Source: a virus
Strand: one strand, 5' to 3'
Length of the DNA: 31,104 bases
Virus record (IMG/VR): IMGVR_UViG_3300042890_001252
Coordinates: 1-31,104 of that record
Part shown: in pieces, positions 1 through 31,104 of the stretch
Layout: each line of letters begins with the position of its first letter
Position numbering within the stretch: position 1 is the first letter of the stretch
Position numbers and translations under genes: made by a program
Notes under the pieces: model-generated
What the model saw: the letters and a program-made list of their open reading frames with translations, nothing else
Databases searched by the model: none
Told to the model about the DNA's origin: nothing

Positions 1-2153
1 ATCGGCTCCAGATGGCGCAGGCCGCCTACTCGGACAGCCGCGAAGACGAGCTTGACGATCTGCGGTTCATGGCCGGTTCGCCGGACAACCAGTGGCAGTG
101 GCCGGCTGACGTGCTGGCAACGCGCGGCTCCGTGCAGGGCCAAACCATCAACGCCCGCCCGTGCCTGACCATCAACAAGCTGCCGCAGCACGTTCGCATG
201 GTGACGAACGAGCAGCGCCAGAACCGCCCGAGCGGCAAGGTCATCCCGGCTGACGACAACGCCGACGTGCAGGTCGCCGAAATCCTCAACGGCGTCGTGC
301 GGCATATCGAGTATATGTCGGACGCCGACGTCGCGTACGACACCGCTTGCGACAATCAGGTCACGTATGGCGAGGGCTATATCCGCCTGTTGACCGAGTA
401 CTGCAACGACGAGACGTTCGATCAGGACATTCGCATCGGGCGCGTCCGCAACTCGTTCAGCGTCTACATGGACCCGACCATTCAGGACCCATGCGGCGCT
501 GACGCTGAGTGGTGCTTCATCACCGAAGACATCCTCAAAGACGAATACGAACGCATGTTCCCCAACGCGACGCCCATATCGACGCTCTACTCGCAGGGCG
601 TGGGCGATCAGGGGCTGTCCTCGTGGATACAAGAGGACACTATCCGCATCGCGGAGTATTTCTACGCCGTCTATGATCGTGCGACCCTGCACCTGTACAT
701 CGACGGCCAGACGGCGTTCGCCAACACGCCGAAGGACAAGCAGCTTGCCGCGCAGATGGGCAAGCCTATCCGCACCCGCGAGGTTCACCGTCGCAAAATC
801 ATGTGGATGAAGACCAACGGCTTCGACGTGCTCGACGAGCGCGAGTGGCCGGGCAAGTGGATACCCGTCGTTCGCGTCATCGGCAACGAGTGGGAAGTCG
901 AAGGCCGCATGCACATCTCCGGCCTCGTGCGCAACGCGAAGGACGCGCAGCGCATGTACAACTACTGGACGAGCCAAGAGGCAGAAATGCTGGCGCTGGC
1001 TCCGAAGGCGCCCTTCATCGGCTATGGCGGCCAGTTTGAAGGCTATGAGATGCAGTGGAAGACCGCCAATACGACCAACTGGCCGTATCTGGAGGTCAAT
1101 CCCGACGTGACGGATGGCGCGGGCAATGTCCTCCCCCTCCCGCAGCGCGCGCCGCCGCCGTTGCCTCAGACGGGCCTCATTCAGGCCAAGATGGGGGCTG
1201 CTGACGACATCAAGGGCACCACTGGCCAGTATGACGCGTCGCTTGGCATTGGCGGCAACGAACGCTCGGCTAAGGCAATCGTCGCACGCGAAAAGCAGGG
1301 TGACGTCGGCACCTACCACTTTGTCGACAACCTCGCCCGCGCGGTGCGCCACATCACGCGCCAGATCGTCGACCTCATCCCGAAGATTTACGACACGCAG
1401 CGCATCGCTCGCATCATTGGCGTCGATGGCGACGTCGACATGGTCAAGATCAACCCGTTGCAGCCGGAGCCGGTTAAGGAAATCCGCGACCAGACCGGCG
1501 CGATGATCGAGAAAATCTACAACCCGAGCGTCGGCATCTACGACGTTATGGTTACGACAGGCCCGGGCTACATGACGAAGCGTCAGGAAGCGCTCGACGC
1601 CATGAGCCAGATTTTGCAGTCCAACCCGCAGCTCTGGACGGTCGCCGGCGACCTGTTCATCAAAAACATGGATTGGCCCGGCGCGCAGGAAATGGCCGAG
1701 CGGTTCAAGAAGATTTTGGACCCCAAGGTCACGGCGCAGGGCGATCAGACGCCCGAGATGATGGCCGCGCAGCAGCAGATCGAAGCGATGACGCAGGAGC
1801 TGAACCGCGTCACGCAGATCATGGAAAGCATCCAAGACAGCGCCGAGCAGCAGAAAATAACGGTAGACCGCTACCGCGCCCAGATCGACGCCTACAACGC
1901 CGAAACCAAGCGCATCGCCGCCATGCAGGCCGGCATGACGCCGGAGCAGGTGCAGGAGATCGTGATGCACACGCTCGCGTCCGCCATGGACACTGGCGAC
2001 ATCATCGGCGACGTCGAAGGGATGCGCGAGATGCCGATGCCAGAGATGGCCCAAACGGGCGGTATGCCGCCGCAGATGCCCGAAATGGGCGGTATGCCGC
2101 CGCAGATGCCCGAAATGGCTCCTGAACAGCCGCCTGAAGGAATGATGGGATGA
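1..2153 (+). CDS. P22-type portal protein (5' partial)
   Basis: Portal (head-tail connector) protein that forms the dodecameric DNA channel at one capsid vertex and docks the terminase. The protein resembles P22 gp1 along its length: an N-terminal segment with DDLRFMAG and PCLTINKLPQ, a region with QEDTIRIAEYF that parallels the P22 sequence QDTIQIAEFY, and a long helical, Gln-rich C-terminal barrel region (about residues 580-650). At over 713 residues it is near the usual size (P22 about 725). The reading frame is open from base 3 through the left edge. The first in-window ATG (base 12) has no ribosome binding site and lies inside the conserved N-terminal helix, so the true start is upstream. 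The tail is Met/Pro/Gln-rich and contains a tandem repeat. It overlaps the next gene by ATGA. Seen: motifs and open frame. Inferred: portal function by family. Confidence 0.93.
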   Translation, partial: RLQMAQAAYSDSREDELDDLRFMAGSPDNQWQWPADVLATRGSVQGQTINARPCLTINKLPQHVRMVTNEQRQNRPSGKVIPADDNADVQVAEILNGVVRHIEYMSDADVAYDTACDNQVTYGEGYIRLLTEYCNDETFDQDIRIGRVRNSFSVYMDPTIQDPCGADAEWCFITEDILKDEYERMFPNATPISTLYSQGVGDQGLSSWIQEDTIRIAEYFYAVYDRATLHLYIDGQTAFANTPKDKQLAAQMGKPIRTREVHRRKIMWMKTNGFDVLDEREWPGKWIPVVRVIGNEWEVEGRMHISGLVRNAKDAQRMYNYWTSQEAEMLALAPKAPFIGYGGQFEGYEMQWKTANTTNWPYLEVNPDVTDGAGNVLPLPQRAPPPLPQTGLIQAKMGAADDIKGTTGQYDASLGIGGNERSAKAIVAREKQGDVGTYHFVDNLARAVRHITRQIVDLIPKIYDTQRIARIIGVDGDVDMVKINPLQPEPVKEIRDQTGAMIEKIYNPSVGIYDVMVTTGPGYMTKRQEALDAMSQILQSNPQLWTVAGDLFIKNMDWPGAQEMAERFKKILDPKVTAQGDQTPEMMAAQQQIEAMTQELNRVTQIMESIQDSAEQQKITVDRYRAQIDAYNAETKRIAAMQAGMTPEQVQEIVMHTLASAMDTGDIIGDVEGMREMPMPEMAQTGGMPPQMPEMGGMPPQMPEMAPEQPPEGMMG
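2057..2116 (+). repeat. 30-bp tandem repeat in portal C-terminus
   Basis: Two identical 30-bp units (2057-2086 and 2087-2116), each encoding GGMPPQMPEM, near the 3' end of the portal gene. The flanking codons (MPEMAQT, MPEMAPE) look like degenerate further units. This is an in-frame low-complexity extension, probably prone to unit gain and loss. Confidence 0.9.
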
Positions 2154-2512
2154 AGTGCGCAGATTTCATAGGCATGCTGTTTCTGGCGCGCGATGTCACG
2201 CACAGCGCGCACCTGAACACGCGCAGCTACGCCAAGCACAAGGCGCTCAACAAATTCTATGACGAAATCGTTGATTTTGCTGACAAATTTGCCGAAGCCT
2301 ACCAAGGCAAGTACGGTCTGATTGGCCCGATCACGCTCATGTCGGCCAAGAAGACCAACAACGTCGTCGACTTCCTTGAAGGGCAGGTCGAAGACCTGAC
2401 GGAAATGCGGTATAAGGTGGTCGATAAGGAGTGCACGCCGCTCCAGAACATCATCGACGAGATTCTGGGCCTGTACTACTCCACCCTATACAAACTCAAA
2501 TTTTTGGCATAA
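2150..2512 (+). CDS. Small helical virion-module protein (DUF5856-like)
   Basis: A 120-aa, mostly alpha-helical protein with the segment FLARDVTHSAHLNTRSYAKHKAL near the N-terminus, followed by a probable long helix rich in acidic and aromatic residues. From memory this pattern (His-containing helices, FYDEIVDFADKFAEAYQG) matches small phage proteins grouped as DUF5856, thought to have a ferritin/Dps-like helical fold. I cannot confirm this without a profile search. The start is fixed by the ATGA overlap with the portal stop, which implies translational coupling. The position right after the portal suggests a role in head assembly or completion, but the function is unknown. Confidence 0.75.
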   Translation: MKCADFIGMLFLARDVTHSAHLNTRSYAKHKALNKFYDEIVDFADKFAEAYQGKYGLIGPITLMSAKKTNNVVDFLEGQVEDLTEMRYKVVDKECTPLQNIIDEILGLYYSTLYKLKFLA

Positions 2513-2521
2513 GGGACGACC

Positions 2522-2824
2522 ATGGAACTGCTCCGCCCACTGAACGACGCTGGCTTCGCAGCTCAGTCGGTTGCCTACTCCGGCACCGCAGGTTCAACGA
2601 CTGGCTGGCCGGCAGGCCCGCAAGGCGTTCTCGTCTGGAGTTCGACCGACGCGTACATTCGCGTTGGCGAAGGCGCAACGGCTACTAGCGCCGATACGCC
2701 GGTTCCAGCAGGTACGCCCATCTTGTTTTACGTTCCGCCCGGCTCTGGCGGCGTGTGGCGCGTCAGCGCGTTGCAGATCGCTACTGGCGGTTTCGTCTAC
2801 GCCAAGCCGGTAAACCGAGAGTAG
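2522..2824 (+). CDS. Small beta-rich structural protein, unknown function
   Basis: A 100-aa protein rich in Gly, Ala, Thr and Val, without membrane segments or a signal peptide and predicted to be beta-rich. It contains GVLVWSSTDAYIRVGEGATA and a C-terminal SALQIATGGFVYAKPV, a composition typical of small virion surface or plug proteins. AAGGGAC lies 6 bp upstream of the ATG. It is the first gene of a cluster inserted between the portal and scaffold genes that also holds a large fibre protein, so a role in a head-attached appendage is plausible. No family recognised. Confidence 0.7.
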   Translation: MELLRPLNDAGFAAQSVAYSGTAGSTTGWPAGPQGVLVWSSTDAYIRVGEGATATSADTPVPAGTPILFYVPPGSGGVWRVSALQIATGGFVYAKPVNRE

Positions 2825-2825
2825 C

Positions 2826-3086
2826 ATGTACAAGCGTCGCATAGGGGTAGGCGCCGGCCTGATCTCGTACGCGACGCTGCTCGCGGGGCGCGGCGGGAAC
2901 CGGATTCCCGCCAGCTCGCCGACCCTTATTCTGGATTTTGTGGGGTATCTCGACCCCAACACGTTCCAGACGGGCAGCACTTTCGACGCCAATTTTGTGG
3001 CGACTCCGAACCCAACGTACACCGTCTACGCGCCCGACCCATCGCAGCCGCAGTCAGGCATCACCAGCTATTTTGTGTGGAACTAA
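2826..3086 (+). CDS. Hypothetical protein in head-fibre cluster
   Basis: An 86-aa protein. Its basic N-terminus (MYKRRIG) is followed by a short, weakly hydrophobic Gly/Ala stretch and then a Pro/Thr/Tyr-rich beta-type region ending in SYFVWN. It starts 1 bp after the previous stop and ends 3 bp before the next gene, so it sits in one transcript with the fibre. No recognisable domain. The polar Pro/Thr content and neighbours suggest a small fibre-associated or assembly protein. Confidence 0.65.
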   Translation: MYKRRIGVGAGLISYATLLAGRGGNRIPASSPTLILDFVGYLDPNTFQTGSTFDANFVATPNPTYTVYAPDPSQPQSGITSYFVWN

Positions 3087-3089
3087 GCT

Positions 3090-4712
3090 ATGCCTCTCGT
3101 TAGCCGCACCTTTGACCAGATCATCAATTTCACGCGCACCACTGCGGCTACCTTCACAGGCAGCAACGGCCTTATCCAGACGACGCCGCAGTCGGTAAAC
3201 CTGCTGACCTTCACGCAGGAATTCGACAACGCTGGCTGGACCAAGACCAACGCGACGATTGCGGCGAACAGCATCGTTGCGCCCGACGACACGAACACTG
3301 CGGACACGATCACTGCTGGTGCAGCCAACGCGACTGTCTTGCAATCGTTCTCTGCGTCGGCAGTTTCGTACACCTTTTCGGTGTGGCTGCGGCGCCTGAC
3401 CGGCACCGGCAACGTCGACATCACTGTTGATGGCACCACCTATACCACAGTGGCCGTTACGAACGCATGGACGCGGTTCCAGACCACCTTGACCCCCGCC
3501 GCCGGCACCCGCACGGCGGGTATTCGAGTGGTGACGTCGGGCGACGCTGTATACGCATGGGGCGCGCAGCTTCAGACCGGCTCGCCAGCCACGGCGTACA
3601 CCCGCAACTTTGGCGGCCTGTTTCCGCCCCGGTTCGACTTTAACCCGATTACTCTGACGCCGCGCGGCCTGCTTATGGAAGAGCAGCGCACAAATTTGGC
3701 TACGCGAAGCGAAGAGTTTAACGTCGCGCCTTGGACAACAGGCGGCCTTACCGTAACTGCCAACACGACGGTGGCCCCCAACGGCGCTACGACCGCCGAC
3801 ACTTTCGACGAGGGGTCGACGACCGGCCTTCACCGCGTGTTCCGCACGGACATCAGCGTTACCGCAGGGCCGCAGACGTTTTCGGTTTACGCTAAAGCCG
3901 GAACCGGCGCGTGGTATCAGTTTGTCTTGTTCGACGGCGTCTCCACGTTTTTTGCCAACTTTAATGTTGCCACTGGCGTAACCGGCAACAGATCGGGCAA
4001 CGTAACATCGTCGGAAATTACACCTGTCGGAAACGGCTGGTATCGTTGCACTGCAACGATGACCATGGCAACTTTTGCGGGTGTTAACTTTCTGCTCAGT
4101 ATGCTGCTGGTGGATTCAAACGGCGCCAGCATCAGCTACACAGGCACTAACCGGACGTTGTTCTTCTGGGGCGCGCAGGCTGAAGCTGGCGTCTTCGCTA
4201 CCAGCTACATTCCGACGGTTGCGAGCCAAGTGACGCGGACGGGCGATTTTTCGCTGATCTCTGACCCGAACTTCACGCCTTGGTACAACCAAAGCGAAGG
4301 CTCGCTGTTTGTTGAGGCCGAAAGTTTTAACCCGGGTACGCTCGACATTGCCCGCAGCTCTGTATTGAGCAACGGTCCGACGTTGACTAACCTCATGCAG
4401 ACATACGCGAGCACCGGCGGCTGGGGCGTCGGCGGGGACGCATCGGGCGTTCCGCAGTTTAATTTGCCTCTTGCCGGCACCTATACGCGCAACGTCCCTG
4501 CTAAGTTTGCCTTTGCGTTCCGCGCCAACGATTTTGTTGCGACGGTCAATGGCGCAACGCCGGTGGCAGACACGTCCGGCACGGTTCCGGTGGTGTCGCA
4601 GTTTAACATCGGCTCGCTGCCGAACGGCAACCAGTTTAATGGTCGCATTCGCCGCATCGTTTTCTACCCGACGCGCCTCTCCAACGCGCAGCTACAGGCT
4701 CTGACGACATGA
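3090..4712 (+). CDS. Head fibre / adhesin with carbohydrate-binding-like and LamG-like domains
   Basis: A 540-aa secreted-type beta-rich protein without a signal peptide, as expected for a virion fibre. Residues about 36-172 and 195-380 look like two related beta-sandwich modules: each begins with an N-L-x-T/x-S-x-E-F motif (VNLLTFTQEFDNAGWT and TNLATRSEEFNVAPWT) and ends with AWGAQLQTG or FWGAQAEAG. Residues about 390-540 resemble a concanavalin-like/LamG domain ending in NGRIRRIVFYPTRLSNAQL. This arrangement is common in phage head-spike fibres and tail fibres that bind cell-surface glycans. Its place between portal and scaffold favours a capsid-attached fibre. The gene is noticeably less GC-rich in codon choice (TTT, GTT and TTG more frequent) than the coat gene, which hints at module exchange. 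Receptor binding is inference. Confidence 0.82.
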   Translation: MPLVSRTFDQIINFTRTTAATFTGSNGLIQTTPQSVNLLTFTQEFDNAGWTKTNATIAANSIVAPDDTNTADTITAGAANATVLQSFSASAVSYTFSVWLRRLTGTGNVDITVDGTTYTTVAVTNAWTRFQTTLTPAAGTRTAGIRVVTSGDAVYAWGAQLQTGSPATAYTRNFGGLFPPRFDFNPITLTPRGLLMEEQRTNLATRSEEFNVAPWTTGGLTVTANTTVAPNGATTADTFDEGSTTGLHRVFRTDISVTAGPQTFSVYAKAGTGAWYQFVLFDGVSTFFANFNVATGVTGNRSGNVTSSEITPVGNGWYRCTATMTMATFAGVNFLLSMLLVDSNGASISYTGTNRTLFFWGAQAEAGVFATSYIPTVASQVTRTGDFSLISDPNFTPWYNQSEGSLFVEAESFNPGTLDIARSSVLSNGPTLTNLMQTYASTGGWGVGGDASGVPQFNLPLAGTYTRNVPAKFAFAFRANDFVATVNGATPVADTSGTVPVVSQFNIGSLPNGNQFNGRIRRIVFYPTRLSNAQLQALTT

Positions 4713-4999
4713 TCGACCTCTATCTGAAAGCATCCACCGAAGCGGAAATGAACGCCGCGCTGGTTAAGGCCGGCTTGCTCGTCAATATTGACGGGCAACT
4801 GCTTCCGCTCGCTGGCATCAGCGTCGACAACATCGGGCCTTTCGTTCGCTGGGATTATAGCGTCGAGCCGCCGGTCGAAACCAAATACCCCGACTGGCAC
4901 ACGAATGTGCGCGCGTACGAGATCACTGACGACCAGATGAAGGTCTTGAAGCCCTTTGTCTTGGTGCCGCCCACGCAGCCTTACCGCGTCTGGGCCTAG
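4709..4999 (+). CDS. Hypothetical protein, possible fibre-assembly partner
   Basis: A 96-aa soluble protein starting in an ATGA overlap with the fibre stop. It has an alpha-helical start (TEAEMNAALVKAGLL) followed by a beta-rich, Trp/Pro-containing half. Small genes translationally coupled to a fibre gene often encode fibre chaperones or tip proteins, but nothing in this sequence identifies such a function. No family recognised. Confidence 0.7.
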   Translation: MIDLYLKASTEAEMNAALVKAGLLVNIDGQLLPLAGISVDNIGPFVRWDYSVEPPVETKYPDWHTNVRAYEITDDQMKVLKPFVLVPPTQPYRVWA

Positions 5000-5001
5000 A
5001 T

Positions 5002-5062
5002 ATTGCCAATCTGCGGCAATCGCTGTAGCTTGGCCGATAACCGTACTGATGCGGAACATCAG
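5002..5062 (+). promoter_or_regulatory. Two short hairpins in leader of scaffold gene
   Basis: The 86-bp gap before the scaffold gene holds two perfect 6-bp stems: ATTGCC (5002-5007) with GGCAAT (5015-5020), and CTGATG (5046-5051) with CATCAG (5057-5062) around a 5-base loop. Neither is followed by a T-run. A weak promoter-like pair TTGCCA (5003-5008) and TAGCTT (5026-5031), 17 bp apart, overlaps the first stem. This may be the leader or processing site of the head operon. Low certainty. Confidence 0.35.
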
Positions 5063-5085
5063 GTGACTGGAAAGGTCAATACCAA

Positions 5086-5871
5086 ATGAGCGACAACGCT
5101 CCTGAACTAGCGGAAGTGCCCGCGCCGGAAATGGATGCCACGGCGGCTCCAGAACCCGTAGATACCTCAACGCCGGAAGAGCAGCCTGTCGAGCAGGAAG
5201 CGTCCAAAACCTTCACACAGGAAGAACTGGACGCGATTGTCGGCAAGCGTCTTGCAAGAGAGCAGCGCAAGTGGGAACGCGAACAGGCTCAACGGCTTTC
5301 GGAACAGCAGGCACGGCAGCAGCCCGCCGATCTGGTCCCGGAGCAGTTTGAAACCTACGAAGATTACGCCGATGCTTTGGCAGAGCGTAAGGCCCAACAG
5401 TTGCTGGCTCGCCGCGAGGCGGAACAGCAGCAGCGTGCACTGGTCGAAGCCTATCACGAGCGTGAAGAGGCCGTTCGGGACAAGTACGACGACTTTGAAA
5501 TGGTCGCTTACAACCCCGAGCTTCCCGTCACCGAAGTGATGGCCCGAGCAATTCAAGCGTCTGAGATTGGCCCCGAAGTGCTTTATCACCTCGGCACCAA
5601 CCCGAAAGAGGCTGCACGCATCGCGCGTCTTGACCCTATCTTGCAGGCTCGGGAAATTGGAAAGATCGAGGTGCAGCTCGGTGCTGCTCCCCCGGTCAAA
5701 AGAACCTCCAACGCCCCGGCACCGATTGACCCTGTCACGCCACGCGCCTCTGGCGCACCCGTTTTTGACACCACCGACCCCCGCTCGGTCAAAAGCATGA
5801 GCACGTCGGAATGGATTGAGGCGGAACGGCAGCGGCAGATCAAAAAGTACGAGGCACAACGAAACCGCTAA
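5086..5871 (+). CDS. Capsid scaffolding protein
   Basis: A 261-aa acidic, coiled-coil-rich protein placed directly before the coat gene. The N-terminal about 45 residues are an acidic Pro/Glu low-complexity region. Next comes FTQEELDAIVGKRLAREQRKW and Gln/Arg/Glu-rich helices (about 45-135), then a conserved block around YNPELPVTEVMARAIQ (about 145-165) and HLGTNPKEAARIA, and finally a basic C-terminal helix (EWIEAERQRQIKKYEAQ) typical of the coat-binding end of phage scaffolds. It would nucleate and guide procapsid assembly and then leave. GGAAAGG lies upstream of the ATG. Identification rests on architecture plus synteny; sequence conservation among scaffolds is low. Confidence 0.88.
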   Translation: MSDNAPELAEVPAPEMDATAAPEPVDTSTPEEQPVEQEASKTFTQEELDAIVGKRLAREQRKWEREQAQRLSEQQARQQPADLVPEQFETYEDYADALAERKAQQLLARREAEQQQRALVEAYHEREEAVRDKYDDFEMVAYNPELPVTEVMARAIQASEIGPEVLYHLGTNPKEAARIARLDPILQAREIGKIEVQLGAAPPVKRTSNAPAPIDPVTPRASGAPVFDTTDPRSVKSMSTSEWIEAERQRQIKKYEAQRNR

Positions 5872-5886
5872 TTTGGGAAGACCACC

Positions 5887-7095
5887 ATGTCCAACTCGAT
5901 TCTTACAATCGACATGATCACGCGGAAGGCTCTGGAAATTCTGGAGAACAACCTCGTGCTCACCCGCAACGTCAACCGTCAGTACGACGACAGCTTCGCT
6001 GTCGAAGGCGCCAAGATCGGTTCGACCCTCCGCATCCGTCTGCCCGACCGTGCACTGGTCACTGACGGCGCTGCCCTTCAGGTGCAGGATGACAACGAGC
6101 AGTTCACCACGCTGACCGTCGCCAACCAGAAGCACATCGGCGTGAACTTCACCACCGCCGAACTGACAATGCAGCTCGACGACTTCGCCGAGCGCGTTCT
6201 CAAGCCGCGTATCTCGCAGCTTGCTTCGAGCATCGACGCAGACGTCGCCAATGCGTTCCAGACCATCGGCAACTCGGTCGGCACCCCCGGCACCACGCCG
6301 GGCACCTCGGCTGTCCTGCTGGCCGCCCAGCAGAAGCTGAACGAGAACGCCGCTGTGATGTCGCCGCGCTATGCGACCGTCAACCCGGCTGCGAACGCTG
6401 GTCTGGTCGAAGGCATGAAGGGTCTCTTCAACCCGACCGACACCATCAGCAAGCAGTTCAAGAACGGCCTGATGGGCACCGGCGTGCTTGGTTTTGAAGA
6501 AATCAACATGTCGCAGTCGATCAAGCAGTTCACCACCGGCACGCGCAACGCGACCGGCGGTTCGACCTCCGCAGCCGTCACGGCTGAAGGCGCGACCTCC
6601 ATCGCCATCACTGGCGCTGGCGCGGGCCTGACTGTCCGTGCAGGTGACGTGTTCACCATCAACGGCTGTTTCGCTGTGAACCCGCAGACCCGCGAAAGCA
6701 CCGGCTCGCTGTTCCAGTTCGTCGCTCTGACGAACGTGACGCTGGGCGGTTCGGGCGAAGGCACGCTCACCGTGGCTCCGATCTATTCGGCTGGTCACGC
6801 GCTTGCCACCGTCTCGACGCTGCCTGCCAGCGGCCAAGCCGTCGTGTTCGTCGGCGCAGGCGGTCAGCAGTACGCGCAGAACCTTGTGTACCACAAGGAC
6901 GCGATCACCTTCGCCACCGCCGACCTTCTGCTCCCGCAGGGCGTCGACATGGCTTCGCGTCAGGTACACAACGGCATCTCGCTCCGCGTTGTTCGTCAGT
7001 ACGACATCAACAACGACCGCATGCCCTGCCGTATCGACGTGCTGTACGGCTACAGCACCATCCGTCCGCAGATGGCTTGCCGTCTCTGGGGCTAA
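5887..7095 (+). CDS. Major capsid (coat) protein, P22 gp5-like
   Basis: A 402-aa coat protein with the HK97 fold of the P22 type (family P22_CoatProtein). The N-terminal ITRKALEILENNLVLTRNVNRQ is followed by a region with KIGSTLRIRLPDR and KHIGVNFTTAELTMQLDDF, characteristic of this family. A Gly/Thr/Ala-rich beta segment at about residues 215-310 corresponds to the inserted accessory domain, and the C-terminal part has GVDMASRQVHNGISLRVVRQYD. Length is slightly below P22 gp5 (430). It follows the scaffold by 15 bp and is one of the most GC3-biased genes in the window, as expected for heavy expression. A strong hairpin follows its stop. Confidence 0.95.
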   Translation: MSNSILTIDMITRKALEILENNLVLTRNVNRQYDDSFAVEGAKIGSTLRIRLPDRALVTDGAALQVQDDNEQFTTLTVANQKHIGVNFTTAELTMQLDDFAERVLKPRISQLASSIDADVANAFQTIGNSVGTPGTTPGTSAVLLAAQQKLNENAAVMSPRYATVNPAANAGLVEGMKGLFNPTDTISKQFKNGLMGTGVLGFEEINMSQSIKQFTTGTRNATGGSTSAAVTAEGATSIAITGAGAGLTVRAGDVFTINGCFAVNPQTRESTGSLFQFVALTNVTLGGSGEGTLTVAPIYSAGHALATVSTLPASGQAVVFVGAGGQQYAQNLVYHKDAITFATADLLLPQGVDMASRQVHNGISLRVVRQYDINNDRMPCRIDVLYGYSTIRPQMACRLWG

Positions 7096-7104
7096 CCTGA
7101 AACT

Positions 7105-7126
7105 GGCCCCCGGTTCGCCGGGGGCC
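7105..7126 (+). terminator. Intercistronic UUCG hairpin after coat gene
   Basis: A perfect 9-bp GC stem, GGCCCCCGG (7105-7113) with CCGGGGGCC (7118-7126), closed by a TTCG tetraloop, begins 10 bp after the coat stop. No T-run follows, so it is more likely a partial terminator, 3'-end stabiliser or processing barrier than a full terminator. Confidence 0.75.
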
Positions 7127-7149
7127 GCACCTTCCGAAAGGACATTATC

Positions 7150-7554
7150 ATGACACTTCCCAACGGTGCCGGCGGTTATCAGGTCGGCGATGGCAATCTG
7201 AACGAGGTCATCCTCGGCACGCAGGTTGCCCCCAACACCTACACCGGCGCAGCCACTCTTCTTGTGAGCGATCTTGCGAACGGTCTGGTGGTCTTCAACT
7301 CGGGCAGCGGTGCGAACCTTGCTCTTCCGGCTGTTACTGGTGTTGGCGGCGTCGACGCCGACGTCAGCAGCGCCAAGGTCAACTCGTCCTTCGACTTCGT
7401 CCTGTTGAGCACAGGCGCTGGCGCAGGCACGCTGACCACTGGCACAGGCTGGACGCTGGTCGGTTCGGGCGCAGGTGTTGCTGGTGCAGCGGTCGCATTT
7501 CGCGCCCGCAAGACCGGCGACGGCACCTACACCCTGTACCGCATCGCCAACTGA
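7150..7554 (+). CDS. Putative capsid decoration / head protein
   Basis: A 134-aa Gly/Ala/Thr/Val-rich, beta-type protein lacking membrane segments and Cys. It starts with MTLPNGAGGYQVGDGNLNE and contains VVFNSGSGANLALPA and a Gly-rich C-terminal half with TGTGWTLVG. AAAGGA sits 8 bp upstream of the ATG. It stands alone between two strong stem-loops directly after the coat gene, a typical place for a highly expressed capsid decoration or cement protein. Codon use is as biased as the coat gene. Function is inferred from context only. Confidence 0.75.
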   Translation: MTLPNGAGGYQVGDGNLNEVILGTQVAPNTYTGAATLLVSDLANGLVVFNSGSGANLALPAVTGVGGVDADVSSAKVNSSFDFVLLSTGAGAGTLTTGTGWTLVGSGAGVAGAAVAFRARKTGDGTYTLYRIAN

Positions 7555-7559
7555 TTGGT

Positions 7560-7590
7560 TTGCCCCGGCTTTGGCCGGGGCAACCTTTTG
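7560..7590 (+). terminator. Terminator-like hairpin with 10-bp stem
   Basis: TTGCCCCGGC (7560-7569) pairs perfectly with GCCGGGGCAA (7574-7583) around a TTTG loop and is followed by CCTTTTG. It begins 5 bp after the preceding stop. A short T-run makes partial termination plausible; the next gene's AGGAG lies directly downstream. Confidence 0.75.
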
Positions 7591-7602
7591 AGGAGAAAGA
7601 CA

Positions 7603-8016
7603 ATGGCGAACTCCCAAGCGATTGGCGTTGCCTATGCCGACCAGAACATCGTCGGCGCCGATGTCCTCTATGCCGACGACGAGATCGGCTACACCGCCGC
7701 TGCTCGTGGCGTGGTAACGCAGGGCGTCAGCAAGGCTGAAGCGGTCACGCTGAACAGGTCGGCTGGCACCGTCACCATGAATAACGCGCTGCTCGCAGGA
7801 ACCACTTCGGTCACGTTCACGCTGAACAACAGCAAGATTTCGGCCAATGACGCCGTCATCCTGTCGATTGTCGGCGGCACGGCCACCGCTGGCTCCTACA
7901 CCCTCTGGGTAACGGGCCTTACGGCTGGTGCAGCAACGATCACGCTGCGGAACATCACCGGCGGCAACCTCAGCGAAGCCGTCGTGTTCAACTTTGTGAT
8001 TGTGCACGCGCTGTAA
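7603..8016 (+). CDS. Putative second head/decoration protein
   Basis: A 137-aa beta-rich protein. The start at 7603 is chosen because AGGAG lies 7 bp upstream; an earlier in-frame ATG at 7555 would place the terminator-like hairpin inside the coding region. The N-terminal half (GVAYADQNIVGADVLYADD) is followed by an Ig-like or jelly-roll-type Thr/Val/Ala repeat region, TVTMNNALLAGTTSVTFTLNN and SYTLWVTGLTAGAATITLRN. The C-terminal part resembles beta-sandwich capsid or fibre decoration domains. It is bracketed by stem-loops like its upstream neighbour. Function is inferred from context. Confidence 0.75.
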   Translation: MANSQAIGVAYADQNIVGADVLYADDEIGYTAAARGVVTQGVSKAEAVTLNRSAGTVTMNNALLAGTTSVTFTLNNSKISANDAVILSIVGGTATAGSYTLWVTGLTAGAATITLRNITGGNLSEAVVFNFVIVHAL

Positions 8017-8021
8017 ATGAT

Positions 8022-8049
8022 ATGGGCGGCCTTCGGGCCGTCCATTTTC
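8022..8049 (+). terminator. Terminator-like UUCG hairpin
   Basis: A 10-bp stem, ATGGGCGGCC (8022-8031) with GGCCGTCCAT (8036-8045), with one G-U pair and a TTCG tetraloop, followed by TTTTC (the run begins at 8045). It starts 5 bp after the preceding stop. It is the third such element in 1 kb. The in-frame ATG inside the stem is not the start of the next gene. Confidence 0.75.
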
Positions 8050-8060
8050 GAGAGGCTATT

Positions 8061-8276
8061 ATGGCTGTAATCTACATGGTCCACCCCGTTCACGGCGCTA
8101 AGGTCGCTATCAGCGAGCACGAAGCGAATTCTGATGAAATGGACGGCTGGACGCGCTATGAACCCAGCACGCCTGTTCCGGCGGCAGTGGAAGAAGCGGA
8201 CGCTCCGGCGCCCGTCGTCAACGCACTGACGGCTCCCCGGCGCCGTGGACGCCCGCGCCCCGAAACGAAAGAATAA
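8061..8276 (+). CDS. Small protein with AT-hook-like tail
   Basis: A 71-aa protein starting at 8061, where AGAGG is 6 bp upstream; the earlier in-frame ATG lies in a hairpin stem. The N-terminal MAVIYMVHPVHGAKVAIS forms a small beta unit, followed by an Ala/Pro/Glu linker and a basic end RRRGRPRP that matches the minor-groove-binding AT-hook core (GRP flanked by Arg). It lies between the decoration genes and the gp4-like gene. It could contact packaged DNA or another virion protein; no family function known to me. Confidence 0.75.
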   Translation: MAVIYMVHPVHGAKVAISEHEANSDEMDGWTRYEPSTPVPAAVEEADAPAPVVNALTAPRRRGRPRPETKE

Positions 8277-8279
8277 GCC

Positions 8280-8990
8280 ATGACCAGCGCAGGGGACATC
8301 ATCAACGGCTCACTGCGGCTGATCGGCGTTCTGGCTGAAGGCGAAACCCCCTCCGCTGAAACGGCGCAAGACGCGCTGACCGCCATGAACCAGATGATTG
8401 ATAGCTGGAACACGGAGCGGCTGTCAGTCTTTGCCACGCAAGATCAGGTGTTCCTCTGGCCGGCAGGTCTGCTGTCGCGCACTCTCGGGCCGACCGGCGA
8501 TTTCATCGGCAACCGGCCGGTGCAGTTGCTCGACAGCACCTATTTCCGCGACCCCGGCACTGGCGTCAGCTACGGCATAAAATTCATCAACCAGCAGCAG
8601 TACAACGGCATCGCGGTCAAGACCGTGACGTCGACGTACCCGCAGGTCATCTTCGTCAACAACACCTTCCCCGACGTTGAAATGTACGTCTACCCGCGCC
8701 CCACGCGTGCGCTGGAGTGGCATTTCATTTCGGTCGAAGAGCTGACCAAGCCGGCAGTGCTGGCGACCGAGCTGCATTTCCCGCCCGGCTATCTGCGCGC
8801 GTTCCGCTACAACCTCGCGTGCGAGCTGGCGCCGGAGTTCGGCGTCGAGCCGTCGCCGCAGGTCAGCCGCATCGCCATGACCAGCAAGCGCAACCTGAAG
8901 CGCATCAACAACCCGAACGACATCATGTCGATGCCCTATAGCATCGTGGCCACGCGCCAGCGCTTCAACATCTTCGCGGGCAACTACTAA
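8280..8990 (+). CDS. Head-tail adaptor, P22 gp4-like
   Basis: A 236-aa protein resembling the P22 tail accessory factor gp4 family, which binds below the portal after packaging and helps hold DNA in the head. The N-terminal helices carry the family signature: AGDIINGSLRLIGVLAEGE, then a D-A-x-x-x-M-N-x-M-I-x-x-W pattern (DALTAMNQMIDSW). The middle is beta-rich (PQVIFVNNTFPDVEMYVYPRP), and the C-terminal helix has NLACELAPEFGV. It is longer than P22 gp4 (166), as is usual for homologues. It starts 3 bp after the previous stop and overlaps the next start by 1 bp, next to a gp10-like gene as in P22. Confidence 0.87.
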   Translation: MTSAGDIINGSLRLIGVLAEGETPSAETAQDALTAMNQMIDSWNTERLSVFATQDQVFLWPAGLLSRTLGPTGDFIGNRPVQLLDSTYFRDPGTGVSYGIKFINQQQYNGIAVKTVTSTYPQVIFVNNTFPDVEMYVYPRPTRALEWHFISVEELTKPAVLATELHFPPGYLRAFRYNLACELAPEFGVEPSPQVSRIAMTSKRNLKRINNPNDIMSMPYSIVATRQRFNIFAGNY

Positions 8991-10528
8991 TGCAGACGCC
9001 GATACTTGGGTCGGCGTACGTTGCTCGCAGCGTCAACGCCGCCGACAACCGCATGATCAATCTGTTCCCAGAGATCGTGCCGGAAGGCGGCCAGATGCCT
9101 GCGTTCCTCAACCGTGCGCCCGGTCTACGCTTCTGGCAGACCGTCGGCAACGGCCCCATTCGCGGGTTGTGGCCGCGCCCGGGCATAAACGGCGGCTTTT
9201 ATGTGGTGTCAGGCAACGGCGTATACCTGCTGACGTCGCTGACCGCAGCGCCCGTCCTGCTGGGTAACGTCCCGCACGGCGTCACGCCGGTGTCGATCAC
9301 GGACAACGGCGACCAGATCGTGTTCGTCACCAACCCTGACGCTTTCGTGTACACGCAGAGCACCGGCGTCTTCACGCAGATCATTGACCCCGACTTTCCG
9401 GGCGCGGTGACGGTCGGGTACATCGACGGCTATTTCGTGTTCAACGAGCCGAACAGCCAAAAGATTTGGGTGACGCAGCTTCTCGACGCGACGCAGATCG
9501 ACCCGCTCGACTTTGCCAGCGCCGAAGGTGCGCCAGACGGTGTCGTCGGCGTCATCGTCGACCACCGCGAGGTCTGGGTGTTCGGCACCAACAGCACTGA
9601 GGTCTGGTACAACGCCGGCACGCCCGACTTTCCGCTGGCGCGTATTCAGGGCGCCTATAACGAGATCGGTTGCGTCGCGCCGTTCTCCGTCGCCAAGATG
9701 GACAACAGCGTGTTCTGGCTGGGCCGCGACGCGCGCGGCCAAGGCATCGTCTATCGGGCGGGCGGCTACGTCGGGCAGCGCATCTCGACGCACGCGATTG
9801 AATGGCAAATCCAGCAATACTCCGACATGACGGACGCGGTAGCTTATACCTACCAGCAGGACGGCCACGCCTTCTACGTCCTCAATTTCCCGACCGGCAA
9901 CACCACATGGGTGTACGATGTCGCGACGGGCGCTTGGCACGAGCGGGCCTATTTTGATCGCGGCGATTTTGAGCGCCACCGTGGCAACTGCCAGTGCAAT
10001 GTCAACGGATATACCATCATTGGCGACTACGAGAACGGCAACATCTACACGTTCGACCTCGACGTGTACGCCGACAACGGCACGACCCAGAAATGGCTGC
10101 GGTCTTGGCGCGCGCTGCCGACCGGCTCGAACAATCTGCGCCGCACGGCGCAGCACTCGCTGCAACTGAACTGCGAGACAGGCGTCGGCCTGAATGGCAT
10201 CCCGCCGGGCAACACGCCGCCGGACGAGCCATTTACGCTTGACCTCGACTTCATTGACGGCGAGTATCTCTTCCCCGGTTCAATCCCGACCGTGCAGGGC
10301 GCTGACCCGCAGGTCATGCTGCGCTGGTCGGACGATGGCGGTCACACATGGTCGAACGAGCATTGGGTGTCGATTGGTAAGATCGGCCAGTACGGACGTC
10401 GCGCCATCTGGCGCCGTCTCGGCATGACGCTCAAGCTGCGCGACCGCGTCTACGAGGTGTCCGGCTCTGACCCCGTCAAGCTGACCATCGTCGGCGCCGA
10501 ACTGGTGTTGAGCGGCACCAATGGCTGA
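8990..10528 (+). CDS. Packaged-DNA stabilisation protein, P22 gp10-like
   Basis: A 512-aa protein resembling the P22 gp10 family (Phage_stabilise; P22 gp10 is 472 aa), which forms the hexameric tail hub below gp4. Seen: N-terminal PILGSAYVARSVNAADNRMINLFPE, a hallmark of the family, then beta-propeller-like repeats (GVIVDHREVWVFGTNSTEVWYNAG, NSVFWLGRDARGQGIVYRAGG), a Cys-containing segment NCQCNVNGYTIIGDYENG and a C-terminal part with VMLRWSDDGGHTWSNEHW. It starts in a TAATG overlap with the gp4-like gene and overlaps the next gene by 8 bp. Confidence 0.93.
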   Translation: MQTPILGSAYVARSVNAADNRMINLFPEIVPEGGQMPAFLNRAPGLRFWQTVGNGPIRGLWPRPGINGGFYVVSGNGVYLLTSLTAAPVLLGNVPHGVTPVSITDNGDQIVFVTNPDAFVYTQSTGVFTQIIDPDFPGAVTVGYIDGYFVFNEPNSQKIWVTQLLDATQIDPLDFASAEGAPDGVVGVIVDHREVWVFGTNSTEVWYNAGTPDFPLARIQGAYNEIGCVAPFSVAKMDNSVFWLGRDARGQGIVYRAGGYVGQRISTHAIEWQIQQYSDMTDAVAYTYQQDGHAFYVLNFPTGNTTWVYDVATGAWHERAYFDRGDFERHRGNCQCNVNGYTIIGDYENGNIYTFDLDVYADNGTTQKWLRSWRALPTGSNNLRRTAQHSLQLNCETGVGLNGIPPGNTPPDEPFTLDLDFIDGEYLFPGSIPTVQGADPQVMLRWSDDGGHTWSNEHWVSIGKIGQYGRRAIWRRLGMTLKLRDRVYEVSGSDPVKLTIVGAELVLSGTNG

Positions 10529-11243
10529 ACCGACCAACATCACCAAGATACCGGCGTCGCGCGTCGGCGTCCTTGACCCGCGCACCGGGCTGATGACGCG
10601 CGACTGGTATAGGTTCTTCTTCAACCTGTTCACGCTGACCGGCGGCGGCAACAACCCCACCACGCTTGACCAGTTGCAGATCGGGCCGCCGGACGGCAAC
10701 GCGTCGTCGATGCACATGCTTCAGCAGGAGCTGGACGGCCTCAACATGGGGCCGGCCTACACGCCGCAACTGCCGCGCCATCGCTTCGGTTCTTTCTCTG
10801 ACACCACCGACCAGACCGCAGCGGCGATCAACACCCCTTACGCGATGACGTTCAACACCACCGACATCAGCGTCGGGGTCACACGCGGCACGCCGACATC
10901 GCGCATCTACGTCGACACCGCCAACGTCTACAACATCCAGTTTTCGGCGCAGCTCGACACCACAGTGTCGGGAAGCCATCTCACATGGATATGGCTGCGC
11001 GTGAACGGCACCGATGTCCCGAACAGCGCCAGCCAAGTCCGCACCCAAGGCAACAACGACGCTCTCGTCGCGGCATGGAACTTTCTCGCGCAGTTGAACC
11101 AAGGCGACTATATCGAGCTTATGTGGGCCACTGACAGCACAGGCGTGTTCCTCAACGCCGCCGCATCAGCGGCCTTCCGTCCTGCCATCCCATCGGTTAT
11201 CCTGACCGTCACCAACAATCTCAACGCCGGAGGCCCGTACTAA
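10521..11243 (+). CDS. Tail/appendage structural protein with jelly-roll C-terminus
   Basis: A 240-aa protein. Residues about 1-45 (SRVGVLDPRTGLMTRDWYRFFFNLFTL) form an N-terminal anchor often seen in podophage tail proteins, followed by a linker. From about residue 85 there is a C1q/TNF-like or related jelly-roll domain: YNIQFSAQLDTT, TWIWLRVNGTDVPNS, AAWNFLAQLNQGDYIELMW. Probably a trimeric tail appendage or tail-knob protein on the gp10-like hub. It overlaps the genes on both sides, indicating one polycistronic tail mRNA. Function is inferred from architecture and place. Confidence 0.82.
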   Translation: MAEPTNITKIPASRVGVLDPRTGLMTRDWYRFFFNLFTLTGGGNNPTTLDQLQIGPPDGNASSMHMLQQELDGLNMGPAYTPQLPRHRFGSFSDTTDQTAAAINTPYAMTFNTTDISVGVTRGTPTSRIYVDTANVYNIQFSAQLDTTVSGSHLTWIWLRVNGTDVPNSASQVRTQGNNDALVAAWNFLAQLNQGDYIELMWATDSTGVFLNAAASAAFRPAIPSVILTVTNNLNAGGPY

Positions 11244-12097
11244 TGGCTGAACTATCTCCAGCCCCCAAGGCGCAATTCTTTGACGCCAACGGCGACCCTC
11301 TGGTCGGCGGCAAGGTGTACACTTACGCAGCCGGCACCACGACGCCGCTCGCGACGTACACGGACGCCAGCGGCGTCTTCGCTAACGGCAACCCAATCAT
11401 TCTCGATGCTCGCGGCGAGGCAAACATCTGGTACAGCTCTGGCTCCGCCTACAAGGTGGTTCTGGCCGACGCATCCGATGCCGTGATCTGGACCGTCGAC
11501 AACATCCTGACGACTGGCGACATGGCGTTCCAAAACGCCAATAACGTCAGCATCACCGGCGGCACCATCGGCTCGGGCGTGACCTTCAACGGCAACATCA
11601 CTGGCACCGCGTCGAACGTCACCGGCATCGTTGCTGTCGCCAATGGCGGCACCGGCGCGTCGAACGCTGCGGGCGCCCGCACCAACCTTGGTGCGGCAGC
11701 GGCAGGCGCCAACACCGACATCACGTCGCTGGAGCAGGACGTCGACGTCGTCGCGACCGGCACCATCGGCGCGACCAGCATCGGTTATCGCGGTGCGCCG
11801 CAGAACGCCCAGACAAGCGCCTACGGGCTGGTGCTGGCCGACAACGGCAAGCATATCTCAATCACGACCGGCGGCATCACCGTCCCGTCAAACGCCTCGC
11901 AGGCGTTCCCAATCGGCGCTACCGTCGTCATCTACAACAACAGCGGCTCGTCCCAGTCCATCGCCATCACATCCGACACGATGCGGCAGGCCGGCACGAC
12001 CAACACCGGCACGCGCACGCTGGCGAACTACGGTCTGGCGACGCTGCTGAAGGTCGGCTCGACCGAATGGGTTATCAGCGGCGCGGGCCTCTCCTAA
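11243..12097 (+). CDS. Tail fibre protein with head-binding-type N-terminus
   Basis: A 284-aa fibre. The N-terminus KAQFFDANGDPLVGGKVYTY with ATYTDASGVFANGNPIILDARGEANIWYSS is the particle-attachment domain common to many podophage tailspikes and fibres. A Thr/Gly/Asn-rich shaft follows, containing VANGGTGASNAAGARTNLGAA, a repeat widespread in phage fibres. A compact C-terminal domain of about 110 residues (SYGLVLADNGKHI-type beta pattern) ends in WVISGAGLS. No depolymerase signature is visible, so it likely binds rather than degrades its receptor. It overlaps both neighbours by 1 bp. Confidence 0.87.
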   Translation: MAELSPAPKAQFFDANGDPLVGGKVYTYAAGTTTPLATYTDASGVFANGNPIILDARGEANIWYSSGSAYKVVLADASDAVIWTVDNILTTGDMAFQNANNVSITGGTIGSGVTFNGNITGTASNVTGIVAVANGGTGASNAAGARTNLGAAAAGANTDITSLEQDVDVVATGTIGATSIGYRGAPQNAQTSAYGLVLADNGKHISITTGGITVPSNASQAFPIGATVVIYNNSGSSQSIAITSDTMRQAGTTNTGTRTLANYGLATLLKVGSTEWVISGAGLS

Positions 12098-12528
12098 TGA
12101 GCGGCGCCGTCCTGACACTGATGGGCGCGGCTGGCGGCGGTGGCGGGTCTGCCGTTACCATCACCTTGTCGGCGCAGACGATTTACGGCTTGAACACCGG
12201 CACGGCTTCGGCGGCCTATCAGCTCAACTCGAACGGCACCGCCAACGAAAGCATCAACGGGGGCGCCTACTCACTGCTTGAAAACTGGTGCATCCCCAGC
12301 GCCCAAGCCGTCAACTACGAGTGCTACGCTACGCCAGTGATCGGCACTGTCGATGGCGCCAGCGCAGCGACCGGAACATGGCTGGCGTTGTCCACGACGC
12401 GCTTCTGGCGCGCGACGCAATCATCGCCCGGCGGCAATCTCGTCGTCATCAACGTCGGCATCCGGCGGGTCGGCACCACAACCATTCTGGCGTCTGCCGA
12501 CATCGAATTGTCAGCCGAATATATCTAA
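12097..12528 (+). CDS. Putative tail tip / fibre-associated protein
   Basis: A 143-aa protein starting in a TAATG overlap with the fibre stop; an in-frame ATG 30 bp earlier lies inside the fibre gene and is less likely. A hydrophobic, Gly-rich start (MSGAVLTLMGAAGGGGGS) precedes a beta-sandwich-like domain with two Cys (NWCIPSAQAVNYECYATPV) and an alternating C-terminal strand pattern (NLVVINVGIRRVGTTTILASADIEL). The family is not recognised. The tail-gene context points to a small virion protein. Confidence 0.75.
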   Translation: MSGAVLTLMGAAGGGGGSAVTITLSAQTIYGLNTGTASAAYQLNSNGTANESINGGAYSLLENWCIPSAQAVNYECYATPVIGTVDGASAATGTWLALSTTRFWRATQSSPGGNLVVINVGIRRVGTTTILASADIELSAEYI

Positions 12529-12539
12529 AGGTTTATATC

Positions 12540-12875
12540 ATGACCGTCACCGTCCGAGTTCTCATTCCGTCGAAGATCGCCGAGGACGCGCAGTCCACGC
12601 AGTACATCGCCACCAACGTGACGACGATCATCGACAAGTTCACGGCCACCAACTACAGCACGTCGGCGGCGTCGATCAGCGTCAACCTCGTTACGGCGGC
12701 GGACACCGCCGGCACGCAGAACATCATCGTCAAGACGAAGACGCTCCAGCCCAACGAGACGTACACCTTTCCCGAGATCGTCGGGCATGCGCTGGCGCCC
12801 AACGGCTTCATCTCGACGCTGGCCAGCGCGCCGCTGTCGGTCAACATTCGCGCGTCGGGCCGCGAGATCACCTGA
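12540..12875 (+). CDS. Small beta-sandwich virion protein
   Basis: A 111-aa protein preceded by AAAGG 8 bp upstream of its ATG. It shows a regular strand pattern: FTATNYSTSAASISVNLVTA, IIVKTKTLQPNETYTFPE, APLSVNIRASGREIT. Similar small proteins occur in many podophage tail clusters and I believe they are structural, but no experimentally defined function is known to me. It overlaps the next gene by 1 bp (TGATG). Confidence 0.75.
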   Translation: MTVTVRVLIPSKIAEDAQSTQYIATNVTTIIDKFTATNYSTSAASISVNLVTAADTAGTQNIIVKTKTLQPNETYTFPEIVGHALAPNGFISTLASAPLSVNIRASGREIT

Positions 12876-13294
12876 TGCTGCTGACAAGGGTCTTTGACGC
12901 GGACGCCGCTAATTGGGTGGCCAACCACCCTGACGTGCGTCCGTTCGTCGGCCCGGCAGAGCTTGGCGAACTGAACTTTGAAGAGGTCATCGCCGAGCGA
13001 CAGAACTGGTTCTTGATGGGCGAGCATGGCGGCTTCGCCTTGGCTTGGAGCGCCCCCGGCGTCTACGAGGTGCACGTCTTCATTTTGCCGGAAGGTCGCG
13101 GCAAGTGGGCGGCGCAGGCACGGCAAGAAATGGTTGATTATGCCAAAGCACACGGCGCGACAATGCTGTGGGCGCGCATTTCACCGGCGTCGCGGGTCGT
13201 GGCATATTTTGCCCGGCGCGGGGGTATGCAGCCCACAGGCGAGATGATATACACCTTCGGGTCGCCTTACGACCTGTACAAGATGGAGTTGTAA
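12875..13294 (+). CDS. GNAT-fold (acetyltransferase-like) protein of ejection cluster
   Basis: A 139-aa protein with a GNAT pattern: a central strand EVHVFILPE, then the acetyl-CoA loop-like G-R-G-K-W at residues 74-78, a helix AAQARQEMVDYAKAHGA, then TMLWARISPASRVVAYFARRGGMQP, typical of the second half of the fold. Short GNAT-like proteins next to ejection genes are common in podophages (DUF2824 proteins of P22-like phages), where they are thought to act in particle morphogenesis. Whether it acetylates anything is unknown; the Q/R-x-x-G-x-G/A loop is degenerate. The start lies in a TGATG overlap. Confidence 0.75.
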   Translation: MLLTRVFDADAANWVANHPDVRPFVGPAELGELNFEEVIAERQNWFLMGEHGGFALAWSAPGVYEVHVFILPEGRGKWAAQARQEMVDYAKAHGATMLWARISPASRVVAYFARRGGMQPTGEMIYTFGSPYDLYKMEL

Positions 13295-13296
13295 CC

Positions 13297-14103
13297 ATGC
13301 CCCCCGCAGTTATTGCAGCAGGCGTAGGTGCAGCCGCTTCGGCCGCCGGCGGCCTTATCGCACGGAGCGGCGCTAAAAAAGCGGCTCGCACGCAGGAACA
13401 GGCTGCGCAGCGCGCGGAGCAGACCCAACGCGAGATGTTCGAGCGGCAGCTAGGGCTGCAAGAGCCGTTCCGCCAAGCGGGCCTGACGGCACAGCAGGAG
13501 ATCATGCGGCTGCTCGGCCTCGGCGGCGACGCCACGGCGCCCGGCTACGGCAGCATGGCCCGTTCGTTCGGCATGGAAGACTTCCAGCAAGACCCCGGCT
13601 ACGCCTTCCGCCAGTCGGAAGCTATGAAGGCGCTGGAGCGGTCGGCTGCTGCGCGCGGCGGCCTGATGTCTGGTGCTACGATGAAGGGCATCCAGCGCTT
13701 CGGGCAGGACTTGGCCAGCCAAGAATATCAGAACGCTTTCAACCGCTTTCAGGCCGAGCGCGCCGCGCGGCTCAACCCGCTCCAGTCGCTGATGGGTTCG
13801 GGTCAGTCGGCGGTCAACACCATGACAGGTGCGACGGGTCAGGCCGCGCAGAACATCGGCCAGATGCAGCTTGGCGCGGGTCAGGCCCGCGCGTCCGGCT
13901 ACGTCGGCAGCGCCAACGCACTGGCGAGCGCTCTCGGCAGTATCGGTCAGGCAGCGATGCAGTTTCCTGCGTACAACGCGATGGCCAATTTTTACGGGCG
14001 TAGCACGCCGAAGACGCCGCCCCCGCCGCCGTCGTTTCCGTTGACATTGCCGGCGCAGATGCCGGGGCTACCGGGTCCGGCTATCCCCGGTCTAGGAGGC
14101 TGA
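13297..14103 (+). CDS. DNA transfer (ejection) protein, p32-like
   Basis: A 268-aa protein matching the widespread phage DNA-transfer protein p32 type. The N-terminal Ala/Gly-rich hydrophobic segment (AAGVGAAASAAGGLIARSG) precedes a Gln-rich helix (about 28-60). The conserved core has DPGYAFRQSEAMKALERSAA followed by ARGGLMSGATMKGIQ, RFGQDLASQEYQNAFNRFQ and LNPLQSLMGSGQSA. The C-terminus is Pro-rich. Such proteins are packaged in the head and expelled to carry DNA through the envelope. The start at 13297 follows the previous stop by 2 bp; the frame stays open further upstream, but inside the GNAT gene. Confidence 0.9.
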   Translation: MPPAVIAAGVGAAASAAGGLIARSGAKKAARTQEQAAQRAEQTQREMFERQLGLQEPFRQAGLTAQQEIMRLLGLGGDATAPGYGSMARSFGMEDFQQDPGYAFRQSEAMKALERSAAARGGLMSGATMKGIQRFGQDLASQEYQNAFNRFQAERAARLNPLQSLMGSGQSAVNTMTGATGQAAQNIGQMQLGAGQARASGYVGSANALASALGSIGQAAMQFPAYNAMANFYGRSTPKTPPPPPSFPLTLPAQMPGLPGPAIPGLGG

Positions 14104-14104
14104 T

Positions 14105-15877
14105 ATGGCTAACCAGATGATCGCGCTCGGCGTTCGCGCACCCCAAATGCCCGACCTTGGCCGCGCCACGCAGCAGTACGGCGCGATGCTAGGCGTCGCC
14201 GCGCAGCAGCGCGCTTCTCAGCGTCAGGCTGAGCAGGCCGAGCAGGCGATGGAGATCGCGCGCAACCAAGAGCAGCGCGCGGTCGCGACGCACGAGATCG
14301 AGCAGGCCGGACGTCAGATCGAGTTTTATACGAAGCTCGCGGGTCAGACGATGAACCGCGCCGGCTACGAGCAGTTTCTTGGTCGTCTGGACAGGGACGC
14401 GCCGGAAATCGCTGCGCAGTTTCGCACCAACCTGCCGCCGGAAAACTTCGACCGTAATTCGCTTCTCCAAATGGTCGGCAGCATCGCCGACAATTTTAGT
14501 AGGACTTTCGCCCCACTGAATACCGAAGTGGTGCAGGACGAGCACGGCGATTACCGAATTATCGAAAGAGGCGGTTTCAGAGGGCCGAGGTCACTCGAAA
14601 TACCGGAATTCAATATAGTTAGGCCGGCGGCTGGCGCCCCGGCACCGGCGGCTGGCGCCCCGGCACCGGCGGCTACGCCTACTGCTCGCGTTCCGCGCGG
14701 TGGCGGCGATGTCACCCCGCAAGACCTAATGGACCAAAACATCCCCATGGACGCCATCCCAAGGGGCAGTCCGCTCATGCGTCCGATGTCGGCTGAAGCG
14801 GGCGCTGGCGGCGCAGCGATGACGCCGGCGTCGTTCGGCGGCGAAATGGGCGGCGTGCAACCGCTCACGATGGAAACCGCGCCGCAGATCATCCAGAACG
14901 CGGTGCAGAGCCGCATGATCGACCAGACGCACTTGCAGCAGCTTCGCGAGATGGTTGGCCCCGACAACGAGCGCAATCTGGCGTCGTGGATGCAGTCGAA
15001 CCAAATCCGTATCCAGCCGACCGGCGGTATGGCGCAGCCTTCCTTGCGCAGCGCTGAGTACCGCCCCGGCATGGACGCTGCGCCGCAGCTCCAGCGGGTG
15101 CAGGCATCCGCTGGCCCCGAAGTCGTTTATGCTCCGACTGGCCGTACTGCTCGCGGTCGCCCGCCGCTCATTTCGCCGTCGCAGGAGCCGAGCAGCGCTG
15201 GTGCTGTGGCTGAAGCGCAGCGTGAGCCCATTCCGAGCGCCGCTACGCGAGCGGGCGCTACAACGCGCGCCGAGCGCGAGGCCGAAGCAGCCACCATCTA
15301 CGAACGGACGCGGCGCGAACAGCAGGCCCAGAACGACGCCACGTTTGCAGAGACGTATTCCAGCTCGTCCACGACGGTGCGCGATGGGTTGCGCGTCCTT
15401 GACCGGCTGATCGGCGACGCAATCGTCAGCAACGGGAGAGTAGTAGTGCCCAGCGGCGGTAATCGACCGCACCCCGGCTTTGAAGGGCTGGTCGGCTTGG
15501 GTATCCCCGGCATGCGGTTTATTCCCGCTTCTTCGGAAGCCGACGCTGACGCGCTGTATCGGCAGATTAAAGGCAAGGCATTTCTTGAGGCTTTCGAGAC
15601 CCTCAAGGGCGGCGGCCATATCACCGAGCGCGAAGGGCAAGTGGCGACTGACGCTATGACCCGTATAGAACGCAACATCTCCGAAGCGGAGTTCATTCAG
15701 GCTGCTAACGAGCTACGCGCCATCATGCGCAACTCGCTGGCCCGCGCTGACCGTCGCGCGCAACGGCTCGGTATTCCCGTAACGACGGGCAGCATCCCTG
15801 CGGCGCCGCGACGCACGCCGACCCGCCCACCAGCGCCGGCCCGTACGCGTAGTGGCTCAGTTGTATCTGACTGGTAG
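14105..15877 (+). CDS. Internal virion / DNA ejection protein (gp20-like position)
   Basis: A 590-aa, mostly helical, Gln/Ala/Arg-rich protein with GGAGG 6 bp before its ATG. The N-terminal Gln-rich helices (about 30-75) are followed by an acid-tolerant linker with an Ala-Pro repeat (about 174-190) and a long low-complexity middle. A better conserved C-terminal domain starts at about residue 415 with a TVRDGLRVLDRLIGDAI helix and includes a KGKAFLEAFETLKGGGHITE block. That last block is common in podophage internal virion proteins. Predicted to be ejected with the genome. The segment 14490-14623 shows atypical codons. Function is inferred from place and architecture. Confidence 0.82.
   Translation: MANQMIALGVRAPQMPDLGRATQQYGAMLGVAAQQRASQRQAEQAEQAMEIARNQEQRAVATHEIEQAGRQIEFYTKLAGQTMNRAGYEQFLGRLDRDAPEIAAQFRTNLPPENFDRNSLLQMVGSIADNFSRTFAPLNTEVVQDEHGDYRIIERGGFRGPRSLEIPEFNIVRPAAGAPAPAAGAPAPAATPTARVPRGGGDVTPQDLMDQNIPMDAIPRGSPLMRPMSAEAGAGGAAMTPASFGGEMGGVQPLTMETAPQIIQNAVQSRMIDQTHLQQLREMVGPDNERNLASWMQSNQIRIQPTGGMAQPSLRSAEYRPGMDAAPQLQRVQASAGPEVVYAPTGRTARGRPPLISPSQEPSSAGAVAEAQREPIPSAATRAGATTRAEREAEAATIYERTRREQQAQNDATFAETYSSSSTTVRDGLRVLDRLIGDAIVSNGRVVVPSGGNRPHPGFEGLVGLGIPGMRFIPASSEADADALYRQIKGKAFLEAFETLKGGGHITEREGQVATDAMTRIERNISEAEFIQAANELRAIMRNSLARADRRAQRLGIPVTTGSIPAAPRRTPTRPPAPARTRSGSVVSDW
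14624..14674 (+). repeat. 21-bp tandem repeat (Ala-Gly-Pro hinge)
   Basis: Two perfect 21-bp units (14624-14644, 14645-14665) plus 9 bp of a third encode a PAAGAPA-type hinge in the ejection protein. It is in frame and probably a flexible linker with slippage potential. Confidence 0.9.
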
Positions 15878-15889
15878 GAGCACCCCAAA

Positions 15890-18481
15890 ATGTCGCGCAG
15901 TGTAACGGTCGTCTTTGGGAACGGCGAGACGCACGTCTATCAGAATGTCCCGCTGGACATCACGCCCGACCAAGTCGAAGAGCGCGCTACACGCGACTTC
16001 CCCGGCCAGCCGGTGCGCGAGATCATGGGCATCGACATCCTTTACCGGGATTTGCGCAACGCCATCGCCAGCCGCACAGCTACGATGGAAGATTTGGACC
16101 GGATTGCAGGTCAGTATGGCCGCCGCATCGACGACAAAGATCGCGGCACGTTTCAGACTTGGGTAGACTACGCGGCCAGCAACCCCGACGCACCCATACC
16201 GGAAAACATCTTCACGCCACCGGTCAGCCGCACCGAGGCAGTAGCTACGGGCGCGACCCAAGGTGTTCAGAATGTGGCGAATTTTTTGCCACGGATTGCA
16301 GCATGGGCCGCTGATCGTTTTGGTCTGACGCCGGCCAACTCTGCTGCATGGGTGGCCGAGAACATGCTCGGCTACTCGCGCGAAGAAGCCGAGAATATTC
16401 GCCGCAACCTGAGCCGCAGCGACATCGGCAGCTTCGGCGAAGTCGTATCGGCTGGCCGGCAGTCGCTGCGGGAACGTCCGAACGTCGTTGCCGCGCAGGC
16501 GCAGCGCCCGAACTGGTTTACTCTTGGTGAGATTGGTGGCGGAATAGCCACGACAGCTCCGTTCCTTGCTGGCCTTGGCGCCAGTGCGGTGCGGCTCGCG
16601 CCCAGTTTGACCCCTGTTTCGCCCACTCTTAGCCGCATAGTAGAGCGCGGCGGTCAAGCTGTTGTGGCGGGCGGCTTCTCGCCGACCGCCACAACGCGCG
16701 GCGGGCGCCTTGCGCAGCGCGTTTTTGGCGGCGGCACGACTGCTGCAATTCCGGCGGCAATTACTGCCGAAGAGCCGACCGCTGGCGGTATCGCAACCGA
16801 AGCTGCTATCGGCGCCGCGCTGCCGATTATCGGCACGATTGGGCGGCAGGGCGCCGGCTATGCTTACGATTTTCTGCGCGGGCGTCTCGGCGAAGTGCGC
16901 GCTGGCGAGATCATGCGCAACCTGATCGCCAACAACGCTGACGCCATCATAGCTGCGCTGCGGTCGGCGCCAGCCGACGCGCGCACCAACACCGCCGAAT
17001 TTCTGGCGTCGCAAGGGCTGCTTACCCCTGAGATAGCTGCTGCGACGCGCGTTGTGCAGGGCACCGCTGAAAGCGCTCCGCTAGAGGCTGTTGCGCGGGC
17101 CCGCGCTGCTGGTCAGGAAGAGGCGCGAGCGGTGCTGCGCGGTGGCGAAACTGGCACCGAAGCCATGCAGAACATCGACGCCATGCGTCAAGCGGTGCGC
17201 GAAGAGACCGAACCAATGCTGCGATCCGTTTATGAACGCGCTGACATTGGCCGCACTCAAATTGTTCCAGCAGAAGAGACCGCACGAAGGTTGCGCGGCG
17301 ACGTCCAGCGTGAAATCGACGCCGCTACTCGCTTTGCGAATGACGCTGACTGGAATATGAGCGTGCGTCAGCGCCTAGACGACGCACGATCAGCAGAAGA
17401 AATAGCGGCCAACCTTCGCGCGCAGGGCTTGGCTCCGCTCGACATTTCAGGCGTCGTAGGCAGCCTGCGTCAACAAGCGCGCGAAGCTGCTTTTGTCAGC
17501 CCGCAGCGTGAACAGCTACTTTCGCGTTTTGCTGACGCGTTGGAAAATCGTGCGGCTATGTTCGGCGGTATCATCGACGCTGCGGGCCTGCATTTGGCCA
17601 AGCGCAATATTGGCGAGTTTGTATCCAGCACTTTGGGGCAGGCTGACCCGTCGGCAATCGCGCGGGGTACGTCAATGCTGGCAGGTCAAGCGCAAAAGCT
17701 GATAGATGATGCCTTTGAAGCTGCTGCGGGTCCTGAGTGGGGTCAGTACAATCGTGCATTTTCATCAGGTATGCAACGGGTCGAACAGCAAGAGTTTGCC
17801 CGTCGCTTGGCCGACCCAAAGTTTCCCGAAGCCCGTTTTGAACGAGTGATGGCCGGTAACGACCCTGACTACGTTTCCAACTTTTTTGGCCCCGGCAACT
17901 ACGACATTAACGCCGCGCTGTCCGAGGCGCAGCTTCCGGTCGCACAGCGTCTGGCTCGCGAAATCGGAGCCAGCCGCCAAGCTGCCACACGTACGTTTGG
18001 TGACATGCCTCCGTCCATGCGCGGTGCGTTGCCGGCTGGCGCGACCCGTCGTTTCTTGGAAATGATGGAGCCCGGTCTTAGCAACAATATAATGCGCAGC
18101 CTTTTCCGCTTGGGTGGCAGCGTACCTAAGATCGGTGGGAGCGGTATTGCAGCAGAGCGGCTGGAGGCAGAGATCGCCGAAAGAACCGCTCGAAATGCCA
18201 TGCGCGCGCTGGCGCCGGGTCTGGCCGAACCGTCCGAAGCGCTGCGCCTCGTCGGCGTCCGCCCGACCAACGCCATGACAGCGGGTATGTTCAACTACAT
18301 GGGGCCGCAGACGCGCTCGTTCATGGCGCAGACCCTTCAGAATATGGTCAACCAGCCGTCGCAGATTTACGAGTTGCCGCCAGAGATGCTGCCGCCTGAA
18401 GACCAGTCTTTCATGGGGTTCCAGACAGGGCCGAATGGCGAGGAAATTCCGATCTACGCACCAGCAAGGGTTCAGCGGTAA
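15890..18481 (+). CDS. Large internal virion / ejection protein (gp16-like position)
   Basis: An 863-aa protein, the largest in the window, with GGAG 9 bp before its ATG. The N-terminal about 45 residues (YQNVPLDITPDQVEERATRD and DFPGQP) form a small module seen at the start of several phage ejection proteins. A hydrophobic Gly/Ala-rich part (about 215-325) could insert in a membrane. The rest is Ala/Arg/Glu-rich helix (about 330-680), ending in a Met/Pro-rich tail. No lysozyme or transglycosylase catalytic motif is seen. By size and order it corresponds to P22 gp16 or T7 gp16-type proteins that form the DNA-translocating conduit; this is inference. Codon bias is weaker than in the capsid genes. 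Confidence 0.85.
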   Translation: MSRSVTVVFGNGETHVYQNVPLDITPDQVEERATRDFPGQPVREIMGIDILYRDLRNAIASRTATMEDLDRIAGQYGRRIDDKDRGTFQTWVDYAASNPDAPIPENIFTPPVSRTEAVATGATQGVQNVANFLPRIAAWAADRFGLTPANSAAWVAENMLGYSREEAENIRRNLSRSDIGSFGEVVSAGRQSLRERPNVVAAQAQRPNWFTLGEIGGGIATTAPFLAGLGASAVRLAPSLTPVSPTLSRIVERGGQAVVAGGFSPTATTRGGRLAQRVFGGGTTAAIPAAITAEEPTAGGIATEAAIGAALPIIGTIGRQGAGYAYDFLRGRLGEVRAGEIMRNLIANNADAIIAALRSAPADARTNTAEFLASQGLLTPEIAAATRVVQGTAESAPLEAVARARAAGQEEARAVLRGGETGTEAMQNIDAMRQAVREETEPMLRSVYERADIGRTQIVPAEETARRLRGDVQREIDAATRFANDADWNMSVRQRLDDARSAEEIAANLRAQGLAPLDISGVVGSLRQQAREAAFVSPQREQLLSRFADALENRAAMFGGIIDAAGLHLAKRNIGEFVSSTLGQADPSAIARGTSMLAGQAQKLIDDAFEAAAGPEWGQYNRAFSSGMQRVEQQEFARRLADPKFPEARFERVMAGNDPDYVSNFFGPGNYDINAALSEAQLPVAQRLAREIGASRQAATRTFGDMPPSMRGALPAGATRRFLEMMEPGLSNNIMRSLFRLGGSVPKIGGSGIAAERLEAEIAERTARNAMRALAPGLAEPSEALRLVGVRPTNAMTAGMFNYMGPQTRSFMAQTLQNMVNQPSQIYELPPEMLPPEDQSFMGFQTGPNGEEIPIYAPARVQR

Positions 18482-18651
18482 TGGACGTATCTAAGACTGA
18501 AGCGCGGTTGGCGACGCATGAAGAAGTGTGCGCGCTGAGATACGAGAGCATCTGCGCCCGGCTGAAGCGTCTGGAAGGTATCGGGCTGACTGTGGCCGGC
18601 ACCATTATCATGATGCTGCTTGGCATCTTGATAAAGTTGCTGCCGGTATGA
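18481..18651 (+). CDS. XhlA-like / holin-like small membrane protein
   Basis: A 56-aa protein. Residues 1-32 are an amphipathic helix (MDVSKTEARLATHEEVCALR and CARLKRLEG), and residues about 34-54 are one transmembrane segment (GLTVAGTIIMMLLGILIKLL). This two-part layout matches the haemolysin XhlA family, which acts with phage lysis proteins. It starts on the A of the preceding TAA and overlaps the endolysin by ATGA, so it belongs to the lysis operon. Being under 60 codons it is easy to miss. Role as holin or holin-associated factor is inferred. Confidence 0.75.
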   Translation: MDVSKTEARLATHEEVCALRYESICARLKRLEGIGLTVAGTIIMMLLGILIKLLPV

Positions 18652-19130
18652 CCGACCCTCGCTGGCTCCAGATAGCCCGGCGCTTCGACGGCTTGCGCGA
18701 GATCGTCGGGCCGCGCCACAACAAGACTATATTGGGGTGGCTGGAGAAGCTGCGCGCATGGTGGCGCGACGACGAGACGCCGTGGTGCGGCGTCTTCTGC
18801 GCGGCGGTGATGCAAGAGGCCGGTCTGCCCTACCCCAAGCTATATATGCGGGCGAAGGCGTGGTCAGACTACGGGTCGCTGCTGCGCCCTGACCGGCTGG
18901 CGCCGGGCGCAATCCTTGTCTTTGACCGCGCTGGTGGCGGCCACGTCGGCTTCTACGTCGGCGAGGACGCGGCCCACTATCATGTCCTTGGCGGAAACCA
19001 AGGCAACGCCGTCAACGTGATGAAGCTGGGCAAATCTCGCCTTGTCGCCTCACGATGGCCGAAAGGGGAGCCGGTTCTCGGCAAACCCACTCGCATGTCC
19101 GGGGGCACCGTCTCCCGGAATGAAGCATAG
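18648..19130 (+). CDS. Endolysin, CHAP/NlpC-like amidase or peptidase (TIGR02594-like)
   Basis: A 160-aa peptidoglycan hydrolase of the papain-like type. Catalytic Cys47 lies in TPWCGVFCAAVMQEAG, His99 in GGGHVGFYVGED, and polar Asn117 in LGGNQGNAVNV. The order and spacing fit the TIGR02594/CHAP-like family found in many phage lysis cassettes. No signal peptide is present, so it needs a holin for release. The start is the ATG overlapping the upstream stop (ATGA); upstream in-frame codons lie within the XhlA-like gene. Expected to cleave a peptidoglycan amide or peptide bond; the exact bond is unknown. Confidence 0.9.
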   Translation: MTDPRWLQIARRFDGLREIVGPRHNKTILGWLEKLRAWWRDDETPWCGVFCAAVMQEAGLPYPKLYMRAKAWSDYGSLLRPDRLAPGAILVFDRAGGGHVGFYVGEDAAHYHVLGGNQGNAVNVMKLGKSRLVASRWPKGEPVLGKPTRMSGGTVSRNEA

Positions 19131-19140
19131 GAGATACGAC

Positions 19141-19299
19141 ATGCTCAAGGGATACCGCACCTACATCATGGCCGGTCTGGGCGTCCTGAGCGCTGCGGCC
19201 AGCTACCTCGTCGGCGACGTAGACCTGATCACAGCGCTCAACGCAGGCTTCACCGCCGCCGCACTAGGGTTTCTTCGCGCTGGCATTCCGCGCGCGTAG
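19141..19299 (+). CDS. Two-TM small membrane protein, probable holin
   Basis: A 52-aa protein with GGAG 7 bp before the ATG at 19141; an earlier in-frame ATG lies inside the endolysin gene. Two hydrophobic segments (about 8-23, YIMAGLGVLSAAASYL, and about 28-46, LITALNAGFTAAALGFL) joined by a short acidic turn, with a basic start, fit a class II-type holin. It follows the endolysin by 10 bp and ends the late operon. Its last 36 bases overlap the 3' end of an opposite-strand gene. Confidence 0.8.
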   Translation: MLKGYRTYIMAGLGVLSAAASYLVGDVDLITALNAGFTAAALGFLRAGIPRA

Positions 19300-19572
19300 C
19301 CAGCGCTCACCGTACCAGAGCGCTTTGCGCATATCTTGGCCCGCGTCGTCCTTATGGCCGGCGCGGGCTATATATTTCAGCATGTTGCCCCGGCAGTAGC
19401 CGGCGAACTCTTCCGGCGACAGCTTGGCTTGGATGAAGTCAATCGTCTCGATACCGCCGACGGTGTAGTGCGGCGGCGAGTTGACGACGTCTGGGCGCGA
19501 CATCTTGTCCAGCTTAGCTATGATGGCGTCCCACTCTTCGTCTTCGGCGGGGTCGGACTGATCGTCTATCAT
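19264..19572 (-). CDS. DUF3310 family protein
   Basis: A 102-aa protein with the DUF3310 signature NSPPHYTVGGIETIDFI (from residue 31) followed by FAGYCRGNMLKYIARAGHKD and YGERWLRAR. DUF3310 proteins are frequent in phage nucleotide- and DNA-metabolism regions and are sometimes called nucleotide kinases, but their activity is not established. AGG-rich sequence (GGAGGCAG) precedes the ATG, which overlaps the upstream stop (ATGA). Its 3' end converges with and overlaps the holin gene by 36 bp. Confidence 0.88.
   Translation of the reverse strand: MIDDQSDPAEDEEWDAIIAKLDKMSRPDVVNSPPHYTVGGIETIDFIQAKLSPEEFAGYCRGNMLKYIARAGHKDDAGQDMRKALWYGERWLRARNASAKKP
19277..19306. terminator. Inverted repeat at convergent gene ends
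   Basis: GCGCTGGC (19277-19284) and GCCAGCGC (19299-19306) form a perfect 8-bp stem around a 14-base GC-rich loop, spanning the holin stop codon and the 3' coding part of the DUF3310 gene. There is no T-run on either side, so it could only act as a weak or factor-dependent bidirectional terminator. Confidence 0.45.
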
Positions 19573-19760
19573 TTGCGTACTGCCTCCATGATCTCGGCCC
19601 GCTCGCGGGCCGTGCGTACTGCCGAGTAGCGCTGGTGCAACCGCTGCGCCATGACCGGGCGGCGGTGCGTGCTGACCTCTTCGTCAAGCAGTTGCTTCAA
19701 CTGCTCTTCCGACAAAGACCGGATGGTGGTGGCCAGCGAGTGCCAGTTAAGTTTCGCCAT
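19569..19760 (-). CDS. Hypothetical 63-aa helical protein
   Basis: A basic, helical protein (SLATTIRSLSEEQLKQLLDEEV, then an Arg/Gln-rich second half) with no known domain. It is coupled on both sides: its start lies 14 bp inside the helicase 3' end and its stop overlaps the DUF3310 start (ATGA). AGGA precedes the ATG by about 9 bp. The context suggests an accessory to the helicase/nuclease group. Confidence 0.72.
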   Translation of the reverse strand: MAKLNWHSLATTIRSLSEEQLKQLLDEEVSTHRRPVMAQRLHQRYSAVRTARERAEIMEAVRK

Positions 19761-21066
19761 TCTTCAATTCCTCTAGCGCTACGTCCGAGACGGCCCGCTT
19801 GTCGTGCAGCGCCGCCCATATCCGTTCGTCGATGGTTTTGTCCGTCAACATGACGTAGACCCAAACGTCGTGCTTCTGCCCGCTGCGGTGCAGCCGCCCG
19901 ACGGTTTGTTCGTAAAGCTCCAGCGACCACGGCAGCGACATGAACACCATGTGGCAACCGCCGTGCTGAAGGTTGAGGCCGTGACCGGCTGACTTGGGGT
20001 GAATGAGCAGCAGCTCAACCTCGCCACGGTTCCAGCGCTCAATGACGTTGCTGTCGTCAATCGTCTGCGCGTGCGGGAACCGGCGCTTCAGTTCGGCCAG
20101 CTCTTCCTGATAGTTGTAGACGACGATGGTGTTGGCCCGCTGGTTTTCCTCCAGCAGCTCGGCCAGCCGGTCGAACTTGTGCGCGCTGAACCAGATCGAC
20201 GGCGTGCCAGCGTCGCGGTTGTAGACGAAGCCGGACGCCATCTGTTGCAGCTTGGTCGTCACCGCTGCGGCGTTCTGGGCGATGACGCGGTCGTCGCCGA
20301 AGCGGACGACATACTCGCGCTTCATCTTCTCGTAGGGCGCGCGGTCGTCTAGCTCCATGCGCACCTCGACGGCGTGGCACTGCGGCAGCTTGTCCTTATA
20401 GTCGCCCGGGTCGAGCACGAAGGTTGCCGGACGGATGCGCGCCATCACCTGCTCAAGCGCGCCATGCGCGGGCACCCACTGCCCGAAGTCGCGGTTGATG
20501 CAGATGAAGTACTGCTGCATGAACGCGCCCTTGGCGCGGCCCAGCAGCGTCTGGTCGACGATCTTGCACTGGCCGAACACGTCTTCAAGGCCGTTCGACG
20601 TGAACGAGCCGGTCAGCCCCCAGCGCACCTTGATATGCGCCAGCAGCTTCTCCAGCGCCTTGAAGCGCTTGCCCGACGGGTTCTTCAGCCGCGTCAGCTC
20701 GTCGAACACGATGCCGTCGAAGCCCGACAAATCCTCTAGCTTGTCCAGATTGTCGTAGTTAATGACCACCACACTGGCATCACTCTGCAAGGCTGCGGTG
20801 CGTTGGGCGGGGGGTCCAACCGCAAGCGCTGGAGTGATGCCAGACCATTTCGGTGCCTCGACCGGCCAGACGTCCGTGCAGACGCGCTTGGGCGCGACGA
20901 CCAGCCAGCGCTTGACGTGGCCATCATCCAGCATCGCCTGCATCGCCGTCAGCGTGATCGCGGTCTTGCCAGCGCCGACCGGCGCCAAGATCATGGCGCG
21001 GTCACGCTCGTACAGGAAGTCTGCTGCGGCGTCCTGATAGGGTCTTAGGCGAAGCGCTTGAACCAT
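19747..21066 (-). CDS. SNF2-family DNA helicase/translocase
   Basis: A 439-aa superfamily 2 ATPase of the SNF2 type. Seen: Q-tip-like LRPYQ near residue 8, Walker A APVGAGKTA (28-36), Walker B variant FDELTR (121-126, DELT rather than DEAH), motif III LTGSF (151-155), motif V SAGHGLNLQHGG (359-370) and motif VI QTVGRLHRSGQ (387-397). Start 21066 is chosen because the conserved LRPYQD begins right after it and AAGGA lies upstream; the frame stays open further upstream but inside the nuclease gene. Phage SNF2 proteins of this compact size sit beside VRR-NUC nucleases and are thought to remodel replication or recombination intermediates. It overlaps the upstream nuclease gene by 22 bp. Confidence 0.93.
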   Translation of the reverse strand: MVQALRLRPYQDAAADFLYERDRAMILAPVGAGKTAITLTAMQAMLDDGHVKRWLVVAPKRVCTDVWPVEAPKWSGITPALAVGPPAQRTAALQSDASVVVINYDNLDKLEDLSGFDGIVFDELTRLKNPSGKRFKALEKLLAHIKVRWGLTGSFTSNGLEDVFGQCKIVDQTLLGRAKGAFMQQYFICINRDFGQWVPAHGALEQVMARIRPATFVLDPGDYKDKLPQCHAVEVRMELDDRAPYEKMKREYVVRFGDDRVIAQNAAAVTTKLQQMASGFVYNRDAGTPSIWFSAHKFDRLAELLEENQRANTIVVYNYQEELAELKRRFPHAQTIDDSNVIERWNRGEVELLLIHPKSAGHGLNLQHGGCHMVFMSLPWSLELYEQTVGRLHRSGQKHDVWVYVMLTDKTIDERIWAALHDKRAVSDVALEELKNGET

Positions 21067-21320
21067 TCGTCTACTTCTTCCTTCGACGACAGACAGGCGT
21101 AGTGCTGCGCCGTCGCCGCCATCTCTTCGGCGAAAATCTTCTGCAACGCCGACAGGCGACCGCCGCGCTTCTTCAGCTCGACAAACCACGCTTCGCCGTT
21201 CGGCATGCAAGCGATGCGGTCGGAGACGCCGCGCAGCACCGGGCTGCGGAACTTGTACGCCTTGCCGCCCGCCGCCTCGACGCGCTTTACGAAATAGGCT
21301 TCGATCTCTTTCTCGGTCAC
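21045..21320 (-). CDS. VRR-NUC domain nuclease
   Basis: A 91-aa single-domain VRR-NUC protein of the PD-(D/E)XK nuclease superfamily. The catalytic set is Asp34 in RGVSDRIA, Glu48 and Lys50 in FVELKK, and Gln60 in SALQK. Stand-alone VRR-NUC proteins of phages can act as Holliday-junction-resolving or structure-specific nucleases. The start is GTG at 21320, overlapping the upstream stop as GTGA, with no clear ribosome binding site, so translation is probably coupled. Confidence 0.92.
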   Translation of the reverse strand: MTEKEIEAYFVKRVEAAGGKAYKFRSPVLRGVSDRIACMPNGEAWFVELKKRGGRLSALQKIFAEEMAATAQHYACLSSKEEVDEWFKRFA

Positions 21321-21523
21321 ACTATCAAAACCGTGTCTATGTTAATGCGTGTGCCCTTAAACGGGCCTCTTTCGGCGGGAGCTGCCTCGCGCTTGCGACC
21401 GCCGTCATCAGTCCACACCACATCCGCACCCAAGTTAGTAAACAGGTCTTTCAGTATATTTAGCGCCTGCGTTTTTCCGGCGCCTTGGCCGCCAGCTATC
21501 TCGATAAAAAGTTCCTTACGCAT
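21317..21523 (-). CDS. Orphan mini P-loop protein
   Basis: A 68-aa protein with a textbook Walker A motif, GGQGAGKT (residues 11-18), after a hydrophobic strand (LFIEIA), then a helix (LNILKDLF) and a second strand (ADVVWTDD). There is no Walker B or lid: the chain ends where kinase folds usually continue. The start at 21523 is chosen because AGGAG sits 6 bp upstream; an in-frame ATG 21 bp earlier has no such site. Codons (TTT, ATA, AGA, CTA) are unlike the neighbouring nuclease and helicase genes. Could be a nucleotide-binding regulator or a degraded kinase. Confidence 0.72.
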   Translation of the reverse strand: MRKELFIEIAGGQGAGKTQALNILKDLFTNLGADVVWTDDGGRKREAAPAERGPFKGTRINIDTVLIV

Positions 21524-21560
21524 GGCTTGCTCCTTTTCTGTCATGCCGCCCGTCTACGGC

Positions 21561-21612
21561 GCCAAACTTTTTTTGGCAAGGCACTTGCACAACATTTTTT
21601 GGTGTGTATGGT
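21561..21612 (+). promoter_or_regulatory. Divergent intergenic region with candidate promoter
   Basis: The 121-bp gap between divergent genes contains TTGCAC (21585-21590), a 16-bp spacer and TATGGT (21607-21612), a plausible sigma-70-type promoter for the plus-strand replication genes. Just upstream, GCCAAA (21561-21566) and TTTGGC (21572-21577) form an inverted repeat, followed by a second TTTTTTGG copy at 21595-21602. On the minus strand a weaker TTGCCA with TAGACG 17 bp away could serve the helicase group. An operator function is speculative. Confidence 0.45.
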
Positions 21613-21644
21613 GGCGGCTCAACGACAGTAAAGTGAGGTTCAGT

Positions 21645-22766
21645 ATGCAGCACAGTAGGATTGTCGGCGGCTCGTCCGCCAAGCGCGTCATCGCCTGCCC
21701 CGGCAGCGTGGCGCTGGTGGACAAGATGCCGCCGCAGCCCGGCAGCAGCTACGCCAATGAAGGCACGCTCCTGCACGACACCATCGCCGACATTCTCGAC
21801 GGCAAGGGCGTGGCCGAGGACTATCTGGGCCGCACGCACGAAGGCATCGCGTTGACCGAAGAGTTGATCGAGCGCAAGCTGCGCCCCGCGCTGGCCGCGC
21901 TGGACGAGATCGACCCGAAGGGGGAAATGGAATATGCGGTCGAAAGCAGGGTGGGCTTTGGCGATCTTCTGCCTGACGTGTTCGGTTCTACTGACCTTCT
22001 GGGCCGCATTGGCGACCGCGCTGTTGTGCTGGATTGGAAGTTTGGCGACGGCGTCGCGGTCGAAGTCGAAGAGAACTCCCAGCTCCTCTTCTACGCTGCG
22101 GCTGCTATCCGCACGCCGGAGACGACGTGGGTGTTCGACGGTGCTAAGGAACTCGAACTGATCATCGTGCAACCGCCCAGCGTCAAGCGCTGGGTGACGA
22201 CGCTGGAGCGCGTCAAGGCGTTCGAGAGCGAGTTGGTGGCTGCGGTCAAGACCGCGATGAAGCCGGACGCCCCGCTGGCCGCTGGCGACCACTGCAAGTG
22301 GTGCGCGGCAAAGCCGGTCTGTCCGGTCATGACGGGCGCGGTTGACCGGCTGGTGCGCGAGAAGATCGAGATGCTGCCGGTCGAGCAGATCGCGCACTAT
22401 CTGAACCAGTTGCCGGTGGTCGAGAATTTCCTGAAAGACCTTCAGCAGTTGGCGCACGGCATCCTTGAGGAAGGCAAGACCATCCCCGGCTGGAAGCTGG
22501 TCAACAAGCGCGCGACGCGGCAGTGGGTGGACGAAACCAAGGCGGTCGCGTTCCTGACTGACAAGGGCGTCGAAGCCTACGAAGAACCGAAGGCGCTGTC
22601 GCCAGCCAAGGCGGAAAAGGCGCTGAAGAAAGCCAAGATCGAATTGCCGGCAGACCTCGTTGTCGCCGTCTCCACAGGTAGCACCCTCGCGCCAGCGGAC
22701 GACCCGCGCCCGGCGGTGGTACAAATCGGCCAGACGCTCGCAAAAGCCATGGCTAAAATCCAGTAA
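21645..22766 (+). CDS. DUF2800 RecB/Cas4-like nuclease
   Basis: A 373-aa protein of the DUF2800 family, a PD-(D/E)XK nuclease related to RecB and Cas4. Seen: His44 in TLLHD, Asp117 in GSTDLLG, Asp130 and Lys132 in VLDWKFGDG, and Gln146 in SQLLFY. Four cysteines in the Cas4/AddB arrangement (Cys18 near the N-terminus, then Cys217, Cys220 and Cys226 in HCKWCAAKPVC) probably hold a 4Fe-4S cluster. The start at 21645 follows GTGAGG; the frame remains open upstream but crosses the promoter region. Likely processes DNA ends in replication or recombination. Its last codons form one copy of a 23-bp direct repeat. Confidence 0.92.
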   Translation: MQHSRIVGGSSAKRVIACPGSVALVDKMPPQPGSSYANEGTLLHDTIADILDGKGVAEDYLGRTHEGIALTEELIERKLRPALAALDEIDPKGEMEYAVESRVGFGDLLPDVFGSTDLLGRIGDRAVVLDWKFGDGVAVEVEENSQLLFYAAAAIRTPETTWVFDGAKELELIIVQPPSVKRWVTTLERVKAFESELVAAVKTAMKPDAPLAAGDHCKWCAAKPVCPVMTGAVDRLVREKIEMLPVEQIAHYLNQLPVVENFLKDLQQLAHGILEEGKTIPGWKLVNKRATRQWVDETKAVAFLTDKGVEAYEEPKALSPAKAEKALKKAKIELPADLVVAVSTGSTLAPADDPRPAVVQIGQTLAKAMAKIQ

Positions 22767-22775
22767 GAAGAAAGG
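22753..22775 (+). repeat. 23-bp direct repeat, copy 1
   Basis: Identical to 23006-23028 over 23 of 23 bases; includes AATCCAGTAAGAAGAAAGG. It covers the last codons and TAA of the DUF2800 gene plus the ribosome binding site of the next gene. The two copies are 253 bp apart and bound the Acb2/Tad1-like gene. Confidence 0.97.
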
Positions 22776-22781
22776 ACGGTA

Positions 22782-23009
22782 ATGCCGCACATGACCTATG
22801 GCGACAGAGCAGTGGGGTTGAGCTTCAACCCCGGCGCTGACAAAAATGTGACTTGGTGCAAAGAGGGGTATTCTGCGCTCATCGACCAGATGAACCTACT
22901 GCGCGAAAGCACAGATAGCGAGGAACAGAAGCGTCTGGCTTCAATCGCTATTACGGAAGCGCAAACCGCGCAAATGTGGGCGGTTAAGGCGATCACTTGG
23001 AAAGACTAA
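22782..23009 (+). CDS. Acb2/Tad1-like cyclic-nucleotide sponge (candidate anti-CBASS/anti-Thoeris)
   Basis: A 75-aa protein. The N-terminal AVGLSFNPG (residues 10-18) is followed by a helix (SALIDQMNLLRES) and a second helix ending in AITEAQTAQMWAVKAITW (residues 56-73). This helical hairpin with a C-terminal MWAVKA/T-W signature matches, from memory, the Acb2/Tad1 hairpin family of phage proteins. Characterised members sequester cyclic oligonucleotide or cyclic ADP-ribose signals and so block CBASS or Thoeris immunity. AAAGG lies 6 bp before the ATG, supplied by the direct repeat. Codon use is less GC-biased than the flanking genes. The ligand cannot be predicted from the sequence. An alternative is an uncharacterised helical family of the same shape. 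Confidence 0.72.
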   Translation: MPHMTYGDRAVGLSFNPGADKNVTWCKEGYSALIDQMNLLRESTDSEEQKRLASIAITEAQTAQMWAVKAITWKD

Positions 23010-23028
23010 AATCCAGTAAGAAGAAAGG
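23006..23028 (+). repeat. 23-bp direct repeat, copy 2
   Basis: A perfect copy of 22753-22775. It contains the stop codon of the Acb2/Tad1-like gene (TAA at 23007-23009) and the ribosome binding site of the following gene. The downstream context of this copy probably preserves the ancestral junction between the DUF2800 gene and the next gene. Confidence 0.97.
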
Positions 23029-23035
23029 TACTATG

Positions 23036-23695
23036 ATGTCGAATATCACAGCGTTTGGCGGCTCCAATCTGCCGTCGGTTCAGTCCCTCTCGTCGGCTCT
23101 CCGCACTGTCGCGGCCAGCGTCGGCGGCTCCGAAGGCATGGTCATCCTCAAGATGGACAAGACCGGCCATTGGGTGTTCGGTGCTGACCAGACTGAAGTC
23201 GAGGACGACAGCGTGTGGGCGGTCAATCCGTTCTCGTTCGTCCACGGCTTTATCGCGTGGGGCGACGGTGAAGTGCTGGGCGAGAAGATGGCGCCCGTCT
23301 CCGAACCGCTGCCAGAACTCGAACCGGCTCCGGCGACGTCGAAGCGCGGCTGGGAAATGCAGGTCGGCATGACGCTGGCTTGCACCAACGGCGAAGACGA
23401 AGGGATGCAGGCGCGTTTCGCGGCTACGTCCGTCGGCGGCAAGAAGGCCGTGCAGGCGCTTGCCATTGCCATCGCCGAGCAGGTCGATAAAGACCCGACT
23501 ACGCCCGTCCCCATGGTTGTGCTGAAGAAAGACCACTATCAGCACAAGTCCTATGGACGCATCTACACCCCGGTCTTCGAGATCGTCGGGTGGCAGTCGA
23601 TGGACGGTTCCGCAGATGAAGCGGCGGCTGGTGGAGCCGACGAAGAGCCTGTGGAAGAAACGCCGCGCCGTCGCCGCCGCCTCTCGACGGTGTAA
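23036..23695 (+). CDS. Conserved phage replication-region protein, possible ssDNA-binding protein
   Basis: A 219-aa protein. Residues 1-85 include GGSNLPSVQSLSSALR, ILKMDKTGHWVFGADQTEVED and WAVNPFSFVHGFIAWGDGEV; the second half has a beta-rich core (GWEMQVGMTLACT) and a KKDHYQHKSYGRIYTPVFEI segment. It ends with an acidic stretch followed by RRRRR. Similar proteins recur between a nuclease and a PolA gene in podophages; the beta-rich fold, conserved aromatics and acidic tail are compatible with single-strand DNA binding, but this is unproven. Two adjacent ATGs (23033, 23036) exist; 23036 has better spacing (7 bp) from AAAGG. Confidence 0.82.
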   Translation: MSNITAFGGSNLPSVQSLSSALRTVAASVGGSEGMVILKMDKTGHWVFGADQTEVEDDSVWAVNPFSFVHGFIAWGDGEVLGEKMAPVSEPLPELEPAPATSKRGWEMQVGMTLACTNGEDEGMQARFAATSVGGKKAVQALAIAIAEQVDKDPTTPVPMVVLKKDHYQHKSYGRIYTPVFEIVGWQSMDGSADEAAAGGADEEPVEETPRRRRRLSTV

Positions 23696-23706
23696 TGCGT
23701 GCGAAA

Positions 23707-23739
23707 GCCGGGGTGGCAACTTCCCCTTGCCGCCCCGGC
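23707..23739 (+). promoter_or_regulatory. 13-bp stem-loop before DNA polymerase gene
   Basis: GCCGGGGTGGCAA (23707-23719) pairs with TTGCCGCCCCGGC (23727-23739) over 13 positions with one G-U pair and a 7-base loop. No T-run follows. It separates the upstream gene (stop at 23695) from the polymerase start by a very stable structure, suggesting mRNA processing, 3'-end protection or attenuation. Confidence 0.75.
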
Positions 23740-23763
23740 GAGTAGCAGGTGAGTGAGGCACCA

Positions 23764-25722
23764 ATGATATTGTGGATTGACTTCGAGACGCGCAGCCGCT
23801 GCGACCTTCGCGAGCGCGGCGTCTACAACTACGCGCAGGACGCCAGCACCGACGTGCTCTGCATGTCCTACGCCTTCGGCGACGGTGACGTGCAGACGTG
23901 GCGTCCCGGCCAACCCTTCCCCGACGCCGTGCGTCACCACACTGGCCAGATCAGGGCGCACAACGCGGCCTTCGAGCGGCTGGTGTTCTGGTATGTCCTC
24001 CAGATCGACTACGCGCTGGAGCAGTTCTACTGCACCGCAGCACAGGCCCGCGCCAACTGCGCGCCGGGTAGCCTAGAGGACGTGGGCCGCTTCGCTGGCG
24101 CTGGCATGCGCAAAGACCATCGCGGCGGCCAGCTTATTCGGCTGTTGTCGATACCGCAGGCCGACGGCTCCTTCCGCGACGACGAAGACCTGATGGCCGA
24201 GATGATCGCCTACTGCGAGCAGGACGTGCGCGCCATGCGCGCGATCAGCCAAGCGCAGCGCGACCTATCCGACCAAGAGCTGCGCGACTACCATGTCAAC
24301 GAGCGCATCAATGACCGTGGCGTGTTGCTAGACCGGCAACTGGCGCGCGCTGCCGTGCGCTACGCAGAGGTCGAGGCCGACGAGATACAGGCGACCGTCC
24401 GTGAGGTCACTGACGGCGCGATCACGTCCGTGCGCAGCCCCAGAATGCGCCAGTGGGTGCTCGACCGCGTCGGGCCGCTGGCGCTGTCGCTGGCCACCGT
24501 CTACAAGGACGGCGAAGCCAAGCTGTCTATCGACAAGAACGTGCGCGCCAACCTGCTGGCGCTGTCAGAGGAGCAGCCAGATGAAGTGCCGCCGGACGTT
24601 GCTGAAGTCATCCAGTGCGCGGACGATCTGTGGGCATCGTCCGTCGCGAAATTCAACCGCGCCGCAGCGCTTGCTGATGAAGAGGATGCTCGCGTTAGAG
24701 GCGCGTTTGTTTTTTCAGGGGGCAGCGCTACAGGCCGTGCTTCATCATTTGGACTGCAAGTCCACAACTTTCCCCGAAAGTGTGCTGACGACCCTGCACT
24801 AGTCCGCGAGGCGATGGTGCGCGGGCACGCCATTGTGCCCAAGCATGGCCGCCGCGTCACTGACGTGCTCAAGGGCATGCTGCGCCCGTCGCTCATGGCC
24901 GCGCCGGGCAAGCATCTGGTTGTCGCCGATTGGGCCGCAATCGAAGCGCGGGTGACGCCGTGGGCGTCGAACACCAACAGTGGCGTAGCCAAGCTGGCGA
25001 TCTTCGAGCGCGGCGAGGACGTCTATAAGCACAACGCCGCCGCGACGTTCCGCGTCTCTTACGATGACGTCGATAAGGAGCAGCGCCAGATCGGCAAGGT
25101 GCAGGAGCTTGCTTGCGGCTTCGCCGGCGGCGTCGGTGCCTTCGCGGCCATGGGCCGCATCTACAACGTCATCCTGTCCGAGAGCGAGAGCCGCAAGATG
25201 GTGGACGGCTGGCGTCGTGCGAACCCATGGGCGCAGGTCTATTGGGGTGCGCTGGAGCGGGCCTATCTGGCCGCCATGCGCAACCCCGGCAGAGAGTTCA
25301 GCGCGGGCCGCGTGACCTACCTCTACGACAAGCAAAATCTGTGGTATATACTGCCCAGCAAGCGCGTCCTGTGCTATCCTTTCGCCCGCTTCGACGACGA
25401 AGGCAACGTCACCTACGCCAAGGCGTCGTGGAAGCCTGCCGCCGACGCAAAGGAATGGCCGCGCGCTCGCCTCTGGAAAGGTCTGGCGTGCGAGAACATC
25501 ACGCAAGCCGTGGCCAACGATCTGTTGCGCTATAGCCTGCGGCGGCTGGACGAGGAAGGGCTGGACGTGGTGCTGCATGTGCATGACGAAATTGTGCTGG
25601 AGACAGCCAACCCCGACGACGCAGCGGTTACGCTGGTCAATATCATGACAACCCCGCCAGCGTGGGCAGCAGGGCTTCCGCTCAACGCGGAAGTCGCTAC
25701 CATGACGCGCTATGGCAAATAG
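23764..25722 (+). CDS. Family A DNA polymerase with 3'-5' exonuclease
   Basis: A 652-aa replicative polymerase. Exonuclease domain: Exo I WIDFET (Asp6, Glu8), Exo II around HNAAFE, Exo III YCEQD (Tyr150, Asp154). Polymerase domain: TGRASSFGLQVHNFP region, motif A VVADWAAIEAR (Asp389), motif B RQIGKVQELACGFAGG (Lys445) and motif C VHDEI (His607, Asp608, Glu609). All catalytic residues are present. The ATG at 23764 has GAGG 5 bp upstream; a GTG at 23749 would add five residues (MSEAP) and is supported by the identical start region of the next gene. Codons 303-346 (24670-24801) depart strongly from the surrounding bias. The 3' end lies 10 bp before the primase start. Confidence 0.96.
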   Translation: MILWIDFETRSRCDLRERGVYNYAQDASTDVLCMSYAFGDGDVQTWRPGQPFPDAVRHHTGQIRAHNAAFERLVFWYVLQIDYALEQFYCTAAQARANCAPGSLEDVGRFAGAGMRKDHRGGQLIRLLSIPQADGSFRDDEDLMAEMIAYCEQDVRAMRAISQAQRDLSDQELRDYHVNERINDRGVLLDRQLARAAVRYAEVEADEIQATVREVTDGAITSVRSPRMRQWVLDRVGPLALSLATVYKDGEAKLSIDKNVRANLLALSEEQPDEVPPDVAEVIQCADDLWASSVAKFNRAAALADEEDARVRGAFVFSGGSATGRASSFGLQVHNFPRKCADDPALVREAMVRGHAIVPKHGRRVTDVLKGMLRPSLMAAPGKHLVVADWAAIEARVTPWASNTNSGVAKLAIFERGEDVYKHNAAATFRVSYDDVDKEQRQIGKVQELACGFAGGVGAFAAMGRIYNVILSESESRKMVDGWRRANPWAQVYWGALERAYLAAMRNPGREFSAGRVTYLYDKQNLWYILPSKRVLCYPFARFDDEGNVTYAKASWKPAADAKEWPRARLWKGLACENITQAVANDLLRYSLRRLDEEGLDVVLHVHDEIVLETANPDDAAVTLVNIMTTPPAWAAGLPLNAEVATMTRYGK

Positions 25723-25732
25723 GAGAGAAGCG

Positions 25733-28075
25733 GTGAGTGAGGCACGCGATCAATTTCTGGCGTTTATAACCGGGCTGGCCGACGTGGACGGCGAGACGGC
25801 GCTGCTGCTCAAGCAGAAGCCGACGCTGGTTGACGGCCAGATCATCTACCATGGCGACGGAGCGCCGAAGGCGACCTTCCCTGCCTTCCTGCCGGACAAA
25901 GCCAAGATCAAGGCTGGCGAGGCGTGGTATGTCAACACCGGCTCGTTCATCATCGACCGCTTCAAAGACGGCAAGGTGAGCGCCAAGCGCGAGAACACCG
26001 AATACGTCCTGTTCATGATGCTGGATGACATCGGCACCAAGTCGAAGACGCCGCCGATTGAGCCGACGTGGATTATGGAGACGAGCGAAGGCTCGTTCCA
26101 GTGGGGCTACGCCTTCGACGAGCAGCCCAACCGGCATGACTTCGCAGCAGCCATCCAAGCCATCGCCGACGCGGGCTATACCGACCCCGGCGCGACCAAT
26201 CCGGTGCGCAACTGCCGCATCCCCGGCAGCGTCAATCTGAAGCAGGGCCGCGACAACTTCGAGGCGCGGCTGGTCGAGTTCCATCCCGACCGGCAATACA
26301 CGCTGGAAGAAATCTGTGAGGCGCTGGACGTGACGCCAGCCGAAGCCAACACCGCCGACTATAAGAGCATCAATATCCGCGACACCGGCGGCGACACCGT
26401 GCTTCAGTGGCTGGCCGACAACAACCTTGTTCTGTCCCGACCAAATAACGAAGGCTGGTGCGGCATCGTCTGCCCCAACCATGCCGAGCACAGCGACGGC
26501 AACATCGAAGCGCGCTATAAGCCGCTCGACCGTTCCTTCTGCTGCTACCACGGCCACTGCCAGCATATCGACAGCCGCGCCTTTCTGGATTGGGTCGGCG
26601 AGAACGGCGGCCCCAAGGTGGTGCCGGGGTTGCGCGACGAGCTGATCATCGAACGTATGCGCCAGATGGCCGACAAGATCATGCCGACCGACGCCTTCCC
26701 AGACGCGGCGGCAGCGATTGTGCGCGAGGTCGAGCGCAAAGAAGCCGGTCGGCTGGAGAAGGCCGAGTGGTTCCAGCGCTTCGCCTACGTGCAGTCCGAT
26801 GACAGCTATTTCGACATGGTGACGCGGCGCGAGGTGCCGCGCACGGTGTTCAACGCGCTCTACCGGCACGTTGACTGCCGGTCGGTGCATAACCGCAAGA
26901 AGACGGTCAGCGCGTCCTACTACTTCGACGAGCGTCGGCAGGAGTATGGCGCGAAGGCGCTGGTCGGCGTTACCTACGCCGCTGGCGAAGACGTGATGGT
27001 GGCGCGCGACGGGCTGGTCTACGGCAACCGTTGGGTCAACGCGCGGCCCGACATGAGCGGGTCGGACACCATGGCCGACAGCGACATCGAAATGTGGCTC
27101 GATCACTGCCGGACGCTGGTGCCGGAAGAGACTGAACTGGAGCACATTTTCAACGTGATGGCGTTCAAGGTGCAGCACGCCAACGTCAAGGTCAATCATG
27201 CGGTGCTGCATGGTGGCGACGAAGGCAGCGGCAAAGACACTATGTGGGCACCGTTCCTTTGGGCCATCGGTGGCGAGCATCAGCACAACCGTTCCGTCAT
27301 CGAGACAGGCGGGCTGGAAAGCCAGTGGGGTTACAATCTCGAAGCCGAAGTCGTCATCCTGAACGAGCTGAAGGAGCCGGAAGCGAAGGAGCGCCGCGCG
27401 CTGTCCAACCGGCTCAAGCCGATCATCGCAGCGCCGCCGGAGACGCTGATGATCAACCGCAAGGGCTTGCATCCCTATGAGATGCTCAACCGCCTTCAGG
27501 TGATCGCCTTCACCAATGACCCGTTGCCGATCACTATCCCGTCGCAGGACAGGCGCTGGTTCTGCGTCTGGTCGCGCGCGCCCCGTATGGATCACATTGC
27601 GGCGAAGGCGCTCTGGCGCTGGTATAAGTCCGGCGGCTTCGAGAAGATCGCGGCGTGGCTCTGGCAGCGCGACGTGACGGGCTTCAACCCAGCAGCAGCG
27701 CCGCCGGTCACTGAGTGGAAGATGAACATGGTCGAGCACGGCCTGAGCGTCGCTGAGAGCTTCCTCGTGGACATGATGCAGCAGCGCATCGGCCCGTTCC
27801 ATTCGGGCGTCGTAGGCGGCCCGTTCCACAAGCTGTGCGATGCCATCGCCAATGGCCACGTCCCGTCCGGCACGAAGGTTCCGCAAGCGGCGCTGCTCCA
27901 TGCGTTCAAAGAGGCTGGTTGGGTCGATTGCGGTCGGCTGGCGTCGTCGGAATATTCGACGAAGAAGCACGTCTATGCCGCGCCAGACGTCTATGACGTG
28001 CGCAGCAAGTCGGAACTGCGCCGGATGGTCGAAGGGGTTGCGTCCAGCGACGGAAAGGTGCTAGGTTCACGCTAA
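25733..28075 (+). CDS. Primase-helicase (AEP-type primase plus SF3 helicase, DUF5906-like)
   Basis: A 780-aa replication protein. The N-terminal half looks like an archaeo-eukaryotic primase domain: MMLDDIGTK (Asp98, Asp99), EPTWIMETSEGSFQWGYAF and NCRIPGSVNLK. A Cys/His cluster (Cys243, Cys247, His250, then Cys270, Cys271, His273, Cys276) probably binds zinc. The C-terminal half is a superfamily 3-type helicase: Walker A GGDEGSGKD (494-502), Walker B VVILNE (540-545) and VIAFTNDPLPI. The start is GTG at 25733 with AGGAGAG 6 bp upstream; an in-frame ATG at 25712 lies in the polymerase gene without a binding site. It ends the replication operon ahead of a strong terminator. Confidence 0.92.
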   Translation: MSEARDQFLAFITGLADVDGETALLLKQKPTLVDGQIIYHGDGAPKATFPAFLPDKAKIKAGEAWYVNTGSFIIDRFKDGKVSAKRENTEYVLFMMLDDIGTKSKTPPIEPTWIMETSEGSFQWGYAFDEQPNRHDFAAAIQAIADAGYTDPGATNPVRNCRIPGSVNLKQGRDNFEARLVEFHPDRQYTLEEICEALDVTPAEANTADYKSINIRDTGGDTVLQWLADNNLVLSRPNNEGWCGIVCPNHAEHSDGNIEARYKPLDRSFCCYHGHCQHIDSRAFLDWVGENGGPKVVPGLRDELIIERMRQMADKIMPTDAFPDAAAAIVREVERKEAGRLEKAEWFQRFAYVQSDDSYFDMVTRREVPRTVFNALYRHVDCRSVHNRKKTVSASYYFDERRQEYGAKALVGVTYAAGEDVMVARDGLVYGNRWVNARPDMSGSDTMADSDIEMWLDHCRTLVPEETELEHIFNVMAFKVQHANVKVNHAVLHGGDEGSGKDTMWAPFLWAIGGEHQHNRSVIETGGLESQWGYNLEAEVVILNELKEPEAKERRALSNRLKPIIAAPPETLMINRKGLHPYEMLNRLQVIAFTNDPLPITIPSQDRRWFCVWSRAPRMDHIAAKALWRWYKSGGFEKIAAWLWQRDVTGFNPAAAPPVTEWKMNMVEHGLSVAESFLVDMMQQRIGPFHSGVVGGPFHKLCDAIANGHVPSGTKVPQAALLHAFKEAGWVDCGRLASSEYSTKKHVYAAPDVYDVRSKSELRRMVEGVASSDGKVLGSR

Positions 28076-28104
28076 CTGGCTTGCTCCTTGCCGGTTTGCA
28101 TGGG

Positions 28105-28144
28105 AAACCCCGCTGGCCCTCACTGCCAGCGGGGTTTTTCTTTG
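28105..28144 (+). terminator. Intrinsic terminator of replication operon
   Basis: A 13-bp perfect stem, AAACCCCGCTGGC (28105-28117) with GCCAGCGGGGTTT (28125-28137), and a 7-base loop, followed by TTTTTCTTT. It starts 29 bp after the primase-helicase stop. Read from the other strand it has only a 3-T run, so it would be a weak terminator for the convergent gene at 28146. Confidence 0.95.
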
Positions 28145-28145
28145 A

Positions 28146-28340
28146 TCAGGCGCGCTCGCGTTCGAGGATGGTCAACTTACCACCCAGCTCGTCATGGCTG
28201 GTGCTAAAGTTATCATCCACCCATGGCGTCTCGCCGGTCTTCGCGTCGATCAGCCAATATCCCCAGCCGCAATCATCGCGGTCTGCTTCAATCCGAATAC
28301 CGATGGCTTTGGCGCGGGCGCGCAGTTGCTTCAATGACAT
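28146..28340 (-). CDS. Hypothetical 64-aa protein with its own strong promoter
   Basis: A small protein with a basic N-terminal helix (SLKQLRARAKAIGIRIEAD) and a Trp-rich, beta-type middle (DDCGWGYWLID, TPWVDDNFSTS). No family with known function recognised, though the WGYWLID pattern recurs in phage genomes. AAAGGA is about 9 bp before the ATG. It is the only gene between a consensus sigma-70-type promoter and the terminator at 28105-28137, so it is probably expressed early and strongly by host RNA polymerase. A host-modifying role would fit but is speculation. Confidence 0.78.
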   Translation of the reverse strand: MSLKQLRARAKAIGIRIEADRDDCGWGYWLIDAKTGETPWVDDNFSTSHDELGGKLTILERERA

Positions 28341-28366
28341 TGGTTCGCTTCCTTTGGTTGCAAAGA

Positions 28367-28394
28367 GCCGCCGAGCGGTCTTCCGCTCGACGGC
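28367..28394 (-). promoter_or_regulatory. 5'-terminal mRNA hairpin
   Basis: On the minus strand GCCGTCGAGCGG (28394 to 28383) pairs with CCGCTCGGCGGC (28378 to 28367), 12 bp with one G-U pair around a 4-base AAGA loop. The -10 box ends at 28397, so transcription should start at or just inside the stem. The hairpin would form the very 5' end of the mRNA of the 64-aa gene. Confidence 0.75.
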
Positions 28395-28396
28395 CC

Positions 28397-28424
28397 ATTA
28401 TACCACAATTTGAAGGTAAGTCAA
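28397..28424 (-). promoter_or_regulatory. Consensus sigma-70-type promoter with extended -10
   Basis: Read on the minus strand: TTGACT (28424 to 28419), 16-bp spacer, TATAAT (28402 to 28397), preceded by TGG giving an extended -10 (TGnTATAAT). A second TATAAT lies at 28436 to 28431 without a recognisable -35. The element drives the 64-aa gene at 28146-28340. TTGAAGG and CCCTCAA, forming an imperfect inverted repeat, overlap the promoter and could be an operator. Confidence 0.85.
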
Positions 28425-28449
28425 CCCTCAATTATAGCCCGTTTTGCCG

Positions 28450-28674
28450 CTACTTGGTTCGCGTGATCATCATGACGCGCTCTGCGCCGGTGGTGGTCGG
28501 GTCAGTGAGGCACTGGTAGACGCGCCCATGCCGCAGCCCATACTGGCTGGCGTTGCGCGCGATACGCTTGACGTCGGCTGACGTCGGCGCGGGCAGTGTG
28601 ACGACGTCATCAACGGCCATATCGCGGAACGGGTAAGTGGGCTTCGGCCCCGGCGTCTTTCGGTCGGTCAACAT
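28450..28674 (-). CDS. Hypothetical protein, 74 aa
   Basis: A basic protein with YPFRDMAVDDVVTLPAPT followed by a helix-rich RIARNASQYGLRHGRVYQC and a strand ending ERVMMITR. Small phage proteins with an 'F-x-x-M-x-x-G/D-D' beginning and a 'GLRHGRVY' core are common, and some are listed under DUF7303-type domains, but no function is established. It starts 7 bp inside the 3' end of the upstream gene. Confidence 0.72.
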   Translation of the reverse strand: MLTDRKTPGPKPTYPFRDMAVDDVVTLPAPTSADVKRIARNASQYGLRHGRVYQCLTDPTTTGAERVMMITRTK

Positions 28675-28865
28675 TCAACAGCTTCCTTGTAGATGATCTG
28701 GCCGACGCGCCGGCGGCGGTCTTCCTTTAGTATGGCTTCAGCGTCGCGCAGTGCGAGATCGGCAGCAATCGACGCGATGAAGTAGGTGGCGCTGCCGCGC
28801 GCTCCGGCTTTCGTGATGTAGTTGATACGGCACCGGAAGCGCAGGACAGGGTGAACGTAGTCCAC
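28668..28865 (-). CDS. Hypothetical protein, 65 aa, GTG start
   Basis: A basic protein with a beta-type start (HPVLRFRCRINYITKAGARG) and a helical, Ala/Arg-rich second half (ADLALRDAEAILKEDRRRR). GTG at 28865 is chosen because it overlaps the upstream stop (TAGTG) and follows GGGAGGG; an ATG at 28889 in the same frame lies inside the upstream gene. No domain recognised. Confidence 0.62.
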   Translation of the reverse strand: MDYVHPVLRFRCRINYITKAGARGSATYFIASIAADLALRDAEAILKEDRRRRVGQIIYKEAVEC

Positions 28866-29077
28866 TACAGCAGCCCTCCCATGCGGCACATGCGGCGCAG
28901 CCCGTCCGTGCTGGTGCCTCTGGAACCCGTCGCAGCGTCGAACTGGCGGGCTATGAAGCGCAGACGGTCATCCAGCGCCCTCTGAGCCTGTTGCAGCGCC
29001 TCTTGCTCTTCTAGCGCCTGTGCAGCGGCTCTGAGCACGTCTGCCTCTGTAGGCCGTGCGGTTGACGTCATAAGCAT
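28865..29077 (-). CDS. Hypothetical helical protein, 70 aa
   Basis: A predicted long helical, possibly coiled-coil protein (ADVLRAAAQALEEQEALQQ, then RALDDRLRFIARQFDAA) rich in Ala, Gln, Glu and Leu. AGGGAG precedes the ATG by about 9 bp. It starts 3 bp after the membrane-protein gene and overlaps the next start. No function known to me. Confidence 0.68.
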   Translation of the reverse strand: MLMTSTARPTEADVLRAAAQALEEQEALQQAQRALDDRLRFIARQFDAATGSRGTSTDGLRRMCRMGGLL

Positions 29078-29080
29078 GGT

Positions 29081-29290
29081 TCAGGCTCCCTTGCGCATCA
29101 GGCGGCCCGTCTTGCGGTCGCGGCGGTGGCTGTTGGCGCGCAGCTCTTGGAAAGCAAATTGCCAAGCAGTGGCCACCACGCGCGAACGGCGAACGGCGGC
29201 GCGAGCGGCGATCAGGCGGTCGCCCAGCCAAACGATAACAACGAAGCTGCCAAACAGCATCCCCGACAGTGTGATTTCAAGCAGGGTCAT
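29081..29290 (-). CDS. Small single-TM membrane protein, 69 aa
   Basis: One N-terminal transmembrane segment (LLEITLSGMLFGSFVVIVWLG, residues 3-23) and a strongly basic cytoplasmic tail (RRSRVV, HRRDRKTGRLMRKG). GGAGG lies 9 bp before the ATG, inside the 3' end of the 21-codon upstream frame. Topology by the positive-inside rule is N-out, C-in. It could be an early membrane-modifying or superinfection-exclusion protein; nothing proves that. Confidence 0.72.
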   Translation of the reverse strand: MTLLEITLSGMLFGSFVVIVWLGDRLIAARAAVRRSRVVATAWQFAFQELRANSHRRDRKTGRLMRKGA

Positions 29291-29293
29291 GGT

Positions 29294-29359
29294 TCAATCC
29301 TCCATTAGCGCCGCATAGATGGCGGCCAGTGCGAGCAGCACAGTGATAACGACGGCCAT
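29294..29359 (-). CDS. Candidate 21-aa membrane micropeptide
   Basis: MAVVITVLLALAAIYAALMED, almost wholly a single transmembrane helix with an acidic end. The start ATG overlaps the upstream stop (TGATG), and its own last codons carry the GGAGG used by the next gene, so it lies exactly in the space between two coupled genes. Too short for statistical support; its plausibility comes from coupling and clear hydrophobicity. Confidence 0.42.
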   Translation of the reverse strand: MAVVITVLLALAAIYAALMED

Positions 29360-29607
29360 CAGTCTTCAGCATCGACGGCGGTCAGCAGGTGCTCCAGCCG
29401 GTTTACGTCGCGGCGCAGTAGGGCGATAATCGCCGCCTGTTCCTCGATCTCGTTTTTGAGATGCTCGACGTCCTCGCTGGTCACGTCCTCCAGCCGCTCG
29501 CCCAGCGCGATGGCTAGTTCGTGGTCGCTATGCCGTGCGGCTTCGATCAGCGTCGTGTCGCTGCTCATGCGCCAGTGGGCGCGGTCTTTGTTGGGGTCAT
29601 AGGTCAT
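29359..29607 (-). CDS. Hypothetical protein with C-terminal coiled coil, 82 aa
   Basis: Residues 1-45 are mixed (DPNKDRAHWRMSSDTTLIEAA, then HELAIALGERL). Residues about 46-76 form a heptad-type helix (VEHLKNEIEEQAAIIALLRR). AAAGGAG precedes the ATG by 6 bp. Similar short coiled-coil proteins are common in phage early regions. Function unknown. Confidence 0.75.
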   Translation of the reverse strand: MTYDPNKDRAHWRMSSDTTLIEAARHSDHELAIALGERLEDVTSEDVEHLKNEIEEQAAIIALLRRDVNRLEHLLTAVDAED

Positions 29608-29623
29608 TGGCTTCTCCTTTTGG

Positions 29624-29716
29624 TTAGAACGGTATTTCCCAGTCTTCCCAGTCGCCTATCTCCCAGCCGAAATTGATCTTTAAGAAGGCGACTAGGGAAG
29701 GACAGGGTGTTATCAA
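29624..29716 (-). CDS. Candidate 30-aa Trp/acid-rich small protein, TTG start
   Basis: An in-frame stretch of 30 codons begins with TTG, overlapping the upstream stop, and has AGGAG 8 bp before it. It fills the otherwise empty 105 bp between two genes and encodes a hydrophobic half (ITPCPSLVAFLKINFG) and a Trp/Asp/Glu-rich half (WEIGDWEDWEIPF). The codons are not obviously random and no ATG start exists. It may be a genuine microprotein or a leader peptide. Confidence 0.42.
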   Translation of the reverse strand: MITPCPSLVAFLKINFGWEIGDWEDWEIPF

Positions 29717-29928
29717 TTGGCGCGCTCCTGTGCGGTCGGCGCGCGGCCAGCCGTCCAGTTGGCAGTGACGCGCGCGTCGCTGTTGGGGATGCACCACAGT
29801 TCCCCGCTATCGTTCAGGGCCGTGACCCATATCAGGCTGTGCTCCAGCCCGTAGTCGATCACGCCGACGGCGTATCCGCGCCCCTTGGACGTATCCAAGG
29901 GGAGCGGCGGGTTAAGTTGCGTGAACAT
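29713..29928 (-). CDS. Hypothetical protein, 71 aa
   Basis: A small beta-type protein with a conserved-looking pattern: PPLPLDTSKGRGYAVGVIDYG, then GLEHSLIWVTALNDSGELW and NSDARVTANWTAGR. The motif 'KGxGxAxxxIDYGxEH...GExW..xN..xR...N.T.GR' is frequent in phage proteins of unknown function. TAGGAG precedes the ATG by 9 bp. It is downstream of the clamp-like gene in the same direction. Confidence 0.75.
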   Translation of the reverse strand: MFTQLNPPLPLDTSKGRGYAVGVIDYGLEHSLIWVTALNDSGELWCIPNSDARVTANWTAGRAPTAQERAN

Positions 29929-29941
29929 GTCAGTCGCGCTC

Positions 29942-30631
29942 CTATGCGGCTTCAGCGGCTTCCGGCGGCGTCAAAAATGTGCCGGTGAAAGTCGCGCCCG
30001 CATAGGCGCTCATGCGGTAAGGCATGATCACGGCGATGCAGTCGGTGCGCGGCTCGTGAAGGTCGGCGAACGGGAAGGTCACTAGCGCCGGATTTTCGCC
30101 GTTCTGGTGCAGCGTGAAGAATTGCGCTTCGTCTTTCTTGCCGCCACGCAGCGCCTTGGCCATGTTGCCCAGCGCGGCGATGTATTGCGGCTGATAGTGC
30201 GCAGCGGTGAGCGTTTCCGGCGGCGTCGGCACAGGCCGTTGCCAGTCGGGAAAGCTGCCGTCGATAGGCGTGAACGCGATGCGCCCGTTGCCGTAGAATA
30301 TCCACCACAGGCCGTTCGGGTCGCGTTCGATCAGCATGGTCTCAGCGTTGGTGCGCCCAGCGGCTTTGATGGCTTGTGCGATGGCGTCCGATGGCACAAT
30401 CACGCCCGGCAGACTGTGCTCGTGCGTGTCAAATGCCGGTCGATCAGTTGCCAGCTTGATGGCGTCGGCGCAGCGCGCGGCGAACATGATATGCCCATTG
30501 GTGGCGGCGATGTATCCGCGCCCGTCGAGAAACACGCCCTTGAGATAGTAGCGCGTCTCTTCCTTCGATACGGCTTGCAGCGCGGCTTCCATGTGGGCGG
30601 CGTTGACGGTGATGGCGTTTGCAGTTGTCAT
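29942..30631 (-). CDS. Sliding-clamp-like protein (DnaN-related, two-domain size)
   Basis: A 229-aa protein with DnaN-like features: an N-terminal helix (AAHMEAALQAVSK) and KEETRYYLKGVFLDGRGYIAATNGHIMFAAR, where the clamp pattern 'L.G.......ATDGHRLA' is visible as ATNGHIMFA. It continues with VIVPSDAIAQAIKAAG, an IAFTPIDGSFPDWQRPVP segment matching the 'IDG.FPDY..V.P' clamp motif, and a C-terminal part ending near MPYRM. At 229 residues it is far shorter than bacterial three-domain clamps (about 366) but equals two-domain clamps such as T4 gp45. It would tether the phage PolA to DNA. Trimer formation is inference. AAGGAG lies 7 bp before the ATG. Confidence 0.85.
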   Translation of the reverse strand: MTTANAITVNAAHMEAALQAVSKEETRYYLKGVFLDGRGYIAATNGHIMFAARCADAIKLATDRPAFDTHEHSLPGVIVPSDAIAQAIKAAGRTNAETMLIERDPNGLWWIFYGNGRIAFTPIDGSFPDWQRPVPTPPETLTAAHYQPQYIAALGNMAKALRGGKKDEAQFFTLHQNGENPALVTFPFADLHEPRTDCIAVIMPYRMSAYAGATFTGTFLTPPEAAEAA

Positions 30632-30635
30632 TGTC

Positions 30636-30652
30636 TTTGCTCCTTAGTGTGG
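30636..30652 (-). repeat. 17-bp leader repeat, copy 1
   Basis: On the minus strand CCACACTAAGGAGCAAA, identical to 31021-31037. It contains the ribosome binding site AAGGAG of the clamp-like gene. Confidence 0.9.
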
Positions 30653-30658
30653 TTTGCG

Positions 30659-30678
30659 ATTGAGGGCTTGCCTTCAAT
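30659..30678 (-). other. Short hairpin between two minus-strand genes
   Basis: ATTGAGGG (30659-30666) pairs with CCTTCAAT (30671-30678), 8 bp with one G-T position around a CTTG loop. It overlaps the stop of the 113-aa gene and precedes the clamp leader. No T-run; probably a weak structural element. Confidence 0.45.
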
Positions 30679-31015
30679 CAATGGGGAAGTCAACCTTCAA
30701 TTTGCCCCAATAGTTTCCGACAGCCCATTCGGCTTCAATGTCGCTCATGACGCTGTCGGCGGCTTGCTGTCGATCAGCGGGCGCGAAAATGCCGTGCCAT
30801 GTATCGCTCGGCCCGCAGTGATCTTTCACATATTCGCGCGCGGCCATTTCGACGGGTTGAAGCATCCCCTTGCGCGCCAGCGTCGGGCAATATGTGCCTT
30901 TGGCAATCCGGCGCTCATAGTTGCGCGCGATATGCTCCACCGCGCGCCACGCGCGGGCGCAGTTGGCAGTGTAGAGTGCTAATTCGCGCGCGGCATCGGT
31001 CATCGTGTCGGTCAT
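30674..31015 (-). CDS. Hypothetical protein, 113 aa
   Basis: A helical N-terminal two-thirds (AARELALYTANCARAWRAVE, then HIARNYERRIAKGTYC) and a C-terminal part with HGIFAPADRQQAADSVMSD and GNYWGKLKVDFPID. The start at 31015 is fixed by AAGGAG 8 bp upstream within the 17-bp leader repeat; an in-frame ATG 66 bp earlier overlaps another gene. No family recognised. It is transcribed with the clamp-like gene. Confidence 0.75.
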   Translation of the reverse strand: MTDTMTDAARELALYTANCARAWRAVEHIARNYERRIAKGTYCPTLARKGMLQPVEMAAREYVKDHCGPSDTWHGIFAPADRQQAADSVMSDIEAEWAVGNYWGKLKVDFPID

Positions 31016-31020
31016 GGTGT

Positions 31021-31037
31021 TTTGCTCCTTAGTGTGG
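31021..31037 (-). repeat. 17-bp leader repeat, copy 2
   Basis: Identical on the minus strand to copy 1 (CCACACTAAGGAGCAAA), upstream of the 113-aa gene and carrying its ribosome binding site. Confidence 0.9.
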
Positions 31038-31043
31038 GGTTGA

Positions 31044-31104
31044 TCAGCGCTTATAGTCGCCGCGCTCCACGGCGTCGGCAATCTGGCGCAGTCCGTGCGA
31101 GCGG
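31044..31104 (-). CDS. C-terminal fragment of a gene cut by window edge
   Basis: The last 19 codons of a minus-strand frame (RSHGLRQIADAVERGDYKR, then TGA at 31044-31046) run off the right edge. Strong G/C third-position bias and position just upstream of the next gene's binding site support a real gene. Identity cannot be judged from this fragment. Confidence 0.55.
   Translation of the reverse strand, partial: RSHGLRQIADAVERGDYKR

Follow-up and report, generated by a model that had tools for sequence, protein, structure and literature searches.

Genes and features at the locus

The window (the whole stretch of DNA analyzed, 31,104 nucleotides) comes from an uncultured tailed phage, judging from its virion proteins (portal, scaffold, and major head protein) and from a podovirus relative with 60.8% polymerase identity to the window. 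The gene of interest encodes a 75-aa protein and lies within a replication gene block (Table 1). The gene order is exonuclease, 75-aa gene, SSB-like gene, family-A polymerase, and a primase-like DUF5906 protein. A sequence-only reading had described the 75-aa frame, two motifs within it, and a DUF2800 nuclease and polymerase block to either side, all of which were located as described. The segment AVGLSFNPG occupies residues 10 to 18 and AQTAQMWAVKAITW occupies residues 60 to 73; the DUF2800 nuclease lies upstream, and the SSB-like gene followed by the polymerase lies downstream.

Table 1. Coordinates of the 75-aa gene, its repeats, and its neighbors in the window
Feature	Position	Strand	Remarks
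DUF2800 / PD-(D/E)XK exonuclease	21723..22766	+	Left slot border; PF10926 (E = 1.1e-50), PF12705, phrog_69 exonuclease
Left copy of perfect 23-nt direct repeat CTAAAATCCAGTAAGAAGAAAGG	22753..22775	+	Exonuclease 3' end and ribosome-binding site of the sponge gene
253-bp presence/absence unit	22776..23028	+	Cassette plus one repeat copy; missing in L347
Acb2-like hairpin (PF24729) gene, predicted cyclic-nucleotide sponge	22782..23009	+	ATG to TAA, 75 aa
Right copy of 23-nt repeat CTAAAATCCAGTAAGAAGAAAGG	23006..23028	+	Overlaps the sponge-gene stop codon; gives the next gene's ribosome-binding site
SSB-like gene (inferred function)	23033..23695	+	Right slot border; model and weak Foldseek matches
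Family-A DNA polymerase	23749..25722	+	PF00476, phrog_17

Hundreds of phage contigs keep the 75-aa frame open (one search gave 192 relatives and another 507), and a ribosome-binding site (AGAAAGG) lies 6 nt 5' of the ATG; thus, the frame represents a gene rather than a chance occurrence. The opposite strand of the same interval contains stops in the same frame. No promoter or terminator signals were found in the region.

The product of the right-hand neighbor was considered as a nucleotidyltransferase, and hence as a would-be signal-making partner, as it matches phrog_9528, which carries that label. This candidate gained no support. The protein has no sequence match in Pfam or the PDB, its model (of moderate to low confidence) is mainly beta with one long helix, and SSB OB-folds appear among its weak Foldseek matches, with low TM-scores. 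Because of this combination, the nucleotidyltransferase label looks doubtful.

Relationship to the Acb2/Tad1 hairpin family

The 75-aa protein had been named a candidate member of the Acb2/Tad1 family from its sequence, with a profile search among the proposed checks. PF24729 (Acb2/Tad1 hairpin) matched the protein with an E value of 5.4e-9 and 36.6 bits, above the gathering cutoff of 27, and matched 52/52 of the aligned homologs scanned. The match joins residues 32 to 72 to profile positions 25 to 57, the N-terminal part of the protein being aligned through the wider family alignment only; the match of T4 Acb2 to the same profile spans its full length. A clade-only profile, which avoids sole reliance on Pfam, was built from 24 diverse members of the window's clade with T4-type sequences excluded. 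Its top match among 177,635 distinct PDB sequences was T4 Acb2 (Vs.4, 7uq2; E = 0.0012). Taken together, these searches bear out the family assignment.

Other comparisons varied with the breadth of the query. A combined-family profile also matched T4 Acb2, circularly, because it includes T4-type members; after T4, its matches were to Acb2 of a Pseudomonas phage (8h2j/8ixz; E = 0.021) and then to several chains of Tad1 (E = 0.11 to 0.28), with one unrelated chain interspersed among the Acb2/Tad1 chains. By hhalign, the diverse clade set aligned with T4-type Acb2 over the C-terminal 26 columns at a probability of 91% and a score of 38.9, compared with a maximum of 27.9 and a mean of 11.4 for 100 column shuffles. 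A narrower profile-profile comparison (52 close homologs against T4-type Acb2) gave a probability of 10.7% over 17 columns, below its best column-shuffled control, and was superseded by the broader, more diverse profiles. The 75-aa protein retrieved nothing from the PDB in a single-sequence phmmer search and had no match in NCBIfam or PADLOC.

The AlphaFold2 model of the 75-aa protein (mean pLDDT, 95.9) contains helices at residues 6 to 10, 21 to 43, and 47 to 72. This arrangement of a short helix followed by two long antiparallel helices is the hairpin layout anticipated from the sequence, and Acb2 is built in the same way, with a short N-terminal helix and two long antiparallel helices (PMC10419184). 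Structural comparison of the monomer gave a divided result. Among viral predicted structures, Foldseek placed named Acb2/Tad1 hairpin proteins at ranks 1 to 3, but no Acb2 chain was among the PDB matches listed, which consisted of unrelated helical bundles. Two-helix hairpins are poor Foldseek queries. Because Acb2 is absent among the listed PDB matches, the comparison adds little over sequence.

The positions that form the ligand site in Acb2 are largely retained. In the combined alignment, G12, F15, and P17 of the 75-aa protein correspond to G7, Y8, and P10 of T4 Acb2, K27 to K23, T58 to T68, and T72 to F82; in the HMMER alignment to 8h2j, the F15 and K27 columns correspond to Y11 and K26. 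The aromatic residue at T4 Y8/Pseudomonas Y11 is therefore kept as F15 (a conservative Y-to-F change), the lysine at T4 K23/Pseudomonas K26 as K27, and the threonine at T4 T68 as T58. All three are invariant in the 52 close homologs, K27 is invariant over both families (window clade and T4 type), and 23/75 positions are invariant clade-wide. The original Acb2 paper reportedly describes a functional role for K26 of Pseudomonas Acb2. The Y8/Y11 aromatic of Acb2 contacts the ligand and is needed for cyclic dinucleotide binding. In T4 Acb2, the Y8A substitution disrupts nucleotide binding (PMC12657218, PMC12657230), T68M lowers affinity (PMC12657230), and F82 stacks on the ligand base (PMC12657218). 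The phenylalanine at the F82 position is absent from the window protein, which has T72 followed by an invariant W73. Pseudomonas Acb2, a proven member, is likewise nonaromatic in this column; as F82 is not universal in Acb2, it is not family defining. Of the differences, the one at T72/W73 is the likeliest to affect ligand choice.

The sequence-only reading had further proposed that AVGLSFNPG marks a distinct subgroup. This proposal fell away because AVGLxFNP is nearly invariant throughout the window's clade, in all relatives, and because F15-x-P17 aligns with Y8-x-P10 of T4 Acb2, which includes the ligand-contact position. The segment is the clade's own form of the ligand-site N terminus. To our knowledge, no member of this FNP clade has been tested experimentally.

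Of the joint description as Acb2/Tad1-like, only the first half stood. Tad1 carries an N-terminal beta-sheet domain before the hairpin that forms part of the gcADPR pockets (PMC12043709); because this domain is missing from the window protein, the protein is best regarded as Acb2-like and not Tad1-like. Its main target could still be a Thoeris-type ADP-ribose signal, in the manner of Tad1, or another nucleotide signal instead of a CBASS oligonucleotide. Pfam unites Acb2 and Tad1 in PF24729, Tad1 chains come next after Acb2 in the combined-family PDB search, AIT-x-x-Q-x-x-x-MW of Tad1 resembles AITEAQTAQMW of the window protein, and T72 replaces T4 F82. However, in addition to lacking the domain that contributes to the gcADPR pockets, the window protein belongs to a clade whose own profile matches Acb2 and not Tad1, and its gene shares a genomic slot with an anti-CBASS family (see below). 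We consider a non-CBASS target unlikely and favor an Acb2-type sponge directed at a CBASS signal.

A repeat-bounded cassette and its alternative cargo

The 75-aa gene is bounded by the two copies of the 23-nt repeat, which consists of the final 14 nt of the exonuclease gene and the ribosome-binding site behind it. No such repeat pair occurred in shuffles of the window, which were scanned with the 21-base core. In relatives, only a few bases separate the end of the exonuclease from the SSB-like gene, and the repeat sequence is present in one copy. An empty site is seen in the contig L347, which is 97.9% identical to the window upstream and 98.7% identical downstream; exactly the 253-bp unit is absent, a single repeat copy remains, and the joint is the same as the window's right-hand repeat copy. 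Over 4.4 kb, L347 shares 99.2% identity with a second contig, L003, which contains the cassette. Thus, the 75-aa gene is an accessory cassette that comes and goes among near-identical phages. Its GC content is 53.8%, compared with 62 to 64% nearby, and only 0.4% of 75-codon windows are as low.

The cassette copies of the window and L003 differ by 3.1% and their flanks by 2.4%. Because these values are close, the state of L347 fits an older gain of the cassette followed by precise loss, which would have occurred by recombination between the 23-nt repeats. Regain of the cassette may be an alternative to precise loss. The neighborhood contains a second variable spot, as the window does not align to L003 or L347 over 21320 to 21518. 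Both sides of this comparison have a small minus-strand open reading frame there (21317 to 21544 in the window) with a Walker-A-like motif, which reads GGQGAGKT in the window's copy and GKQGHGKT in that of L003.

Among the unique junctions with the SSB-like gene (n = 81), 76 are empty and 5 contain cargo of three kinds. In one relative only (L197:4659-5000, the same as L331), the Acb2-like gene is replaced by a PF13876 gene (E = 3.4e-20), bounded by the same 23-nt repeat, the second copy of which differs at one base. Its product is 40% identical to N4 gp48 over 72 aa (E = 4e-21) and matches SPO1 Acb4 in the PDB (E = 0.0082). PF13876 is the Acb4 family of anti-CBASS sponges (PMC11722364), and N4 Acb4 is active in a Panoptes assay (PMC12657230). 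Within one phage group, then, a slot with one and the same scar is occupied by a sponge of either the Acb2 type or the Acb4 type. In phage N4 itself (L454:633-1486), the gene immediately after the Acb4 gene gp48 (PF13876) is gp49, which is Tad2-like (PF11195), such that two sponge families are adjacent.

The third cargo is a 92-aa orphan (MEFNPDPDDETYYRLNKLV...) found at L219:4044-4345 (L329), L222:4689-5000 (L398), and L403. In L219, its end runs in frame into the repeat (...YKIQ). It had no family, PDB, or isolate-phage match, and the viral contigs that closely encode it are the slot carriers themselves. The orphan is a candidate new anti-defense protein. A more far-reaching proposal is that the junction is a dedicated counter-defense slot, swapping unrelated sponges (Acb2-like and Acb4-like) via the 23-nt repeat, and also that the orphan represents a sponge for immune signals, or another kind of anti-defense protein, not described before; we regard this combination as possible but doubtful.

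The distribution of the gene also bears on whether the protein is a helical accessory of replication or packaging (one that pairs with the exonuclease or SSB, for example) that resembles Acb2 in fold alone. Among 106 hairpin loci, 14 adjoin a DUF2800-like nuclease and 12 a SNF2-like helicase, and homologs adjoin terminase genes in other phages, as might be expected of such an accessory. The neighbors are otherwise highly diverse, though (382 flanking proteins fall into 243 clusters), and the ligand-site positions are conserved. Moreover, the gene is absent at 76/81 junctions of the same operon and from the near-identical L347, and the hairpin family was found nowhere in the records of 41 relatives (0/41) in a search without a separate positive control, although the same family search, in another run, recovered the window's gene. 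A replication or packaging role is thus highly unlikely. In Avibacterium paragallinarum NCTC11296 (L279-L283), five equal-scoring copies of the hairpin gene occupy different chromosomal places, probably in several related prophages.

That the gene is a neutral passenger, with no present function in the window's phage, is scarcely credible: its ready loss (L347) and the five amino-acid-changing and two silent changes between the window and L003 copies, a short range that gives no clear sign of purifying selection, are set against 23/75 positions invariant over the clade and a frame and ribosome-binding site intact in both copies.

Interpretation and comparison with known sponges

We interpret the locus as an exchangeable counter-defense slot that holds an Acb2-type sponge for CBASS signals, a reading to which we assign a probability of approximately 0.78. 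The short sponge would be produced alongside the phage replication proteins and would assemble via its long helical hairpins, as Acb2 does, presumably into a hexamer. Its predicted pockets would be lined by the F15-x-P17 segment, by K27 and T58, and by MWAVKAITW at the C terminus. Cyclic oligonucleotide alarm signals would be held in these pockets and not destroyed; because the signals are held, CBASS effectors would stay off while the genome is replicated. The cassette comes and goes at its slot, which the exonuclease gene borders on the left and the SSB-like gene on the right, and where an Acb4-family sponge can take its place.

One view in the literature is that Acb2 is rare and confined to a few phage groups (PMC11722364). 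The FNP-type hairpin clade occurs in hundreds of phage contigs, in which it is mostly labeled hypothetical, and represents a large uncharacterized part of the Acb2/Tad1 superfamily; it would enlarge Acb2 if its members bind signals. The slot is more important than the gene, as it lets two unrelated sponge families trade places at a single position in phages of closely related background. In this respect, the slot is a natural counterpart of the engineered acb2-to-acb4 swap in T4, and it also points to a new candidate in the 92-aa cargo. Acb sponges defeat CBASS yet trigger Panoptes (PMC12657218, PMC12657230), and the precise loss and come-and-go pattern of the cassette would fit this CBASS-Panoptes dilemma. 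What merits further attention here is the slot with its interchangeable sponges, together with the orphan that forms its third cargo.

Among the named systems, Acb4 (PF13876; SPO1, N4 gp48) shares with the window protein the slot and repeat scar (L197/L331) and the same presumed role. Its fold is unrelated (PMC11722364), and there is no homology between the two. Tad1 (8kbb, 7uav, and 8smd) has in common with the window protein the helical hairpin with AIT-x-x-Q-x-x-x-MW but differs in its N-terminal beta-sheet domain, as the 75-aa model contains no strand. Acb2 (T4 Vs.4, 7uq2; Pseudomonas phage p26, 8h2j) is the closest of the three. Relative to Acb2, the window protein is shorter (75 aa versus 88 to 94), has FNP in place of YKP and a three-residue deletion ahead of the lysine, has T72 where T4 Acb2 has F82, and ends in W-K-D without the QP tail. 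It nevertheless shares the PF24729 hairpin, the residues at Y8/Y11, K23/K26, and T68 (as F15, K27, and T58), and, with T4-type Acb2, an invariant MW near the C terminus.
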